Origin: an uncultured Hyphomicrobiales bacterium
GTDB lineage: Bacteria > Pseudomonadota > Alphaproteobacteria > Rhizobiales > Xanthobacteraceae
Direction of reading: 5' to 3'
DNA: 64,000 bases
Assembly (NCBI GenBank): GCA_903839845.1
Contig: CAIMEA010000006.1
Span: forward strand, 1 to 64,000
Shown: positions 1 through 64,000 of the stretch, in pieces
How positions within the stretch are numbered: the stretch's first letter is position 1
Layout: the number at the start of each line of letters is the position of its first letter
Notes under the pieces: model-generated
Told to the model about the DNA's origin: nothing
Seen by the model: only the letters and a program-made list of their open reading frames with translations
Databases searched by the model: none
Translations under genes and position numbers: made by a program

Positions 1-2490
1 GGCAGCGAGAAATCGGCATTGCGGGCGAAATCGCCGGGGAGGAATTCGGCGGTGTTGACGATCATCCGCGTGTTGCCCGGCTTGATGGCGCCCAGCACCT
101 TTTTCGAGCCGACCACAACGATGTCGCCGCCGAGCACCAGATCGGCGCCGCCGGCCGCGACGCGGATGGCGTGAATGTCGTCCGACGAATTGGCGATGCG
201 GATGTGGCTGTAAACCGCGCCACCCTTCTGGGCGAGGCCGGCCATATCGATGATGCCGACGCCCTTGCCTTCCAGATGCGCGGCCATGCCGACGATGGCG
301 CCGATGGTGACGATGCCGGTGCCGCCAATGCCGGTGACGATGATGCCGTAGGGATGGTTGATCAGCGGCACGTTCGGCGCCGGCAGCGCCGGCCAGCCGG
401 CCGGCTCGGCGATGCCTTCGCCCTTTTTCAATTTGGCGCCATGCACGGTGACGAAGGACGGGCAGAAGCCCTTCACGCAGGAATAGTCCTTGTTGCAGCT
501 CGATTGATCGATGGCGCGCTTGCGGCCCCATTCGGTCGCCAGCGGTTGCACCGAGACGCAATTCGATTTGACGCCGCAGTCGCCGCAGCCTTCGCAGACC
601 AGATCGTTGATGACGACCCGCTTGTCCGGATCGGGGAAGGTGCCGCGCTTGCGACGGCGGCGCTTCTCGGCGGCGCAGGTCTGGTCATAAATAAGAATGC
701 TGACGCCGGACACAGTCGCCAATTCGCGCTGCAACGCGTCGAGATCGTCGCGGTGATGTATGGTCAGGCCTTTCGGCCATTCGACGTCGTTCGGATATTT
801 ATCCGGCTCGTCGGTGACAACGATGATGCGTTTGGCGCCTTCGGCCGCCACCTGCGCCGCGATCTGCGGCACGGTGAGCCCGCCATCATTGGCCTGGCCG
901 CCGGTCATCGCCACCGCGTCGTTGAACAAAATCTTGTAGGTCATGGTCACGCCGGAGGCGATGGCGGCGCGAATGGCGAGATAGCCGGAGTGATTGTAGG
1001 TGCCGTCGCCGAGATTCTGGAAAACATGCTCGCGCTTGGAGAACGGAGCTTCGCCGATCCAGTTGGCGCCCTCGCCGCCCATTTGCGTGAAGCCGAGCGT
1101 CTTGCGGTCCATCCACTGCGACATGAAATGGCAACCGATGCCGGCATAGGCGCGGCTGCCTTCCGGCACGCGCGTCGACGTGTTGTGCGGACAGCCGGAG
1201 CAGAAATACGGAATGCGCACGGCGACGTCGGCGGTTTCGTTCAATTTGTGCTGCGCCGATTTCAGCCGCGCGATGCTGGCCGCCATTTCGTCATTGGCAC
1301 CCAACTTGAGAATGCGCTCGCCGATGGCAATCGCAATGTCATTGGCATCGAGCGCGCCCTTGACCGGGAACAGCCAGTTGCCGTTCTCGTCCTTCTTGCC
1401 GATGCAGACCGGCTGGTTGGGCGTGCCGTAGAGTTCCTCGCGCACCTGCACTTCGATCAGCGAGCGCTTTTCCTCAACCACGATGATGAGGTCGAGACCG
1501 GCGGCGAAGTCCAGCAATTCCTCGCGCGGGATCGGCCAGACGCAGCCGACCTTGAAAAGACGCACACCGATATCGTTACACTTGATCTCGTCGAGGCCGA
1601 GTTCGTCGAAGGCCTGGCGCACGTCGAGATAGGCCTTGCCGGTCGTGATAATGCCGATCCTGGGAGCACGGCCGCCGGACATGATCGTCTTGTTGATCTT
1701 GTTCGCGCGCACGAAGGCCAGCATGGCGTCGCGTTTGTATTCGTGCAGGCGCGCTTCCTGGCCGAGAATGGTGTCGACCAGCCGCACATTGAGCCCGCCT
1801 TCGGGCATCGCGAAGTCGGTCGGGATGACGATGTTGAGCCGGTCGAGCGCGCCATCGACGACGCCGGTCGACTCCACCGTCTCATGCATGCATTTGAGCG
1901 CGGTCCAGGTACCGGTGTAGCGCGACATCGCCCAGCCGAGCAGCGCGTAATCGACAATCTCCTGCACGCCGGCCGGATTGAGGATCGGCATCATCACATC
2001 GACGAAATGGAATTCGGACTGGTGCGCGGTGGTCGAGGATTCGGCGGTGTGGTCGTCGCCCATCAGGGCCAGCACGCCGCCATGCTTCGAGGTGCCGGCG
2101 AGATTGGCGTGGCGGAACACGTCGCCGGAGCGGTCGACGCCCGGGCCTTTGCCATACCAGAGGCCGAAGACGCCATCAAACTTGCCCTCGCCGCGCAGTT
2201 CGGCCTGCTGCGCACCCCAGACGGCGGTGGCGGCGAGTTCCTCGTTCAGCCCGGGCAAGAATGTGACGTCGGCGGCCGTCAGTTCGCGCCCCGCGCGCAT
2301 GAACTGCTGGTCCAAACCGCCCAAAGGCGACCCGCGATAACCGGTGAGATAGCCGCCCGTGTTCAGGCCGGCGCGGCGGTCGCGCTCTTTCTGCATCAGA
2401 ACGGCGCGGATCAGGGCCTGATAGCCGGTCACCAGAACGTGCGACTGGTTGAGGTCGTATTTGTCGTCGAGACTGACCGGTTTGAGCGTC
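1..2490 (-). CDS. Indolepyruvate:ferredoxin oxidoreductase, fused alpha/gamma type (3'-truncated by window edge)
   Basis: Reading leftward from ATG 2490 an open frame of 830 codons runs off the window. The start MTLKPVSLDDKYDLNQSH, then TGYRGSPLGGLD and YGKGPGVDRSGDVFRHANLAG, are typical of the large one-chain indolepyruvate ferredoxin oxidoreductases (about 1150 residues), which oxidatively decarboxylate aryl-pyruvates to aryl-acetyl-CoA with ferredoxin as acceptor. Further on come the TPP-domain stretch NDAVAMTGGQAND, a ferredoxin-like cysteine cluster CEGCGDCGVKSNC, and the start of the gamma domain (VTGIGGTGIVTIGA) around residue 715-720. The last roughly 300 residues lie outside the window. 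It is transcribed away from the MFS gene. Family assignment is firm; the exact keto acid is inferred. Confidence 0.93.
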
Positions 2491-2808
2491 ATCAGAGGGC
2501 CCTTCGGGTGGCCTTTGGCCAATGCGGCATTGTCGAAAAAAGACCATCGGACCGGCGCCGATGTCTCTCTCATATAGGCTGTACGGCCATTACGCAAAGC
2601 GTCGAAAATCGAAATAAAAGCTTACACTGGAGAGCCTTGCGGTCAATTTCGTTTCCGGCGCGGTGAGGAGAAGGAAGTTTCAGCCAGACCGCTTGGGGCG
2701 CATTTTGGCGCAATGCAGCAAACGTCCCGAGCAACGCAGCCTCACGCTGCCCCCGCTGGTCAAAACGTAGGCACTCTGCAATAGGATCCTCCGCCGGGGC
2801 CTTAGTCA
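2491..2808. other. Intergenic region between divergent genes
   Basis: This 318-base gap separates the leftward oxidoreductase from the rightward MFS gene and must hold both promoters. A leftward 85-codon frame (2570-2827) spans most of it and overlaps the MFS start. It shows no recognisable motif and is not called. A TATATG hexamer on the minus strand near 2572-2577 could be a -10 element for the oxidoreductase, but no well-spaced -35 was seen. No repeat or RNA gene is evident. Confidence 0.4.
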
Positions 2809-4032
2809 ATGTTGCAATCGCCGTCATCGTCCGTCGAAACCAGGGCGTCGTGGGTCGTCGCCGGCGCAGCGTTGGGCGCGCTGATGCTGTCGTCCGGGGC
2901 CGTCTGGATCGCCGCCGTCGCGCTCAAGGATATCGCGGCGGAAGTCGATGGCGTGCGCTCGATTCCGGCGCTGGCCAGCGCCCTCGCCTGGTTCGGTTCC
3001 GGCATTGGCGGCATCGTGATGGGCCGGATCGCCGATCGTATCGGTACGCGATGGACCGTTGCCTTCGGCGCAGTGATGATCGCGATCGGGCTGGCGCTGT
3101 CGAGCCGCGGACCGTCCTGGCCGCTGTGGATCGGCCACGGCCTGTTCATTGGCCTGATCGGTTTCGCCGGCATCAACGCGCCGCTTTACGTTTACGTCAG
3201 CCGCTGGTTCGACAGACGCCGCGGCTCGGCGTTGGCGTTGATCTCGAGCGGCACTTATCTCGCCGGCGCGCTGTGGCCGCCGGTGTTCGAACGCGCCATC
3301 GCCGCGCTTGGCTGGCGCGAGACCATGCTGTGGTATGCCTTGCTCGAAGGCGCGGTCGTTGTGTCGATCGCGCTGATCTTTTTCAGCCACCCGCCGGAAG
3401 TGATCCATCCTGCCCCGGCGCCGGTCGCCGGCAGCGCGCCGGCGCGCGTCCTCGGTCTGCCGCCGAATCTCGTATTCGCTTCGATGTGCGTGGCGGCGAT
3501 CATGTGCTGCATTCCGATGGCGATGCCGCAAGGCCACCTGGTCGCCTTCTGCAGCGACCTCGGCATCAGCCGCTCGGTCGGCGCGGTGATGCTGTCGGTA
3601 CTGCTCGGCACTGCCTTTCTCAGCCGGCAAATCTGGGGCGCGGTGTCCGACCGCATCGGCGGACTGACCACTGTGCTGGTCGGCTCGCTGTGGCAATGCG
3701 CGGCGATGATCGCCTTCCTGCTGACGCAGAGCGAGGTCGGCCTGTTCACGGTGTCGGCCGTTCTCGGCCTGGGCTTTTCCGGCATCATTCCGGCCTATGT
3801 GCTGGCGTTGCGCGAAATGTTTCCGGCGTCGCAGGCGTCGTGGCGCATTCCGACCCTGTTGATGTTCACCGCGCTCGGCATGGCGTCGGGCGGCTGGCTG
3901 GCCGGACTTTTGTACGATCACTTCGGCTATTATGCGCCAGCCTTCGCCGTCGGCGTCGGCGCCAATCTCATCAACCTGACGATTGTCGGCACGCTGGTGG
4001 CGCGCCGGCACTGGCGCGCGAATTACGTATGA
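2809..4032 (+). CDS. MFS transporter, monocarboxylate/oxalate-formate-like
   Basis: A 407-residue inner-membrane protein with about twelve hydrophobic segments. The loop after the second helix reads GRIADRIGTRW, the MFS DRxGxR-like signature, and its counterpart in the second half is WGAVSDRIGG. The length is normal for a 12-TM major facilitator. The N-terminal half, with the SRWFDRRRGSALAL stretch, resembles MFS members that carry small organic acids. The Bug/TctC receptor gene follows after 97 bases on the same strand. The substrate cannot be read from sequence. Confidence 0.85.
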   Translation: MLQSPSSSVETRASWVVAGAALGALMLSSGAVWIAAVALKDIAAEVDGVRSIPALASALAWFGSGIGGIVMGRIADRIGTRWTVAFGAVMIAIGLALSSRGPSWPLWIGHGLFIGLIGFAGINAPLYVYVSRWFDRRRGSALALISSGTYLAGALWPPVFERAIAALGWRETMLWYALLEGAVVVSIALIFFSHPPEVIHPAPAPVAGSAPARVLGLPPNLVFASMCVAAIMCCIPMAMPQGHLVAFCSDLGISRSVGAVMLSVLLGTAFLSRQIWGAVSDRIGGLTTVLVGSLWQCAAMIAFLLTQSEVGLFTVSAVLGLGFSGIIPAYVLALREMFPASQASWRIPTLLMFTALGMASGGWLAGLLYDHFGYYAPAFAVGVGANLINLTIVGTLVARRHWRANYV

Positions 4033-4128
4033 TTGCGTAGCGTCGGCCTCTGGTGAAGCATCTCGAACCATGAAATTATTTGCCCCAACAGGACGCCCCC
4101 CGGGGCGTGCCAAAAACGGGGAAACGCC

Positions 4129-5109
4129 ATGACCATCAATCGCCGCACACTTGTCGCCGGAAGTATTGCCGCCGGCGCCGCGATGACCGCATCTTCCGTC
4201 TTCGCGCAAGGTTACCCTGCGCATACAATCCGTCTCGTCGTGCCTTATCCGCCGGGCGGCGGCACCGACTTCTTCGCACGCCTCGTGGCGACCGAAATGG
4301 GCAATAGTCTTGGCCAGACCTTGGTCGTCGAAAACCGCGCTGGCGCGGGCACATTGATCGGCGCCGAAGCCGTCGCGCGCGCGCAGCCTGACGGCTATAC
4401 GTTCCTGCTCGGCGACACATCGACCTATGCGTCGAACCGCAGCCTTTACGCCAAACTGCCCTACGATGCCGACAAGGACTTCGCACCGATCACCTTGACC
4501 GGGCGCTTCGCCATCGTGCTTTTGGTCAATACCGACAAGCTCAAAGTCAATTCGGTGAAGGAATTGATCGAGGCGGCGAAGAAATCGCCGGGCGCCATCG
4601 ACTATGCCTCAGCCGGCGTCGGCAGTCCGTTCCATCTCGCCGGCGAACTGTTCGCGCAAGCGAGCGGCGTCAAGATCACACATGTGCCATACAAGGGCGC
4701 GGCGCCGGCGATCCAGGATCTCGTCTCCGGCCAGATCGGCATGATGTTCGTCGACTTCGCCACTGCGCGCGGCCAACTGGCGATGAAACAGATCAAGGCC
4801 ATCGCGGTTGCCTCGCCCGGCGCATTCGCCGGCCTGCCCGGCGTGCCGCCGGTTTCGGCCGACGTTCCTGGATTCGAGGCCTGGGCCTGGCAGGGTTTCG
4901 CCGCGCCGGCGGCGACGCCGAAAGATGCGATCGAAAAGCTCAACGCCGCTTACGTCAAGGCCGTCAACAATGCCGAGATCAAGCAGAAACTGATCGGCGC
5001 CGGCATCGACCCGTTGCAGAGTTCGCCCGCCGACATGGCCGCCTACATCAAGAGCGAAGCGGCCAAGTGGGAAAAGGTGATCAAGACGGCGGGGATTAAA
5101 TTGGATTGA
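4129..5109 (+). CDS. Tripartite tricarboxylate transporter receptor (Bug/TctC family)
   Basis: This 326-residue periplasmic binding protein starts MTINRRTLVAGSIAAGAAM and has a signal peptide ending near FAQ. The double arginine might allow Tat export. The mature part has the Bug hallmarks: IRLVVPYPPGGGTDFFAR near the N-terminus, then VVENRAGAGTLIGAEAVA, a YKGAAPAIQDLVSGQIGMMF block and a C-terminal amphipathic helix. Bug proteins bind carboxylates, amides and aromatic acids and often have no permease beside them. Here too no TctA or TctB is adjacent. The preceding MFS gene is on the same strand, but the 97-base gap leaves co-transcription open. Confidence 0.92.
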   Translation: MTINRRTLVAGSIAAGAAMTASSVFAQGYPAHTIRLVVPYPPGGGTDFFARLVATEMGNSLGQTLVVENRAGAGTLIGAEAVARAQPDGYTFLLGDTSTYASNRSLYAKLPYDADKDFAPITLTGRFAIVLLVNTDKLKVNSVKELIEAAKKSPGAIDYASAGVGSPFHLAGELFAQASGVKITHVPYKGAAPAIQDLVSGQIGMMFVDFATARGQLAMKQIKAIAVASPGAFAGLPGVPPVSADVPGFEAWAWQGFAAPAATPKDAIEKLNAAYVKAVNNAEIKQKLIGAGIDPLQSSPADMAAYIKSEAAKWEKVIKTAGIKLD

Positions 5110-5113
5110 TCTG

Positions 5114-5200
5114 CTTGTAGGGTGGCACTGAGCGGAGCGAAGCCCACCAACTTGCTAACGGTGGGCACGGCGCAAGCGCGCCTTTGCCCACCCTACAAGG
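5114..5200. repeat. Palindromic intergenic element
   Basis: The ends are inverted repeats: CTTGTAGGGTGG at the left and CCACCCTACAAGG at the right. Inside is a second hairpin, GGTGGGCA...TGCCCACC, around a GC-rich loop. It fills the gap between the convergent Bug receptor and TRAP receptor genes, so the folded RNA could act as a bidirectional terminator. Elements of this look recur in Hyphomicrobiales genomes (recollection, not checked). Confidence 0.65.
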
Positions 5201-5202
5201 TG

Positions 5203-6138
5203 TCAGGCTTTCGGCACCATCTTGAACATCGCCTCGCCGTACATGCCGCGCGCCTCGCCGAGCAGCGGCTGCACGGCGGCGACGAAGGCGTCGTGTTCGG
5301 CGGGCGTCAATTCGACGATCTCGCAACCCGCGGCTTCGATCGCCTGGCGCGACTGCGTATTCTCCTCGACCGCGAGCTGACGCTGGAACCCGACCGCCTC
5401 GGTGACCGCCTCGCGCATGGCCTGCTGCAGGTCCGCCGGCCAGGCGTCGAATGAGGCGCGGTGCAGGAAGATCGGCCGCGAAATATAAAAGTGCGATGTC
5501 AGCGTGTGGTACTTGTGAAAGTTATGCACGCCATAGGTGACCGTATTGGCGAGCGGATTTTCCTGCGCGTCCAAAGTGCCGGCCACCACCATTTTGATCG
5601 CTTCGGTAAGATCCATGCGCATCGCCTGCGCGCCGAGCAGTTCAAACGTGCGGCGCTGGATTTCGCTCGGCAGCACGCGGATTTTCATGCCCTTCATGTC
5701 TGCCGGCACATGGATCGGCCGCAGCTTGTTGGAGATGTGGCGAAAGCCATTCTCGAACCAGCCGAGAATGCGATAGCCAACGCGGTCCTCGACCTTTTGC
5801 GCGAGGAAGCGGCCGAGTTCGCCGTCCATCGCGCCGCGCGCCTGCGCGTTATTGACGAACAAAAACGGCAAGTCGACGAAGCCGAGTTCCGGCACGCGGT
5901 CGGTCAGATAGCTCGACGATTGATAGCCGAGCGTGATCTCGCCGCTTTCAACGAGCGTCAGAATGTCCTCGGCCTTGTGGCCGTGATCCATGATGTTCCA
6001 GATGTAATCGACCGCGATGCGGTCGCCGAACCGCGTTTCCAGCGTATTGCCGATCAGCTTGAGCGATTTGCTGAAGCCGGTATTGGCCGGGCCGTAGCCG
6101 GCCATGGTGATTTTGATCGGCGTCGACTGAACCGGCAT
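5203..6138 (-). CDS. TRAP transporter solute receptor, DctP-type, without signal peptide
   Basis: A 311-residue DctP-family protein. Landmarks are KAEDILTLVESGEITLGYQ, VPELGFVDLPFLF, the conserved helix arginine region KGMKIRVLPSEIQRRTFELLGA, and DAQENPLANTVTYGVHNFHKYHTLTSH cut into its usual blocks. Unusually, it begins MPVQSTPIKITMAGYGPANT, directly at the first strand of the mature fold, with no export signal. An in-frame TGA sits two codons before the ATG, so the reading frame cannot be extended, and AGGA lies about 9 bases upstream. It closes the SDR, acyl-CoA dehydrogenase, receptor gene row. DctQM genes lie further upstream on the same strand. Confidence 0.88.
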   Translation of the reverse strand: MPVQSTPIKITMAGYGPANTGFSKSLKLIGNTLETRFGDRIAVDYIWNIMDHGHKAEDILTLVESGEITLGYQSSSYLTDRVPELGFVDLPFLFVNNAQARGAMDGELGRFLAQKVEDRVGYRILGWFENGFRHISNKLRPIHVPADMKGMKIRVLPSEIQRRTFELLGAQAMRMDLTEAIKMVVAGTLDAQENPLANTVTYGVHNFHKYHTLTSHFYISRPIFLHRASFDAWPADLQQAMREAVTEAVGFQRQLAVEENTQSRQAIEAAGCEIVELTPAEHDAFVAAVQPLLGEARGMYGEAMFKMVPKA

Positions 6139-6213
6139 TTTTCATGTCCTGAAAGCGCCGATGGCCGACGCGCCGGACATTAGCCACGCTTTGCTCAGAA
6201 GTGAAAGAGCAGA

Positions 6214-7437
6214 CTAAGGGGCGTTTCTTCGCCCCTCGCCCGGCCCCCATTGCCAAAAATCGCGGCCCTCGTTGCGCATGAATTTCGCCAGCACCATCAT
6301 GTGCACTTCGGACGCGCCATCGACCAGCTTGGCCGAGCGGGCATAGCGATAGATCCACTCGACCACCGTGTCCTTGGAATAGCCGCGCGCGCCCTGCAAC
6401 TGGATCGCCATGTCAGCGGCGCGATGCAGCGTTTCGGCGACATGGACCTTGGCCATCGACACCTCTTTACGTGCACGCCCGCCCTGATCGAGCATCCAGG
6501 CGGCGTGCATGGTCAGCAGCCGGCCGATCTGGATCTGCTGGCCGATCTCGCCGAGTTTCATCTGCACGCTTTCGCGGTCGGCGAGCTTGATGCCGAAGCC
6601 TTCACGCTCGGCCACATAATCCTGCGCGATCTCGACGCAGCGTTTGGCAAAGCCGGTCCAGCGCATGCAATGCGTCAGCCGCGCCGGCCCGAGCCGTACC
6701 TGCATCAGGCGCAAGCCTTCGCCCTCGCCCATCAATATGTTTTCTTCCGGGATTTCGAGGCCGTCGAACTCCAGTTCGCAATGGCCGCCATGCTCTTCCG
6801 GGCCCATGATCGGAATGCGGCGCACGATGCGCCAGCCCGGCTGGTCCTTGTGAAAGAGAAACGCGGTGAGGCCCTTGCGCTTGTCGTCGCTTGTGCGCGC
6901 CATCAAGATGAAATGCGCGGCGCCGTCGGCGCCGGTGATGAACCATTTGCGGCCGGTGATGACGTATTTGTCGCCGCGCTTTTCGGCGCGGGTGCGGATC
7001 ATGGTCGGGTCGGAGCCGCCGCCGGGCGACGGCTCGGTCATGGCGAAAGCCGAACGCACTTTGCCGGCAACAAGCGGCGCCAGCCACTTTTCCTTCTGCG
7101 CCTGCGTGCCGGCTAGCCGCAGCATGTTCATGTTGCCGTCGTCCGGCGCCATGCAGTGGATCGCCAGCGGCCCGAAGATCGAACGCGCTGCTTCCTCATA
7201 GACCGCGGCCCAGGCGACCATCGGCAATTCCATGCCGCCGAACTCCTTCGGCGCTTGCGGCGCCCACAGGCCGGCGGCGCGCGCCTTGACGCGCACCGGC
7301 TCGAGCAAGTGGTGCGGGATATTTTCGTTGTCGGCGAAATTGGCCGGGTCTTTTTCCAGCGGCAGAACATGTTCGTCGATGAAGGCGCGAACTTTAAGGC
7401 GCAGCGCTTCGATTTCGGGGGGGAGTGAGAAGTCCAT
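6214..7437 (-). CDS. Acyl-CoA dehydrogenase family protein
   Basis: A 407-residue flavoprotein of usual length. The N-terminal helical domain starts MDFSLPPEIEALRLKVRAF. The middle beta domain has FAMTEPSPGGGSDP and YVITGRKWFITGADGAAHF, the FAD/substrate-facing signatures. The C-terminal helical domain ends with LQGARGYSKDTVVEWIYR and ASEVHMMVLAKFM. Members oxidise acyl-CoA thioesters to enoyl-CoA, passing electrons to ETF. The gene is 43 bases downstream of the SDR gene and 75 upstream of the TRAP receptor, suggesting uptake and beta-oxidation-like breakdown of an imported acid (inference). The substrate is not readable. Confidence 0.93.
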   Translation of the reverse strand: MDFSLPPEIEALRLKVRAFIDEHVLPLEKDPANFADNENIPHHLLEPVRVKARAAGLWAPQAPKEFGGMELPMVAWAAVYEEAARSIFGPLAIHCMAPDDGNMNMLRLAGTQAQKEKWLAPLVAGKVRSAFAMTEPSPGGGSDPTMIRTRAEKRGDKYVITGRKWFITGADGAAHFILMARTSDDKRKGLTAFLFHKDQPGWRIVRRIPIMGPEEHGGHCELEFDGLEIPEENILMGEGEGLRLMQVRLGPARLTHCMRWTGFAKRCVEIAQDYVAEREGFGIKLADRESVQMKLGEIGQQIQIGRLLTMHAAWMLDQGGRARKEVSMAKVHVAETLHRAADMAIQLQGARGYSKDTVVEWIYRYARSAKLVDGASEVHMMVLAKFMRNEGRDFWQWGPGEGRRNAP

Positions 7438-7480
7438 GATGTTCCCTCATTGGCCCGCTGTAGCGCGGGCATCAACGACC

Positions 7481-8257
7481 TTAAGCGATCTTCACCACCT
7501 GCCCGCCATCGACGACGATGGTGGCGCCGGCCATGTAGGCGCCCGCGTCCGACACCAGCAACAACAGCGCACCGTCGAGATCGCCTTCATTGCCGAAGCG
7601 GCCCATCGGGATGTCGCGCTTCAAGGCCGAACCTGCCTCGCTTTCGAGATAGGTGTCATTGATCTCGGTCACGAACCAGCCCGGTGCAATGGCGTTGACG
7701 CGAATGCCCTTGAAGGCCAGTTCGACCGACAAGGCCTTGGTGGTCTGCACCACGGCCGCCTTGGCGACCGCATAGGCCGTCGTTCCCTTGGACACGCCGA
7801 AACCGAGCACCGAGGCGATGTTGACGATGGCGCCCGGTTTCTTAGCCGCAATCATGCGGCGCGCGCCTTCCTGCGCCCAATAGAACACCGCGTCGAGATC
7901 GACGCCGAGCACGCGCCGCCATTCCTCCGCCGTCACCTCGGTGGCGCGCACCGACTGCTGCGCCACGCCGGCATTGTTGACCAGAATGGTGACGGTGCCG
8001 AAGGCCTTTTCGGCCGCATCGAAGGCGGCGACCATCGCGGCGCGGTCGGTGACGTCGGCCTCGATGGCCAGCGCCTTGCCGCCTTTGGCTTCGATTTCCT
8101 GTTGCAGGTCGAGCAGCCGGTCGGTGCGCCGCGCCACCAAAGCCACCGCCGCGCCGTTATCGGCGAGCGCACGGGCGAATTGCCGGCCCAGCCCGCTCGA
8201 CGCGCCGGTCACCAGCGCGACGCGGCCGGTGAGATTGAACATATCGGCGGCTTTCAT
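7481..8257 (-). CDS. SDR family oxidoreductase
   Basis: A 258-residue classical short-chain dehydrogenase/reductase. The NAD(P) motif TGASSGLGRQFARAL is at residues 17-31 and NNAGVAQQS is the structural motif. The catalytic serine is in IVNIASVLGFG, the Tyr-x-x-x-Lys pair is in TAYAVAKAAV, and IRVNAIAPGWFVTEI follows. The C-terminus, ATIVVDGGQVV, is complete. It is the first gene of the leftward SDR, acyl-CoA dehydrogenase, TRAP receptor set and likely oxidises a hydroxyacyl intermediate (inference from context). The start follows the family N-terminus. Confidence 0.93.
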   Translation of the reverse strand: MKAADMFNLTGRVALVTGASSGLGRQFARALADNGAAVALVARRTDRLLDLQQEIEAKGGKALAIEADVTDRAAMVAAFDAAEKAFGTVTILVNNAGVAQQSVRATEVTAEEWRRVLGVDLDAVFYWAQEGARRMIAAKKPGAIVNIASVLGFGVSKGTTAYAVAKAAVVQTTKALSVELAFKGIRVNAIAPGWFVTEINDTYLESEAGSALKRDIPMGRFGNEGDLDGALLLLVSDAGAYMAGATIVVDGGQVVKIA

Positions 8258-8332
8258 TCGACGTCCTCTGCGATAGAGCTGTTCGGCGCGGGGGAAACCT
8301 ACATCGGCATTGCGGGATGGACACTATAAAAG

Positions 8333-8731
8333 ATGCTGGCTAGGTTGGCCGGCTTGCGCAAGACGGGGCGGACGAATTGCTTGCATAGAATTTGGCGTGC
8401 GACCATCAACAGCTGGAAAGGCATTCTTGCTGCGGCGCAATCGGATCTGGCCGTTCGCCAGGAGCTTGTACTGCTCGCGCTGTCGATCCCGCTATCGCTG
8501 TTCTTGACCCCGGACTTTCCCAAGCGTCTGGCGCTGGTCGGCTCGCTGGTCTTCGTCATGGTGGTCGAACTGTTAAATACCGCCATCGAGAAACTTTGCG
8601 ACCGCCTCACCGCCGACCAGGACCCCGCCATCGGCCGCGTCAAGGACATGGCGTCGGCCGCCGTCGGCGTATCGCTGCTGCTGGCCGGCGCGATCTGGCT
8701 CTGGATCGTGATCGAGTGGCTTTGGCGCTAA
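8333..8731 (+). CDS. dgkA: Diacylglycerol kinase, prokaryotic membrane type
   Basis: This 132-residue small integral membrane kinase recycles diacylglycerol to phosphatidate using ATP. The family signature is clear: ELLNTAIEKLCDR followed by GRVKDMASAAVGVSLLLAG, with three predicted helices (about residues 45-60, 65-83 and 105-125). The glutamate of ELLNTAIE and the KDMASAAV block form the active site in the homologous E. coli enzyme. The gene lies alone on the plus strand inside an otherwise leftward TRAP locus. Its TAA stop (8729-8731) overlaps the TAG of the convergent dctM. Confidence 0.93.
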   Translation: MLARLAGLRKTGRTNCLHRIWRATINSWKGILAAAQSDLAVRQELVLLALSIPLSLFLTPDFPKRLALVGSLVFVMVVELLNTAIEKLCDRLTADQDPAIGRVKDMASAAVGVSLLLAGAIWLWIVIEWLWR

Positions 8732-10101
8732 CGGTAGAAAAAGTGCGGCAGCGCGGTGGCAAGACCCGGCACGAACCACAGCACCACCAGCGCAAACAAC
8801 TGGATGACGACGAACGGAATGATTCCCACATAGATGTGCCTTGTCGTGATTTGCGGCGGCGCAACGCCGCGCAAGAAGAACAAGGTCGGCCCGAGCGGCG
8901 GGTGCATGTAGGAGGTCTGCAAGTTGACCGCCATCATGATGCCAAGCCAGACCGGATCGACGCCGGGCATTTTCAGCAAGGCCGGCGAGACGATCGGCAC
9001 GACGACGAAGATGATTTCGAAGGCGTCCATCACGAAACCGAGCAAAAACATCGCCAGCATCACGACCAGCACCGCGCCGGAAACGCCGCCGGGCAAATCG
9101 GTCAGCGCGCGCTCCACCATCATGTCGCCGCCGAGCGCGCGAAACACCAGGCTGAACAAGGTCGCACCGATGAGAATAAGAAAGATCATCGCGGTGATCT
9201 GCGTCGTCTTCTCGACCACTGGCTTGAGCAGCGGCGCAAGCGCCGCCTTGCGCCAGGCGAGCAGCATCGCGCCGATCGCGCCGACCGAGGCGGCTTCGGT
9301 CGGCGTCGCGATGCCAAACAGGATCGAGCCGAGTACGGCCGCGATCAGCAGCACCGGCGCCAGCAAGGCCTCAATCAATCCGGTGGCGGGCGGCACATCG
9401 GCGGCCGGCAGTGCCGGGCAGCTTGCCGGCCGCAACCCGGCCATGGCGACGAGATAAGCGAGAAACAATCCGACCAGCAGCAGGCCCGGCAGTATCGCGC
9501 CGGCGAAAAGATCGCTTACCGAAATCACATTCGGCGCAAACGATCCTTTCGCCAATTGCGCCGCCTGATAGGAATTGTTGAGCTGATCGCCGAGCAAAAC
9601 CAGAACGGTCGACGGCGGAATGATCTGCGCCAGGGTCGCGGACGCCGCCACCGTGCCGGCGGCCAGGCGCGGATCGTAGCCGTGGCGCAGCATCGCCGGC
9701 AGCATGATGAGCCCGATGGTCACCGTCGTTGCACCGACCATGCCGGTCGAGGCCGCCAGCAGCGCGCCAACCAGCACGACGGAATAACCAAGACCGCCGC
9801 GCAGAGTACCGAACAGGCGGCCCATGCGTTCGAGCAGGTCCTCGGCGATGCGGGAGCGCTCCAGCATCACGCCCATGAAGATGAACATCGGGATCGCCAG
9901 CAGCACGTCATTGGTCATCACGCCGAAGATGCGCTGCGGCAGCGCGCCGATGATGGAGAAATTCATGGCGCCGAGCGCGTGACCCAACACGGCAAAGCCG
10001 AGCGATACGCCGGCGAGCGTCAGCGCCACCGGATAGCCGGCCATCAGCGCCACGACGACAGCGGCGACCATGATGATGGCAAGGAATTCCGGGACGGTCA
10101 T
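8728..10101 (-). CDS. TRAP transporter large permease, DctM-type
   Basis: A 457-residue membrane protein beginning MTVPEFLAIIMVAAVVVALM. The chosen ATG (10099-10101) overlaps the stop of the DctQ gene as ATGA, which indicates translational coupling; an open frame continues upstream but only antisense to nothing useful. Typical DctM blocks are LLAIPMFIFMGVMLERS, GATTVTIGLIMLPAMLRHGY, and the IPPSTVLVLLGDQ stretch, with GIATPTEAASVGAIGA in the second half. About a dozen helices are expected. It imports an organic acid with the sodium gradient together with DctQ and a periplasmic receptor, possibly the receptor gene at 5203. Confidence 0.93.
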   Translation of the reverse strand: MTVPEFLAIIMVAAVVVALMAGYPVALTLAGVSLGFAVLGHALGAMNFSIIGALPQRIFGVMTNDVLLAIPMFIFMGVMLERSRIAEDLLERMGRLFGTLRGGLGYSVVLVGALLAASTGMVGATTVTIGLIMLPAMLRHGYDPRLAAGTVAASATLAQIIPPSTVLVLLGDQLNNSYQAAQLAKGSFAPNVISVSDLFAGAILPGLLLVGLFLAYLVAMAGLRPASCPALPAADVPPATGLIEALLAPVLLIAAVLGSILFGIATPTEAASVGAIGAMLLAWRKAALAPLLKPVVEKTTQITAMIFLILIGATLFSLVFRALGGDMMVERALTDLPGGVSGAVLVVMLAMFLLGFVMDAFEIIFVVVPIVSPALLKMPGVDPVWLGIMMAVNLQTSYMHPPLGPTLFFLRGVAPPQITTRHIYVGIIPFVVIQLFALVVLWFVPGLATALPHFFYR

Positions 10102-10601
10102 TCCGGCTTCCTCGCCAATGTTTGCGCCGCCCTGATCGCCTGCGCGAACCCCTGCAACGCCATCAAAACGGCGAAGATCGGGATCAAGGTCTTGAGCGCG
10201 AAGACCAGCGGCAGCCCGCTCGCTTCCTGCGAGCGCTCCAATATCGCCCATGAGCGCGCCGCATAAGGTACCGACAGGCAGGCCAGCACCAGTGCGAAGG
10301 GCAGCAACAGCAGCAGCGCCCCGGCAAGGTCGATACTCGCCCGCGTGCGCGGCGTCGCATCGGCGTAAAAAATATCGACCCGGACGTGGCCGCCTTCCCG
10401 CAGCGTCCACGCCGATGCCAGTAGGAATAATGCGGCATGGCCATAGACGACCGCCTCGGTCAGCCAGATCGAGCCGAGGCCGAATATGTAACGCGCCACA
10501 ACCAATCCGAACTGCAGTGTGACAATGCCAAGCACAAGCCACGCAGAAACGCGCCCCAGGGTTGTCGTTATGCGATCAATGGTATTAGAAAACCGATTCA
10601 T
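10098..10601 (-). CDS. TRAP transporter small permease, DctQ-type
   Basis: This 167-residue small subunit has four hydrophobic segments and the DctQ pattern: LVLGIVTLQFGLVVARYIFG, then WLTEAVVYGHAALFLLASAW and REGGHVRVDIFY (family HvrvDl-like element). It partners the DctM protein encoded immediately downstream, with which it shares an ATGA overlap. It is divergent from the nucleoside deaminase gene, and the 69-base gap between them would hold both promoters. Confidence 0.92.
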   Translation of the reverse strand: MNRFSNTIDRITTTLGRVSAWLVLGIVTLQFGLVVARYIFGLGSIWLTEAVVYGHAALFLLASAWTLREGGHVRVDIFYADATPRTRASIDLAGALLLLLPFALVLACLSVPYAARSWAILERSQEASGLPLVFALKTLIPIFAVLMALQGFAQAIRAAQTLARKPE

Positions 10602-10670
10602 GCTTCCGATGATGACACAGACGCCGGAGTTCCGCTAAATTTAGCCCCATTGAATCGGCAAACGGGCTTC

Positions 10671-11144
<474 letters not shown>

Positions 11145-11151
11145 TTTTTAC

Positions 11152-11245
11152 TGTCATGCCCGCGCATGCGGGCATCCAGCAATTTGCCGCATCGTTGAAA
11201 CTTGAATGCTTAAATTCTGGATCACCCGCCTTCGCGGATGATGAC
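11152..11245. repeat. Dispersed palindromic repeat, family A copy 1
   Basis: The left arm is TGTCATGCCCGCGCATGCGG plus GCATCCAG, and the right arm is CTGGATCACCCGCC plus TTCGCGGATGATGAC. Together they form a long imperfect inverted repeat. Related copies are at 29094-29156 and 54201-54275. This copy ends 21 bases before the nitrile hydratase alpha start, so it forms part of that operon's leader region. Confidence 0.7.
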
Positions 11246-11266
11246 AATTGGTGGTATAGTCGGGCC

Positions 11267-11896
11267 ATGGCCCACGACCACGACCACGACCACCATCATC
11301 ACGATCACGAACACTCCGAACTGTCGGAGACGCAGTTGCGCGTGCGCGCGCTGGAAACCGTGCTGACCGAGAAGGGTTACGTCGACCCGGCAGCGCTCGA
11401 CGCCATCGTCGAGGCCTATGAAACCAAGATCGGCCCGCGCAACGGCGCGCGCGTCGTCGCCAAGGCGTGGACCGACCCGGCCTTTAAAAAAGAGCTGCTC
11501 GACGACGCTACCAAGGCTATCAATGCGCTCGGTCACATCGCACGCACCGGCGACCACCTGATCGCGGTCGAGAACACGCCGCAGCGCCACAACATGGTCG
11601 TGTGCACCTTGTGCTCCTGCTATCCGTGGGAAATGCTCGGCCTGCCGCCGGTCTGGTACAAGGCCTCGCCCTATCGCTCGCGCGCGGTGAAAGACCCGCG
11701 CGGCGTGCTGCGCGACTTCGGCGTCACCTTGTCAGCCGACACTGAAATTCGCGTCTGGGATTCGACCGCCGAGACGCGCTTTCTCGTGCTGCCGATGCGG
11801 CCCGCCGGCACCGAAGGCTGGAGCGAGGAGCGCCTCGCCGAGATCGTCACCCGCGACAGCATGATCGGCACCGGCCTGCCAAAGGCCGCGCCATGA
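11267..11896 (+). CDS. nthA: Nitrile hydratase alpha subunit, cobalt type
   Basis: A 209-residue alpha subunit that hydrates nitriles to amides with a non-corrin metal centre. The metal claw is [11 protein letters not shown] near residues 107-117: three cysteines and a serine, with the Thr between the first two that marks cobalt enzymes (iron types have Ser). The two outer cysteines would be oxidised after translation. The N-terminus is unusually histidine-rich ([19 protein letters not shown]), perhaps for metal acquisition. Downstream blocks [15 protein letters not shown] and [18 protein letters not shown] are standard. The TGA stop overlaps an ATG at 11893. Confidence 0.96.
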
Positions 11897-11928
11897 ACGG
11901 CGTCCACGACATTGGTGCTTTGTCGTGA
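11893..11928 (+). CDS. Mini-frame [11 protein letters not shown] imitating the beta-subunit N-terminus
   Basis: This 11-codon frame starts at the ATG that overlaps the alpha stop (ATGA) and ends in a TGA that overlaps the GTG start of the beta gene (GTGA at 11925-11928). Its first six residues, MNGVHD, equal those of the beta subunit 32 bases later. The two copies match at 22 of 32 bases, and the differences in codons 3 and 4 are synonymous. It may be a translational-coupling leader or a decayed duplicate of the beta start. Translation is inferred from the overlaps only. Confidence 0.4.
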
Positions 11929-12584
11929 ACGGGGTTCACGACATGGGCGGCATGGACGGTTTCGGAAAAGTGGAGCCGGAGCCGAACGAGCCGACCTTCC
12001 ATGAAAAATGGGAAGGCCGCGTGATGGCGATGGTGCGCGCGGTCGGCGCCAATGGCGGCCTCAATATCGACTCGCAGCGCTTCGCCCGCGAGTCGCTGCC
12101 ACCGGATGTCTATCTCGCCAGCTCTTATTACAAGAAGTGGTTTCTGGCCATTGAAGATCAGATGGCGGCGCGCGGAATCGTCGGCCGCGACGAGGTCGAT
12201 GCCGGCCATTCGCTGCGGCAAAGCCCGCCGTTGAAGCGCGGCAAATTCACCATTGACGACGTCCCGCGCATCATGGTGCGTGGCAGTTTCGGCCGCGAAG
12301 CCAAAGCGCCGGCGCTGTTCGAGCCGGGCGATCGCGTGCGCGCCAGAAACATCAACCCGGTGACGCATACGCGGCTACCGCGCTATGTGCGCGGCCATAT
12401 TGGTATCGTCGAACGAATTAATGGCTATCACGTTTTCCCGGATACGGCCGCGCACGACAAAGGCGAAAATCCGCAATGGCTTTATACGGTCGTGTTCGAC
12501 AGCCGTGACTTGTGGGGCGACGATGCCGACCCGACGTTGAAGGTTTCGATCGATGCGTTTGAGCCGTATCTGGAGAAGGCGTGA
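11925..12584 (+). CDS. nthB: Nitrile hydratase beta subunit
   Basis: A 219-residue partner of the alpha subunit. It starts at GTG 11925 with [20 protein letters not shown], the usual beta N-terminus. Typical features are FHEKWEGRVMAMVRAVG, the ARGIVGRDEVDAG region, and the C-terminal SH3-like barrel from about residue 120 (FEPGDRVRARNINPVTHTRL, RGHIGIVERINGYHVFPDT). Conserved beta arginines that contact the oxidised cysteines lie in the family; RYVRGHIG is visible here. The beta stop overlaps the accessory-gene start (TGATG). The start codon is GTG rather than the ATG 32 bases earlier, which leads only to a mini-frame. Confidence 0.95.
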   Translation: MNGVHDMGGMDGFGKVEPEPNEPTFHEKWEGRVMAMVRAVGANGGLNIDSQRFARESLPPDVYLASSYYKKWFLAIEDQMAARGIVGRDEVDAGHSLRQSPPLKRGKFTIDDVPRIMVRGSFGREAKAPALFEPGDRVRARNINPVTHTRLPRYVRGHIGIVERINGYHVFPDTAAHDKGENPQWLYTVVFDSRDLWGDDADPTLKVSIDAFEPYLEKA

Positions 12585-12964
12585 TGCCTAACGCCACCGC
12601 GATGCAGGCCGCCAAGGCCGTTCCCGGCATTCCGCAGGATGAGGACGGGCCGGTGTTCAATGAGCCTTGGCAAGCGCAGGCCTTCGCCATGACTTTGGCT
12701 CTGTACGACCGCGGGCTGTTCACCTGGGGCGAATGGGCGGCAACATTGGCCGACGAGATCAAGCGCGCGCAAGCGGCCGGCGATCCCGACACCGGCGAGA
12801 CCTATTATTCGCACTGGCTGGCGGCATTGGAAAGACTGGTGGCGGAAAAAGGCGTGGCGACGCGGGAGACCCTGCATCGCACGCGCGACGCCTGGGACCA
12901 TGCCTGCGACCGCACGCCGCACGGCCAGCCGATCGAATTACGCGCCAGCGATTTCCACGAGTAA
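12584..12964 (+). CDS. Nitrile hydratase accessory protein (metallochaperone/activator)
   Basis: A 126-residue protein starting at ATG 12584, overlapping the beta stop. The blocks VFNEPWQAQAFAMTLALYDRGLFTWGEWAATLADEI (split here at the family core) and TYYSHWLAALERLVAEKG belong to the beta-like activator family (P14K/NhlE-like), which helps insert cobalt, typically as a complex with the alpha subunit that swaps into the holoenzyme. The alpha-beta-activator order is the common one in cobalt operons. A GTG at 12581 could add one residue. Its 3' end overlaps the convergent nitronate monooxygenase gene by 27 bases. Confidence 0.9.
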   Translation: MPNATAMQAAKAVPGIPQDEDGPVFNEPWQAQAFAMTLALYDRGLFTWGEWAATLADEIKRAQAAGDPDTGETYYSHWLAALERLVAEKGVATRETLHRTRDAWDHACDRTPHGQPIELRASDFHE

Positions 12965-13981
12965 AGTTTTCATCAGTTCGGCCGCCGGCATGGCCCGCGC
13001 GCGCGTGACGCCTCGACCGGCCCACAGCGAAATATAATCGGGCGTGCCTTTATTGCCGGATTCGGTGCGCATCGGCCGCGTCAGGTCGTTCTGCTGGCGG
13101 AACGGCAGGATCGGAATGTCGGCCGTCATGTCGATGAACGCATTGCGCAGGCCGCGCGCCTCGCGGCCGGAATAGGCGCAGGTGATGACGGTGGTGTCCT
13201 TTTTGGCGTCGAGCAACGCCTGCTTGTACGGCGCTGCGGCGCCGCTTTCCGGGCAGACGATGAACGCGGTGCCGAGTTGCGCCGCCTGCGCGCCCGCCGC
13301 AAGCGCCTGGGAAATGTCACGCCCGTCCATCAGGCCGCCGGCGGCAAAGACCGGTAGCGGTACGGCGGCGGCGATGGCGCGCGTCAGTTGAAGCGTCGGC
13401 ACCATCGAGTCTTCCATGGCGCCGAGGAATGTGCCGCGATGGGCGCCGGCCTCCTCGCCTTGCGCGACGATCGACTCGACGCCGGCGGCTTGCAATGCGC
13501 GGGCCTCTTGCACGGTCGTCGCCGTGCCGCAGGTGCGGATGCCGGCTTTGCGCAGGCGCGCCAGCGCATCGGCATTGGGAATGCCAAAGGTGAAACTGAA
13601 CAGAGCCGGCCGCGCCTCGATCACCGCCGCGAATTGATCCTCGAACGGATTGTCCGGATTGGGCGGCAGCACCGGCGGCGGCAGGCCGAGTTTGGCGTGC
13701 GCTTCCGCGACCTTCGCCAGCATCGGCGCGGCATCGACTTCGGGGCGCAGGCCGTAACCGCCGGCGAACAGATTGAGCGCGAACGGCTTGCCGGTCAGCG
13801 CGCGAATTTGTTTGGCGGCGTCTAGAATTTGCTGTGGCGTCGCATAGGCGCCGGCCCAGGAGCCGAGCCCGCCGGCATTCGACACCGCGCCGACCAGCTC
13901 CGGCGAACCGATGCCGCCCGCCATCGGCGCCAGGATGATCGGGCGCTCAACGCCCAAGTCGCGTAAAAAATTTCCGGCCAT
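12938..13981 (-). CDS. Nitronate monooxygenase family FMN enzyme
   Basis: This 347-residue TIM-barrel flavoprotein starts MAGNFLRDLGVERPIILAPMAGG, the FMN-binding N-terminus. Other signatures are AVSNAGGLGSWAGAY, NLFAGGYGLRP, IVAQGEEAGAHRGTF (family QGxEAGGHRG-like, with the catalytic-histidine region), PVFAAGGLMDGRDISQALAAGA and QLGTAFIVCPES. Members oxidise nitronates or act as 2-nitropropane dioxygenase-like or enoyl-ACP reductase-like enzymes, so the physiological role is open. It is convergent with the nitrile hydratase operon. Confidence 0.9.
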   Translation of the reverse strand: MAGNFLRDLGVERPIILAPMAGGIGSPELVGAVSNAGGLGSWAGAYATPQQILDAAKQIRALTGKPFALNLFAGGYGLRPEVDAAPMLAKVAEAHAKLGLPPPVLPPNPDNPFEDQFAAVIEARPALFSFTFGIPNADALARLRKAGIRTCGTATTVQEARALQAAGVESIVAQGEEAGAHRGTFLGAMEDSMVPTLQLTRAIAAAVPLPVFAAGGLMDGRDISQALAAGAQAAQLGTAFIVCPESGAAAPYKQALLDAKKDTTVITCAYSGREARGLRNAFIDMTADIPILPFRQQNDLTRPMRTESGNKGTPDYISLWAGRGVTRARAMPAAELMKTLLVEIAGA

Positions 13982-14069
13982 GTTTCGCTCCCTGATGCCA
14001 GACTAGCAGCGGAGCGCGGCGTGACCATTCTCATCTGACGATAGCAGGCTTGCGAATGCGCGATGGCGG

Positions 14070-15158
14070 TCAGACGCCGATCATTCGTTCACTGACCATA
14101 TAACCCATCAGCAGCAGCGCGCCGAACGCGACGATAAAGCCGGCGGCGGCGGTCTCGGCGCCGCGCAGCAGCAACATGCCGGCGCCGGGCTTGGCCTTGG
14201 CGAGCTTGCCGGCCAGCCCGCGCGCACCGACGGCAATCGTGGCGATCGCCGACACGGTGATAGCGGTGCCTAAGCCCATCACGAATGTCGAGGCGACGCC
14301 GATCCAGAACATGCCCTGCGCCAGCGCGAATACCAGAACGATGATCGCGCCCGAGCAGGGCCGCAGACCGACCGCGACGATGGCCGACAGGCCGCGCTTC
14401 CACCAGTCGCGGCCGCCCAGTTCGCGCGGCTCCGGCGCATGCGCGTGGCCCCAGGCATGCCCTTCGTCGTCGTGGTCGTGATGATCGTGTGCGTGCCCAT
14501 GATCGTGCGCATGATCGTGGCCATGATCGTGAGCGTGATGATGATCGTGCGTATGCGAATGATCGTGATGCGCGTGGCCATGCGCCGGCGCTTTCGCCTC
14601 GGCCCGCATGAGATTGAGAAAGGCGCGGCCCTTGACCCAAAACAGCCGCAGTCCGATCAGTACGATCAGGCCGTAGCTGACGACTTCGATAACGCGCACG
14701 GTGTCGCCCATGACCTTGGAGGTCGCGCCGAGCAGCACCGCGACGATGGCGACGACGGCAACCGCGGTGATCGCCTGCAATATCGCCGAGGCGAAGGACA
14801 GCGCGATGCCGCGCCGCCAGGTCTCGTCATTGGCGACAAGATAAGACGAGATCACCGCCTTGCCGTGACCGGGGCCGGCGGCATGAAACACGCCATAGGC
14901 AAATGAAATGCCGAGCAGCGCCCATGTGGCGCTGCCGTCGGCCTTGGCGGCGCGGATCGCGCCCGACAGCATGCGGTAAAAGTCGGACTGCTGATGCAGC
15001 ACCCAGCCGGTAAAGCCGCCGACGTCGGGCTGCGCCGGTCCGCCGGAAGCGCCGAACGGCGCGGCGTGCGCCATGTCTATGGCGCCCGCGATCGCCAAAA
15101 CAAGGCCGGTCACGATTAAGCATTGCGTCAGGGCAGAGCGCCGCGAAAGCCACGTCAT
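14070..15158 (-). CDS. Nickel/cobalt transporter, NicO (RcnA-like) family
   Basis: A 362-residue membrane protein. The family motif FHAAGPGHGKAVISSYLV is near residues 91-108. About six helices surround a long His/Asp-rich cytoplasmic loop (roughly residues 192-240, repeats of HDH and HAHDH) that would bind metal. The second half has VAVGLRPCSGAIIVLVFALAQG, also typical. The protein may export or import Ni or Co. The neighbouring DUF1007 protein is a common partner. Position 1.1 kb from a cobalt nitrile hydratase operon invites a cobalt role (inference). Confidence 0.9.
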   Translation of the reverse strand: MTWLSRRSALTQCLIVTGLVLAIAGAIDMAHAAPFGASGGPAQPDVGGFTGWVLHQQSDFYRMLSGAIRAAKADGSATWALLGISFAYGVFHAAGPGHGKAVISSYLVANDETWRRGIALSFASAILQAITAVAVVAIVAVLLGATSKVMGDTVRVIEVVSYGLIVLIGLRLFWVKGRAFLNLMRAEAKAPAHGHAHHDHSHTHDHHHAHDHGHDHAHDHGHAHDHHDHDDEGHAWGHAHAPEPRELGGRDWWKRGLSAIVAVGLRPCSGAIIVLVFALAQGMFWIGVASTFVMGLGTAITVSAIATIAVGARGLAGKLAKAKPGAGMLLLRGAETAAAGFIVAFGALLLMGYMVSERMIGV

Positions 15159-15206
15159 GGTCGATCAGTCCCCGTCGCGCGCCCCGCGGATTTGAAAGCA
15201 ATCGGA

Positions 15207-15860
15207 TTACGGACAATGCACCAGAATCTTGTTGGCGAATTCGGCGCCGATCGCCATCGACACGTTCGGCTGGTCGGCCGGAATTTCGCTGAGCTTCTTG
15301 CCCTCGGCATAGGTCATTTCGCGCGGCAGCACAGTGTCGAGCTTGCAGCCCGATGGCGCGCCGGAAAGCTGGACCGGGTCCTTCTTGGGAAATTCGAAAT
15401 CGACGAAGATGGTCGGATCGTAGATATCGACTTTCAATTCCTTGAACTTCACCGGCTTCTCGAACGGAATAGTGAAGTGCAGCGTCAGCACGGCGTTTTC
15501 GTAACTGAGATGGTAATCCGGCAGCGGCTCGCCCATCTTGGCCTTCTTGCCGTCGACCGTCGCATAGGTGAAGTAGTCATACTCCTTCAGCGACTCGACA
15601 TTGACCTTGGCCAGCGGCGCCAGCTCCTCGCGGGTGAACTGGCCCTTCACCTTGCTCTCATAGCCCTGCGTGGCGAAGGCGGAAAACATGTCGTCGAAGG
15701 CCCAGTCGTGCCGGACTCCGGTGACCGTGCCGTCGGGCGCAAACACGACTTCGGAATGCATCGCCACCCAGACATGCGGATGCGCTTGAGCCGGCGCGGC
15801 GAAGGCCAGGCTGAGCGTGGTGGCAATGAGGGACAGGATCGGGGTTTTCATGGACGGCAC
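15207..15860 (-). CDS. DUF1007 family periplasmic protein, partner of NicO transporter
   Basis: A 217-residue protein with a signal peptide (MPSMKTPILSLIATTLSLAFAAPAQA) whose mature end is HPHVWVAM, a likely metal-binding HPH. The blocks VRHDWAFDDMFSAFATQGY and DYFTYATVDGKK are characteristic of DUF1007. The gene is 48 bases upstream of the NicO gene on the same strand. DUF1007 proteins are regularly encoded beside NicO transporters and probably handle the metal in the periplasm (family knowledge plus inference). Confidence 0.88.
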   Translation of the reverse strand: MPSMKTPILSLIATTLSLAFAAPAQAHPHVWVAMHSEVVFAPDGTVTGVRHDWAFDDMFSAFATQGYESKVKGQFTREELAPLAKVNVESLKEYDYFTYATVDGKKAKMGEPLPDYHLSYENAVLTLHFTIPFEKPVKFKELKVDIYDPTIFVDFEFPKKDPVQLSGAPSGCKLDTVLPREMTYAEGKKLSEIPADQPNVSMAIGAEFANKILVHCP

Positions 15861-15929
15861 ATTATCACGGACTGCGGCATAAAGGAGGCGCGCAACATTA
15901 TTACGACTACGCTTCGTTTACGCCGATGG

Positions 15930-17552
15930 TTAAACGCCGGCCGCGCCGCCATCGGCGCGCGGGTCGTGGCCGCCCTCCATCGTACCATTCGGATGAAATA
16001 TAACGGCGCCGGCGTGCCCCATCGTATCGGAATAGGGCTCGTCCAGGACCGCGACGTCGTGCCCGGCCGACATCAGCCGGTCGATCAGATGGCCGTCGAA
16101 ACGGGATTCCATCCTTAAGTTGGTCTGGCTCGAGCCCCAGGTGCGGCCCAGGAGCCAGCGCGGCGCGTCGAGCGCCTTGTCGAGCGGCTGACGGTAAGTG
16201 ACATGGCGGGTGAAAACCGCCGCCTGCGATTGCGGCTGGCCGTCGCCGCCCATCGTGCCATAGGCCATGACGCGGCCATCCTTCAGCGTGGCGAGCGCCG
16301 GATTGAGCGTGTGGAACGGACGGCGGCCTGGCTCCAGCGCGTTCACCGCCTTTGGATCGAGCGAAAAACTGGCGCCGCGGTTCTGCATCAATATGCCTGT
16401 CGCCGGCAGCACGCAGCCGGAGCCGAACTCCCAATAGATCGACTGAATGTAGGACACGACCAGACCAGAAGAATCCGCCGCGCCCATCCAGATCGTGTCG
16501 CCGCGCGCTTCGACCGACGGCCAGCGCGCCGCCTTGCGCATGTCGATTTTTTCGACCTCGGGATCGAGAAATATCGGATCGAGATAGCGGTTGAGATTGC
16601 CGTCGATCCTGTCCGGGTCGGTGACTTCGCGGTCGCGCACGATGAAGGCGCGCTTGGTCGCTTCGACAAGGCAGTGAATATGCGCGAAGCTTTCCGCGTC
16701 CGGCACGCGCAGACGATCGAACAGCGCGAGGATGATGAGCGACGCCAGGCCTTGCGTCGGCGGCGGCGTATTGTAGAGCGTGGCGCCATTGATCGTGACG
16801 CTGAGCGGCTCGGCAATCTTGGCTTCGTATCTTTCCAGGTCAGTTCGCGTCACCGGCGAGCCGATGCGCTCGAGATCGGCGGCTATTTCACGGCCGACAT
16901 CGCCGCGATAGAAATCGTCGAGGCCGGCCTTGGCGAGATGATCGAGCGTTTCGGCGAACTTCGTTTGTTTGAGAATGGCGCCCAGTTCCGGCGGCTTGCC
17001 ACCGACGAGAAAGGCGTTGGCGAAGCCCGCCGCCTTTTCCAGTTCGGGCAATTTGTCAGCGGTGAGCTGCGCCTGGCTGCGCGTGACCTTGTAGCCTTCG
17101 CGCGCGCGGCGGATCGCGGCGTCGAACAACACATGCAAAGGCAGGCGGCTTGACCCCTTGTTGATGCCCTTGCCGGTCTGCGCCTTCGCCGCATCGAGCG
17201 CCAGCATCCAGCCAGCAATCGCGCCGGGCACGGTGAGTGCGGCGAGCGGCCCGCGCGTCGGAATCTCATAATGACCGGCGTCACGATAGAACCGCGGCGT
17301 CGCTTTCGCGCCCGCGCGCCCCGCACCCATGATGGCGCGAACGCGCCCATTCGGTTCGCGGATCAGCCAGAAGCCGTCGCCGCCGATGTGATTCATATGC
17401 GGATAGACGGCGGCGATCGACGCCGCCATCGCCAACATCGCCTCGATGGCATTGCCGCCTTCTTCGAGAATGGCGCGGCCGTCTTCGACCGTCGCGGCAT
17501 GCGGCGCGCAGACGACGCCTTTGCGGTGTCCGGCGGTGTGGAGTTCGGTCAT
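15930..17552 (-). CDS. Gamma-glutamyltransferase family protein
   Basis: A 540-residue Ntn-hydrolase starting at ATG 17552 (MTELHTAGHRKGVVCAPHAA); an upstream extension to 17663 runs into repeat DNA. Family marks are ILEEGGNAIEAMLAMAA, MNHIGGDGFWLI, the TPPPTQGLASLIILALFDRL block and MGGDGQPQSQAAVF. The expected autoprocessing site and new N-terminal threonine lie in ARGDTIWMGAAD, near residue 365-370. No signal peptide was seen, so it is probably cytoplasmic. It may hydrolyse or transfer gamma-glutamyl groups. It is in line with an M3 peptidase gene but separated from it by a repeat. Confidence 0.9.
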   Translation of the reverse strand: MTELHTAGHRKGVVCAPHAATVEDGRAILEEGGNAIEAMLAMAASIAAVYPHMNHIGGDGFWLIREPNGRVRAIMGAGRAGAKATPRFYRDAGHYEIPTRGPLAALTVPGAIAGWMLALDAAKAQTGKGINKGSSRLPLHVLFDAAIRRAREGYKVTRSQAQLTADKLPELEKAAGFANAFLVGGKPPELGAILKQTKFAETLDHLAKAGLDDFYRGDVGREIAADLERIGSPVTRTDLERYEAKIAEPLSVTINGATLYNTPPPTQGLASLIILALFDRLRVPDAESFAHIHCLVEATKRAFIVRDREVTDPDRIDGNLNRYLDPIFLDPEVEKIDMRKAARWPSVEARGDTIWMGAADSSGLVVSYIQSIYWEFGSGCVLPATGILMQNRGASFSLDPKAVNALEPGRRPFHTLNPALATLKDGRVMAYGTMGGDGQPQSQAAVFTRHVTYRQPLDKALDAPRWLLGRTWGSSQTNLRMESRFDGHLIDRLMSAGHDVAVLDEPYSDTMGHAGAVIFHPNGTMEGGHDPRADGGAAGV

Positions 17553-17561
17553 TGAGAAGCT

Positions 17562-17720
17562 CTTGTCCCGGGCGCGGCGCAGCGCGGCAGCGATGCGGCG
17601 CAGAACCGGGACCGTTTCAGACACGGAATGTGGAACGGTCCCGGCTCGGCGGCGCCCGACCATAGCGCGTCAAAGACGCGCGTGAACGCGCTTATGGTCG
17701 TGCACCGCGTCCGGGACAAG
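17562..17720. repeat. Palindromic element, family B copy 1
   Basis: The element starts CTTGTCCCGGGCGCGGCGC and ends GTCCGGGACAAG, so its ends are inverted repeats. It contains internal dyads (ACCGGGACCGTTTC with GGAACGGTCCCGG, and ATAGCGCG with CGCGCTTAT). A shorter relative with the same ends and the same internal GGGACCGTT/AACGG.CCCGG pair is at 27951-28075. It sits between the M3 peptidase stop and the gamma-glutamyltransferase start. Confidence 0.75.
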
Positions 17721-17723
17721 AAT

Positions 17724-19787
17724 CTACGCCGCATCGGACAACCCGCGCTTTTTCAACAGCGGTTCGACCGACGGCAGCCGGCCGCGGAAAGCGACGTAGG
17801 CCTCGCCCGGATCGCGCAGATTTCCGGCCGAGTAGATGAAGTCGCGCAGCTTTTTCGCCGTCGCCGGATCGAACGCATTGCCGGCTTCGGTGAAGGCCTC
17901 GAAGGCGTCGGCGTCGAGCACTTCCGACCACATGTAGGAGTAATAGCCGGCGGCATAACCGCCGCCCGAGAACAGATGCTGGAAATGCGGCAGGCGGTGC
18001 CGCATGACGATTTCAGCGGGCATATGCATCGATGCCAACGTGTCGCGCTCGAACTTTGTGACATCGAGCGTACTTGCGTCCGGCAGCGCATGAATATCGA
18101 GATCGACCAGCGCACAGGAGGTGTATTCGATCGTGGCGAAGCCTTGCCCGTAAGTGCGCGTCGCCAGCAGCTTGTCGAACATCGCCTTTGGCATCGGCGC
18201 GCCGGTTTTGGCATGCAGCGCGTATTTCTGCAAAATCTCCGGCACTTCCAGCCAGTGCTCGTAAAGCTGCGACGGCAGTTCGACGAAATCGCTCGATACC
18301 GATGTGCCGGCCAGCAGCGGATAGGTTACGTTCGACAGCAGGCCGTGCAGGCCGTGGCCGAATTCGTGAAACAACGTGCGGGCGTCGTCGAAGGACAACA
18401 ACGCCTTTTCGCCGACGGCGGGCTTGGAGAAATTGCAGACATTGAGAATGACCGGGCGAATGTCGCCCGCAAGTTTCTGCTGGTCGCGCAGCGACGTCAT
18501 CCAGGCGCCGGAGTGTTTGGAGCCGCGCGCGAAATAATCGCCGATGAAAAGCCCGACATGTTTGCCCGAAGCGTCCGTCACATCCCAGGCGCGGGCGTCG
18601 GCGTGATAGAGCGGCACTTCAACCGGCTTGAAGTTCAGACCGAACAAGCGATGCGCGGTCTCGAAGGCGGCGTCGATCATCTTGTCGAGCTGGAAATAGG
18701 GCTTGATCTCGGACTCATCGAGATCGTACTGCGCCTTGCGCAGTTTCTCGGCGTAATAGCGCCAGTCATGCGCCGCCAGCGCGAAGTTGCCGCCTTCCTG
18801 CGCGATCATCTCCTGCAGTGCGTCGCGCTCGCGGCCCGCCTTTATTTTCGCGCGGCCCCAGACGTCGTCGAGCAGTTGACGCGCCGCCCGCGGCGTCTTG
18901 GCCATTGAGTCGTCCAGCCGGTAGTCGGCGAAAGTGGCAAAGCCGAGAAGACGCGCGCGCTCACCGCGTAACGCGACCATCTCCGCGATCAGCGCGCGAT
19001 TGTCGGTCGCGCCGCCATTCTCGCCACGCTTGATCCAGGCGTTGAACACCTTCTCGCGCAGATCGCGCCGCGACGAGAATTGCAGGAAGCCCTCGCAGGA
19101 TGAGCGCGCCAAAGTGATGGCGTACTTGCCCTTGTGGCCGCGCTCCTCAGCGGCGGCAGCCGCGGCGGCGCGGGCGAAATCCGGCAGGCCGGCAAGATCG
19201 GCTTCGTCGAGAATGAGCGCGTAAGACTTCTCGTCGGCGAGCACGTTCTGGCCGAACTGGGTACCGAGCGTGGCGAGCCGCTCGTTGATCGCGGCGAGAC
19301 GATCTTGGCTCCCCTGTTCAAGCGCGCCGCCGGCACGGACGAAGCGGGTGTTGTATCGGTCGAGCACGCGCGCCTGCTCCGGCGACAGCCCCAGCGAGTC
19401 GCGGCGGGCGTAGAGATCGCCAATGCGGGCGTACAGCTTGCGGTCGAGATACATCGCGTTCGAGTGGCGCGCCAGAAGCGGCGACATGTCGCGCTCGATC
19501 GCCTCGATCGCCTCGCCGGTATCGGCGCCGGCCATGACGAAGAATACGTTGGCGACGCGGTCGAGGTCGTGACCGCTTTTTTCCAGCGCAACGATGGTGT
19601 TGTCGAAAGTGGGCGCGGCCGGGTTGGCGGAGATGGTATCAAGCTCGGCGCGGTGCGCGGCCAGCGCCCGGTCGAAGGCAGGGCGAAAATGCTCGGGCGT
19701 CAGCGTCGCGAAGGGCGGCAGGCCAAAGGCACCGGTCCAGTCGGCAAGCAGCGGGTTTTGGGGGGAGGTGGAATCTGAAATTGTCAT
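17724..19787 (-). CDS. dcp: M3 family metallopeptidase (peptidyl-dipeptidase Dcp-like)
   Basis: A 687-residue zinc peptidase starting at ATG 19787 (MTISDSTSPQNPLLADWTG); an in-frame extension to 19865 has no family similarity. The HExxH zinc site is in TLFHEFGHGLHGLLSNV and is followed by AGTSVSSDFVELPSQLYEHW, which carries the third ligand. The C-terminal SGGGYAAGYYSYMWSEVLDAD block completes the thimet-like fold. Dcp enzymes release dipeptides from the C-terminus of peptides in the cytoplasm or periplasm. No signal peptide was seen. Oligopeptidase A is the alternative. Confidence 0.93.
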   Translation of the reverse strand: MTISDSTSPQNPLLADWTGAFGLPPFATLTPEHFRPAFDRALAAHRAELDTISANPAAPTFDNTIVALEKSGHDLDRVANVFFVMAGADTGEAIEAIERDMSPLLARHSNAMYLDRKLYARIGDLYARRDSLGLSPEQARVLDRYNTRFVRAGGALEQGSQDRLAAINERLATLGTQFGQNVLADEKSYALILDEADLAGLPDFARAAAAAAAEERGHKGKYAITLARSSCEGFLQFSSRRDLREKVFNAWIKRGENGGATDNRALIAEMVALRGERARLLGFATFADYRLDDSMAKTPRAARQLLDDVWGRAKIKAGRERDALQEMIAQEGGNFALAAHDWRYYAEKLRKAQYDLDESEIKPYFQLDKMIDAAFETAHRLFGLNFKPVEVPLYHADARAWDVTDASGKHVGLFIGDYFARGSKHSGAWMTSLRDQQKLAGDIRPVILNVCNFSKPAVGEKALLSFDDARTLFHEFGHGLHGLLSNVTYPLLAGTSVSSDFVELPSQLYEHWLEVPEILQKYALHAKTGAPMPKAMFDKLLATRTYGQGFATIEYTSCALVDLDIHALPDASTLDVTKFERDTLASMHMPAEIVMRHRLPHFQHLFSGGGYAAGYYSYMWSEVLDADAFEAFTEAGNAFDPATAKKLRDFIYSAGNLRDPGEAYVAFRGRLPSVEPLLKKRGLSDAA

Positions 19788-19931
19788 AACTTCTATGTAA
19801 AGCGCCGGCCGCCAAACGCCAAGTCGGCGCCAAAAGCCGTCGTCAAGTCGTTGCCATTTCGTCATTCCGTCGGAGCCAGAGAACGCGCATAGTCAGTGGC
19901 AATAAAGTCCACCTTCGGGAGAGAAACCACC

Positions 19932-21059
19932 GTGAAGCAAATTGTCTTTGTCGTCGCCGGATTGATCGCAGCGACCGCCGTTCAGGCCGCCGAGCCGGTC
20001 AAGATCGGCATTACCACCGTTCTGAGCGGGCCGACCGCCGACCGCGGACAGTCCGAGCAGTACGGAGCGCAGCTCGCCATCAATCGCATCAATGCTGCCG
20101 GCGGCGTGTTGGGCCGGCGCGTCGAGGCCTATTACTCCGACAACGCCCGCACGCCGGCAGTAGGCGTTGCAGGCGTAAAGCGCCTTATCGAGACGGAACA
20201 TGTGCCGGTGCTGATCGGCGCCCTGTCGACGCCAGTCACGCACGCCATCATGCCGGTTGTGGCCGAGGCCAAGATACCGTTGGTGATCGCGACCTCGGCA
20301 GGTCAGGATTTCGTCGATGCATCCGGCGTCGGCGGCAATGACTATGCCTTCAAGACGATTCCCTCGGAAGTCGACATCGCGCGCGGCCTGATGCGCTTCC
20401 TGGCGTCGAAAGGCGCCAAGTCGGTTGCAATCGTCGCAGCCGCCGGCGACTTCCCGCAAGCGAACGCCACCGCGATGGCGAAGGCCGCGGCGGAATCGAA
20501 TATTCGCGTCACCGGACAGGAAACGCTGGCACAAGGCACAACTGACTTCGCGCCGGTCATCGACAAGCTCAAGGCTGGCGCGCCGGATCAGGTGGTAACC
20601 GTGCTGGGCCCCTTCACCGCCGGTTTTTTCAAAGCTTATGAGGCGTCCGGCTGGAAGGTGCCCCTTACTGGACGCATCGAATTTCCGGCGGCGCTTGGCG
20701 CCGTGTCGCCTCAGTTCCGCGCGGCGGGCGGGCTGGCGGACATGACCAGCGTCGTTAATTTCACGCCTTTGGTCGAGCAGCCGGGCATCAAGGATTTTGT
20801 CGCCGATTACAGCGCACATTATGGAATGATGCCGACGCAGCGATCGTTTTTCGTTTATGAGGCGACGCTGCTGGTGGTTGACGCGATCCGCCGTGCCGGT
20901 TCGGATCAGCCGGCCGATATTCAGAAGGCGTTGAAAGCAACGACAATGACGTCGGCCCTCGGCGGCACCTATGCCTTCAACGACCATAATCATCCGAAAA
21001 TCCCGCTGCCGATCGTCGGCCTGAAAGATGGCAAACCGACCGTCATCGCGATGCAATAG
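19932..21059 (+). CDS. ABC transporter substrate-binding protein, branched-chain amino-acid type
   Basis: A 375-residue type I periplasmic binding protein. GTG 19932 is preferred because it gives a clean signal peptide (MKQIVFVVAGLIAATAVQA) with GGGAG upstream; ATG 19896 would add twelve residues. The mature start EPVKIGITTVLSGPTADRG and RINAAGGVLGRRVEAYYSDN are hallmarks of the Leu/Ile/Val-binding family. No permease or ATPase genes are adjacent, so it may be an orphan receptor. The ligand could be an amino acid, amide or aromatic acid. Confidence 0.9.
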   Translation: MKQIVFVVAGLIAATAVQAAEPVKIGITTVLSGPTADRGQSEQYGAQLAINRINAAGGVLGRRVEAYYSDNARTPAVGVAGVKRLIETEHVPVLIGALSTPVTHAIMPVVAEAKIPLVIATSAGQDFVDASGVGGNDYAFKTIPSEVDIARGLMRFLASKGAKSVAIVAAAGDFPQANATAMAKAAAESNIRVTGQETLAQGTTDFAPVIDKLKAGAPDQVVTVLGPFTAGFFKAYEASGWKVPLTGRIEFPAALGAVSPQFRAAGGLADMTSVVNFTPLVEQPGIKDFVADYSAHYGMMPTQRSFFVYEATLLVVDAIRRAGSDQPADIQKALKATTMTSALGGTYAFNDHNHPKIPLPIVGLKDGKPTVIAMQ

Positions 21060-21094
21060 CGCAACCCACGTCGCGTTAGCCCGCCGCACAAAAA

Positions 21095-21119
21095 AAGACC
21101 CTGGCCGGGCCAGGGTCTT
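21095..21119 (-). terminator. Intrinsic terminator
   Basis: A GACCCTGGC/GCCAGGGTC hairpin with a three-base loop. On the minus strand it is followed by a run of seven T residues, ideal for the leftward DUF892 gene. It also sits 35 bases past the convergent receptor gene and may stop both. Confidence 0.85.
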
Positions 21120-21142
21120 CGCAGCCGGTTCTGGCCGCGTGA

Positions 21143-21646
21143 CTACGCCGCCTTGGCGTTAATGCCACGCTCGGCCAGGCCGGTGAGCTTCTGGTCGGCG
21201 GCCTTTTCTTCCTTGAGGTTCTGCTCGAGCACCGAAGCGCAGTCGGCGCGTCCAAGCTGCTTGGCCCAGGCGATCAAGGTGCCGTAGCGGGTCATTTCGT
21301 AATGTTCCACCGCCTGCGCCATGGCGATGAGCGCCGCGTCGAGCACCTGCTTGTCCTCGACTTCACCGCTGACTTCCTTGGCTTCCTTGAGGATGCCGTC
21401 GATCGCCGGGCAATCGACGCCTTCGACCTTGACGTCGTGCATCTTGAACACCTGCTCGAGGCGCTGAATGTGATTCTTGGTTTCGGCCAGATGCGACTGG
21501 AACCCCTGCTTGAGGCCGGAGTCGGTCGCCTTGTCGATCATGTCCGGCAAAGCCTTCACGATCTGGATTTCAGCCTAATAGATGTCCTTAAGTGTGTGAA
21601 CGAAAAGATCGTTCATCGTTTTGATGTCCTTGCTGAACAGACCCAT
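21143..21646 (-). pseudogene. DUF892 (YciE/YciF-like) ferritin-like gene interrupted by an amber codon
   Basis: Translation from ATG 21646, after a strong GAGGAG site, gives MGLFSKDIKTMNDLFVHTLKDIY, then TAG (21575-21577). The same frame continues AEIQIVKALPDMIDKATDSG to a normal end (GINAKAA). Homologues read DIYYAE at this point, so the stop replaces a tyrosine codon by one base. The remainder keeps the ferritin-like four-helix pattern, including ALIAMAQAVEHYEMTRYGTL. A GTG at 21559 could restart translation of 138 residues. It is a pseudogene, a reading error, or needs amber suppression. Confidence 0.8.
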
Positions 21647-21791
21647 CGGGCTACTCCTCGATTTTGTATATGGTTGGATACCGGCTTGCCCGGTAACACC
21701 GTCAATGCATGGGACCCGCCGCCGTTCCTGTTCCAATAAGGCAATGTCGCGGCGCGCTGGAACCACAGCTGCGCCAAAACTGCGAAGCGCG

Positions 21792-23630
21792 TCACCCTCG
21801 TAATGCCCGTAGCGCGTTGAAAATCACCGCGACGTCGATGGCTTCCTGCAGCAGCGCGCCCTCGACCGGTACAATCAGGCCGAAGGCCGCCGCGACCATG
21901 GCGATGACCGACAGACCAATGCCGGCGACGACGCTTTGCCGCGCAATGCGCCGCGAACGGCGCGCGATCTGGATCGCCGGCAGCACGCGATCGAGGTGAT
22001 CGACCAGAAGCACCACGTCGGCGGCCTCGGCGCTCGCCGCCGTGCCGCGCGCGCCCATCGCCATGCCGATATCGGCGGCGGCGAGTGCGGGGGCGTCGTT
22101 GACGCCGTCGCCGATCATCATCACGGGGCCGTTCTTTCGCTCGGACAACACCACCAGCACCTTCTGGTCGGGCGTGAGTTCGGCGCGCACCGCGTCGAGC
22201 CCGAGGCCTTCGCCGATGAACTTGGCGACGTCGTGCCGGTCGCCTGTCGCCAGCACGATGCGTTCGATGCCAAGTTCCCGCAACGAGGTCAGCAGTTGCT
22301 CGGTGCCGGCGCGCAGTTCATCGGAAAGCACCAGCACGCCGATCAATTTGCCGTCGGCGGCCACCGCCGCGGCCAGCGTCCCGGGCGGCCGATTGCGGCC
22401 AAGGACCGGATGGGCGTCGCCACCGATCTTGCCGGCGACATAACGCAAGCCACCGACCAGCACGTCGCGACCCTCGACGCGGCCGGCGATGCCCTCGCCC
22501 GCGGTCTCGACCACGTCCGTGGGAATCGCCAGAGACATTCCTTTTGCGTGCGCCGCGGCGACAATGGTCTGACCGATAATGTGCTTGGAGGCCTGATCGA
22601 GCGAGGCGGCCAGCCGCAGCACCTCGGCGGCGTCGACGCCGTCGACGACACGGGTCGCTGCGATCTTGGCCTGCCCCACCGTCAGCGTGCCGGTCTTGTC
22701 GATGACCAGGACACGCACGCGCGCCAGCATCTCGATGGCGCGGCCGCCTTTGATGAGGATGCCGAGTTTGGCCGCGCGCGACAGGCCGGAGACGATCGCC
22801 ACCGGCACCGCCAGAATCAGCGGGCACGGCGTCGCCACCACCAGCACCGCGACCGCGCGGATCGGATCGCCGGTCATGAACCAGGCGGCGGCGGCCAGCG
22901 CCACGGTCACCGCCAGAAAGACCATGGCGAAGCGGTCGGCCATCCGCGCCATCGGCGCGCGCGAATGCTGCGCCGCCTCGACCAGCCGCACGACGCCGGC
23001 ATAGGTGCTGTCCGCGGCCAGCCGCGCGGCCACGAGGTCGAAGGCGTCGCCTGAATTCGTCGAACCACTGAGAACCGGCCCGCCGGCGACGAGCTTCACC
23101 GGCAGAGATTCGCCGGTCAGCGCCGACTGGTCGAGCACGGCCACGCCCGCCGCCACCGTGCCGTCCACCGGCACCACGTCACCCTGCCGAATCAGCAGCC
23201 GGTCGCCTGGCAAGATCAGGTCGAGGGCCACCTCCTCCAGCCGTCCGTCATGGTGCCGCAGCGCGGTGCGCGGCACCCGCGACAGCAGCGCGGTCATCTC
23301 GCGGCGCGCCGCGCGCTCGGCATAGGCTTCGAGGAACTGGCCGCCCGCATACATCAGCGCCACGATCGCCGCCGCCAGGCTCTCGCCGAAGGCCAAAGCC
23401 GCACTCATCGATAGCGCCGCGACGATATCGAGCCCAACGTCGCCGCGCCGCAGCGAGGTGACGATCTCGACCAGAAGCACCGCCAGCACCGGCAGCGTCA
23501 CCCCGGTCCAGACCGGACCCGACCACGCGCCATGGCCGGCAAATCGCAGGACAACGCCCGCCGCCAGGCCAAGAGCGACCAAGGCGGCAAGGAATTGTCG
23601 GCTGAGGCTGAGCGCGCGTTGGGCCGTCAT
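21792..23630 (-). CDS. Heavy-metal translocating P-type ATPase (P1B), TPC motif
   Basis: About 612 residues from ATG 23630 (MTAQRALSLSRQF); the open frame reaches 23696. The actuator motif LDQSALTGESLPVK, phosphorylation site VLVIDKTGTLTVGQAK and hinge MMIGDGVNDAPALAAADIGMA (written in part) are intact. The ion-path motif in helix 6 is ATPCPLILAVP: TPC followed by six residues and Pro, as in the group called P1B-5, not the CPC of Cu/Zn pumps. The nucleotide-domain His lies in SKHIIG instead of the usual SxHP. No N-terminal metal-binding domain is obvious. The ion is unknown; Ni or Fe is possible. Confidence 0.9.
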   Translation of the reverse strand: MTAQRALSLSRQFLAALVALGLAAGVVLRFAGHGAWSGPVWTGVTLPVLAVLLVEIVTSLRRGDVGLDIVAALSMSAALAFGESLAAAIVALMYAGGQFLEAYAERAARREMTALLSRVPRTALRHHDGRLEEVALDLILPGDRLLIRQGDVVPVDGTVAAGVAVLDQSALTGESLPVKLVAGGPVLSGSTNSGDAFDLVAARLAADSTYAGVVRLVEAAQHSRAPMARMADRFAMVFLAVTVALAAAAWFMTGDPIRAVAVLVVATPCPLILAVPVAIVSGLSRAAKLGILIKGGRAIEMLARVRVLVIDKTGTLTVGQAKIAATRVVDGVDAAEVLRLAASLDQASKHIIGQTIVAAAHAKGMSLAIPTDVVETAGEGIAGRVEGRDVLVGGLRYVAGKIGGDAHPVLGRNRPPGTLAAAVAADGKLIGVLVLSDELRAGTEQLLTSLRELGIERIVLATGDRHDVAKFIGEGLGLDAVRAELTPDQKVLVVLSERKNGPVMMIGDGVNDAPALAAADIGMAMGARGTAASAEAADVVLLVDHLDRVLPAIQIARRSRRIARQSVVAGIGLSVIAMVAAAFGLIVPVEGALLQEAIDVAVIFNALRALRG

Positions 23631-23764
23631 CGCGCCACATATCCAGCAAAACCGCGCCTCGGCCATGCGGCAGATCAAACAAACGAGGCGCGCCACCGAC
23701 CCGATTCATGTTGATTCATGGGCCAATTTCGGGTTGATTGCGGCCACCTTCAGAGGAAAACGCC

Positions 23765-24007
23765 ATGGCCCAAAGCCGCCGCATCGTCTGGCTCAACGTC
23801 GTCACCGTCATCAGCGCCGCCATCCTGATCGGCGCGGAAGTGTTCGGCGCGGCCTTCGCCGGCTCCTGGGCGCTCGCGACCTTGTTCGATCTCGGCTCGA
23901 CCGGTCAGCGCATCCTCGACGGCGTCTTCGTGCTGTGCGGCATCGTCGTCATGGCGCAGTTCATCCGCTACGCGCACCGCATCGAGCCGTTCACCGCGCG
24001 CGCCTGA
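23765..24007 (+). CDS. Small two-helix membrane protein, unknown
   Basis: An 80-residue protein preceded by AGAGGAAAA, a good ribosome site. MAQSRRIVWLNVVTVISAAI begins the first helix (about residues 8-33) and GVFVLCGIVVMAQFIRYAHRI holds the second (about 51-68). The two helices are joined by a short loop with LFDLGSTGQR. No family was recognised. It lies between the divergent P-type ATPase gene and the decarboxylase leader. Confidence 0.75.
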   Translation: MAQSRRIVWLNVVTVISAAILIGAEVFGAAFAGSWALATLFDLGSTGQRILDGVFVLCGIVVMAQFIRYAHRIEPFTARA

Positions 24008-24139
24008 GCGCGACGCGTCGACGACTTCTCAAAAAGTTAAGGAAGTTTTCCGGTGCGGAGAAGAAATTCTCTTGCACTCCGCGAAAATAATGTTATTTCA
24101 GTTTTGCCCAATTTCGCACGTGCCTGTGGTCGTGTGTCA

Positions 24140-24523
24140 ATCGGTAGGTAGCGGGACAAGAGGCCCGCCAGCCGCCTGAGGTAAGCGAGCTTCTCCTACG
24201 GGAAAAGTAAGTAGCCTCAAGTCTTCTGATTGGCAGCCGGAGGCGAAACCGGCGCACTCTGCTCTCCGCAGGGGACGCGACTTAAAGCAACGACGGAGCG
24301 GGCTTCTTTGGTCTCTGCTGGCCTTCCACCGCCAGCGACGGGTCACCGACGAGGCTTGTCCATCTTTGCCAGCAGTGCGGCGGGGTTATCCCCTCCAAGC
24401 CAAGGCAGTTTTAGCGGTTAAGAGCACAAGGAACGACTGCGTCCCCATCGCGCACCGTACCGAGGGCTCTCAACCTCGAAATCGAACGGCTAGAGCCGTT
24501 CCTTGAGCTTAGGAGTGTGTTCG
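24140..24523 (+). ncRNA. speF-type leader RNA before ornithine decarboxylase
   Basis: The roughly 380 bases before the decarboxylase lack a coding frame and are rich in short complementary arms, for example GCGGGACAAGAGGCCCGC near 24151. Alphaproteobacterial speF genes are preceded by a conserved structured element of about this length (speF motif). Near the end, AAGGAACG (24428-24435) can pair with CGTTCCTT (24497-24504). The alternative hairpin GAACGGC-TAGA-GCCGTTC (24484-24501) competes for the same bases. The ribosome site TTAGGAG follows directly, so translation control is plausible. The boundaries are approximate. Confidence 0.7.
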
Positions 24524-25666
24524 ATGACCGAGCGCATCCGTGAATTCTTACGTGACCGCCACGAGCGTGGCGTCGACGAGGGCCCCGTCCTGGTCGTCGA
24601 CCTCGACGTGGTCAAGGACAACTACACCACCTTCGCCAAGGCGTTGCCCGACACGCGCGTGTTCTACGCCGTGAAGGCCAACCCGGCGCCGGAGGTGCTT
24701 GCCCTCTTGGCAAAGCTTGGTTCCTGCTTCGACACCGCCTCGGTCCAGGAGATCGAGATGGCGTTGACGGCCGGCGCCACGCCCGACCGCATCTCGTTCG
24801 GCAACACGATCAAGAAGGAACGTGACGTCGCGCGCGCCTATGCGCTCGGCATCCGCCTCTTCGCGGTCGATTGCCAGGCCGAGGTCGACAAGATCGCCCG
24901 CGCGGCGCCCGGTTCCAAGGTGTTCTGCCGCATCCTGTCGGATTGCGCCGGTGCCGAATGGCCGTTGTCGCGCAAGTTCGGCTGCGAGCCCGGCATGGCC
25001 GTGGACGTCCTGGAGCACGCGCTTCGGTCCGGCCTCGAGCCCTACGGCGTGTCGTTCCATGTCGGTTCGCAGCAGCGTAACCAGCATGCCTGGGACCGTG
25101 CGCTCGCCTCGGCGGCGTCGGTATTCAAGGAATGCGGCGAACGCGGCATGAACCTGTCGATGGTCAACCTGGGCGGCGGCTTTCCGACCAAGTACCTGAA
25201 GAACGTGCCGACGGTGAAGACCTACGGCAACGCCATCTTCAAGGCGCTTCGGAAGCACTTCGGCAACCGCATCCCGGAAACGATCATCGAGCCGGGCCGC
25301 GGCATGGTCGGCAATGCCGGCGTGATCGAAAGCGAAGTCGTCCTCGTCTCGAAAAAGAGCGAGGAAGACGACGTGCGCTGGGTCTACCTGGACATCGGCA
25401 AGTTCGGCGGTCTGGCCGAAACGATGGACGAGTCGATCCGGTACCCGATCAAGACGACGCGCGACGGCGACGCTTTGGCGCCGTGCGTGCTTGCCGGTCC
25501 GACCTGCGACTCGGCCGACGTGCTGTACGAGAAGCAGCCCTACCCGCTCCCGGTCAGCCTAGAGATCGGGGACCGGGTGCTGATCGAAGGCACCGGCGCC
25601 TACACGTCGACCTATTCGGCGGTGGCGTTCAACGGCTTCCCGCCGTTGAAGACCTATCACATCTAG
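24524..25666 (+). CDS. speC: Ornithine decarboxylase, fold-III (alanine-racemase-fold) type
   Basis: A 380-residue PLP enzyme making putrescine from ornithine. The PLP lysine is in RVFYAVKANPAPEVL (about residue 51). Other marks are FHVGSQQRN, VNLGGGFPTKYL, the phosphate-binding EPGRGMVGNAG, and the dimer-interface active-site cysteine and aspartate in LAGPTCDSADVLYEK. The start ATG 24524 has TTAGGAG nine bases upstream. It heads a polyamine block with a GNAT gene and homospermidine synthase. Lysine/ornithine dual specificity cannot be excluded. Confidence 0.95.
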   Translation: MTERIREFLRDRHERGVDEGPVLVVDLDVVKDNYTTFAKALPDTRVFYAVKANPAPEVLALLAKLGSCFDTASVQEIEMALTAGATPDRISFGNTIKKERDVARAYALGIRLFAVDCQAEVDKIARAAPGSKVFCRILSDCAGAEWPLSRKFGCEPGMAVDVLEHALRSGLEPYGVSFHVGSQQRNQHAWDRALASAASVFKECGERGMNLSMVNLGGGFPTKYLKNVPTVKTYGNAIFKALRKHFGNRIPETIIEPGRGMVGNAGVIESEVVLVSKKSEEDDVRWVYLDIGKFGGLAETMDESIRYPIKTTRDGDALAPCVLAGPTCDSADVLYEKQPYPLPVSLEIGDRVLIEGTGAYTSTYSAVAFNGFPPLKTYHI

Positions 25667-25704
25667 GTCTCGACAGTTGAAGGCAGCTTTTGCCTGACGG
25701 TTAA

Positions 25705-25726
25705 GGGAGGCGGTGCGCCGCCTCCC
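25705..25726 (+). terminator. Intrinsic terminator after ornithine decarboxylase
   Basis: GGGAGGCGG-TGCG-CCGCCTCCC is a nine-pair perfect stem with a four-base loop. It is followed by CCCTTTCCTCATCTTTT, a pyrimidine-rich, moderately T-rich tail. It would separate the decarboxylase transcript from the GNAT gene. Confidence 0.75.
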
Positions 25727-25806
25727 CCTTTCCTCATCTTTTAGAACTCACGGCGCTTGGCTGCGCGCGTTCGCGCGCGCCGGTCAAGCGGGGAAGGACG
25801 ACGACC

Positions 25807-26385
25807 ATGATCCAGATCCGCCACGAACGCCTGGCCGACCTCGACGCCCGCGAAGCGCTGCTTGACGCCGCCTTCGGCGAGACGCGTTACCGCAAGTCGT
25901 CGGAACGGCTGCGCGAGGACCGCCTGCCGGCCGAAGGCCTGTCGTTCATTGCCTCCGAAGGCCGTCGCGTCATCGGCACGGCCCGCCTTTGGGACATTGC
26001 GTTGGGCAATGGACAGAAGGCGCTGCTGCTCGGCCCCGTGGCTGTGGCGGAAGACTGCCGTTCACGCGGGCTTGGCGGCGCGCTGGTGCGCCGGGCAATC
26101 CAGACCGCGCGCAAGCTCGGCTTTGCCGCGATCGTGCTGGTCGGCGACCCGGAATACTACAGCCGCTTCGGCTTCTCGGGCGAGAAGACCGGCGCGCTGT
26201 GGATGCCCGGACCGTTCGAGCGCCGCCGCCTGCTCGGCCGCGAACTGACAGCGGGCGCGCTCGATGGCGCGCGCGGCATGATCGCGCCGACCGGGCGATT
26301 GGAGCCGACACCAGACCTCGCCGCGCTGGTGGCGCAGGCCACCGGGGCCCAAGCGTCGCGCGGCCATCGTCCGCGCGCGGCGTAA
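25807..26385 (+). CDS. GNAT family N-acetyltransferase
   Basis: A 192-residue acetyltransferase. The acetyl-CoA site lies in LGPVAVAEDCRSRGLGGALVRRAIQTA (Q/RxxGxG/A loop RSRGLG), followed by VLVGDPEYYSRFGFSGEK, the pattern of the YhbS-like subgroup. In many alphaproteobacteria such a gene stands between the speF-type decarboxylase and homospermidine synthase. A role in polyamine acetylation is therefore tempting but unproven. The C-terminal tail is basic and may be flexible. Confidence 0.88.
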   Translation: MIQIRHERLADLDAREALLDAAFGETRYRKSSERLREDRLPAEGLSFIASEGRRVIGTARLWDIALGNGQKALLLGPVAVAEDCRSRGLGGALVRRAIQTARKLGFAAIVLVGDPEYYSRFGFSGEKTGALWMPGPFERRRLLGRELTAGALDGARGMIAPTGRLEPTPDLAALVAQATGAQASRGHRPRAA

Positions 26386-26409
26386 AAAGCCTGAAAACCT
26401 TGGAAAATC

Positions 26410-26440
26410 GTGGACGCCGCGCGCAAATCGCGGCGTCCAC
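26410..26440 (+). terminator. Strong hairpin between GNAT gene and hss
   Basis: GTGGACGCCGCG and CGCGGCGTCCAC form a perfect twelve-pair stem with a seven-base loop. Only a weak pyrimidine tail (CCTTCCGTTC) follows. It could be a terminator or an attenuating hairpin ahead of homospermidine synthase. Confidence 0.6.
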
Positions 26441-26507
26441 CCTTCCGTTCGTCACAGGCGGCGGATATGACCCCACAATACAAAAAATTCGCTTGGAGAC
26501 TTGAGCA

Positions 26508-27947
26508 ATGACCGACTGGCCCGTCTACGCAAAGATCACCGGCCCCATTGTCATGGTCGGCTTCGGCTCCATCGGCAAAGGCACGCTGCCGCTGCTCGAG
26601 CGCCACCTCGATTACGACAGGTCGCGCATCACGGTGCTCGATCCCAAAGACGAAGGCCGCAAGGCTTTGTGCGACAAGCACAAGGTCAAGTTCATCCAGA
26701 AGGGCCTGACCCGCGACAATTATCGTGAAATTCTCACGCCGCTTTTGACCGAAGGCGGCGGCCAGGGCTTCTGCGTCAACCTGTCGGTCGACACCGGCTC
26801 GGTCGACATCATGGAGCTGTGCAACGAACTGGGCGCGCTCTACATCGACACCGTCAACGAGCCGTGGCTCGGCTTCTATTTCGACAAGTCGAAAGGCGCC
26901 GCCGCACGCTCGAACTATGCACTCCGCGAGACCACGCTCGCCGCCAAGAAGGCGCGCAAGCCCGGCTCGACGACGGCCGTCTCCTGCTGCGGCGCCAATC
27001 CCGGCATGGTCTCGTTCTTCGCCAAGCAGGCGCTGCTCAACGTCGCCGCCGATTTGAAGCTCAACGTTCCCGAACCGAAGACCAAGGCCGAATGGGCCGA
27101 CCTGATGCGCCAGGCCGGCATCAAGGGCATTCACATCGCCGAGCGCGACACCCAGCGTTCCAAGTCGCCGAAGCCGCCGGAGGTTTTCGTCAACACCTGG
27201 TCGGTCGAAGGCTTCCTGTCGGAAGGCATGCAGCCGGCCGAACTCGGCTGGGGCACGCACGAAAAGTGGATGCCGGAGAACGCGCATACGCATGACACCG
27301 GCTGCGGCGCCGGCATCTATCTGATGCAGCCCGGCGCCAATACACGCGTGCGCACCTGGTGCCCGACGCGCGGCGCCCAATACGGCTTTCTCGTCACGCA
27401 CAACGAGTCGATTTCGATCGCCGATTATTTCACCGCCTATGATGCATCCGGCAAGGCGATCTACCGGCCGACCTGTCACTATGCCTATCACCCGGCGGAC
27501 GACGCGGTGCTGTCGCTGCACGAACTGTTCGGCCGCGCTGGCAAGATGCAGGAGAAGCACCACATCCTCGACGAGAACGAGATTGTCGATGGCATCGACG
27601 AACTCGGCGTGCTGCTCTACGGCCACGGCAAGAACGCCTATTGGTTCGGCTCGCAGCTTTCCATCGAAGAGACGCGCGACCTCGCGCCGTATCAGAACGC
27701 CACCGGCTTGCAGGTGACCTCCGCCATCATCGGCGGCATGGTCTGGGCGCTGGAGCATCCGACCGAAGGCATCGTCGAAGCCGACGAGATGGATTTCCAT
27801 CGCCTTTTGGAAATCCAGTTGCCGTATCTTGGACCGGTGAAGGGCTACTACACCGACTGGACGCCACTCGACGGCCGCCCGGGCCTCTTCCCCGAAGAAC
27901 TCGACACCAGCGATGCGTGGCAGTTCAAGAACGTGCTGGTGAGGTAG
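26508..27947 (+). CDS. hss: Homospermidine synthase
   Basis: A 479-residue NAD-dependent enzyme that makes sym-homospermidine from putrescine. The dinucleotide site is VMVGFGSIGKGTLPLLERHL at residues 14-33. Conserved blocks are CVNLSVDTGSVDIMELCNE, LYIDTVNEPWLGFYFD, SCCGANPGMVSFFAKQAL, and ENAHTHDTGCGAGIYLMQPG. The length is normal and the C-terminus complete. Preceding bases GCTTGGAGACTTGAGCA give a plausible ribosome site. With the decarboxylase at 24524 it forms a two-step ornithine-to-homospermidine route. Confidence 0.96.
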   Translation: MTDWPVYAKITGPIVMVGFGSIGKGTLPLLERHLDYDRSRITVLDPKDEGRKALCDKHKVKFIQKGLTRDNYREILTPLLTEGGGQGFCVNLSVDTGSVDIMELCNELGALYIDTVNEPWLGFYFDKSKGAAARSNYALRETTLAAKKARKPGSTTAVSCCGANPGMVSFFAKQALLNVAADLKLNVPEPKTKAEWADLMRQAGIKGIHIAERDTQRSKSPKPPEVFVNTWSVEGFLSEGMQPAELGWGTHEKWMPENAHTHDTGCGAGIYLMQPGANTRVRTWCPTRGAQYGFLVTHNESISIADYFTAYDASGKAIYRPTCHYAYHPADDAVLSLHELFGRAGKMQEKHHILDENEIVDGIDELGVLLYGHGKNAYWFGSQLSIEETRDLAPYQNATGLQVTSAIIGGMVWALEHPTEGIVEADEMDFHRLLEIQLPYLGPVKGYYTDWTPLDGRPGLFPEELDTSDAWQFKNVLVR

Positions 27948-27950
27948 CTG

Positions 27951-28075
27951 CTTGTCCCGGGCGCGGCGCGGCATGCAATGACGCGCCGCAGACCCGGGAC
28001 CGTTCCACATTCGGTTGTTGGAACGGCCCCGGCTCTGCGAAGCAGCACTGCGTGCTGCTTCGCGTCCGGGGCAAG
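27951..28075. repeat. Palindromic element, family B copy 2
   Basis: It begins CTTGTCCCGGGCGCGGCGC, identical over its first 19 bases to the copy at 17562, and ends GTCCGGGGCAAG. Internal arms ACCCGGGACCGTTCC and GGAACGGCCCCGG pair, as do GAAGCAGCAC and GTGCTGCTTC. It lies between the convergent hss and WD40 genes and could serve as a terminator for both. Confidence 0.75.
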
Positions 28076-28077
28076 AA

Positions 28078-29082
28078 TCAAAGCGTCAACACACTACCCA
28101 AGCCGCCTTCGGTGCCCATGGCCAGCACCTGACCCTCGGCGCTCCAGCCGAGCGCGCTGACCGGCTCGCCGTCGGCCTCGCGCGCCAGGATCAGAGCGCC
28201 GTCGTCGAGCCGCACCAGCAGTACCGAGCCGTCGGCGAAGCCCGCCGCCGCCACCGGCTGGCGCGGATGGCAGGCCACCACCGCGCAACGCGCCGGCGAT
28301 TGCGCCAGAAGCGTCGGCTGTTTGCCCATCGGGCCATCCTTGCCCTCGAACGGCCAAAGGATGAGTTGCTCGGAGCCGGACGTCGCCAGCGCCTTGCCGT
28401 CATGCGTCCACGACAACGAGCGCACGCGCGCCGAATAGCCGGACATGCGCATGTGCTTGGCATCGACAATGCGCCATCCGTGCAGCGTCTGCTCCTGCAT
28501 GGTGGTGACGAGGAACTTGCCGTCCGGGCTTACCGTGACGCCGAGATGCGAGCCCTTCCAATCCAGCAAGTCCGGCTTGGCGCCGGCGGCATTGGGAAAC
28601 CAGAGCGTCGCGCCGTTGTAATGCGCGATGGCCAGGCGGAAGCCTTTCGGGAAGAACGCCAGGCCAGCAACTGTTGAGGGGACTTCAAGATCGCGCAAGT
28701 CGCCCTTGCCGGTGCGCACATGCGCGACCTTGCCGGCCGCCCAGGCGACCGCGCCATCGGGCCCGAGCGCGACCTGATCGACCCAGCGCTTCTTGTCGTC
28801 GGTGGCGAGCACCTCGTGTTCGCCGTCGCGGTTCGTCGCGATCAGTTTGCCGTCGTCGCCGCCGGTGACGATGCGCGAGCCGTCGGCGGCGCTGGCGAGA
28901 ATCGCGCCGCTATGGACGGCAACGAGCTTCTTGCCTTCGGGGGCGGCGAACAGCAGCGCTTCCTCGCCGAAGACGAAGACCGGCGTCTGCTTGAAAAAGT
29001 GGACACCGACGATGGTGCCCTCCGCCGCAACGGCGCGGGCGCGGTCGGCGAGCGAGGGAAGCGGGGTGCCTAGGTCGGTCAT
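28078..29082 (-). CDS. WD40-repeat protein
   Basis: This 334-residue, probably cytoplasmic protein has no signal peptide. Repeating beta-blade units are visible: GSRIVTGGDDGKLIATNRDG, GAVAWAAGKVAHVRTGKG, VSPDGKFLVTTMQEQTLHGW, LSWTHDGKALATSGSEQLILW and ALGWSAEGQVLAMGTEGG. The pattern fits a single beta-propeller. GGAGAAAGTT precedes ATG 29082. The gene follows the CobW-type GTPase on the same strand; only a repeat lies between them. The pair, close to znuABC, suggests a zinc-related role (inference). Confidence 0.87.
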   Translation of the reverse strand: MTDLGTPLPSLADRARAVAAEGTIVGVHFFKQTPVFVFGEEALLFAAPEGKKLVAVHSGAILASAADGSRIVTGGDDGKLIATNRDGEHEVLATDDKKRWVDQVALGPDGAVAWAAGKVAHVRTGKGDLRDLEVPSTVAGLAFFPKGFRLAIAHYNGATLWFPNAAGAKPDLLDWKGSHLGVTVSPDGKFLVTTMQEQTLHGWRIVDAKHMRMSGYSARVRSLSWTHDGKALATSGSEQLILWPFEGKDGPMGKQPTLLAQSPARCAVVACHPRQPVAAAGFADGSVLLVRLDDGALILAREADGEPVSALGWSAEGQVLAMGTEGGLGSVLTL

Positions 29083-29093
29083 AACTTTCTCCG

Positions 29094-29156
29094 CTCATTC
29101 CCGCGAAAGCGGGAATCCAGAGCCAAAGAACTGGGTCCCCGCCTTCGCGGAGACGA
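29094..29156. repeat. Dispersed palindromic repeat, family A copy 2
   Basis: CTCATTCCCGCGAAAGCGGG plus AATCCAG on the left and CTGGGTCCCCGCC plus TTCGCGGAGACGA on the right. Same plan as 11152-11245 and 54201-54275 with different middle bases. It lies between the CobW and WD40 genes. Confidence 0.7.
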
Positions 29157-29175
29157 ACGGAAATAGAGCGCCATC

Positions 29176-30210
29176 TTAAGCAATGCAGTTCTCGAAACCC
29201 TTGCGGATTTTGTCTTCCGGCAGATGGCGGCCGATGAAGACGATGCGGCTGGTGCGCGCCTCGCCTTCCTTCCATTTCCGCTGATGGTCGCCGTCCAGGA
29301 TCATGTGCACGCCCTGAAACACAAAACGCTCCTCGTCATTCTTGAAGTTGAGAATGCCCTTGGAGCGCAGAATGTCCTTGCCCTCGGTCGCCACCAAATC
29401 CTGCACCCAGGGAAAGAACTTGTCGGGGTCCAGCGGCTTGGCGGTATTGAGCGAGATCGATTGCATGTCCTCATCATGATAGTGCTTGAGACCGCCATGA
29501 TGGTGATCGTGACCATGATCGTGGTCGTGATCGTGGTGATCATGATCATCGGCGGTCAAGAATTCCGGCTCGATATCGAGAATGCGGTCGAGGTCGAAGG
29601 CGTTGCGGCCGAGCACTTCGTCGAGCGCGATCTTCGAGCGCTCGGTGCGGTGCAGCTTGGCGTAAGGATTGATGGCGCGAATGCGCGCCTCGACCTCGGC
29701 CAGTTCGCCCGGCGTCACTAGATCGGTCTTGTTCAGCAGAATGACATCGGCGAAGGCGATCTGGTTCTTGGCCTCGGGCGCGTCCTTGAGACGATCCTTG
29801 AGCCATTTGGCGTCGGCCACCGTCACCACTGCATCGAGCCGCGTCTTGGCACCGACGTTTTCGTCCATGAAAAAGGTCTGCGCCACCGGCGCCGGATCGG
29901 CCAAGCCCGTCGTCTCGACGATGATGGCGTCGAATTTTCCCTTCCTGCGCATCAGGCCGTCGATGATGCGCACCAGGTCGCCGCGCACGGTGCAGCAGAT
30001 GCAGCCGTTGTTCATCTCGAACACTTCCTCGTCGGCGTTCACGACCAGCTCATTGTCGATGCCGATTTCGCCGAACTCATTGACGATGACGGCGTATTTC
30101 TTGCCGTGCGGCTCGGACAGAATGCGGTTCAGAAGCGTCGTCTTGCCGGCGCCGAGATAGCCCGTGAGCACGGTGACAGGGATTTTTTCGGTCTGGGGGG
30201 CGGTCGTCAT
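29176..30210 (-). CDS. CobW/COG0523 family GTPase (likely zinc chaperone)
   Basis: A 344-residue P-loop GTPase starting at ATG 30210 ([20 protein letters not shown]) after GGAGCCATCCCCGCC. The Walker A is [13 protein letters not shown] and the metal-binding CxCC is in [30 protein letters not shown] and [13 protein letters not shown] (NKxD) follow, with a His/Asp-rich stretch [18 protein letters not shown] around residues 222-239. The C-terminal CobW domain starts near 245. It may deliver zinc, nickel or cobalt. Proximity to a Zur-type box and znuABC favours zinc. Confidence 0.92.
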
Positions 30211-30216
30211 GGCGGG

Positions 30217-30264
30217 GATGGCTCCTTGCCGGAGACATATGATGGCTCCTTGCCGGAGACATAT
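30217..30264. repeat. Perfect 24-bp tandem duplication upstream of the CobW gene
   Basis: Two identical copies of a 24-base unit (GATGGCTCCTTGCCGGAGAC plus ATAT) lie at 30217-30240 and 30241-30264. Read on the minus strand each carries AAGGAGCC, so the CobW leader has two potential ribosome sites. The nearer one is about 13 bases from ATG 30210. Confidence 0.85.
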
Positions 30265-30357
30265 AGGCGGTCGAGGGCGGCTGTGCAAAAAGGCGGTAAG
30301 CGGGGCGTTTTCCCGCCAATCTCCCCAATTCATTTAAATATGTGACAGGAGCAACCA

Positions 30358-30603
30358 ATAGTTGCCGAGGGCGTTATCCCGGTAATCAACCCATTTGATC
30401 AACCCCAGAGGGGTAACCCAATCAACAATGCAGAATGCTTTATAGAAGACGCCCGAAAATCCTTTTGTCTGGCCGCCAAAGCGGCAACCCAGAACGAAAT
30501 TGAGCGCTACGCGGCCCTTGGTCGTGAATACCTCATGCTCGCGCACCGCGCCGCATCCGTCGAAACGGTGCCACGGCTTGCCAGTTTTTGGGATGTGCCG
30601 TGA
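30358..30603 (+). CDS. Small protein with apparent ATA start codon, unknown
   Basis: An open frame of 81 residues in which the only well-placed start is ATA (30358-30360), six bases after a perfect AGGAG. A TGA lies in frame just upstream, so no ATG, GTG or TTG alternative precedes it. The protein is rich in Ala, Glu and Asn and has natural-looking stretches (EDARKSFCLAAKAATQNEIE, YAALGREYLMLAHRAASVE) likely to form helices. ATA may be a genuine rare start, a mutation of ATG, or mark a decayed gene. It lies alone between the CobW and lipoprotein genes. Confidence 0.5.
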   Translation: MVAEGVIPVINPFDQPQRGNPINNAECFIEDARKSFCLAAKAATQNEIERYAALGREYLMLAHRAASVETVPRLASFWDVP

Positions 30604-30632
30604 ATTGACGCCGGCAATACGCGGAAAAAGTG

Positions 30633-30656
30633 AAGGCCGCCTGGTTTGGCGGCCTT
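30633..30656 (-). terminator. Intrinsic terminator
   Basis: AAGGCCGCC and GGCGGCCTT form a nine-pair stem with a six-base loop. On the minus strand CACTTTTT follows, suiting the leftward lipoprotein gene. On the plus strand a weaker TTTGTCGTTTT tail follows the ATA-start frame, so it may act both ways. Confidence 0.75.
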
Positions 30657-30688
30657 TGTCGTTTTGCCGGGTTGGGCGGCCGGTAAGG

Positions 30689-30952
30689 TCAGCAGCGCGT
30701 GTAACGCTGGTGGCCGGAGCGGGTGTAGTAATAGCAGCGCCCGGGCCGGGTCGCGTCGGCGATCAGGGCCCCGGCAGCCGCGCCAACCAAGCCGCCGGCG
30801 ACGGCGCCGCCGGCCGAATTGCTTGCCACGCCGCCGATCAGCGCACCCGCGCCGCCGCCGATCAAAGCGCCGTTAAGCTGGCGATCCTGCCGCGCCGTCT
30901 GACAGCCCGCGAGGGCCAAGGCCATGACGGCCATTACCAGAAATTTCTTCAT
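30689..30952 (-). CDS. Glycine-zipper lipoprotein
   Basis: An 87-residue protein starting MKKFLVMAVMALALAGCQTA, with a lipobox LAGC at residues 15-18. The middle is a run of glycine-zipper helices (LNGALIGGGAGALIGGVASN, GGAVAGGLVGAAAGALIADA), a pattern of small outer-membrane lipoproteins of the YMGG/SlyB-like kind. The C-terminus is aromatic and basic (RCYYYTRSGHQRYTRC). The start is chosen at the lipoprotein signal; an upstream extension to 31039 has none. Confidence 0.87.
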   Translation of the reverse strand: MKKFLVMAVMALALAGCQTARQDRQLNGALIGGGAGALIGGVASNSAGGAVAGGLVGAAAGALIADATRPGRCYYYTRSGHQRYTRC

Positions 30953-31031
30953 TCGGTTTTCTCCCTGACTGCGGTGCATCGAAATGGTGCCGCTGAGAGG
31001 GTGAAAACGTGGCGGCCACCGCCGTGTCCAA

Positions 31032-31616
31032 CTACACAACCGTCACTTGGGTTCCCACCGGCACGCGGTCATAGAGATCGATGATGTCCTGATTGAACAG
31101 GCGGATGCAGCCGCTCGAGACAGCGGTGCCGATGGTCTCCGGCTCGGTGGTGCCGTGCAGGCGGAAGAACGTGTCCTTACCGTTTCGGTAGAGATAGAGC
31201 GCACGCGGCCCGAGCGGATTGTTCGGTCCGCCGTCCATGCCGCCGGAATAGGAGCGGTACATCGGGATCGCCGCCATCATATTGGCGGTGGGGGTCCAGT
31301 GCGGCCACTTTTCCTTGCGGCCGACGATCGCCGTGCCGCGGAACGTGACACCCGGCGCGCGGCCAACCCCGACGCCGTAGCGCAGCGCCCGGCCGCCGGC
31401 CTGCACCAGATAAAGCCGCCGCTCCGGCACGTTCACAAAGATACTGCCCGGCTTCTCCTTGCCGCTCCAGGCGACTTCCTGCCGCAACAGGCTGGGATCG
31501 AGCGTCGTCATATCGACCGGGGCGATGGTATGGCCGCCGTCATGGACGACGCCGTAGCCGGCGCCGCAGCCGGCTGTCACCAGCGGCAAGCCGACAATGA
31601 AGGCGCGCCGCGTCAT
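31032..31616 (-). CDS. L,D-transpeptidase (YkuD domain)
   Basis: 194 residues from ATG 31616 (MTRRAFIVGLPLVTAGCGAG), which has an Arg-Arg signal with a possible lipobox; ATG 31664 would add sixteen residues. The YkuD domain covers roughly residues 55-194 and starts IFVNVPERRLYLVQAGGRAL. The catalytic motif HGTTEPETIGTAVSSGCIRL contains the conserved His, Ser, Cys and Arg. Such enzymes form 3-3 cross-links in peptidoglycan or attach lipoproteins to it in the periplasm. Confidence 0.9.
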   Translation of the reverse strand: MTRRAFIVGLPLVTAGCGAGYGVVHDGGHTIAPVDMTTLDPSLLRQEVAWSGKEKPGSIFVNVPERRLYLVQAGGRALRYGVGVGRAPGVTFRGTAIVGRKEKWPHWTPTANMMAAIPMYRSYSGGMDGGPNNPLGPRALYLYRNGKDTFFRLHGTTEPETIGTAVSSGCIRLFNQDIIDLYDRVPVGTQVTVV

Positions 31617-31916
31617 GACCGAAAGTTGCGGCGGAACAGGATTCTTACCAGGGTGCTGAGCCATATGACTGTTTACTCTCTCGTTTAAGCTTCATTGTGC
31701 TGAGCATCGGCCGTGCATGCAACAGGCCAATAACAGGAACAGGGTCTTCACGAACCGCGGCGCTGCTGCCGGGCGCGAAATACCGGCGAAATAGTGGATT
31801 GCGTTTTATCGCGGATTTTTCGGAAAAATTCACTTATTCGCCCTAGCCTCGATATTGGGCGCAGGGCCGCCCGGCCGAGACATACCGTCCAGATTTACGT
31901 TTTTTAGGTTCCCAAA

Positions 31917-32090
31917 ATGTCGCTCGCCAACGCCGAGAATTTCCTGCGCAATGCGCGCGAGCAGATCTCGCAAAAGGACATCAACGACAGCTTTCTGAAG
32001 GCTATCGCTGAACTCACGCGCGAAATCAAGCGACTGGAAGACGATATCCGCCGCACGCGGCGTGACGTTCTGGTCAGCCGCCGGTTCTGA
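31917..32090 (+). CDS. Short coiled-coil protein, unknown
   Basis: A 57-residue frame MSLANAENFLRNAREQISQK continuing into AIAELTREIKRLEDDIRRTR. Charged heptad-like spacing suggests a single coiled coil. Composition (E, K, D, Q, I rich) is unlike a random GC-driven frame, which supports a real gene. A GGTTCC stretch upstream is only a weak ribosome site. No family name is offered. Confidence 0.65.
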   Translation: MSLANAENFLRNAREQISQKDINDSFLKAIAELTREIKRLEDDIRRTRRDVLVSRRF

Positions 32091-32131
32091 TCCGAATTGC
32101 CGCGCACCGGTGCGGCGCCTATATCAATTAC

Positions 32132-32440
32132 ATGACATATCAGGACGAAAAGCCGCTTCGCGGCGTCGGGGTCTATTGGATCGACGAAGCCGATTACGCC
32201 GCTGTCAAAGCTCTGTTCGAGGACGGCGCGACGCTGCCGCCGGAATGGGCCCAGTGGCAAAAAATGGCGATCGAGATGGAGACCGGGCTGAAGGCCTATG
32301 GCCATCCGGTGATGCGGGTCCGCATCGATCCAAAGGCCTTTGCCGGCTGGTGCGCCGCCCATGGCACGACGACCGGGCGGCAAGGCCGCAAGGCTTTCAT
32401 CGCCGAAGCGGTTTTCGACCGCTGGGGCGATCAGAACTGA
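32132..32440 (+). CDS. Conserved hypothetical protein
   Basis: 102 residues beginning MTYQDEKPLRGVGVYWIDEA and ending AVFDRWGDQN. It is mixed alpha/beta, with no signal peptide or membrane helix, and keeps a balanced amino-acid composition with WAQWQKMAIEMETGLKAYG in the middle. Homologues without known function are common in this bacterial order (recollection). It is convergent with the 69-residue gene at 32447, six bases away. Confidence 0.75.
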   Translation: MTYQDEKPLRGVGVYWIDEADYAAVKALFEDGATLPPEWAQWQKMAIEMETGLKAYGHPVMRVRIDPKAFAGWCAAHGTTTGRQGRKAFIAEAVFDRWGDQN

Positions 32441-32446
32441 CCATTT

Positions 32447-32656
32447 TCACTTCCGCGTCAGTTCGTAGCGGGCTTCCAGAATATTGTTCTTGAGATCGCA
32501 GTTGCAATCCTTCGCGAAAGCCTGCAACGCCGCGCGCGCGAGCGGGTCCGGTTCGCCCGGCGGGAAAGCGTCGGCGAACAGGCCATAGGTCAGATCGAAG
32601 ATATGGCCGGACGGCATCTCAAGCAGATAGTTTTTGAGCGCATCACGGGTCAGCAT
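32447..32656 (-). CDS. Conserved hypothetical small protein
   Basis: 69 residues, MLTRDALKNYLLEMPSGHIF then DLTYGLFADAFPPGEPDP and CNCDLKNNILEARYELTRK. It is soluble and acidic, probably helical. The two close cysteines (CNC) might bind metal, though this is only a possibility. GAGAAAGACGA upstream of ATG 32656 offers a ribosome site. Function unknown. Confidence 0.7.
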   Translation of the reverse strand: MLTRDALKNYLLEMPSGHIFDLTYGLFADAFPPGEPDPLARAALQAFAKDCNCDLKNNILEARYELTRK

Positions 32657-32753
32657 CGTTCGTCTTTCTCAAAGTTGCGCGCCGCCGGCGCGCAACGGTG
32701 ATAGCGTGCCCTCGCGCCCGATTGAAGTCCCTCGCCACAGAGTGCCGCCCCGC

Positions 32754-33473
32754 ATGCCCCCGTTGTTTGAAGAGCTGGACTACCGCGACACGCCAATCGG
32801 CGGACTGAGCCTGCGCCGGCGCCGCGAATTGCGGCTCGGCGTCGACGTATTCGAGATCAAACTCGGCGATGAATTCCTGATGTCCAGCCTGTTCACCGCC
32901 TCAGAGATCGCGCTCGCCGATCTCGGTCTTGCCGACCTGACCAGCACCGGCCTGAATGTCGTCGTCGGCGGGCTGGGCCTCGGCTACACCGCCAAGGCGG
33001 TGCTGGCGCACAGCAACGTAGCGTCACTCGTTGTCGTCGATTTTCTCGAGGCGGTAATCGATTGGCACCGGAAAGGGCTGGTTCCATTGGGACGCGAGTT
33101 GAACGCCGATCCGCGCTGCCGTTTCGTGCAAGGCGACTTCTTCAAGCTCGCCGCCTCGGATGCCGGCTTCGATCCGGACGCACCAGGACGCCTATTCGAC
33201 GCCGTGCTGGTCGATATCGACCATTCGCCGGAAGCGCTGCTCGACGACGGCAATGCCGCCTTTTACGGCGAAGCCGGCCTCGACCGGCTAACCGCCCATC
33301 TCGCGCCCGGCGGCGTCTTCGGCTTGTGGTCAAACGACCTGCCCGATCCGGCCTTTACCGCGCGTTTGGGCCGGAGTTTCGCCAATGCCCGGGCCGAGCC
33401 AGTGACCTTTCATAACCCGTTGCAGGACCGCCCCTTCACCCAGACGGTCTATCTGGCGACCAAGCGGCTTTGA
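32754..33473 (+). CDS. Spermidine synthase-like SAM-dependent methyltransferase-fold protein
   Basis: 239 residues from ATG 32754 (MPPLFEELDYRDTPIGGLSL). The Rossmann motif LNVVVGGLGLGYTAKAVLAH matches the GxGxG of polyamine synthase and methyltransferase folds. VASLVVVDFLEAVIDWHRKG carries the acidic end of strand 2, and RLFDAVLVDIDHSPEALLDD resembles the D-x-D area of aminopropyltransferases. Whether it uses SAM or decarboxylated SAM is undecided. An ORF extension back to 32634 overlaps the opposite gene and is unlikely. Confidence 0.8.
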   Translation: MPPLFEELDYRDTPIGGLSLRRRRELRLGVDVFEIKLGDEFLMSSLFTASEIALADLGLADLTSTGLNVVVGGLGLGYTAKAVLAHSNVASLVVVDFLEAVIDWHRKGLVPLGRELNADPRCRFVQGDFFKLAASDAGFDPDAPGRLFDAVLVDIDHSPEALLDDGNAAFYGEAGLDRLTAHLAPGGVFGLWSNDLPDPAFTARLGRSFANARAEPVTFHNPLQDRPFTQTVYLATKRL

Positions 33474-33512
33474 ACTTTTCCCAACGCCGTCCGCCGGGGG
33501 CCTTGCGCCTCG

Positions 33513-33533
33513 ATATGTTATAATATTACATAT
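33513..33533. promoter_or_regulatory. Zur-type operator
   Basis: A 21-base AT-rich near-palindrome, ATATGTTATA-A-TATTACATAT, with matching outer arms ATATGT/ACATAT. It stands out in GC-rich surroundings and resembles the GTTATAATATAAC-like Zur boxes of alphaproteobacteria. It lies 31 bases before znuA, so zinc-bound Zur would repress znuABC. Confidence 0.8.
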
Positions 33534-33564
33534 TGGGGTCGCCTCACCGTCCGGATGCACCCTT

Positions 33565-34446
33565 ATGCGAAGCCTGTCCGCGCTGCTTTTCGCCTTTCTG
33601 TCCGCCGTCGCCGCCGCAATCCCGGCACAGGCGGCCGACGGCACGATCGCCATCGTCGCGGCGCAAAACTTCTACGGCGATATCGCCCGCCGGATTGGCG
33701 GCGACCGGGTTTCGGTCGCCAGCATCATGTCCAATCCAGATCAGGACCCGCATCTGTTCGAGACGACCCCCGGCGTGGTGCGGCAGATCGCCGACGCGCG
33801 GATCGTCATCCTCAACGGCGCCAATTACGATCCCTGGATGGAAAAACTGATCGCCGCCGCGCCGCGTCCCGGCCGCACGATCATCAGCGCAGCGCAACTC
33901 GTGAACGCCAAACCGGGCGACAACCCGCATCTGTGGTACGCCCCGGCCACCATGCCGGCGGTCGCCAAGGCGATCGCCGCCGCCCTCACCCAGGCCGACA
34001 GCGCCCACATCGCCGACTATGCCGCGCGGCTCGGCAGCACATTGGCCGATCTCGACCGCATCGCGCAGCGCATCGCTCAGATCAAAGCCAAGCATGCCGG
34101 CAAGCCGGTCACTGCGACCGAGCCTGTCTTCGGGCCGATGGCGGCCGCGCTTGACCTGACCATGCGTAACCAGAACTTCCAGCTGGCGATGATGAATGAC
34201 ACCGAGCCGAGCGCGCGCGACGTCGCGGCATTCGAGGACGACCTCAAGAACGGCAAGGTCAAGGTGCTGATCTACAACAAGCAGGTATCGGAGAAGCTGA
34301 CCGAGCGCATGTTGGCGATCGCCGCCAAGGCGAAGGTGCCTGTCGTCGGTGTGACCGAGACGCAGCCGGCCAATGTTTCCTTTCAGGACTGGATGCTCGG
34401 CGAACTCGACGCGCTCGATAAGGCGCTGACGGGACCGAATTCGTGA
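33565..34446 (+). CDS. znuA: Zinc/manganese ABC transporter solute-binding protein
   Basis: A 293-residue cluster A-I metal receptor with a signal peptide ending near AQA (residue 23). The ligand positions visible are His in NPDQDPHLFETTP and His in DNPHLWYAP. At the third site a Glu (PVTATEPVFGPMAAAL) stands where classical ZnuA has His, and the His-rich loop is absent. The later FQLAMMNDTEPSARDVAAFE and VKVLIYNKQVSEKL blocks define this shorter subgroup. The Zur-type box and the ABC genes behind it make zinc the best guess. Confidence 0.9.
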   Translation: MRSLSALLFAFLSAVAAAIPAQAADGTIAIVAAQNFYGDIARRIGGDRVSVASIMSNPDQDPHLFETTPGVVRQIADARIVILNGANYDPWMEKLIAAAPRPGRTIISAAQLVNAKPGDNPHLWYAPATMPAVAKAIAAALTQADSAHIADYAARLGSTLADLDRIAQRIAQIKAKHAGKPVTATEPVFGPMAAALDLTMRNQNFQLAMMNDTEPSARDVAAFEDDLKNGKVKVLIYNKQVSEKLTERMLAIAAKAKVPVVGVTETQPANVSFQDWMLGELDALDKALTGPNS

Positions 34447-35249
34447 GCGTCATCGAACTCGACCACGCCACGCTCCAGATCGGCGGCCGCGCGGTTCTCA
34501 AGGACATCAGCTTGGCCATCGAGCCCGGCGAATTCATCGGCGTGCTCGGTCCCAACGGCGCCGGTAAGACGACATTGATGCGCTCCATCCTCGGTCTATT
34601 GCCACCGAGCGCCGGACGCCTGACCGTGTTCGGCCATACGCCGCGATGCGGCGACGCCAGCATCGGCTATCTGCCGCAACTGCGCACCGTGCTGCCCGAT
34701 CTGCGCGTGCGCGGCCTCGACTACATCGCCAGTTCCATGCACGGCGAGCGCTGGGGCCTGCCGTCATTGTCGGCCGCCAATCGCGTAAAAATCGAAGCCA
34801 CGCTCGACGCGGTCGGCGCGCGCGATCTGGCGAACCGGGCGCTATCCGACATGTCGGGCGGCGAACGGCAACGGCTGTTGCTGGCGCAAGCTTTGATCGG
34901 CGATCCCAAACTGCTGCTGCTCGACGAACCCCTGATCAGCCTCGACGCGCGGCATCAGGAAGTCGTTATCGACGTCATCAAGAAAGTATGTCGCGAGCGC
35001 AAGATCACCGTGCTGTTCTCGGCGCACGAACTCAATCAACTGCTTGGCGCCATCGACCGTGTGCTTTATCTCGGCAATGCCCAGGCCGTTCTCGGCCGCG
35101 TCGACGAGGTCGTGACGGCGCCGGTACTGTCGCGGCTGTACGGCACCGAGATTGAAGTGCTGCGCGCCGGCGGACACATCTTCGTCCTGTCGCGCGGCCG
35201 CGATATCGAGCGCGCTGAGCATATGCACGATCATGGACACGCGCACTAA
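34443..35249 (+). CDS. znuC: Zinc ABC transporter ATP-binding protein
   Basis: A 268-residue ABC ATPase. Walker A is GVLGPNGAGKTTLMRSILG, the signature LSDMSGGERQRLLLAQAL, Walker B KLLLLDEPLISLD and the switch His is in VLFSAHELNQLL. The C-terminus is histidine-rich (AEHMHDHGHAH). GTG 34443 overlaps the znuA stop (GTGA), and its own stop overlaps the znuB start (TAATG), so all three are translationally coupled. Confidence 0.94.
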   Translation: MSVIELDHATLQIGGRAVLKDISLAIEPGEFIGVLGPNGAGKTTLMRSILGLLPPSAGRLTVFGHTPRCGDASIGYLPQLRTVLPDLRVRGLDYIASSMHGERWGLPSLSAANRVKIEATLDAVGARDLANRALSDMSGGERQRLLLAQALIGDPKLLLLDEPLISLDARHQEVVIDVIKKVCRERKITVLFSAHELNQLLGAIDRVLYLGNAQAVLGRVDEVVTAPVLSRLYGTEIEVLRAGGHIFVLSRGRDIERAEHMHDHGHAH

Positions 35250-36052
35250 TGTTCCAATATGAATTCATGACCAACGCCTTCGCCGCCGCCGGCATGGTCG
35301 CCGTGGTGTCGGGCATTGTCGGTTATTTCCTGGTGATGCGCGGGCAGACCTTCGCCGGTCACGCGCTGTCGCATATCGGCTTTGCCGGTGCGACCGGCGC
35401 CGGACTAATCGGCCTGGCGCCTTTATGGGGCCTGGTCGGCTTCACGTTGGCCGCCGGCCTGGTCATGGGTCTTTTAAGCGAGCGGATCAGCAACCGCGAT
35501 GTCGCCATCGGCGTGGTGCTGGCTTTGTCGCTCGGCTTCGGTCTGTTGTTTCTGCACTACTACACATCGTTCGCGACGCAGGCGACCGCGCTGTTATTCG
35601 GCAATGTGCTGGCGGTCGATCACACGATGATCGCAACTTTGGCCGCGCTCGGCGCGATCACGCTTGTCGCCTTGGCGGCGATCATGCGCCCCTTGATCTT
35701 CGCCAGCCTGCAGCCGGAACTGGCCGAGGCCAAGGGCGTGTCGCTGCGGTTCATCTCGACGGCATTTTTAGCCGTCGTCGCGCTGGCCGTGTCGGCCTGC
35801 GCGCAGATTGTCGGCGTCCTGATGGTCTTCACCTTGATGGTCGGGCCGGCGGCCGCGGCGCAACGCGTCACCACAGGACTGTGGGCCGGGCTCATGCTTT
35901 CGGCCGCGCTGGCGCTTGGCGAAGCGTGGCTCGGCATTGTCATTGCCTATCATACCGACTGGCCGGTCAGCTTTTGCATCGCCGTGCTGAGCGCGCTGGC
36001 CTATTTCGGCGCATTGGCGATTCCGGCGCGGCGCGCGCAGCACGCGCATTGA
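35249..36052 (+). CDS. znuB: Zinc ABC transporter permease
   Basis: A 267-residue ABC-3 family permease with about eight helices, starting MFQYEFMTNAFAAAGMVAVV. Typical stretches are FLVMRGQTFAGHALSHIGFAGATGA near the N-terminus (family GxxxxSHxxxxG) and QIVGVLMVFTLMVGPAAAAQ in the later part. It is the last gene of znuABC and is followed by a hairpin terminator. Confidence 0.94.
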   Translation: MFQYEFMTNAFAAAGMVAVVSGIVGYFLVMRGQTFAGHALSHIGFAGATGAGLIGLAPLWGLVGFTLAAGLVMGLLSERISNRDVAIGVVLALSLGFGLLFLHYYTSFATQATALLFGNVLAVDHTMIATLAALGAITLVALAAIMRPLIFASLQPELAEAKGVSLRFISTAFLAVVALAVSACAQIVGVLMVFTLMVGPAAAAQRVTTGLWAGLMLSAALALGEAWLGIVIAYHTDWPVSFCIAVLSALAYFGALAIPARRAQHAH

Positions 36053-36063
36053 TCAAATGAAAA

Positions 36064-36088
36064 TGGCCCCGCTTGCGGCGGGGCCATT
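36064..36088. terminator. Bidirectional terminator between znuB and the TAXI receptor gene
   Basis: ATGGCCCCGC and GCGGGGCCAT form a ten-pair stem with a five-base loop, in the 62-base gap of two convergent genes. AAAA precedes the stem and TTCGCTTCTTT follows, giving T-rich tails in either direction. Confidence 0.8.
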
Positions 36089-36114
36089 CGCTTCTTTGCG
36101 CAAGTGTGCGGACG

Positions 36115-37080
36115 TTACATCTTGGCGCCGCGTTCCTTGAAGAACTTCGCCGCGCCCGGATGCCACGGAACCGGCGTGTTGGCGACGATCTGGTTCTCGA
36201 CCGAGAAGCTCGCCGCATCCTGGTGCACGGCAACCAGATCGGCCTTCTTGTCGACAATCAGCTTGACGATGTCATAGGCTTCCTGATCCGACATCTTGTC
36301 GCCGGTCACCAGAATATTCCACACCGCCGACACTTGATTGTCCTTGTCCTGGCCCGGATAGGTGCCGGCCTTGATCACCGCCGGCGAATAGAGATTGTTG
36401 TATTTGGCGTTCATCTTGGCGACGACTTCGGTGTGGTCGATCATCTTGATCTTGACGCCGGGGGTCGCGGCGAGATCGGTCACGCCCGCTGTCGGCAGAC
36501 CACCGACCCAGAAGAAGGCGTCGATCTTGCGATCCTTGAGCGCGTTCACCGACTCGGCAACCGAAAGGCGCTCGCGCTTCATGTCCTTGTCCTTGTCGAG
36601 GCCGGCGGCCTCGATGACGCGGAAGGCCATCACTTCGGTAGCGCTGCCCGGCGCGCCGGTGGAGACGCGCTTGCCCTTGAGGTCGGCCATCTTCTCGACG
36701 CCGGTGCCTTCGATGCTCACGACGTGCATGATGTTGGGATAAAGCACCATCAAGGTGCGCAGCGGCACCTTGCCGCTTTTGAACTTGTCTTCGCCGTTCA
36801 AGGCATCGACCGCGGCATCGGCCATCGAGAAACCGATTTCGCTCTGGCCGGAGCCGATCAGCTTGAGATTGTCGACCGAGCCGCCGGTGACCTGCGCGGT
36901 GGCCTGCATGTTCGGCATGTTCTTCGACAACAGATTGGCAAGCGCGCCGCCGATCGGATAATAGACGCCGCCAGTGCCGCCGGTGCCAATGGCAATCGTC
37001 TTCATCTGCGCCTGCGCGACGCCGGCGGCCAAAGCCGCCGCCGTCATCGCCGCCAGTGCGATTTTGAACCCTCGCTTCAT
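36115..37080 (-). CDS. TAXI family TRAP transporter solute receptor
   Basis: A 321-residue periplasmic receptor with a signal peptide (MKRGFKIALAAMTAAALAAG, cleavage near AQA). The mature protein begins with the family hallmark IAIGTGGTGGVYYPIGGALAN. EIGFSMADAAVDALNG and LKGKRVSTGAPGSATEVMA follow. TAXI receptors work with fused TRAP permeases and take up glutamate or other carboxylates. The permease gene lies 34 bases upstream on the same strand. The ligand is not readable. Confidence 0.95.
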   Translation of the reverse strand: MKRGFKIALAAMTAAALAAGVAQAQMKTIAIGTGGTGGVYYPIGGALANLLSKNMPNMQATAQVTGGSVDNLKLIGSGQSEIGFSMADAAVDALNGEDKFKSGKVPLRTLMVLYPNIMHVVSIEGTGVEKMADLKGKRVSTGAPGSATEVMAFRVIEAAGLDKDKDMKRERLSVAESVNALKDRKIDAFFWVGGLPTAGVTDLAATPGVKIKMIDHTEVVAKMNAKYNNLYSPAVIKAGTYPGQDKDNQVSAVWNILVTGDKMSDQEAYDIVKLIVDKKADLVAVHQDAASFSVENQIVANTPVPWHPGAAKFFKERGAKM

Positions 37081-37114
37081 CGAATCCTCCTGTTTGTTGA
37101 CGTGTTCTTTTCGT

Positions 37115-39322
37115 TCAGCGTACGGCTCGCGCCAGCGCTGGAGCCTTGGTCTTCCATTGCCATATTAGCAGGCCGGCGCCGAGCGCAAGCCCGAAAGGCG
37201 CCGGATGCGGAATGTCGAGCCCGGTCGCGGTCTCCATCATCGCCTCTAACAGGCTCGGGAACACCAGCAGCAAGCCGGTGAGCAGGAACAGGCCGCGCTC
37301 GACCAATGTGGTCTCGCGGATGGCCCAATTCTGCGCCGCCACCGACAGCGCGCCGAGGCCCGCGCCGGTGATCGCGGTGATCCAGACGATGTCGAATACC
37401 GAACCGTCCTTCGGGATTTTCAACAACAGACCAATACCGAGCGGGTCGAGGATAAAGACGAACGGCACCAGGAAGGCCGGCAGGGTGTATTTCCACGCCT
37501 GCATCGTCGTCTTGTAGGGATCGCCACCGGTGATCGCCGCCGCGGCGAATGGCGACAGCGCGGTCGGCGGCGAGACTTCGGACAACACCGCGTAATAGAA
37601 GATGAACATGTGCGCGGCGTAGTCCGGCACGCCGAGCTTGGTCAAAGCCGGCGCGGCGATCACCGCGCAGATGATGTAGGACGCGGTCACCGGTACGGCG
37701 AGGCCGATGATCCACACCACCAGCGAGGTGTAGATCGCCGTCATCAGCAGGCTGCCGCCGGCAAAGTCGATGACGATCGAGGAGAACTTCAGGCCCAAGC
37801 CCGTCAATGTGACGACGCCGACGATGATGCCGGCCGCGGCGCAGGTGGTCGCGGCGCTGAGCACGCCGATCGAACCATCCGCCATCGCGGCGGTGAGCTT
37901 CTTGGCGGACGGTATAGCCTTCTGGCCGCGTTCGCTGAGACCGATATAGGCCAAAACGCCGATGATCAGCAGGACGACGGATGGGAAATAGCCCTGGAAC
38001 AATTGCGCCGGCAACGTCGCCGCAGCGCCTGGAATAGCGATCAGCACCGCGCCGCCGACCGCGACGACCAGCACCGCCATCAGCAGCTTGCGCGGGCCGA
38101 GCGCGGTCTCCGGCGCCAGCGCACTCATCGCGAAAGCCAACACGGTGGAATAGAACACCGCCAGCATCGGCGAATAGCCAACCACCATAAATACGACGAC
38201 GGCGATCAGCGACACGAAGTGAAAGCCGTAGCGCCGGCACATCTGGCCGATGGTCATCTCCTGCTCGAAGACGACTTCGTTGGCGCCGAAGCGCATGGCA
38301 TCGAGTTCGACCATGAACAGCAGCGACAGATAATAGAGGCAGGTCGGGATGGTCGCCATCCAGATGACGTCGAGATAGCTGATCTTCAAAAACTCGGCGA
38401 TGAGGAATGCCGCCGCGCCCAGGACCGGCGGCGAGATGATCGCACCGAGACCGCCAGCGGCGAGCAGACCGCCGGCGGCGTTCTTCTCAAAGCCGGCCTT
38501 TTTCAGCATCGGCCACGCCACCGTGCCGATCATCACCGTGGTGGCGACGCCGGATCCGGACGGACCGCCGAGCAGGAACGACGAGGCGACCACCGCGCGC
38601 CCGGCGCTCGAGGGCTTGCCGCCCATGACCGCGAGCGAGAAGTCGATGAAGAACTTGCCGGCGCCGGAATGTTGCAGGATCGCGCCATAGATCGTGAACA
38701 TGATGATCAAGGTCGCCGACACATCGACCGCGACGCCGAAGATGCCTTCCAGCGTAATGAACAGGTGACCGACCAGGCGCGCGATGTCGAAGCCGCGATG
38801 CGTCCATGGCGGCGGCAGATACGGCCCGAAATAGGCGTAGAGCAGGAACAGCACGGCGACGATCGGCATGATCGGGCCGGTGGTGCGGCGCGCCGCTTCC
38901 AGTACCAGCAACACGAATATGCCGCCGAGGATGACATCCCAGCGTTCCGGCACGGCGGCGCGGTCGGTGAAATCGTCGCCGCCCCACAGCGCGTAGATGA
39001 TGATGCCGATGCCGGCCAGCGCCGGAATGACATCAAACCATTGAATGCGATTGCGGAAACGGCTGGCGAACGGAAACAGCGTGAAACTCAGCACCAGCAC
39101 GAAGGCGACGTGAATGTAGCGCAACTCCTGCGTCGGCACGATGTCGTAGGCGGCAAAGAGATGGAACAGCGTCATCAGGATGGCGATGCCCATCACCGCG
39201 GTGCCGGTCCAACCGGTGAGGCGGTTACCGGCGCCCTCTTCCTGCTGGACGTATTCTTCGGCCTTGCGCAGGCCCTCAGCGGAAATCGCGGAATCGGATT
39301 CCAGATTAACGTCGCTCGCCAT
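37115..39322 (-). CDS. TRAP transporter fused permease (4TM/12TM)
   Basis: A 735-residue protein joining DctQ-like and DctM-like parts, starting MASDVNLESDSAISAEGLRK. The first membrane block is about residues 40-165. The DctM-like block follows, with GVAVDVSATLIIMFTIYGAIL, SSAGRAVVASSFLLGGPSGSG and ISPPVLGAAAFLIAEFLKIS. The repeated helical-hairpin motif SEVSPPTALSPFAAAAITGG is in the second half. This layout is the usual partner of TAXI receptors, one of which is encoded just downstream. Confidence 0.95.
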   Translation of the reverse strand: MASDVNLESDSAISAEGLRKAEEYVQQEEGAGNRLTGWTGTAVMGIAILMTLFHLFAAYDIVPTQELRYIHVAFVLVLSFTLFPFASRFRNRIQWFDVIPALAGIGIIIYALWGGDDFTDRAAVPERWDVILGGIFVLLVLEAARRTTGPIMPIVAVLFLLYAYFGPYLPPPWTHRGFDIARLVGHLFITLEGIFGVAVDVSATLIIMFTIYGAILQHSGAGKFFIDFSLAVMGGKPSSAGRAVVASSFLLGGPSGSGVATTVMIGTVAWPMLKKAGFEKNAAGGLLAAGGLGAIISPPVLGAAAFLIAEFLKISYLDVIWMATIPTCLYYLSLLFMVELDAMRFGANEVVFEQEMTIGQMCRRYGFHFVSLIAVVVFMVVGYSPMLAVFYSTVLAFAMSALAPETALGPRKLLMAVLVVAVGGAVLIAIPGAAATLPAQLFQGYFPSVVLLIIGVLAYIGLSERGQKAIPSAKKLTAAMADGSIGVLSAATTCAAAGIIVGVVTLTGLGLKFSSIVIDFAGGSLLMTAIYTSLVVWIIGLAVPVTASYIICAVIAAPALTKLGVPDYAAHMFIFYYAVLSEVSPPTALSPFAAAAITGGDPYKTTMQAWKYTLPAFLVPFVFILDPLGIGLLLKIPKDGSVFDIVWITAITGAGLGALSVAAQNWAIRETTLVERGLFLLTGLLLVFPSLLEAMMETATGLDIPHPAPFGLALGAGLLIWQWKTKAPALARAVR

Positions 39323-39524
39323 TTTCCCCCCAAGGCGCCGGCGCCTAAGGCCGACGAAACGTTATTTGCAGGCCGGCTATTGTCCGGCAGTGGCCCGGCG
39401 GTTGAACCGTCGGGCGGCCACTTCCGTGCCCGATTTTATCATCTTTGTCGATCCTGCAGCGCAAGACGCCCCGGCCAGGCGCCCGCGGCGTGACGGCGGG
39501 CGAGCCTCCGTGATAGGCAGGGCC

Positions 39525-40451
39525 ATGAGTGAAACCGGCAAACGGGCAATCTGCGTCGGCGAAGCGACCATCGAACTGGCGCGCGGCGGCGACGGCCGTT
39601 TTGCGCTGGCCAGTTCCGGCGATGCCTTCAACACTGCGATCTATCTGGCGCGCGCCGGCCAGCCGACCGCCTTCGCCACAGCACTGGGCGACGATCCTTA
39701 TTCCGATGCCATCGTCTCGCTCGCCGCCGCCGAAGGCATCGGCACCGATCTGATGACGCGCGTCGCCGGTCGACTGCCGGCGCTGGCTATGATCGACGCT
39801 AATTTGAAGGGCGAACGCCGCCAGCATGTCTGGCGTGATACCGCGCCGGCCCGCGACTTGTTCGAACTGCCGAACTGGAGCCTGACCGCAGCCGCGCTCA
39901 CCGCGGCGCGCCTGGTCTATTTTTCCGGCATCACACTGTCGATCTATTCCAATGCGGGGCTGGGCCGCTTTCTGGCCGCGCTCGAACTCGCGCGCGCCGC
40001 CGGCGTGACGATAGCCTTCGACGGCAATTTCCGCGCCGACGGCTGGCGCGGCGATCTCACCCGCGCGCGCACCGTCTTTGCCGAGGCGCTCAAGCGCGTC
40101 GATATTGCGTTGCCGGCCTATGACGACGAAGCCGTGCTGTGGGGCGATCGGTCGCCCGAGGCGACGGTCGAGCGCCTGCGCGCTTTCGGCGTCAATGAAA
40201 TCGCCGTCAAGAATGGACCGAACGGGGCGCTGGTCGCCAGTGCCGGCGCCAGCGAATTGGTGCCGGTGCCGGAAGTTGTCACACCCATCGACGTCACCGC
40301 GGCCGGCGACGGCTTCAACGCCGGCTACCTGGCGGCGCGCCTGGCCAGACGCAGCGCAATCGAGGCGGCCTCGGCCGCGCACCGTCTCGCCGGCCAGGTC
40401 ATCCGGCATCGCGGCGCCATCGTGCCGCGCAGCGGCGCGGCCGTGCACTAA
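39525..40451 (+). CDS. PfkB family carbohydrate kinase (2-keto-3-deoxygluconate kinase-like)
   Basis: 308 residues from ATG 39525 (MSETGKRAICVGEATIELAR), with GGCAGGG upstream. ASSGDAFNTAIYLARAGQPT is the first PfkB signature region (family GGxxxNxA). The ATP/catalytic motif at the C-terminal end is DVTAAGDGFNAGYLAARLAR, where the family GAGD is AAGD; the catalytic Asp is kept. The substrate is likely a sugar acid, but no sugar-acid pathway gene adjoins. It diverges from the TRAP permease gene. Confidence 0.9.
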   Translation: MSETGKRAICVGEATIELARGGDGRFALASSGDAFNTAIYLARAGQPTAFATALGDDPYSDAIVSLAAAEGIGTDLMTRVAGRLPALAMIDANLKGERRQHVWRDTAPARDLFELPNWSLTAAALTAARLVYFSGITLSIYSNAGLGRFLAALELARAAGVTIAFDGNFRADGWRGDLTRARTVFAEALKRVDIALPAYDDEAVLWGDRSPEATVERLRAFGVNEIAVKNGPNGALVASAGASELVPVPEVVTPIDVTAAGDGFNAGYLAARLARRSAIEAASAAHRLAGQVIRHRGAIVPRSGAAVH

Positions 40452-40525
40452 TTCATCCGAACGGTTTACTTATCGCCGGATTTCAATAAATCTGCGCGTG
40501 AAGCAGTCGCGACATCGGGAGCAGC

Positions 40526-41269
40526 ATGCGGGGCACATTCAAATCGATCAACATGGCGCGCAAGCTGGTGATCGACCTGATGCATTTTTCGGTGCCGCTG
40601 GTCGTCGTTACGCGCACGCTGAAACTCGACCGTCTGGTTCAGGCCCGCGCCAAACTGGCGGTGCGCCCCGGCTGGACGCCGATCATGGCCAAGGCCTTTT
40701 GCCTGGTGGCGCGGGAAGAGCCGTGGCTGCGAACATATTATCTGCGCTGGCCGTGGCCGCATTTTTACGAGCTGCCGCAAAGCGTCGCCATGGCGACCAT
40801 CATCCGCGACAGCTTCGACAAGGAGGTGCCGCTGTTCCTGAAGCTCGGCGCCGCGGACGAAATGCCGCTGGCCGAGGTCGAAGCGATTCTCCAGCGGGGC
40901 AAGAATGCGCCGCTCGATACCGTGCCGGCGCTCAAACGCCTGTTCAAGATCATGCGCCTGCCCTTGCCGCTGCGGCGGCTGGTGTGGGCCTTTGCACTGA
41001 ATATCGGGCGGCAGCGCGCCAATCATTTCGGAACGATCGCCATCACCTCGATCGCCTCGCTTGGATCGGAAACGGTGGTCGCCAATGCACCCGGCCCAAA
41101 CCTGATCTCCTACGGCATGATGCGCGCCGATCGCACCATGGAATTGTTGCTTCACTGGGATCATCGTATCTACGACGGCATCGTCGCCGCGCGCATTTTG
41201 CAGAAGCTCGAAGATGTCTTGAACGGCGCGATCGCCGATGAGCTGGAAGCCAGCGCGACGCCGGCCTGA
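40526..41269 (+). CDS. Stand-alone acyltransferase core of the 2-oxoacid dehydrogenase E2 type
   Basis: 247 residues beginning MRGTFKSINMARKLVIDLMH, with GGGAG five bases upstream. The C-terminal part has the E2/CAT-fold active-site pattern LLLHWDHRIYDGIVAARILQ (HxxxDG), plus FGTIAITSIASLGSETVVAN, the usual strand before it. There is no lipoyl domain and no E1-binding domain, so it cannot be a normal dehydrogenase core. It probably transfers an acyl group to an unknown acceptor. It lies 74 bases after the PfkB gene. Confidence 0.75.
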   Translation: MRGTFKSINMARKLVIDLMHFSVPLVVVTRTLKLDRLVQARAKLAVRPGWTPIMAKAFCLVAREEPWLRTYYLRWPWPHFYELPQSVAMATIIRDSFDKEVPLFLKLGAADEMPLAEVEAILQRGKNAPLDTVPALKRLFKIMRLPLPLRRLVWAFALNIGRQRANHFGTIAITSIASLGSETVVANAPGPNLISYGMMRADRTMELLLHWDHRIYDGIVAARILQKLEDVLNGAIADELEASATPA

Positions 41270-41272
41270 CGT

Positions 41273-41767
41273 TTAAGGCTTGCCGATCATGATCGCCAAG
41301 GCCGCGGCGATCAGCGGCAAGGGCAGACAGACAAACGCCCGCAGCCAGACGATGCGCGGCGGCATCATCGGCACCTCGTAAAGCACCAGCCGGTGCACCG
41401 CATAAAGCGCCCACGCGGTCGAATAGGCGATCACCTGCGGCGCGCCGGCGCCGCCCTTCAGCGCCGCGGCGCCGACGGCAAAGCCGACGACCGGTCCGCC
41501 CGGTGTCAGCGCCCCGCCGACGATGGCGATCAGCACACCGGTCAATCCGGATTCGGGGCCGAGCCACGGCGCTATCAACGCCTTCGGCAAGACCTCGGCG
41601 ATGTAGCCGGAGCCCACGACGCCAATGCCAATGCGCGGCAACAAGTGCAGAAATTCGATGACGCCGGTGCGCAGACCATCATGCAACAGCAGGCGGCCGC
41701 GCAAGGCGGCAAGCAGCGCCAGCACACCGACGAACAGCCATAACAGGATATCGATGGCGAGCGTCAT
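41273..41767 (-). CDS. Permease half, DUF318/ArsP-like, downstream member
   Basis: A 164-residue membrane protein with about four to five helices, MTLAIDILLWLFVGVLALLA. It contains PWLGPESGLTGVLIAIVGGA then LTPGGPVVGFAVGAAALKGG, the conserved half-repeat of PF03773-type permeases. Its ATG overlaps the stop of the paralogous half upstream (ATGA at 41764-41767), so the two halves probably assemble together. The substrate is unknown. Metalloid export is known for some relatives. Confidence 0.8.
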   Translation of the reverse strand: MTLAIDILLWLFVGVLALLAALRGRLLLHDGLRTGVIEFLHLLPRIGIGVVGSGYIAEVLPKALIAPWLGPESGLTGVLIAIVGGALTPGGPVVGFAVGAAALKGGAGAPQVIAYSTAWALYAVHRLVLYEVPMMPPRIVWLRAFVCLPLPLIAAALAIMIGKP

Positions 41768-42375
41768 GGCTCCTTGCGCGCCCCGTTATCGGGCGCGTAT
41801 GGGTCTTTGCGCTCTCCATCATCCGGCGGGTTGACCGGAAAGCCGGCGCGCACGGCGATGCGCGCCAAAACGCCGGCCAGAATCGGCAATGGCAATGCCA
41901 TGGCGATGCGCCACAGTACAAAGTCAAAGCCGAAGAACGGCAACTCCCAGACAATGGCGCGTGTGTAGCCGATCACCGTCCAACTGACGATAAAGGCCAC
42001 CACGGTGCCGGCGTCCGCGCCGACGAGCAGAAAGGCGCCGGCGACCGGGTAGGCGGTGAGCGGTCCGCCAGGCAGGATGAAGCCGAAGGCCGTGGCGATC
42101 GCCAGCCCGGTCATGCCGGATTCATGGCCGACCCAGCGCGCCACCATTTCGCGCGGCAACAACAGCGTCACGAAAGCGCCGATGCAGCAGCCGGCCAGGA
42201 CCTTGGGCAGCATGCCGGCAAACAACAGCAGGTCACTGTCGAGCACGGCGAGGAATTTGTCGCCGCCGTCGCGCCAGAACACGAACAGCGCGGCTGACAA
42301 CGATAGTCCGGCTATCGCCGCCGTCGACCAGTCGAAAGCGCGCCGGCGGCGGCGTGGCGGTGGGGATTGATTCAA
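41764..42375 (-). CDS. Permease half, DUF318/ArsP-like, upstream member
   Basis: 203 residues with a basic N-terminus (MNQSPPPRRRRRAFDWSTAA) and about five helices. It repeats the landmark of its neighbour: RWVGHESGMTGLAIATAFGF, then ILPGGPLTAYPVAGAFLLVG. The last residues (NPPDDGERKDPYAPDNGARK) form a hydrophilic tail. Together the two proteins look like a full permease split into two genes. Confidence 0.8.
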   Translation of the reverse strand: MNQSPPPRRRRRAFDWSTAAIAGLSLSAALFVFWRDGGDKFLAVLDSDLLLFAGMLPKVLAGCCIGAFVTLLLPREMVARWVGHESGMTGLAIATAFGFILPGGPLTAYPVAGAFLLVGADAGTVVAFIVSWTVIGYTRAIVWELPFFGFDFVLWRIAMALPLPILAGVLARIAVRAGFPVNPPDDGERKDPYAPDNGARKEP

Positions 42376-42478
42376 TTTGACCCGGCGAAATGGCTTGGCG
42401 AGAGGACGAACGAGTCGCCGCGCGAACTATAGCGCGCGTCGCTTGCGCCGATAAGCCCGTCGATCGATGGCACGAAAA

Positions 42479-42509
42479 AGGCCGCCGGCCCTGATCGGGT
42501 CGGCGGCCT
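42479..42509 (-). terminator. Intrinsic terminator for the NCS2 permease gene
   Basis: AGGCCGCCG and CGGCGGCCT form a nine-pair stem around a thirteen-base loop with its own small pairing (GGCCC/GGGT). On the minus strand TTTTTCG follows, 25 bases after the NCS2 stop. Confidence 0.8.
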
Positions 42510-42533
42510 AACGTCAGCGGGTCGGAAGGTCGG

Positions 42534-44126
42534 CTATTCCGCCGGCACAGCCTTGGCTGGCATGACGGCGAAAGCCGGTTGCTTGGCGATGGCGAACAGG
42601 AAGCCCGCCACGATCAGATAGGCCAACGTCACCGACGGCGTGACGCCGAAGCCGCCGCCGATGCCGACCGCCTCGCCGTGCATGAAGCCGAAGTAAGTCA
42701 GCACCGCGCCGGCAAGCGCGAAGGCCGAAGCGTTGATGAACTTGCGGTCGATCACGAACACCGCGATGGCGCCGAGCACCAATCCGACCAGGATCGAGCC
42801 GCCGCCCATCACTTCGAGGCCATGAAACAACACGCCGTTCTGCGCCATCTTGGCGGTGAACTCCGGCGCATGGATGGCGCCGAATTGCATGCCGGTGGCG
42901 CCCAATGCGCCGCTGATCAGCACGGTGGCCCAGGCCGCCGCATGCGGCGTCAAGGCCAGTGCAATCGCCGGTGCGTGCTCGCGCGGCGTGGTCTGGAACG
43001 CCTGCGCGCAGATCAGCATGCCGATGTACAGAAGGATCGGCGAGATCGCGACCACCGGCACGATAGCCAGCAGCAGCGAAATGACGCCGAACCATGACAG
43101 CACAATCACCATCACGCCGGTCGCCGCCGAGTAACCAATGCGGCCGCCCATCGCTTTCCAGCCGGGATGGCCGATATAGACCGCGTTGATGAACGGATTG
43201 CCCATCAGGCAGCCGATCAGACTGACGACGCCGTCGGCGGTCAGCACGCGGGTGGTCGGGTAATGATCGCCGGCGGCTTCAGCGGACTCGACGTTGTCCA
43301 TCGCCTCGACCAGATCGTAGATGCCGTAGGGAATGGCGGTGACCAGGATGACGCCGAGATAGTTGAAGCCGGAGAACACATGATCGATCGCCGGCAGCGG
43401 CACCGAGAAGCCGAAGCTGGAGAATGCCGCCTTGACGCCGGCAACGCTGACGCCGCCGACGCCGGCGCCGAACAGTGTCGAGCCCCAGGCGATCAGCATG
43501 CCGACCGCGATAGCGACCAGGCCGGCCGGAATGTTCTTCGGATATTTGTAGCCGCCGAACCAGCTCACCATGATGATGGCGAAACAGGTCAGGCCGATGA
43601 CCGGCGTCATGAACATTTCCAGCGCTGGCCGCATCGAGATGAAAGTGATCGACACGCCGGCGAGCGTACCGAGCAGCGCGGCGCGCGGCGTCACCTTGCG
43701 GATGAAGGGGGCAATGAAGCCGCCGATCATCAGGATGAAGCTCTGGAAGAACACCCAGACGAGGCCAGCTTCCCAGCCTTTGATCGGGTCGCCGGTCGTT
43801 AAAGCGATCGGCAGCATGATGACGAAAGTGACGATAAACATATGCGGCACCGACACGCCGGATGGCATGGCGCAGACATCGCTGCGGCCGGTCTTCTTCG
43901 CCAAGTCGTAAGCAAGATAAGCGTAGTAGAAAGTGCTCAGGCACATCATCAGTCCGAGCGCCGGCAGGATGCGGCCGAACACGATGGAGTCGGGCATCTT
44001 GATGACGAAGCGCAACAGGCCGGTCAGCACCAGCATGTTGACGAGAATATTGGTGCCGAAGCCGAAGAAGGCGTTCCAGTCACCCGGCGTCCAGAGTGTC
44101 GGTTTGAAAGTCGTTGTCGTTGCCAT
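42534..44126 (-). CDS. NCS2/AzgA-like nucleobase or related permease
   Basis: A 530-residue membrane protein with about twelve to fourteen helices, starting MATTTTFKPTLWTPGDWNAF. SDVCAMPSGVSVPHMFIVTF resembles the substrate-helix region of the NCS2 xanthine/uracil family, and AIPYGIYDLVEAMDNVESAE with GCLMGNPFINAVYIGHPGWK resembles its AzgA-like branch. It follows an isochorismatase-type hydrolase gene by 56 bases on the same strand, so a nitrogen-rich compound is a plausible cargo (inference). Confidence 0.85.
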   Translation of the reverse strand: MATTTTFKPTLWTPGDWNAFFGFGTNILVNMLVLTGLLRFVIKMPDSIVFGRILPALGLMMCLSTFYYAYLAYDLAKKTGRSDVCAMPSGVSVPHMFIVTFVIMLPIALTTGDPIKGWEAGLVWVFFQSFILMIGGFIAPFIRKVTPRAALLGTLAGVSITFISMRPALEMFMTPVIGLTCFAIIMVSWFGGYKYPKNIPAGLVAIAVGMLIAWGSTLFGAGVGGVSVAGVKAAFSSFGFSVPLPAIDHVFSGFNYLGVILVTAIPYGIYDLVEAMDNVESAEAAGDHYPTTRVLTADGVVSLIGCLMGNPFINAVYIGHPGWKAMGGRIGYSAATGVMVIVLSWFGVISLLLAIVPVVAISPILLYIGMLICAQAFQTTPREHAPAIALALTPHAAAWATVLISGALGATGMQFGAIHAPEFTAKMAQNGVLFHGLEVMGGGSILVGLVLGAIAVFVIDRKFINASAFALAGAVLTYFGFMHGEAVGIGGGFGVTPSVTLAYLIVAGFLFAIAKQPAFAVMPAKAVPAE

Positions 44127-44182
44127 CTGCTTTACTCCCCCATTGAACGATGAATCGAATTGATGAAGCCGCGCGTTACTAA

Positions 44183-44863
44183 TCAGGCCGCCCTTTGCGT
44201 TGCCGACATCGCTGTCAGCAATTGTTGCGAATCAGAGACCCAGCCGAAGATGCCGCCTTGCGCCTTGATCATCGCCAGACCCATCTTGTGAAACTCCGGA
44301 AAATACGAACCGCAGCAGTCCGCCAGCACGACGCAGCGGAAGCCGCGATCGTTGCCTTCGCGCACCGTGGTGTTGACGCAGACTTCCGTTGTGACGCCGC
44401 AGACCAGAAGATTTTCGATCGCGCGATTGGCCAGGATCAGGCCGAGATTGGTGGCGTAGAACGCGCCCTTGCCGGGCTTGTCGATCACCGGTTCGCCGGC
44501 AATCGGATAAAGCTCCGGGATGATGTCGTGACCCGGTTCGCCCTGAATCAGAATGCGCCCCATCGGCCCCGGATCGCCGATGCGCTTCGACGGCGAACCG
44601 CGCTCGACCTTGGCCGGGGGCGCATCGTTCATGTCCGGGCCGTGCCCCTCGCGGGTGTGGATCACCAGCATGCCGGCTTTGCGCGCGGCGGCGAGCACCT
44701 GCCGGCACGGCTCGACCGCGGCTTTCAGCAGGCTGACATCGTTGCCGAGGCTTTCGCCAAAGCCGCCCGGCTCGAGGAAGTCGCGCTGCATATCGATGAT
44801 GACCAGCGCGGTGCGCGCGGGATCGAGGGCGATCGGCGTCGGTTCAGCGGCAAGCTGGATCAT
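44183..44863 (-). CDS. Cysteine hydrolase, isochorismatase superfamily (biuret/ureidoacrylate amidohydrolase-like)
   Basis: 226 residues from ATG 44863 (MIQLAAEPTPIALDPARTAL). The catalytic triad is visible: Asp in VIIDMQRDFLEPGGFG, Lys in VIDKPGKGAFYATNLG and Cys in LLVCGVTTEVCVNTTVREG (the second Cys is the expected nucleophile). The length and DMQRDF/EVCVNTT pattern fit amidohydrolases for biuret, ureidoacrylate or similar N-carbamoyl compounds. With the NCS2 permease downstream it may form an uptake-and-hydrolysis pair. Confidence 0.87.
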   Translation of the reverse strand: MIQLAAEPTPIALDPARTALVIIDMQRDFLEPGGFGESLGNDVSLLKAAVEPCRQVLAAARKAGMLVIHTREGHGPDMNDAPPAKVERGSPSKRIGDPGPMGRILIQGEPGHDIIPELYPIAGEPVIDKPGKGAFYATNLGLILANRAIENLLVCGVTTEVCVNTTVREGNDRGFRCVVLADCCGSYFPEFHKMGLAMIKAQGGIFGWVSDSQQLLTAMSATQRAA

Positions 44864-45121
44864 GGCTGGCTTTCCTTTCGACTGGCGCGGCGGAATTTTT
44901 CCGCGCGATGAGCCGATGCCCCAGCCAGAAGGAGCAAGTCGTGTGCCAATGCACACAATAAGGGGAAAGTTGCTTATATTTTCAGCAAATAAAAATATTG
45001 TCTCGTAATCTCAGTCGCTTAACTAAATCGCGCGCGCCCGGCCGGATTCCATACGAATTCCGGCCCGGCCAGCGGACTTGCCAAAAACAATGACGAAACG
45101 CTCAAAGCAATGGCGAACGCT

Positions 45122-48100
45122 TTACTCCGCCGGCGTCGAGGCCGGCCAGCGCGTGGCGCGGTAGTCACGCCAGCGCTCGAGCCACTTTTCCTTTTGGACG
45201 GCCAGATTGGCGATGCCCATCAGCGCCGCCGGCGTCACGATCAAGGTCAGGATGGTGGCGAAGCCGAGCCCGAACACGATCGCCGTCGACAACGAGATCC
45301 ACCATTGCGTCGCCGGCGCGCCATGCGTGATTTCGCGGCCGATGAAGTCGAGGTTGATGCCGAAGGCGATCGGCAGCACGCCGAGAATGGCGGTCACCGC
45401 CGTCAGCACCACCGGACGCGCGCGCTCGCGGCAGGTTTCCATGATCGCGTCGTAGGCGTTTTGCCCCTCACGGCGCAGACGGTCGTAGGTGTCGATCAGG
45501 ACGATGTTGTTGTTCACGATCACGCCGGCATTGGCGATGATGCCGATGCCGGTCATCACGACGCCGAACGCCTGTCCCATGATCATGAGGCCAAGCAGCA
45601 CGCCGATGGTCGACAGCACCACGGCGGACAGCACCAGCACCACCGAGATGAAGCGGTTGAACTGCGCCAAAAGGATCGCGAAGATCAGGAACAGCGCGGT
45701 GCCGAAGGCCTTGCCGAGGAAGGCGCCGGCTTTGTTGCGCTCCTCGTCCTCGCCCTTGAGCCTGAAAGTGACGCCGTCGCCAAGCTCGGTCTGCGAGACG
45801 CGCTCGATCACGGCTTTCTGCACCAGCGCGTTCTGCACGCCGTCGGCGATATTGGCCGACACCGTCATCACGCGATTGGCGTTGACGCGGTTGATGTAGC
45901 CGACGCGCGGCGCCGCTTCGCGCACGACGAAATTGCCGATCGGCACGTAACCGGCCGGCGTCTGCACGCGCAATTCGTCGATCTGGCCGAGGCTGCGGCG
46001 TTCTTCCGGAAAGCGCACGATGATGTCGACAGCCTTGTCGTTGTCGGACGGACGATACTCGGTGACCTTCACGCCGTTAGTGACGAGTTGCACCGCGGTG
46101 CCGACGGTGCCGAGACTGGCGCCGTATTTCGCGGCTTCGCCCTTGTCGACCTTGATCTTCCAGTCGATCCCCGGCAACGGCAGGCCGTCGTCGAGGTCAC
46201 GGATTTCCGGCAACGTCGCCAGCGCCGCGGCGACTTTTTTCGCAGCCGCCGGCAGCTTGGTCGGATCGATCGCCGAGAGCTGGACCTGGATCGGCTTGCC
46301 GGTCGGCGGGCCGGCGCGCGGCGCGGTCACTTCAACCAAAGTGCCGGCGATGTCGCGGGTCTTGTCGCGGATCTGGTCCATGATGACATGCGCGACCGGA
46401 CGCTTCTGCCAGTCGGCGAATTCGAACTGGATGACGCCGATCGTGTCTTCGGTGATCTCGTTCGAGCCGCGCGGCTGCTCGCCGACGCGGGTGTAAACCG
46501 TCTTGAGGCCATCGGTCGACAGCACGGCTTTCTCGACCTGCCGCAACGTCTTGTCCTTCTCGTCGAGCGAAAGATTGCCGCGCGCATGGACAATGACCTG
46601 CCCGTAATCCGGCTCGACGCTCGGGAAGAACTCGACGCCGTTGCCGAGCTTGCCATAGGCGCCGACCACGACCACGAGAAGACCGAGCGCGAGGCTCAGG
46701 ATCAGGCCGGGCCGATGCAGCGCGAACTTGACGCTGCGCATATAAAGCCCGCTCTCCGAGGCGCGCTCGTCATGCGGCGCCGGCGACGCGCGGCCGAGCA
46801 GCGCGCCAAGCGTCGGCGTGAAGAACAGCGCCACGGCGAGCGATGCCGACAGAGTCGCGATCAAGGTGATCGGCATATATTTCATGAACTGGCCGACCAC
46901 GCCGGGCCAGAACAGCAAAGGCGAGAATGCCGCGATGCGCGTCGCAGTCGCGGCGATGACCGGGCCGGCCATGCGCGAGGCGGCGGAGCGATAGGCTTCC
47001 TTCGGCGGCATGCCTTCCGACATGCGGCGTTCGGCGAATTCCGAGACGATGATGGCGTCGTCGACCAGCATGCCGACCGCGAGAATGAGCGAGAACAAAA
47101 CGACGATGTTCACGGTCAGGCCGGCGAGTTGCAGGCCGAGCACGCCGGCGAGGAACGACGCCGGAATGGCAATGCCGATGAACAGCGAGGCACGGAAGCC
47201 CAGCGCAAACAGGATAATCACCGCCACCAGCAGCACGCCGGTCGCCACCGAGTTCTGCAAATCGGCCAGCATCTGGCGAATGAGCTTGGACTTGTCCTGG
47301 GTGAAGCCGACCTTGACGCCTTCCGGCCAGGTCTTTTCCATTAGCGCGACCTGCTTCTTCACGCCGTCGACGGTCTCGATCAGGTTGGCGCCCGAGCGCT
47401 TGGAGACCTCGATGGTCATCGCCTGCTTGCCGTTGACGCGGGTGATCGAGGTCGAATCCTTGAAGGTCGGCCGCACCGTAGCGACATCGCCCAACGTCAC
47501 TGTTGCGCCGGCGGTCGAGGTCACCGGGATTTTCAGCATATCCTCCGGCTCTTCGATCAGCCCCGGCACCTTGACCGCGAAGCGGCCGCTGGCGCCCTCA
47601 AGCGCGCCGGCCGCGATCAGGCTGTTCGAGTTCTGCGTAACGGAGATCAGTTGATCGAGCGAGATGCCGTAGCTTTTCAATAGCATCGGCTCGGCGGTGA
47701 TTTCGACCGCTTCGTCACGGGCGCCGCGCAATTCAGCCTTCAGCACGCCGGGCTGTTGCTCGATCTGGTTCTTGGCGTCGCGCGCAATGCGCAGCAAGGT
47801 GCGCTCCGGCACTTCGCCGGCGAGCGTCACCACCAGCACCGGATAGAGCGAAAGATTGACTTCCTGCACCGACGGCTCGTCGGCGTCCTTCGGCAGATCG
47901 TGCTTGGCCTGATCGACCTTGGCGCGCACATCGGCGAGCGCGGCATCGGAATTGAAGCCGGCCTCGAATTCGAGCAGCACGTAGCCGCCGCCTTCATAGC
48001 CGGTCGAGCGCATTTCCTTGACGTTCGACACCGACTTCAACTGCGTCTCGACCGGGCGCAGCAGCAGGCGTTCGGAGTCTTCCGGACTGATCCCGCGCTG

Positions 48101-48253
48101 CGTGAGCTGCACATAAATGATCGGCACCTTGACGTCCGGCTCGGCTTCCTTCGGGATCGAGACATAGGCGACCAGTCCCGCCAGCAGCAGGAAGGCGAGC
48201 GTCGCCAAGGTCAGGCGCGCATGTGTGATGGCGTAGTTGATGAAACCGGTCAT
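45122..48253 (-). CDS. RND efflux permease (AcrB/HAE-type)
   Basis: A 1043-residue inner-membrane pump starting at ATG 48253 (MTGFINYAITHARLTLATLA). The proton-relay aspartates are in LAVGMLVDDAIIVSEFAERR (helix 4). Two large periplasmic domains lie after helices 1 and 7, and the second-half repeat shows GIIANAGVIVNNNIVLIDTY. It is the last gene of a TetR, adaptor, pump operon, seven bases after the adaptor stop. No outer-membrane channel gene is nearby. The substrates are unknown. Confidence 0.94.
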   Translation of the reverse strand: MTGFINYAITHARLTLATLAFLLLAGLVAYVSIPKEAEPDVKVPIIYVQLTQRGISPEDSERLLLRPVETQLKSVSNVKEMRSTGYEGGGYVLLEFEAGFNSDAALADVRAKVDQAKHDLPKDADEPSVQEVNLSLYPVLVVTLAGEVPERTLLRIARDAKNQIEQQPGVLKAELRGARDEAVEITAEPMLLKSYGISLDQLISVTQNSNSLIAAGALEGASGRFAVKVPGLIEEPEDMLKIPVTSTAGATVTLGDVATVRPTFKDSTSITRVNGKQAMTIEVSKRSGANLIETVDGVKKQVALMEKTWPEGVKVGFTQDKSKLIRQMLADLQNSVATGVLLVAVIILFALGFRASLFIGIAIPASFLAGVLGLQLAGLTVNIVVLFSLILAVGMLVDDAIIVSEFAERRMSEGMPPKEAYRSAASRMAGPVIAATATRIAAFSPLLFWPGVVGQFMKYMPITLIATLSASLAVALFFTPTLGALLGRASPAPHDERASESGLYMRSVKFALHRPGLILSLALGLLVVVVGAYGKLGNGVEFFPSVEPDYGQVIVHARGNLSLDEKDKTLRQVEKAVLSTDGLKTVYTRVGEQPRGSNEITEDTIGVIQFEFADWQKRPVAHVIMDQIRDKTRDIAGTLVEVTAPRAGPPTGKPIQVQLSAIDPTKLPAAAKKVAAALATLPEIRDLDDGLPLPGIDWKIKVDKGEAAKYGASLGTVGTAVQLVTNGVKVTEYRPSDNDKAVDIIVRFPEERRSLGQIDELRVQTPAGYVPIGNFVVREAAPRVGYINRVNANRVMTVSANIADGVQNALVQKAVIERVSQTELGDGVTFRLKGEDEERNKAGAFLGKAFGTALFLIFAILLAQFNRFISVVLVLSAVVLSTIGVLLGLMIMGQAFGVVMTGIGIIANAGVIVNNNIVLIDTYDRLRREGQNAYDAIMETCRERARPVVLTAVTAILGVLPIAFGINLDFIGREITHGAPATQWWISLSTAIVFGLGFATILTLIVTPAALMGIANLAVQKEKWLERWRDYRATRWPASTPAE

Positions 48254-48260
48254 ATCTGGA

Positions 48261-49358
48261 TCATTTCTCGGCGCGTTCGGTCGCCGCATCGACGGTCGCG
48301 ACCTTCTGGCCCTCGCGGACGAAGTCCTGACCGCGCACGATGACGCGCGCTCCGTCCGCAATGCCGGACAGCCACATTGTATCCTGCTGGTCCTCGACGA
48401 TTTTCACCGGCACGAACTGCACGACGTCGCCATCGCCGACCACCCGCACGCCGATATCGCCGGCCGAAGAAATGGTCAGCGCCGAACGCGGCGCTTTGGT
48501 CGCCGGGATCGCCTTCAGCGACACGATCACCTCGGCGGTGATGTCGTCCGGAATCTTGCCGTCGGCGTTGGCCATCTCGACTTCGACGCGATAGGTGCGC
48601 GTCGTCGCACTCGCCGAACTAGACACGTAGCGCACGCGGCCGGTGACGGTCTGATTGGTGACGAGGCGCACTTCCGCCGTCTCGCCGACCTTGATGCCGG
48701 CAAGCTTGCGTTCCGACACCTCGACCACCGCCAGCATCGGATCGAGCGCGACCAAGGTCGCGATCTCCTTGCCGGCCATCGAGAAGGCGGCGCCACCGAC
48801 TTCCGCCGGCACATCGGTAATCACGCCGGCCCAGGGCGCGCGCACGATGCTGCGGTCGAGTTCGGCACGCGCGACGCCGAGCGCGGCTTCGGCGGACTTG
48901 TACATCGATTCAAGATTGACCAGATCGAGTTTGGGCAGGGCGCCGCTCGAAATCAGCGTACGTTTGGCCTCAAGCTCGGCCTTGCGTTGATCGACCAAAG
49001 CTTCGGCCTGCGCGACCTGCGCCAGCCGCGCATCGTCGGACAGAACGGCGAGAATATCGCCCTGCTTGACCTGCTGGCCGCGCTTGACGCGCAATTCAGT
49101 GAGCACGCCGCCGGTGCGCGCCGTGACCGCGACCTTGCGATCGGCTTCGGTGCGGCCGGACAAAGTCAGCGTCGGACTATGCGGCGCGATCGTCGCCGGC
49201 GTGACCGCGACACGAAACAGCGGCTGCGATTTCGCTTCGTTGGCCCGGATGGCGGCTTCGCCCTCGGCGCTGTCATGCGGCAGCAGATGACCGGAAGCAA
49301 TCCAGAGTACAGCGGCGGCGACCATGCCGACGGCGGTGAGGCGGCTGGATTTCATCAT
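48261..49358 (-). CDS. RND efflux periplasmic adaptor (membrane fusion protein)
   Basis: 365 residues with an N-terminal signal or anchor (MMKSSRLTAVGMVAAAVLWI). The lipoyl-like barrel half is VTARTGGVLTELRVKRGQQV, followed by a coiled-coil hairpin (about residues 105-165) and the return half SIVRAPWAGVITDVPAEVGG. Beta-barrel and membrane-proximal domains follow. The start overlaps the TetR stop (ATGA), so it is co-expressed with the regulator and pump. Confidence 0.93.
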   Translation of the reverse strand: MMKSSRLTAVGMVAAAVLWIASGHLLPHDSAEGEAAIRANEAKSQPLFRVAVTPATIAPHSPTLTLSGRTEADRKVAVTARTGGVLTELRVKRGQQVKQGDILAVLSDDARLAQVAQAEALVDQRKAELEAKRTLISSGALPKLDLVNLESMYKSAEAALGVARAELDRSIVRAPWAGVITDVPAEVGGAAFSMAGKEIATLVALDPMLAVVEVSERKLAGIKVGETAEVRLVTNQTVTGRVRYVSSSASATTRTYRVEVEMANADGKIPDDITAEVIVSLKAIPATKAPRSALTISSAGDIGVRVVGDGDVVQFVPVKIVEDQQDTMWLSGIADGARVIVRGQDFVREGQKVATVDAATERAEK

Positions 49359-49981
49359 GATTTTGCTCCATGCGCAGGCGCGTCACGATCGGGCTTGGCC
49401 AACAAACCGCGCACCATGGCCAGGATGAGCGGCAGGACTTTTTCGGCGTCGAAACTGGGATCGACCGACCGGCGCCAGGACATGCCGTCGCCGAGTAGCA
49501 TCAACACACTGGCGGCGGCATCGAGATCGAGGTCATTGCGGATTTCGTCACGACCCGCCGCTTGCTTCAGCAAGCCGGCGATACGGTCGCGAATGTCTTT
49601 TTCGATACCCTGATAGAGCTGGGCGATGTCCGGATGCCGGCGGCTCTCGGCCATGATCTCGGCGCACAAAGCGACTTCGTCCTCGGTCCGATCAACCAGA
49701 TGATGGCGCGCCAGACCGGCAAGCCCCTCGAAGAATTCCGGCGCTTGGTCGACCAAGGCGAAGCTCGCCACCGCCTCGGCGCGGTTGCGCTCGCATATGC
49801 CGGCGATCAAAGCCTCTTTGGACGGAAAGTAGCGATACAGATTGCCCGGGCTCATCGCGGCTTCGCCGCAAATGTCCTGCATCGAGGCGCGATGGAAGCC
49901 GGCACGAGCAAAGCAACGCTCGGCGGCATCGAGAATTTCGGCCCGGCGATCGGATTGGCGTTGGGCTTTGGTTTCCAGCAT
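49355..49981 (-). CDS. TetR family repressor of the RND operon
   Basis: 208 residues. The DNA-binding domain is residues 12-58: RAEILDAAERCFARAGFHRA then MSPGNLYRYFPSKEALIAGI, the canonical helix-turn-helix. The C-terminal domain (about 75-200) should bind an effector. It is the first gene of the efflux operon, so it most likely represses its own promoter, where a TGAACGTTCA palindrome is found. Confidence 0.93.
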   Translation of the reverse strand: MLETKAQRQSDRRAEILDAAERCFARAGFHRASMQDICGEAAMSPGNLYRYFPSKEALIAGICERNRAEAVASFALVDQAPEFFEGLAGLARHHLVDRTEDEVALCAEIMAESRRHPDIAQLYQGIEKDIRDRIAGLLKQAAGRDEIRNDLDLDAAASVLMLLGDGMSWRRSVDPSFDAEKVLPLILAMVRGLLAKPDRDAPAHGAKS

Positions 49982-50061
49982 GGCGTCCCGGCAGGTGTTG
50001 AGCCGGTCCGCCGGTTAAAGGCGGACCAGGGCGCGATTTGTGCAATGCGTCAAAATGAGAA

Positions 50062-50071
50062 TGAACGTTCA
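50062..50071. promoter_or_regulatory. Probable TetR-family operator
   Basis: TGAACGTTCA, a perfect ten-base palindrome, in the context GAGAATGAACGTTCACTC, 81 bases upstream of the TetR start. TGAAC-type palindromes are frequent operators of AcrR/TetR-like efflux repressors. It is also about 115 bases before crcB on the other strand. Confidence 0.6.
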
Positions 50072-50185
50072 CTCCCAGTAATTGAGAAAGCCTGGGGATG
50101 TCAAGATGTCTTGCGGCCGGTCCTGTTGACCCCGGCCAGACAGGAGCTTTTGCTGCTTAAAGGGTGCCAATAGAGGGTGAAGGCC

Positions 50186-50560
50186 ATGGCTTATTTGATC
50201 GTTTTTCTCGGCGGCGGCCTGGGTGCGGCGTTGCGTCACGGCATCAACCTGGCCAGCGCCCGGACCTTCGGCACCGCCTTCCCTTATGGCACCCTAATGA
50301 TCAACATCACCGGCTCTTTGTTGATGGGATTGATCGCCGCCTATTTCGCTTTCAAGGGCGACGCCAGCCAGCACTGGCGGCTGTTTCTCACCACCGGCAT
50401 TCTCGGCGGCTACACCACCTTCTCGGCGTTCTCGCTCGATGCCGCTCTGCTCTATGAGCGCGGCGAGGTCAGCGCCGCCGCGATCTACGTCGTGGCGTCC
50501 GTGGCGTTGTCGATCGCGGGATTATTCGCCGGCTTCGCCGTGGTGCGCAGCTTCGCTTGA
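50186..50560 (+). CDS. crcB: Fluoride channel CrcB/Fluc
   Basis: A 124-residue four-helix membrane protein exporting fluoride as a dual-topology dimer. The marks are FLGGGLGAALRHGIN, YGTLMINITGSLLMGL (pore-lining Asn) and TGILGGYTTFSAFSLDA, which contains the phenylalanine-box residues. ATG 50186 is chosen with GAGGGTGAAGG upstream; GTG 50177 is also in frame. No fluoride riboswitch was seen before it. Confidence 0.95.
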   Translation: MAYLIVFLGGGLGAALRHGINLASARTFGTAFPYGTLMINITGSLLMGLIAAYFAFKGDASQHWRLFLTTGILGGYTTFSAFSLDAALLYERGEVSAAAIYVVASVALSIAGLFAGFAVVRSFA

Positions 50561-50572
50561 GCCGCGAAAGCG

Positions 50573-51559
50573 CTAGTCCATCGCCCGCAAGCCCAGCTTG
50601 TCCAAGAGCTTCATGTCGCTGTCGCGGCCGGGGTTCGGCGTGGTGAGCAATTTCGGGCCGTAGAAAATCGAATTGGCGCCGGCCAGGAAACACAGCGCCT
50701 GCGTCTCCTCGCTCATGTCCTCGCGCCCGGCCGACAGCCGCACCATCGAGGCCGGCATGCAAATGCGCGCCACCGCGATCGTACGGACGAAATCCAGCGG
50801 ATCTAACGGAGCAACCTTGTCGGCCAGCGGCGTCCCCTCGACCTGCACCAGCATGTTGATCGGCACGCTTTCCGGATGCTGCGGCAACGAGGCCAAAGTC
50901 GCGATCATGCCGACGCGATCCGCGAGATTTTCGCCCATGCCGACAATGCCGCCGCAGCAGACATTGATGCCGGCGTTGCGGACATGGTCGAGCGTATCGA
51001 GGCGATCCTCATAGGTGCGCGTGGTGATGATCTCGCCGTAGAACTCCGGCGACGTATCGAGGTTGTGATTGTAATAATCCAGGCCGGATTCCTTAAGACG
51101 CGCCGCCTGCTCGCGGTTGAGCATGCCGAGCGTGGCGCAGGTCTCCAGCCCCATCGCCTTGACGCCTTCGACCATGGCGCAGACGTTTTCGATGTCGCGG
51201 TCCTTCGGCGAGCGCCAGGCCGCGCCCATGCAGAAGCGCGACGCGCCGCCGGCCTTCGCCGCCGCGGCTTCCTTGAGCACGACGTCGAGCGCCATCAGCT
51301 TCTCGGCCTTGACGCCGGTGTCGTAGCGCGCCGCCTGCGGGCAATAGGCGCAGTCTTCCGGACAGCCGCCGGTCTTGATCGACAGCAAGGTGGAAATCTG
51401 CACCTCGGTGGGATCGAAATTCTGCCGGTGCACGGTCGCCGCCTGATACATCAGATCGGGGAACGGCAGCTCGAACAAAGCGCGCACTTGCGCGCGGGTC
51501 CAGTCGTGACGCGCCAGACCGGGACCTGCCGTTTCGGCCGCGTGATGGGAAAGCGACAT
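50573..51559 (-). CDS. bioB: Biotin synthase
   Basis: A radical-SAM enzyme inserting sulfur into dethiobiotin. The CxxxCxxC cluster is in [20 protein letters not shown]. Further marks are [35 protein letters not shown] (written in part) and [12 protein letters not shown]-like [20 protein letters not shown] at the end, with the arginine ligand in [14 protein letters not shown] 51559 ([12 protein letters not shown]) gives 328 residues, a normal length; an in-frame start at 51664 would add 35. It stands alone here without other bio genes. Confidence 0.95.
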
Positions 51560-51745
51560 TCCTGTAAAACCCTCTGCTGTCGGCCTTTCGCGGCCCGCCG
51601 CCCCATTGCCTTGATTTGGACGGAAACGATCCAGATACATAGCCATATCCGGGCTTGCGGGCAATTGCGCAAGGATTTCATCGCATTGAGCGCGGTGCCC
51701 CGGCGTGATAGCCTGACAAGCAATAAAAGCGACGGAGGACGCGCC

Positions 51746-51994
51746 GTGAAACGGCTGATCATCGCGACCGCATTACTGGCCATTCTGGCCGCGCCGGCTA
51801 TGGCCCAGCGCAAGCCGTACAGCGTCATGAGCGATTCGGAAAAGGCCGAAGCCAAGGCAAGCGAAGCGGTCGACAAGCAATACCGCAATACGATGGACCG
51901 GACCCGCAAGGACGGCGCCGAAGCGCCGGTCGATCCATGGGCGAATATGCGCAACCCGACGCCGTCGCCGGACGCCGCGAAAAAGAAGAATTAG
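51746..51994 (+). CDS. Small secreted protein, unknown
   Basis: 82 residues from GTG 51746 with GGAGG eight bases upstream. The signal peptide is [20 protein letters not shown]. The mature part is very charged and Lys/Asp rich ([20 protein letters not shown]) and ends [12 protein letters not shown], looking like a flexible, helical periplasmic peptide. No family was recognised. Confidence 0.75.
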
Positions 51995-52001
51995 CGCCAG
52001 A

Positions 52002-52175
52002 ATGTATCGCAGCAACCCCTACGTCCGCATGCTGGCGATCGGTGTCGGCACCGCCGTCGTGCTCGGTCTCCAGCAGGGGCTGGCACAACCCCTCTACATC
52101 GCCGTGCCGGTCGCGATTGTCGCCTATGCGGCAACGCTGGCGCTGGCATGGATGCTCGGCGCCCGCCCCGAATAA
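52002..52175 (+). CDS. Small two-helix membrane protein, unknown
   Basis: A 57-residue frame starting seven bases after the previous stop: MYRSNPYVRMLAIGVGTAVV, then an uninterrupted hydrophobic second half (YIAVPVAIVAYAATLALAWM) ending GARPE. Two short membrane segments are likely. It probably shares a transcript with the secreted protein before it. Being short, it could be overlooked, but the hydrophobic pattern supports a gene. Confidence 0.6.
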   Translation: MYRSNPYVRMLAIGVGTAVVLGLQQGLAQPLYIAVPVAIVAYAATLALAWMLGARPE

Positions 52176-52197
52176 AACCGGCGCGACGCCCGCGCGG

Positions 52198-52611
52198 CTA
52201 CCAGCGATGACGCCAGGGCCGCCCGTAATAATAAGGCCGGCCGTAATAATAGGGCCGCTCGTAATATGGCGGCGGCGGCACCTCGACATAAATCGGCGGC
52301 TCTTCGATTTCGTCCGGACCATAGACCGGGCGGCGCACCGTGCGACGCTGCGGCACCTTGCCGCTCAGGTCGAGCGCGCTCTGAATGGCAAAGCCGTTCT
52401 TGTCCTGCCAGGTGATGGCGCACCAGCCTTCACTGCACTCGCCGGCATCGACCAGGCTGCCGCTCGGGATTTTGCCGACGATCTCGCTGGTGGTGCCGGG
52501 CGCCGCGCGCAGGTTGACGGTCGAGGCCACATAGGCCGGCTTGGCCAGTGCGCCGGAAACCGCTGCCAGCAAGACAGCCCCGACAACCGTTCCGCTCAAG
52601 ACATGCCGCAT
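52198..52611 (-). CDS. SH3-domain protein with Tyr/Pro/Arg-rich tail
   Basis: 137 residues from ATG 52611 with a signal peptide (MRHVLSGTVVGAVLLAAVSG, cleavage near ALA). The bacterial SH3 domain follows: YVASTVNLRAAPGTTSEIVG, GSLVDAGECSEGWCAITW and KNGFAIQSALDL. The C-terminus is a low-complexity segment, PPYYERPYYYGRPYYYGRPW. Such periplasmic SH3b proteins are common in this order and are thought to bind cell-wall peptides (general knowledge). Confidence 0.85.
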   Translation of the reverse strand: MRHVLSGTVVGAVLLAAVSGALAKPAYVASTVNLRAAPGTTSEIVGKIPSGSLVDAGECSEGWCAITWQDKNGFAIQSALDLSGKVPQRRTVRRPVYGPDEIEEPPIYVEVPPPPYYERPYYYGRPYYYGRPWRHRW

Positions 52612-52765
52612 GATCGTTGTGCCTCTCGTTGCGAAAGCCCGGGAAAACCCGCCCTCGCCGGGCGCGAGACCCCGGGGTCCGGCAACCATACCATGCGGTA
52701 AAAACGGCGGGAACGGGGCGGCAAGCCTGCTTGCCATCGCCCTTGGCCCTGTGAGACAAGGCGCC

Positions 52766-53041
52766 ATGTCAGACAGCAAAACCGATCCCCAGACCGCCGA
52801 CACCCTGCCCGACCGGCTCAGCATCGATCCGCGCAGCCCCTTCTTCAATGGCGAGGTGCTGCAACGCGACGTCGGCATCCGCTTCAAGGGCGTCGAGAAA
52901 ACCAATGTCGAGGAATACTGCGTCAGTGAAAACTGGGTCCGCGTCGCCGCCGGCAATGCCAAGGACCGCTACGGCAATCCGCTGACCATCAAGCTGACCG
53001 GCACGGTCGAGCCTTATTTCAAGGACAAGAAGCCGGCTTGA
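52766..53041 (+). CDS. DUF3297 family protein
   Basis: 91 residues from ATG 52766 (MSDSKTDPQTADTLPDRLSI). The DPRSPFFNGEVLQRDVGIRF, KTNVEEYCVSENWVRVAAGN and NPLTIKLTGTVEPYFKDKK stretches match the small cytosolic DUF3297 family, sometimes labelled glutathione-peroxidase-like without proof. It is divergent from the SH3 gene. Confidence 0.85.
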   Translation: MSDSKTDPQTADTLPDRLSIDPRSPFFNGEVLQRDVGIRFKGVEKTNVEEYCVSENWVRVAAGNAKDRYGNPLTIKLTGTVEPYFKDKKPA

Positions 53042-53069
53042 ACGGCGACGAATTCGGACCGCGACGCGG

Positions 53070-53417
53070 ATGGATGACGGCACCGCCCAGCACGAGATCG
53101 TTCGCCTGGAAGCGCGGATCGAGGCGCTGACCGAGCAACTGGCGCGCTGCGCCAAAATTTCACTCGCCGCGAAAATCGCCATCGGCTTCGGCGCGCTATG
53201 GTTCGTGCTGGCGCTGATCGGCGTTCTCACTCTCGATGTCACCGCTTTTACCGGCACCGTCGCCGCGATGCTCGGCGGCGTCGTGCTGCTCGGCTCCAAT
53301 GCCACGACCTGGGATGAGACCGACGCGGCGTTGCGCGAAGCGGAAGCCGCGCGCGCGGCATTGATCGGCACGATGTGCTTGCGGGTGGTCGGGGAAGAGA
53401 CAAGGACGTTGCATTGA
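53070..53417 (+). CDS. Small membrane protein with coiled-coil, unknown
   Basis: 115 residues. A short N-terminal coiled coil (HEIVRLEARIEALTEQLAR) precedes two membrane helices, IAIGFGALWFVLALIGVLTL and the segment around TGTVAAMLGGVVLLGS. The C-terminal helix is WDETDAALREAEAARAALIG. It lies 28 bases after the DUF3297 gene and is probably co-transcribed. Function unknown. Confidence 0.75.
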   Translation: MDDGTAQHEIVRLEARIEALTEQLARCAKISLAAKIAIGFGALWFVLALIGVLTLDVTAFTGTVAAMLGGVVLLGSNATTWDETDAALREAEAARAALIGTMCLRVVGEETRTLH

Positions 53418-53423
53418 AATTTC

Positions 53424-53592
53424 TTCCCTCTCCCCGTTCTTACGGGGAGAGGGTGGCGAAGCGCCATTTGGCGCGAGCCGGGTGAGGGGCGAGTTTGCCG
53501 CTTGTTCAAAAGCGGCCCCTCACCGACCCGCCTTCGCCCTTCGGGCTTCGGCGGGCCACCTCTCCCCGCAAAGAGCGGGGAGAGGGAAAAGA
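53424..53592. repeat. Large palindromic intergenic element
   Basis: The left part is CCCTCTCCCCGTTCTTACGG plus GGAGAGGG, itself a hairpin, and GGGTGAGGGGC follows. The right part mirrors it with GCCCCTCACC and CCTCTCCCCGC...GCGGGGAGAGG. The whole folds into a long branched stem. Similar elements are widespread in alphaproteobacteria (recollection). It probably ends transcription from both sides. Confidence 0.75.
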
Positions 53593-54131
53593 AGCAAAGC
53601 CCGCACGCGCGTCATCGCCCGTATTCTTTGCGGCCCCGGGCAGGCCGTCGCTTGATCTCGCATTCTCGTTGCGTCCTCTAAGAACGAGGGCGCGCGGAAC
53701 GCCGGGGCCACAACCGCCCCGCAGCCCTGCGTAAGTTGCTAAACAAGTACGCAGGTTAGTCACCACGAAACTGCCGGATCTCCCGGCGCTCCGCGCGCGG
53801 TGTTTATAGGTTTGCTCCGCTTGACCCCCGGTGGACTGACCTTTTCAGGCTTCCTCTTGCTTTAGGACATGCCTATCCACCGCTGCGGGGTTTCCATGCG
53901 CTTCTCGCCACCGCCTCTGGCTCCGGCCGGTGGAATCCCGGCTATTGCATGAGACAGCGCGCGCGAAGGCGCACTTTCGCCCCAGTGATGCGCGGCTGGC
54001 GCATCGGGACCAAGCGGCTTGGACCGCCGATCGGGTGTTTGCGTCGCATCTCCAACGCCCCGTCCGGCCACCGCTCCCCGCCCCAGCATCTGACGACGCT
54101 GATCAAACGCCCCTCGTGAGTTGGGACGGGA
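53593..54131 (-). other. Long region without a convincing gene; possible leftward non-coding transcript or repeat
   Basis: About 540 bases carry no frame with good coding character on either strand. Short leftward frames occur at 53862-54089 (ending KRMETPQRWIGMS) and 53506-53766 (MVTNLRTCLATYAGLRGG), both Arg/Gly/Pro-rich with no domain. I recall similar short hypothetical frames in Bradyrhizobium-like genomes, which would fit a dispersed repeat, but this was not checked. A strong leftward promoter (54139-54167) faces into the region. No tmRNA, RNase P or SRP signature was found. Confidence 0.4.
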
Positions 54132-54138
54132 TTACGTG

Positions 54139-54167
54139 TATATAGTCCTAGGTATTTAAACAGTCAA
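54139..54167 (-). promoter_or_regulatory. Strong sigma-70-type promoter reading leftward
   Basis: On the minus strand TTGACT (54162-54167) and TATATA (54139-54144) are separated by exactly 17 bases. This is the clearest housekeeping promoter in the window. Transcription would start near 54132 and enter a region without a recognised gene. Confidence 0.75.
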
Positions 54168-54200
54168 GGGGGATTTTCGGTCCGAACCCACAAATTCCGC

Positions 54201-54275
54201 TCATGCCCGCGCAGGCGGGCATCCAGTTCTTGGCCGAAGCCTGGCCCCCCGCCTTCGCGGGGGTGAGCGGGGACG
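54201..54275. repeat. Dispersed palindromic repeat, family A copy 3
   Basis: TCATGCCCGCGCAGGCGGGC plus ATCCAG on the left, CCCCCCGCCTTCGCGGGGGTGA on the right in two pieces. Same plan as at 11152 and 29094. It lies in the leader of the APH-type kinase gene. Confidence 0.7.
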
Positions 54276-54316
54276 ACAGTGGAAGCAGGGACGATAGATA
54301 CCCGCTATGGTGCCGC

Positions 54317-55108
54317 ATGAATATCTCCGCCGAAGCCCTCGCTTGTGACCTGCTCACCCGGCACGACAGCGCCGCCGCGATCGCGCTGGAGCCGGTGACA
54401 ACCGGCATGAGTGGCGCCGGCGTCTTCCGCGCTATCCAGAAAGGTCAGGCACCGCGCTATGTGAAAGTGGCGGTCGATGCCGCCGCCATCGCCTTGCGTG
54501 ACGAAATTGCCCGCACACAGTGGCTTGGGGCACGCGGCATCGCCGTGCCGGCGGTGCTGGCGATCGACGATCGGGCAGCAAGCGTGGCCGTGCTGATGAC
54601 GACCGTCGCCGGCGCGCCAGCCGACGTCAGCGCGCTTGCGACACCGCGCCTGATCGTGGCGCTGGCGCGCGCCGTCAACGCCTTGCACGCGCTGCCGGCC
54701 GCCGATTGCCCATTCGACGAGACGCTCGACGCACGGCTCGCCCGCGCGCAGGCCGCCGTCGATGCCGGCGCCATCGACCCGGCCGAGTTCGAACCGCGCA
54801 ACCGGAACACCGCGCCGGCCGAGCTGCTGCGGCGCCTGCGTGCCGCGCCGCCGCATGAGGACGTCGTCGTCCTGCACGGCGACCTGACGCTCGGCAACAT
54901 CATCGTCGACGACAGCGGCGCATGCGGCTTTATCGACTGCGGCAATGCGGGCCGTGGCGACCGCTATACCGATCTGGCGCTGCTGCAGGCCGACATCGTC
55001 GCGCATCGCGGGCCGCAGGCGGGCGCCGGGTTCCTCGCCGCCTGCGGCGTCAGCCATTGGGACGCCGCCAAAGCGCGCCATTTCCTCGATCTCTATGAGT
55101 TTTTTTGA
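54317..55108 (+). CDS. Aminoglycoside 3'-phosphotransferase-like kinase
   Basis: 263 residues from ATG 54317 (MNISAEALACDLLTRHDSAA); the open frame extends back to 54203 only through repeat DNA. The APH fold is seen in ARTQWLGARGIAVPAVLAID, the catalytic loop VVLHGDLTLGNIIVDDSG (HGDxxxxN) and the metal Asp plus C-terminal GFIDCGNAGRGDRYTDLALL. The last stretch is specific for the APH(3') branch. It could phosphorylate aminoglycosides, or an unrelated metabolite; chromosomal homologues are not always resistance genes. Confidence 0.87.
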   Translation: MNISAEALACDLLTRHDSAAAIALEPVTTGMSGAGVFRAIQKGQAPRYVKVAVDAAAIALRDEIARTQWLGARGIAVPAVLAIDDRAASVAVLMTTVAGAPADVSALATPRLIVALARAVNALHALPAADCPFDETLDARLARAQAAVDAGAIDPAEFEPRNRNTAPAELLRRLRAAPPHEDVVVLHGDLTLGNIIVDDSGACGFIDCGNAGRGDRYTDLALLQADIVAHRGPQAGAGFLAACGVSHWDAAKARHFLDLYEFF

Positions 55109-55254
55109 GTGGCTAAAAACGAGCGACGTCAATAATTTAACGAGAGGAATCCGGCAAACCCGGCGGGTCCGGTAAAATTTTAACGATCCCGCAGGGGCTG
55201 TTTTAAGGGGCTCACGGCAGACTGACCCCAGGGATCAGCCGTGTGGAGGTTTTC

Positions 55255-55470
55255 GTGAACAAGATTTTCGTCAAGAATGGCGATTGGGACAAGGCGCGCT
55301 CCGAGTTGGGCGCCCAGCTTGAAGCTAGGAAGAATTCCTTCGACGCCCAGCTCGAGGCGGCCTTTGCGCCGGTCCGCAAGGTCGCCGCGGCTCAGCCGTC
55401 GAAGACCGACGTGCCGCAGAACAAGCAGACCAGCGGATTGCTTCTGTCGCGTTCGCGTGTGCGCGGCTGA
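55255..55470 (+). CDS. Hypothetical small protein
   Basis: 71 residues from GTG 55255, five bases after a perfect GGAGGT (MNKIFVKNGDWDKARSELGA, first codon read as Met). Basic, probably helical, ending KQTSGLLLSRSRVRG. GTG 55243 is also in frame but overlaps the ribosome site. It is convergent with the formate dehydrogenase operon. Function unknown. Confidence 0.65.
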   Translation: MNKIFVKNGDWDKARSELGAQLEARKNSFDAQLEAAFAPVRKVAAAQPSKTDVPQNKQTSGLLLSRSRVRG

Positions 55471-55533
55471 ACGGCCGAGGTTGCCGATTGTCGGTGTGCC
55501 GCGCCCCGCATTCGCGGGGCGACGACGGCTGCC

Positions 55534-58323
55534 CTACTCCGCCGCTTCGCTGCGCGGCACCGCCTTCTCGACCTTGGCGGCGCAGAACTTGAATTCCGGA
55601 ATCTTGCCGAACGGATCGAGCGCCGGATTGGTCAGGATGTTCGCCGCCGCTTCGACGTAAGCGAACGGAATGAACACCACACCGTCCGGAATGGCGTCGT
55701 CCTGCCGCGATTGCAGTTCGACCTCGCCGCGCCGCGTCGACACTTTCACCATATCGCCGGGCTGAATGCCGAGCTTCTCGATCGTGCCGCGCGACAACTG
55801 CGCGATCGCCGACGGCTCCAGCGCGTCGAGCACTTTGGTGCGGCGGGTCATCGAGCCGGTGTGCCAATGCTCGAGCTGGCGGCCGGTCGAGAGAATGAAC
55901 GGATAATCGAGATCCGGCACTTCGTTCGGCGGCTGCAGCTTGGTCGCGACCAGTTTGGCGAAGCCGCCCGGACGCGGGAAGCCGTCCTCGAACACGACGT
56001 CGCGGCCGGGAATGTCCGGGCCGGCGGTCGGATAAGTGACGGCGCTTTCGCGCTCGACGCGGTCCCATGAAATATTGGCGAGCGCCGGCATCATCGACGC
56101 CATTTCGGTGAATACCTCGCCGACGTGCTTGTAGGTCCAGCCGCAGCCCATGCGGTTGGCGATGTCTTGAATGATCCAGAGATCCTGGCGCGTATCGCCC
56201 GGCAGCGGCAGCGCGGCGCGGCCCATCTGCACCTGTCGATTGGTGTTGGTGACGGTGCCGTCCTTTTCCGGCCAGCCTGACGCGGGCAGGACGATGTCGG
56301 CATACATCGCGGTCTCGGTGAGGAACAGGTCCTGCACGACGAGATGTTCGAGATGCGCCAGCGCCTGACGCGCATGGTTGAGATCGGGATCGGACATCGC
56401 CGGGTTTTCGCCCTCGACATACATGCCCTTGATCTCGTCGGCATGCACCGCGTCCATGATCTCGACGACGGTCTTGCCGCGCTTCGGCGGCAGTTTGACG
56501 CCCCACTTGGCCTCATAGAGCGCGCGGATTTCCGGATTTTCCACCGACTTGTAATCGGGGAAGAACATCGGGATCAGGCCGGCATCCGACGCGCCCTGCA
56601 CGTTGTTCTGGCCGCGCAAGGGATGCAGGCCGGTGCCGGGACGGCCGATCTGGCCGGTGATGAGCGCCAGCGCGATCAGGCAGCGCGCATTGTCGGTGCC
56701 GTGCGTGTGCTGCGACACGCCCATGCCCCAGAAGATGATCGAGCTCTCGGCGCGCGCATAGGCGCGGGCGACTTCGCGAAGTGTGTCGGCCGGAATGCCG
56801 CAGATCGGCTCCATTTCCTCCGGCGTGAAGTCCTTGATGTTTTCCGCCCACGCGTCGAAGCCTTCGACATAGGTCTGGATATATTGCTGGTCGTACAGCT
56901 TCTCGGTGACGATGACGTTGAGCATGGCGTTGAGCATCGCCACGTCGGTGCCGTTCTTGAACTGCATCATTTTCCAGGCGTGGCGCTTCATCGCCGTGCC
57001 GCGCGGATCCATGATGACCAGCTTGGCGCCTTTCTTGGCCGCCTGCTTGAAGAAGGTCGCGGCGACCGGATGGTTCTCGGTCGGGTTGGCGCCGATGACG
57101 ATGATCAGCTCCGAGTTCTTCACTTCGTTGAAGGTCGCGGTGACGGCGGCGGAGCCGACGCCCTCGAGCAGCGCCGACACCGACGAGGCGTGGCACAGCC
57201 GCGTGCAGTGATCGACATTGTTGGTGCCGAAACCGGTACGCACCAGCTTCTGGAACAGGTAGGCCTCTTCGTTCGAGCCTTTGGCCGAGCCGAAGCCAGC
57301 GAGCGCATCGGGGCCGTCGCGGTCGCGAATTTTCTTCAAGCCGTCGGCGGCGCGGTCAAGCGCCTCTTCCCAGGTGGCTTCGCGGAAATGCGTCCATGGA
57401 TTGGACGGATCGATCTCCTCGTGCGCGACTTTCGGCACGCCGTCCTTGCGGATCATCGGCTTCAACAGGCGCTGCGGATTGCTGACATAGTCGAAGCCGA
57501 AGCGGCCCTTGACGCAGAGACGGTTCTCGTTGGCCGGGCCGTTGCGGCCGGTGACGGCGACGATCTTGTCGTTCTTGATCTGGTAGGTGAGCTGGCAGCC
57601 GACGCCGCAATAGGGGCAGACCGAGTCAACCGTGCGGTCGGGCTTGCCGAGATAGATGTTGTTCTCATCGACCATGGTCGCCGGCATCAGCGCGCCGGTC
57701 GGGCAGGCCTGCACGCATTCGCCGCAGGCGACGCAAGTCGACGCGCCCATCGGGTCGTCGAAATCGAACACGATCTTTTCGAGGTGACCGCGGCCGGCCA
57801 TGCCGATGACGTCGTTGACCTGGACTTCGCGGCAGGCGCGCACGCACAAATTACACTGGATGCAGGCGTCGAGATTGACCGCCATCGCTGGATGCGAACG
57901 ATCCGGCGCCGGCACCGCTTCGCGCTCGCGCTTGGGGAAGCGGCCGGCTTCGACATTCTGCCGCTTGGCGGTTTTCCAGAATTCGCTATCGGTGTCGTGC
58001 GCGACTTCCATCGCCGGCTGATCGGTGACCAGCAGTTCGGCAACCATCTTGCGCGCGGTTTTCGCGCGATGGCTGTCGGTGGTGACCTTCATGCCCGGAT
58101 TGGGCGTGCGGATGCAGGACGCGGCCAGCACGCGCTCGCCCTCGATCTCGACCATGCAGACGCGGCAATTGCCGTCGGCGCGGTAGCCGGGCTTCGGCGA
58201 ATAGCACAGATGCGGCAGCTTGATGTCGAGCCGGCGCGCGGCGCGGAAGATCGACTCGCCCTCGCGGATGTCGATCTCGTGGCCGTCGATGAAGAAGGTT
58301 TTCGGCGTGTTGCTGTCGCTCAT
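55534..58323 (-). CDS. fdsA: NAD-dependent formate dehydrogenase, molybdopterin alpha subunit
   Basis: A 929-residue catalytic subunit oxidising formate to CO2. The N-terminal [2Fe-2S] domain has CYSPKPGYRADGNCRVCMVE. Two [4Fe-4S] sites are CIQCNLCVRACRE and CVACGECVQACPTGAL, and the fourth cluster motif is CPYCGVGCQLTY. The molybdenum ligand is a cysteine, in NNVDHCTRLCHASS, not selenocysteine. The C-terminal dinucleotide-binding domain includes LSTGRQLEHWHTGSMTRR. No signal peptide: a soluble enzyme. It follows the beta gene by four bases. The fdhD and fdsD genes are absent nearby. Confidence 0.96.
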   Translation of the reverse strand: MSDSNTPKTFFIDGHEIDIREGESIFRAARRLDIKLPHLCYSPKPGYRADGNCRVCMVEIEGERVLAASCIRTPNPGMKVTTDSHRAKTARKMVAELLVTDQPAMEVAHDTDSEFWKTAKRQNVEAGRFPKREREAVPAPDRSHPAMAVNLDACIQCNLCVRACREVQVNDVIGMAGRGHLEKIVFDFDDPMGASTCVACGECVQACPTGALMPATMVDENNIYLGKPDRTVDSVCPYCGVGCQLTYQIKNDKIVAVTGRNGPANENRLCVKGRFGFDYVSNPQRLLKPMIRKDGVPKVAHEEIDPSNPWTHFREATWEEALDRAADGLKKIRDRDGPDALAGFGSAKGSNEEAYLFQKLVRTGFGTNNVDHCTRLCHASSVSALLEGVGSAAVTATFNEVKNSELIIVIGANPTENHPVAATFFKQAAKKGAKLVIMDPRGTAMKRHAWKMMQFKNGTDVAMLNAMLNVIVTEKLYDQQYIQTYVEGFDAWAENIKDFTPEEMEPICGIPADTLREVARAYARAESSIIFWGMGVSQHTHGTDNARCLIALALITGQIGRPGTGLHPLRGQNNVQGASDAGLIPMFFPDYKSVENPEIRALYEAKWGVKLPPKRGKTVVEIMDAVHADEIKGMYVEGENPAMSDPDLNHARQALAHLEHLVVQDLFLTETAMYADIVLPASGWPEKDGTVTNTNRQVQMGRAALPLPGDTRQDLWIIQDIANRMGCGWTYKHVGEVFTEMASMMPALANISWDRVERESAVTYPTAGPDIPGRDVVFEDGFPRPGGFAKLVATKLQPPNEVPDLDYPFILSTGRQLEHWHTGSMTRRTKVLDALEPSAIAQLSRGTIEKLGIQPGDMVKVSTRRGEVELQSRQDDAIPDGVVFIPFAYVEAAANILTNPALDPFGKIPEFKFCAAKVEKAVPRSEAAE

Positions 58324-58327
58324 AAGT

Positions 58328-60091
58328 TCACCAAGTCCCTAGCGGTTTCGTCAGTTCCTCGGGGAAGTACTTCAACACGCTGAGCAGCGGGTTCGGCGCG
58401 GCCTGGCCGAGGCCGCAGATCGAGGCGTCGCGCATCAATGTCGCCAACTCATTCAGGAGTTCGACGTTCCACGGCCCCTGCGCCATCAGCTTGACGGCCT
58501 TCTCGGTGCCGGCGCGGCACGGCGTGCACTGGCCGCAGGATTCATCCTCGAAGAACTTCAGCAGGTTGAGCGCGACCGCCTTCATGTCGTCCTTGTCGGA
58601 CAGAATGACGACGGCATGCGAGCCGACGAAACCGCCATAGGGTTCGAAGGTGCCGAAGTCCATCGGCAGGTCGGCCATGTTCGGCGCGAAGATGCCGCCG
58701 GACGCGCCGCCGGGCAGGAAGCCCTTGAGCGTGTGGCCGTCGAGCATGCCGCCGGAAAATTCGTTGATCAGTTCGTTGATGGTGACGCCGGCCGGCGCCT
58801 GCTTGACGCCGGGATTCTTCACGCGGCCGGAGACCGAATAGCTGCGGAAGCCCTTCTTGTCGCGGCGGCCCTGCTTGATGAACCATTCCGGGCCGCGCTC
58901 GATGAGATCGCGGATCCAGTACAAAGTCTCGACATTCTGCTCCAGGGTCGGGCGGCCGAACAGGCCGACCTGCGCCAGATAGGGCGGGCGATGGCGCGGC
59001 AGACCGCGTTTGCCTTCGATCGATTCGATCATCGCCGATTCTTCGCCGCAGATATAAGCGCCGGCGCCGCGGCGCAGATGAATCTTGGTGTGCGGCATCA
59101 GACCCGCGGCTTCGACCTTGGTGACTTCCTCGGCCAGCATCAGGCGGATTTCCGGATACTCGTCGCGCACGTAAAGATAAGTGTCGGCGGCTTCGACGAC
59201 ATAAGCGGCGAGCAGCATGCCTTCGATGAAGCGATGCGGATCGATCTCAAGGTAATAGCGATCCTTGAAAGTGCCCGGCTCGCCTTCGTCGCAATTGACG
59301 GCGAACAGGCGCGGCGCCGGTTCGGCGCGCACCAAGGTCCACTTGCGCCCGGTCGGGAAGCCGGCGCCGCCGAGACCGCGCAGGCCGGCATCGCTGACGA
59401 TCTTGATCAGTTCGTCGCGCGTGCGCTTGCCGGCGAGAACGTCTTGCAGCAGCGCATAGCCGCCGGCTTTTCGGTAGGCGGCGAAATCGGTTGTCGGATG
59501 CCAGGCATGCGCATGAGGCTTTGCTTTCGCCGCCGCGGCAAGGTTATCGACCGTGGCGTGGAACGTCTGCACATGACCGACGGCGGCGACCGGCGCGCGG
59601 TCGCAGGCGCCCATGCAGGGCGCGCGCACCACGCGCACATCCTTGCCGAGCGCGCCGGGCAGCGTCGCCAAAAGCTTCTCGGCGCCGGCCATAGCGCAGG
59701 ACAATGAATCGCAGACGCGGATGGTGAGCGGCGGCGGCGGCGGCCCGTCCTTCACGACATCGAAATGCGCGTAGAACGTCGCGACTTCATAGACCTCAGC
59801 CTGCGCCATTTTCATTTCATGCGCGAGCGCGGCCAGATGGGCTGAGGAGATATGGCCGTAATGGTCCTGGATGAGATGAAGATGTTCGATCAGGAGATCG
59901 CGGCGGCGCGGCCGGTCGGTGAGCAAGGCCTGCACGTCGGCGAGCGCGGCCGGGTCGATCTGGCGGCCCTTCGGCGTGCGTCCGGATTTGCGGCGGCCCG
60001 CGCCTTTACCCTTGCCGCCACCATGGCCATTGCCGCCGTTCTGCGGCGGTTGGCCGTTACCGCCATTTTGCGGCGGATTGTGCATGTTCAT
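58328..60091 (-). CDS. fdsB: Formate dehydrogenase gamma-beta fusion (NuoE-NuoF type, NADH-forming)
   Basis: 587 residues. A Gly/Asn/Pro-rich N-terminus with the repeat PPQNGGNG (residues 6-21) precedes a NuoE-like domain (about 45-175; [2Fe-2S] cysteines in VCDSLSCAMAG and APCMGACDRAP). Then comes a NuoF-like domain: GLRGLGGAGFPTGRKW (FMN/NADH), NCDEGEPGTFKDR, RRGAGAYICGEESAMIESIE and the [4Fe-4S] site ESCGQCTPCRAGTEK. In most fds operons these are two genes (fdsG and fdsB); here they are one. It passes electrons from the alpha subunit to NAD. Confidence 0.94.
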   Translation of the reverse strand: MNMHNPPQNGGNGQPPQNGGNGHGGGKGKGAGRRKSGRTPKGRQIDPAALADVQALLTDRPRRRDLLIEHLHLIQDHYGHISSAHLAALAHEMKMAQAEVYEVATFYAHFDVVKDGPPPPPLTIRVCDSLSCAMAGAEKLLATLPGALGKDVRVVRAPCMGACDRAPVAAVGHVQTFHATVDNLAAAAKAKPHAHAWHPTTDFAAYRKAGGYALLQDVLAGKRTRDELIKIVSDAGLRGLGGAGFPTGRKWTLVRAEPAPRLFAVNCDEGEPGTFKDRYYLEIDPHRFIEGMLLAAYVVEAADTYLYVRDEYPEIRLMLAEEVTKVEAAGLMPHTKIHLRRGAGAYICGEESAMIESIEGKRGLPRHRPPYLAQVGLFGRPTLEQNVETLYWIRDLIERGPEWFIKQGRRDKKGFRSYSVSGRVKNPGVKQAPAGVTINELINEFSGGMLDGHTLKGFLPGGASGGIFAPNMADLPMDFGTFEPYGGFVGSHAVVILSDKDDMKAVALNLLKFFEDESCGQCTPCRAGTEKAVKLMAQGPWNVELLNELATLMRDASICGLGQAAPNPLLSVLKYFPEELTKPLGTW

Positions 60092-60158
60092 TGCCGTCTC
60101 CCTTGCGCATCTTTTTGAAGGCGTTCCAGCCTAGGCGCAATGCCGTCATCCCCATGGG

Positions 60159-60179
60159 TTGATAGGCAAAAACTATCAA
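60159..60179. promoter_or_regulatory. LysR-type binding dyad before formate dehydrogenase
   Basis: TTGATAG and CTATCAA are perfect inverted seven-base arms separated by seven bases. The dyad lies in the 171-base gap between the divergent lysR and fds genes, the classical place for an autoregulatory LysR site. A further ATCAATGAT follows. Confidence 0.7.
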
Positions 60180-60262
60180 TGATAATGTGTTTGGTGCCCA
60201 TTTTTTGCCCAACGAGGCCGCGGCGGTCGTGTCTAAGTCTCTGAATAGACAAGGTTATTGGC

Positions 60263-61156
60263 GTGATTGACAAACTCGAATTCCTGCTGGCGCTGGCCCG
60301 TGAGAAGCATTTCGGCCGCGCTGCCGAGTCTTGCGGCGTTACCCAGCCGACTTTGTCGGCCGGGGTGAAGCAAATCGAGGAACAGATGGGCGTCCTGCTG
60401 GTGCGGCGCGGCTCGCGCTTTCAGGGCTTCACGCCCGAGGGCGAACGGGTGCTGGACTGGGCGCGGCGCATCGTCGGCGACACCCGCAACATGCGCGAGG
60501 AGATCAATTCGCTGCGCCATGGCCTGTCCGGCCGCCTGCGCATCGCCGCGATTCCGACCGCGCTGGCGATGGTCGCGGCGCTGACGACGCCGTATCGCGG
60601 GCGCCATCCCAATGTGCAGTTCACCATCTACTCGCGCACGTCGGTCGAGATTCTCGAACTCCTGGAAAATCTCGAGATCGACGCCGGCATCACCTATGTC
60701 GAGAACGAGCCGCTCGGCCGCGTGACGATGGTGCCGCTTTATCATGAGCATTACCGCCTGCTGACCTCGGCCGATGCGCCGCTCGGCGACCGCGACAGCG
60801 TGACCTGGGCAGAGGTGGCGCAAGTGCCGCTGTGTCTCTTGACGCCGGACATGCAGAACCGGCGCATTATCGATCGTTTGATCGAGAGCGCCGGCGGCGA
60901 ATCGCGTCCGACTCTCGAGTCTGATTCGATGATCCTGCTGTACTCGCATGTGCGGACCGGGCGCTGGGCCAGCGTGATGCCGGCCAAGATCGCCGCGACA
61001 TTGGGATTAACCGACACGATCCGTGCGATTCCCATCACCGAACCGGACGCGGTGCAAACGATCGGGCTTGTCGTTCCCAAGCGGGAACCGATGACACCGA
61101 CGACGACGGCGCTGGTGGACGTGGCGCGGCGCGTGGCGCCGACACTCACCGATTAG
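60263..61156 (+). CDS. LysR family regulator of the formate dehydrogenase locus
   Basis: 297 residues. The winged helix-turn-helix is residues 2-60 (LEFLLALAREKHFGRAAESC, then GVTQPTLSAGVKQIEEQMG). The effector domain, from about residue 88 (GRLRIAAIPTALAMVAALTT), is complete. The gene is divergent from fds and upstream of the OFA transporter on its own strand. Dyads with ATAG half-sites in both promoter regions suggest that it controls both. Formate or an oxidised C1 compound may be the effector (inference). Confidence 0.92.
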   Translation: MIDKLEFLLALAREKHFGRAAESCGVTQPTLSAGVKQIEEQMGVLLVRRGSRFQGFTPEGERVLDWARRIVGDTRNMREEINSLRHGLSGRLRIAAIPTALAMVAALTTPYRGRHPNVQFTIYSRTSVEILELLENLEIDAGITYVENEPLGRVTMVPLYHEHYRLLTSADAPLGDRDSVTWAEVAQVPLCLLTPDMQNRRIIDRLIESAGGESRPTLESDSMILLYSHVRTGRWASVMPAKIAATLGLTDTIRAIPITEPDAVQTIGLVVPKREPMTPTTTALVDVARRVAPTLTD

Positions 61157-61175
61157 CCCGGGCCATAGTTCACCC

Positions 61176-61215
61176 CTATGCCTGAATAGCCTAAGCCTAT
61201 CGCCCGATAGCTATC
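61176..61215. promoter_or_regulatory. ATAG-type dyads before the OFA transporter
   Basis: Three overlapping or adjacent dyads: CTAT-N6-ATAG (61176-61189), the perfect CTATCG-CC-CGATAG (61197-61210) and GATAGCTATC (61206-61215). They share the ATAG/CTAT half-sites of the fds dyad at 60159. The region is about 85-120 bases before the transporter start. Confidence 0.6.
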
Positions 61216-61297
61216 ACGCGATTGATTCAATGGATCGCTGCCGACACTGTCGTTTAGCGAAAAATTGCGCAAAAAGCGCAGCATCCAGGGGAAACGC

Positions 61298-62947
61298 ATG
61301 ACGGCAATCGGACAATCAATCGGCCAAAGCGGCGGCTCACTCGGCATCCTCGACCGCGAGCACACCATCGCCAAACCGGGCTTCAATCGCTGGCTGGTGC
61401 CACCGGCGGCGCTCTGTATCCATCTCTGTATCGGCATGGCCTACGGCTTCAGCGTGTTCTGGCTGCCGTTGTCGCGCGCCATCGGCGTGACCGCGTCGAA
61501 AGCCTGCCCCGATATGTCGCTGGCGACGGAATTGTTCACCACCACCTGTGACTGGCGCGTCGCCAGCCTCGGCTGGATGTACACTTTGTTCTTCGTCTTC
61601 CTCGGCATCTCCGCCGCCGTGTTCGGCGGCTGGGTCGAACGTTCCGGCCCGCGCAAGGCCGGCGTCGCCGCCACCGTGTTATGGTGCGGCGGCCTCGTGC
61701 TGGGCGCTATCGGCGTCATCACCCATCAACTCTGGATCCTGTGGCTCGGCTCCGGCGTGATCGGCGGCCTCGGCCTCGGCCTCGGCTACATCTCGCCGGT
61801 CTCGACGCTGGTGAAGTGGTTCCCCGACCGCCGCGGCATGGCGACCGGCATGGCCATTATGGGCTTCGGCGGCGGCGCGATGATCGGTGCGCCTCTGGCA
61901 AACCTCTTGATGAACACTTTCAAGACCGCGACCGATGTCGGCGTCTGGCAGACCTTCCTGGCCATGGCGGCGATCTATTTCGTCTTCATGATGATTGGCG
62001 CCTTCGGCTACCGCGTCGCGCCGCCGAACTGGCGGCCCGAAGGCTGGGTCGCGCCGGCCAAGACCAACACGATGATCTCGGAACACAACGTTCATCTGCG
62101 TGACGCGCACAAGACGCCGCAGTTCTGGCTGATCTGGTGGGTGTTGACCCTGAACGTTTCCGCCGGCATCGGCGTCATCGGCATGGCCTCGCCGATGTTG
62201 CAGGAAATCTTCGCCGGCAAGCTGATCGGTCATCCCGAACTCGGCTTCAACGCGCTCGACGCAAGTCAGAAGGTCGTCATCGCCGGCATCGCCGCCGGCT
62301 TCGCCGGTCTGCTGTCGCTGTTCAACATCGGCGGCCGCTTCTTCTGGGCGTCGCTGTCCGACCATATCGGCCGCAAGAACACCTACTACACGTTCTTCCT
62401 GCTCGGCATCGCCTGCTACCTCCTGATGCCGTGGTCGGCCAATATCGGCTCCAAGGCGATCTTCGTCGGCGCGGTCTGCATCATTCTGTCGATGTATGGC
62501 GGCGGCTTTGCCACCGTGCCGGCCTATCTCGCCGACATGTTCGGCACGCAGTTCGTCGGCGCCATTCACGGTCGCCTGCTGACCGCGTGGTCGACCGCCG
62601 GCATCATCGGTCCGGTGGTGGTCAACTACATCCGCGAAGCGCAACTCGCCGCCGGCGTGCCGCGCGATCATCTCTACGACTACACGCTCTATATTCTGGC
62701 CGGCATGCTGGTCATCGGATTGATCTGCAATTACCTGATCAAGCCGGTCGATGCGAAGTGGAATATGAGCGCGGAAGAAGTCGCCAGGCTGCAGGCGGCG
62801 AGCGCCCAGAACGCTACGCATGGCGGCTCCTACGGCATCGGTTTTGGCGGGTTCGACGCCAAGGCGGCGCTGTTCTGGGCCTTCGTCGGCATCCCGCTGG
62901 CCTGGGGCGTGTGGAAGACGCTGGAAAGCGCGATCAAGATTTTCTAG
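61298..62947 (+). CDS. OFA family MFS transporter (oxalate/formate antiporter-like)
   Basis: A 549-residue major facilitator starting at ATG 61298 (MTAIGQSIGQSGGSLGILDR). An N-terminal soluble lead precedes about twelve helices. OFA traits are LCIHLCIGMAYGFSVFWLPL in helix 1, GWVERSGPRKAGVAATVLW, TLVKWFPDRRGMATGMAIMG and, in the second half, LFNIGGRFFWASLSDHIGRK. It would move formate, oxalate or a related acid. The adjoining formate dehydrogenase locus favours formate exchange. It is longer than typical 420-residue members through added loops, including an insert after helix 1. Confidence 0.9.
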   Translation: MTAIGQSIGQSGGSLGILDREHTIAKPGFNRWLVPPAALCIHLCIGMAYGFSVFWLPLSRAIGVTASKACPDMSLATELFTTTCDWRVASLGWMYTLFFVFLGISAAVFGGWVERSGPRKAGVAATVLWCGGLVLGAIGVITHQLWILWLGSGVIGGLGLGLGYISPVSTLVKWFPDRRGMATGMAIMGFGGGAMIGAPLANLLMNTFKTATDVGVWQTFLAMAAIYFVFMMIGAFGYRVAPPNWRPEGWVAPAKTNTMISEHNVHLRDAHKTPQFWLIWWVLTLNVSAGIGVIGMASPMLQEIFAGKLIGHPELGFNALDASQKVVIAGIAAGFAGLLSLFNIGGRFFWASLSDHIGRKNTYYTFFLLGIACYLLMPWSANIGSKAIFVGAVCIILSMYGGGFATVPAYLADMFGTQFVGAIHGRLLTAWSTAGIIGPVVVNYIREAQLAAGVPRDHLYDYTLYILAGMLVIGLICNYLIKPVDAKWNMSAEEVARLQAASAQNATHGGSYGIGFGGFDAKAALFWAFVGIPLAWGVWKTLESAIKIF

Positions 62948-62957
62948 CGCAAGCAAT

Positions 62958-63003
62958 AACGGCGCGCCGTTTCTTGGGAAGTCCCGGGAAACGGCGCGTC
63001 GTT
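62958..63003 (+). terminator. Intrinsic terminator after the OFA transporter
   Basis: AACGGCGCGCCGTTTC and GAAACGGCGCGTCGTT pair over sixteen positions with one mismatch, separated by a fourteen-base loop, and TCTTTAG follows. It is eleven bases past the transporter stop. Confidence 0.8.
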
Positions 63004-63020
63004 TCTTTAGGACGCAACGC

Positions 63021-63305
63021 ATGTCGCAACGATTGACCTACGGCACGGTGCGGGAAACGCCGCGAACGGCAATCTATGTCGTGCGCGTCAACGAAGCCTT
63101 CATCGAGTTCGAGGAGGCCGATACGATCGCCGCGCGCATGCGCGATAGATTAGCGCTGCGCGGCGAGGTCGCCGCCGATGTCGTCGTCGTGCAGGGCTAC
63201 GACAAGAACACCCTGCGGCTCTACGGCCTGCCCTATTCGGTCAATCGCGTCCGCGCCGCGATGTTCAATGCGGCCATCAAATGGATGCCGCTCGCGCTGG
63301 ATTGA
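63021..63305 (+). CDS. Conserved hypothetical protein
   Basis: 94 residues starting MSQRLTYGTVRETPRTAIYV with AGGAC eleven bases upstream. Alternating beta and alpha pattern (IEFEEADTIAARMRDRLALR, VVVVQGYDKNTLRLYGLPYS), no signal or membrane segment. No family name could be assigned. Its position after the OFA terminator suggests a separate transcript, perhaps with the next two genes. Confidence 0.75.
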   Translation: MSQRLTYGTVRETPRTAIYVVRVNEAFIEFEEADTIAARMRDRLALRGEVAADVVVVQGYDKNTLRLYGLPYSVNRVRAAMFNAAIKWMPLALD

Positions 63306-63401
63306 TGAGGCCGCGCCGAAAGCGCCGGCGCCTGAGGGAACCGACCGGGCGGTTGCGCCGTTAGCGGTACGGTTTCACCGCATCATTGGGCCCGCAGTCG
63401 C

Positions 63402-63695
63402 ATGATTACCCAACTCAATCCGCCGCTCGCCCTCGACACGGTCAAAGGTCAGGGCTGGGCGCATTTCGTCATCGATTACGGGCCGGAGCACGACCTGATG
63501 TGGGTGGTGTTCATGGACAAGGACGGCGCCTGCTGGACGGTGCCGAACCCGGAAGTCCGCCTGCAATTCAACTGGACGCTGGGCCGGCGCAAGCCGGAGC
63601 CGGACAAGAATGCCGCGCCGCTGGCGCCGGCGTCGCCCGAGCCGCATCCCGCCGCCGCCAATGTGCGCGCCTTTACCCGCGGCGCGGAAAGCTAA
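63402..63695 (+). CDS. Conserved hypothetical protein
   Basis: 97 residues starting MITQLNPPLALDTVKGQGWA. FVIDYGPEHDLMWVVFMDKD and WTVPNPEVRLQFNWTLGRRK are conserved-looking, with an Ala/Pro-rich C-terminal tail. It is soluble and small. Function unknown; similar proteins are common in Bradyrhizobium-like genomes (recollection). Confidence 0.75.
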   Translation: MITQLNPPLALDTVKGQGWAHFVIDYGPEHDLMWVVFMDKDGACWTVPNPEVRLQFNWTLGRRKPEPDKNAAPLAPASPEPHPAAANVRAFTRGAES

Positions 63696-63704
63696 GCGGT
63701 CAAC

Positions 63705-64000
63705 ATGGAAGAACCCATGGCCGCTTCCCTTAAAGCGCTCGGGCTGAACTGCACGCTGAAGCCAAGCGGAAAATCGTCATCGACCGAAGTGCTGCTGGAG
63801 CAACTGTTCACGGAACTGGCCAGGCACGATGTCGAGGGCGAGATCGTGCGCGCCGCCGATCACGACATCAAGCCGGGCGTCAGCAATGACGAAGGCAAAG
63901 GCGACGCCTGGCCTGCATTGTTAAAGAAAGTGCTGGCCGCCGACATTCTGGTCATCGGCTCGCCGATCTGGCTCGGCCAGCCGTCGAGCATCGCCAAGCG
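63705..64000 (+). CDS. Flavodoxin/NADPH-dependent FMN reductase-like protein (3'-truncated)
   Basis: The first 98 residues are in the window, from ATG 63705 (MEEPMAASLKALGLNCTLKP); ATG 63717 is also in frame. SGKSSSTEVLLEQLFTELAR resembles the phosphate-binding loop of NADPH-dependent FMN reductases (family S-x-T-x-x-L). ADILVIGSPIWLGQPSSIAK is the flavodoxin-fold strand with the P-I-W-x-G turn. It probably binds FMN and uses NAD(P)H. Confidence 0.85.
   Translation, partial: MEEPMAASLKALGLNCTLKPSGKSSSTEVLLEQLFTELARHDVEGEIVRAADHDIKPGVSNDEGKGDAWPALLKKVLAADILVIGSPIWLGQPSSIAK

What the first reader, a model, noticed from the sequence alone, without database searches (positions are those of the whole stretch)
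11893..11928. Nitrile hydratase alpha and beta genes linked by an 11-codon frame that copies the beta N-terminus
The ATG overlapping the alpha stop does not start beta. It opens [11 protein letters not shown], then TGA, and this TGA overlaps the GTG that starts the true beta protein (MNGVHDMGG). So alpha stop/mini start (ATGA) and mini stop/beta start (GTGA) form a double coupling. The two copies are 32 bases apart, not a multiple of three, and the changes in codons 3 and 4 are synonymous. This could be an old duplication kept as a coupling device that sets the alpha:beta ratio, or simple decay.
Basis: partly seen in the sequence, partly recalled or inferred. Interest (0 to 1): 0.6.

Follow-up and report, generated by a model that had tools for sequence, protein, structure and literature searches.

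The report
Tiny relay frame between enzyme genes
Between the two genes of a nitrile-degrading enzyme lies a 32-base copy of the second gene's start, found once or twice over in seven related bacteria, which forms a tiny frame that could hand ribosomes from the first gene to the second.

Summary
At 11893-11928 an 11-codon frame ([11 protein letters not shown]) overlaps the nitrile hydratase alpha stop (ATGA) and the beta start (GTGA); its 5' part copies the beta start 32 bases away. It is neither an error nor a one- or two-base frameshift. Six of 43 genomes searched in the genus (Pseudolabrys by several record titles) and one of 11 in a second genus of the family carry it; two of the seven have two mini-frames in series. 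All nine units are exactly 32 bases and each stop overlaps the next start by four. Other relatives mostly have the plain four-base alpha/beta overlap. Because RTGA contains TGA, any start-copy spaced 3n+2 bases makes a mini-cistron that ends on the next start. Most likely the mini-frame relays terminating ribosomes across a 28-base gap that would otherwise break coupling, and opens a predicted hairpin over the beta start. That is inferred; there are no expression data. Within the genus a shared 9-base linker points to one origin and repeated loss, but carriers are scattered as if at random on the gene tree and some copies look re-made, so exchange or new gains stay open. Selected device and harmless relic are both possible.

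The parts
11267..11896 (+). nitrile hydratase alpha subunit gene
   Evidence: Pfam NHase_alpha E 1.2e-88
11893..11928 (+). mini-frame [17 protein letters not shown]
   Evidence: sequence; open and of the same length in all carriers found
11893..11924 (+). copy 1 of the 32-base repeat unit (23 bases like the beta start, then a 9-base linker)
11916..11924 (+). linker TGCTTTGTC (TGTTTTGTC or TCTTTTGTC in other first copies of the genus; AGCTTGGTC and AGCTGGGTC in G196), not part of the beta start
11893..11896 (+). ATGA overlap: mini start / alpha stop
11925..11928 (+). GTGA overlap: beta start / mini stop
11921..11943 (+). TGTCGTGAAC-GGG-GTTCACGACA, predicted 10-bp hairpin that buries the beta start
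   Evidence: predicted -13.0 kcal/mol alone; start codon unpaired probability 0.00 in context
11925..12584 (+). nitrile hydratase beta subunit gene, GTG start (copy 2 of the repeat at its 5' end)
   Evidence: Pfam NHase_beta_N and NHase_beta_C; N-terminus aligns with PDB beta chains
12581..12964 (+). activator-like gene homologous to the beta N-terminal domain; overlaps the beta stop (GTGATG)
   Evidence: Pfam NHase_beta_N E 2.7e-13

Best explanation
It is one unit of a 32-base tandem repeat of the beta start, lying between the alpha and beta genes of a nitrile hydratase operon. Each unit is a mini-cistron whose stop codon lies in the start (RTGA) of the next copy. A ribosome that finishes alpha restarts at the mini ATG, reads 11 codons, stops on the TGA inside GTGA and restarts at beta. 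The mini-frame so bridges a 28-base gap that would otherwise cut termination-reinitiation, and its ribosome opens a hairpin that hides the beta start. Shown: the anatomy, seven carriers in two genera, intact frame and length in all nine units. Inferred: that ribosomes use it and that it changes the amount of beta.
For: Seven of 391 family genomes carry it: six in the genus, one (G196) in a second genus with a beta only 64% identical; G031 and G196 have two units each. All 9 units are 32 bases (3n+2), have no early stop and end GTCRTGA on the next start. In the six genus carriers the first copies share T at unit base 24 and TTTGTC at bases 27-32, whereas beta codon 8 in 80 named loci is GGC (75), GGG (3) or GGT (2). 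First copies of these six differ about as much as the genes do (mean identity 82% v 84%). The alpha-beta distance is -4 in 74 of 80 named loci, so tight coupling is the family norm; in six native E. coli and Haloferax pairs about 20 nt nearly abolished coupling, and in two E. coli pairs the last 15 nt of the upstream gene sufficed (PMC10666635). Hairpin stem of 9-10 bp over the beta start in 5 of 6 genus carriers (L036 has one mismatch) v 8-9 bp in 4 of 14 close non-carriers; G196 has a 9-bp stem by my reading. In L018 a repeat-like insert separates alpha from the mini-frame by 172 bases; its mini ATG has the strongest Shine-Dalgarno-like match of the sites scored (-11.9), beta only -3.3.
Against: No expression or ribosome data. 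14 of 20 close nitrile hydratase operons of the genus do without it. Shine-Dalgarno-like energies do not differ between carriers' beta starts and non-carriers (p 0.39) nor between first copies and non-carriers (p 1.0). Folding energies are similar (means -17.8 v -16.8), and many non-carriers also have a buried start (mean unpaired 0.06 v 0.32; L038, a carrier, 0.37). The linker test gives 0.01 at the fourfold-site rate, 0.09 at the all-site rate, assumes vertical descent and covers six genomes only; in G196 the linker reads TTGGTC and TGGGTC instead of TTTGTC.
Confidence: 0.6

Rival explanations
1. Harmless relic. A tandem duplication of length 3n+2 couples itself because RTGA holds a TGA, so it costs little; it drifts along and is lost by slippage, with no function of its own.
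For: Patchy presence: with one origin inside the genus, 7 losses on the LeuS tree and 9 on the alpha+beta tree. 13 of 14 close non-carriers show the plain 4-base overlap.
Against: Direct repeats 32 bases apart should be lost easily (general knowledge), yet seven lineages keep them with no length change. Changes in codons 1-6 of the six first copies fall mostly on third positions (9 of 12, p 0.004, codon range chosen after seeing the data; 10 of 18 over the whole unit, p 0.053).
Confidence: 0.25
2. Repeated gains, or exchange of the junction between species by recombination, rather than one old duplication with losses.
For: Carriers are scattered: 6 parsimony steps, the same as in 2909 of 5000 label shuffles and the maximum. 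G196 lies outside the genus on the gene tree, yet its second copy and beta start share GTGAACGGGGTTCACGACAT with L001, L032 and L033. In L018 the first copy is closer to its own beta start (91%) than to other first copies (at most 83%); L036 ties (87%).
Against: A similar 9-base linker in six genomes; first copies of L001, L032 and L033 share ATTGGT, absent from their beta starts; TTTTGTCRTG is not enriched in the own genome (7 v 8 in the control).
Confidence: 0.1
3. Ribosomal frameshift from the mini-frame into beta, giving beta an N-terminal extension.
For: The frame offset and a T-run before the stop.
Against: No canonical slippery heptamer in phase (read by eye); family chains begin MNGIHD; G196 lacks the T-run.
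Confidence: 0.02
4. Assembly or sequencing error.
For: Several carriers are metagenome bins by their titles.
Against: Seven separate genomes with diverged versions, one of them (G019) in two contigs.
Confidence: 0.01

Closest known systems
Termination-reinitiation at 4-base gene overlaps (Huber et al. 2023, PMC10666635; abstract, passages and section 7 read)
   Same: RTGA overlaps, heteromeric enzyme subunits, need for very short distances
   Different: Here two or three overlaps in series, through an 11-codon cistron copied from the downstream gene's own start
mgtQ, the 8-codon ORF between mgtC and mgtB of Salmonella (PMC8092293; outline and abstract read)
   Same: Short intergenic ORF; the downstream ribosome site is in a stem-loop that its translation opens
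   Different: mgtQ depends on destabilising acidic codons; here direct stop/start overlaps and origin by duplication of the start
Synthetic bicistronic design (PMC5995908; search listing with start of abstract only)
   Same: A short leader cistron feeds the next gene
   Different: Engineered, ahead of a single target gene; here natural and between two genes

Membership tests
Cobalt-type nitrile hydratase operon, order alpha-beta-activator | alpha, beta and activator genes in this order | tested here: met
   Pfam; this gene order described in PMC3511329 (passages). The alpha motif CTLCSC is seen; its cobalt-type meaning is recalled
Termination-reinitiation gene pair | stop and start overlap or lie very close | tested here: met
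   ATGA and GTGA; alpha to beta alone is +28
Termination-reinitiation gene pair | downstream translation depends on upstream termination | not testable with these tools
   needs reporters
mgtQ-type intergenic uORF | downstream start hidden in a structure that uORF translation opens | tested here: inconclusive
   hairpin predicted; opening not testable
mgtQ-type intergenic uORF | acidic codons Asp2 and Glu5 that destabilise the ribosome | tested here: not met
   [11 protein letters not shown] has one Asp, codon 6; requirement
Variable-number tandem repeat switch (phase variation) | unit copy number differs | tested here: met
   0, 1 or 2 extra units between species
Variable-number tandem repeat switch (phase variation) | copy number switches within a population and alters expression | not testable with these tools
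   one genome per species held

The most novel reading that the evidence does not exclude
A reinitiation ladder: a self-coupling 32-base repeat whose copy number (0, 1 or 2 mini-cistrons) evolves, or even switches, to tune the ratio of two enzyme subunits, and which spreads between genera as a junction cassette with its hairpin.
Probability: 0.23. Interest if true: 0.75.

Novelty: new variant of a known kind. Interest (0 to 1): 0.53.

Why it matters
It suggests a simple route by which bacteria can add or remove translation relays between subunit genes: any start-copy spaced 3n+2 bases couples itself. Natural species with 0, 1 and 2 relays make the question of how reinitiation sets a subunit ratio directly testable, in an enzyme of industrial use (recalled).

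Tried and rejected
Genome-wide element: TTTTGTCRTG occurs 7 times in the own genome against 8 for the reversed control, and no other start duplication was seen in 325 kb, about 8% of the genome with the window included. Rejected.

Linker as the edge of a repeat element: 12 distinct TGTCAT-type edges in genus loci and the window have nine different 4-base flanks; the one seen four times lies in the beta gene by my reading. Not supported.

Stronger or weaker Shine-Dalgarno at beta: no difference. rpoB tree: dropped because 8 of 20 genomes gave no match; LeuS was used instead, G036 with 458 of 878 codons; rooted on G008 by choice.

On checking, the four unread one-mismatch hits were read: L129 (G196) is a carrier with two units, L118, L120 and L128 are unrelated, L119 and L127 are plain beta starts. 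The family was then searched again with the two-start pattern.

Literature: 'nitrile hydratase' with 'translational coupling' gave one paper, unrelated by title and abstract; 'Pseudolabrys' with 'nitrile hydratase' one, likewise. Searches (20 of 61, 20 of 1809, 6 of 6 and 4 of 4 papers listed) show none whose listing describes this arrangement. Only open-licence PMC papers are held.

Full report
What is there. The window holds a nitrile hydratase operon: alpha 11267-11896, beta 11925-12584 and an activator-like gene 12581-12964. All stated details are right. The beta start is the usual one: it aligns from residue 1 with solved beta chains, three of which were shown and begin MNGIHD.

Relatives. 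In the 80 named loci the alpha-beta distance is -4 in 74, +28 in 3, +60 in 1, and 158 and 211 in one each. The +28 and +60 cases are carriers. A search for two start copies in 391 genomes of the family finds seven carriers: G000 (window), G002, G019, G030 and G033 with one extra copy, G031 with two, and G196, in a second genus, with two. That is 6 of 43 genomes searched in the genus, 1 of 11 in the second genus and 0 of the other 337. The same search in 397 genomes of the order, 378 of them not in the family set, found only the window's own. The pattern needs a start like MN-G-x-HD, so beta genes that begin MDG or MDS are invisible to it; in the second genus I read eleven junctions from ten genomes, and only G196 is a carrier. 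Twenty genus genomes have a close nitrile hydratase (beta 75% identical or more): 6 carriers, 14 not; 13 of the 14 have the plain 4-base overlap and L045 a 158-base insert.

One unit, nine times. Every unit is exactly 32 bases: MNG[VLMI]HD, four loose codons, then Ser and the stop, GTCRTGA. The start motif RTGA holds a TGA one base on, so any copy placed 3n+2 bases upstream ends exactly on the next start. In G031 and G196 the chain is alpha, mini, mini, beta.

Age and origin. On an alpha+beta codon tree of 27 loci (beta codons 1-15 left out) carriers are mixed with non-carriers: L034 is sister to L032 (support 93), L011 to L036 (81), and L038 stands beside L039-L041 (98). The presence label takes 6 steps, as many as 2909 of 5000 shuffles, so it shows no clustering. 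A LeuS tree of 20 genomes shows the same mixing, some nodes weak. One origin within the genus needs 7 losses on LeuS and 9 on alpha+beta. For one origin: all six first copies in the genus end T-[GC]-[CT]-TTTGTC, which is not in the beta start; they differ about as much as the genes do (82% v 84%); and those of L001, L032 and L033 share ATTGGT while their beta starts share GTGAACGGGGTTCAC. Against: in L018 the first copy is closest to its own beta start (91% v at most 83% to other first copies) and L036 ties, and G196, whose gene groups with those of its own genus (support 86), has a different linker end but shares GTGAACGGGGTTCACGACAT with L001, L032 and L033. Re-duplication, conversion or exchange of the junction therefore probably occurred as well.

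Structure. The last linker bases and the beta start form TGTCGTGAAC-GGG-GTTCACGACA: a predicted 10-bp hairpin in the window, L032, L033 and L038, 9 bp in L018, one mismatch in L036 (the simple count gave 0 and 5 for the last two because of the larger loop and the mismatch). Codon 4 is GTG in 60, GTC in 11 and GTT in 9 of the 80 named loci. Four of 14 close non-carriers have 8-9 bp stems, so the hairpin is not unique to carriers (Fisher p 0.05 for 5 of 6 v 4 of 14, 0.01 if L036 is counted; not corrected for descent), and overall fold energies are alike.

How it probably works. Published measurements on six native gene pairs show that about 20 nt between stop and start nearly abolishes reinitiation; in two E. 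[quoted passage not shown] The duplication would put 28 nt (60 with two units) between alpha and beta; the mini-frames close each step with a 4-base overlap. An intergenic 8-codon ORF that frees a hidden start is known from Salmonella mgtQ (PMC8092293). L018 adds a hint: a repeat-like insert cuts the mini-frame off from alpha by 172 bases, yet the mini-frame is intact and has a good Shine-Dalgarno-like match, while beta has a weak one.

Against. 14 close relatives do without it; no ribosome data; Shine-Dalgarno strengths do not differ overall (p 0.39); the linker test gives 0.01 or 0.09 depending on the rate used and G196 breaks the linker. A harmless relic that couples itself remains a serious rival.

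Verdict. Real, shared by seven species of two genera, mechanism plausible from published rules, adaptive value unproven. A new variant of termination-reinitiation coupling.

Noticed in passing
L018 (G019), between alpha and the mini-frame: About 170 bases of palindromic repeat-like sequence lie between GTCGTGAAC and GTCATGAAC, which look like a 9-base target duplication (8 of 9 equal); it ended the alpha overlap.
   Followed up: partly
62949-63010: Two copies of a palindrome AACGGCGCG[CT]CGTTTCTT spaced 32 bases before the next gene, possibly tandem terminators.
   Followed up: no
11145-11260: Repeat-like palindromes (ACTGTCATGCCCGCGCATGCGGGCATCC) just upstream of the alpha gene.
   Followed up: no
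14070-15860, minus strand: A NicO-family transporter with a His-rich loop and a DUF1007 protein lie near the metal enzyme operon (Pfam); alpha itself has a His/Asp-rich N-terminus.
   Followed up: partly
first copies of the repeat in six genus carriers: Base changes in mini codons 1-6 fall mostly on third positions (9 of 12; range chosen after the fact), as if the peptide MNGxHD or conversion with the beta start constrained them.
   Followed up: partly
L129/L203 (G196) and L001, L032, L033: Carriers of two genera share the 20-base beta start GTGAACGGGGTTCACGACAT although their beta genes are only 68-70% identical.
   Followed up: partly
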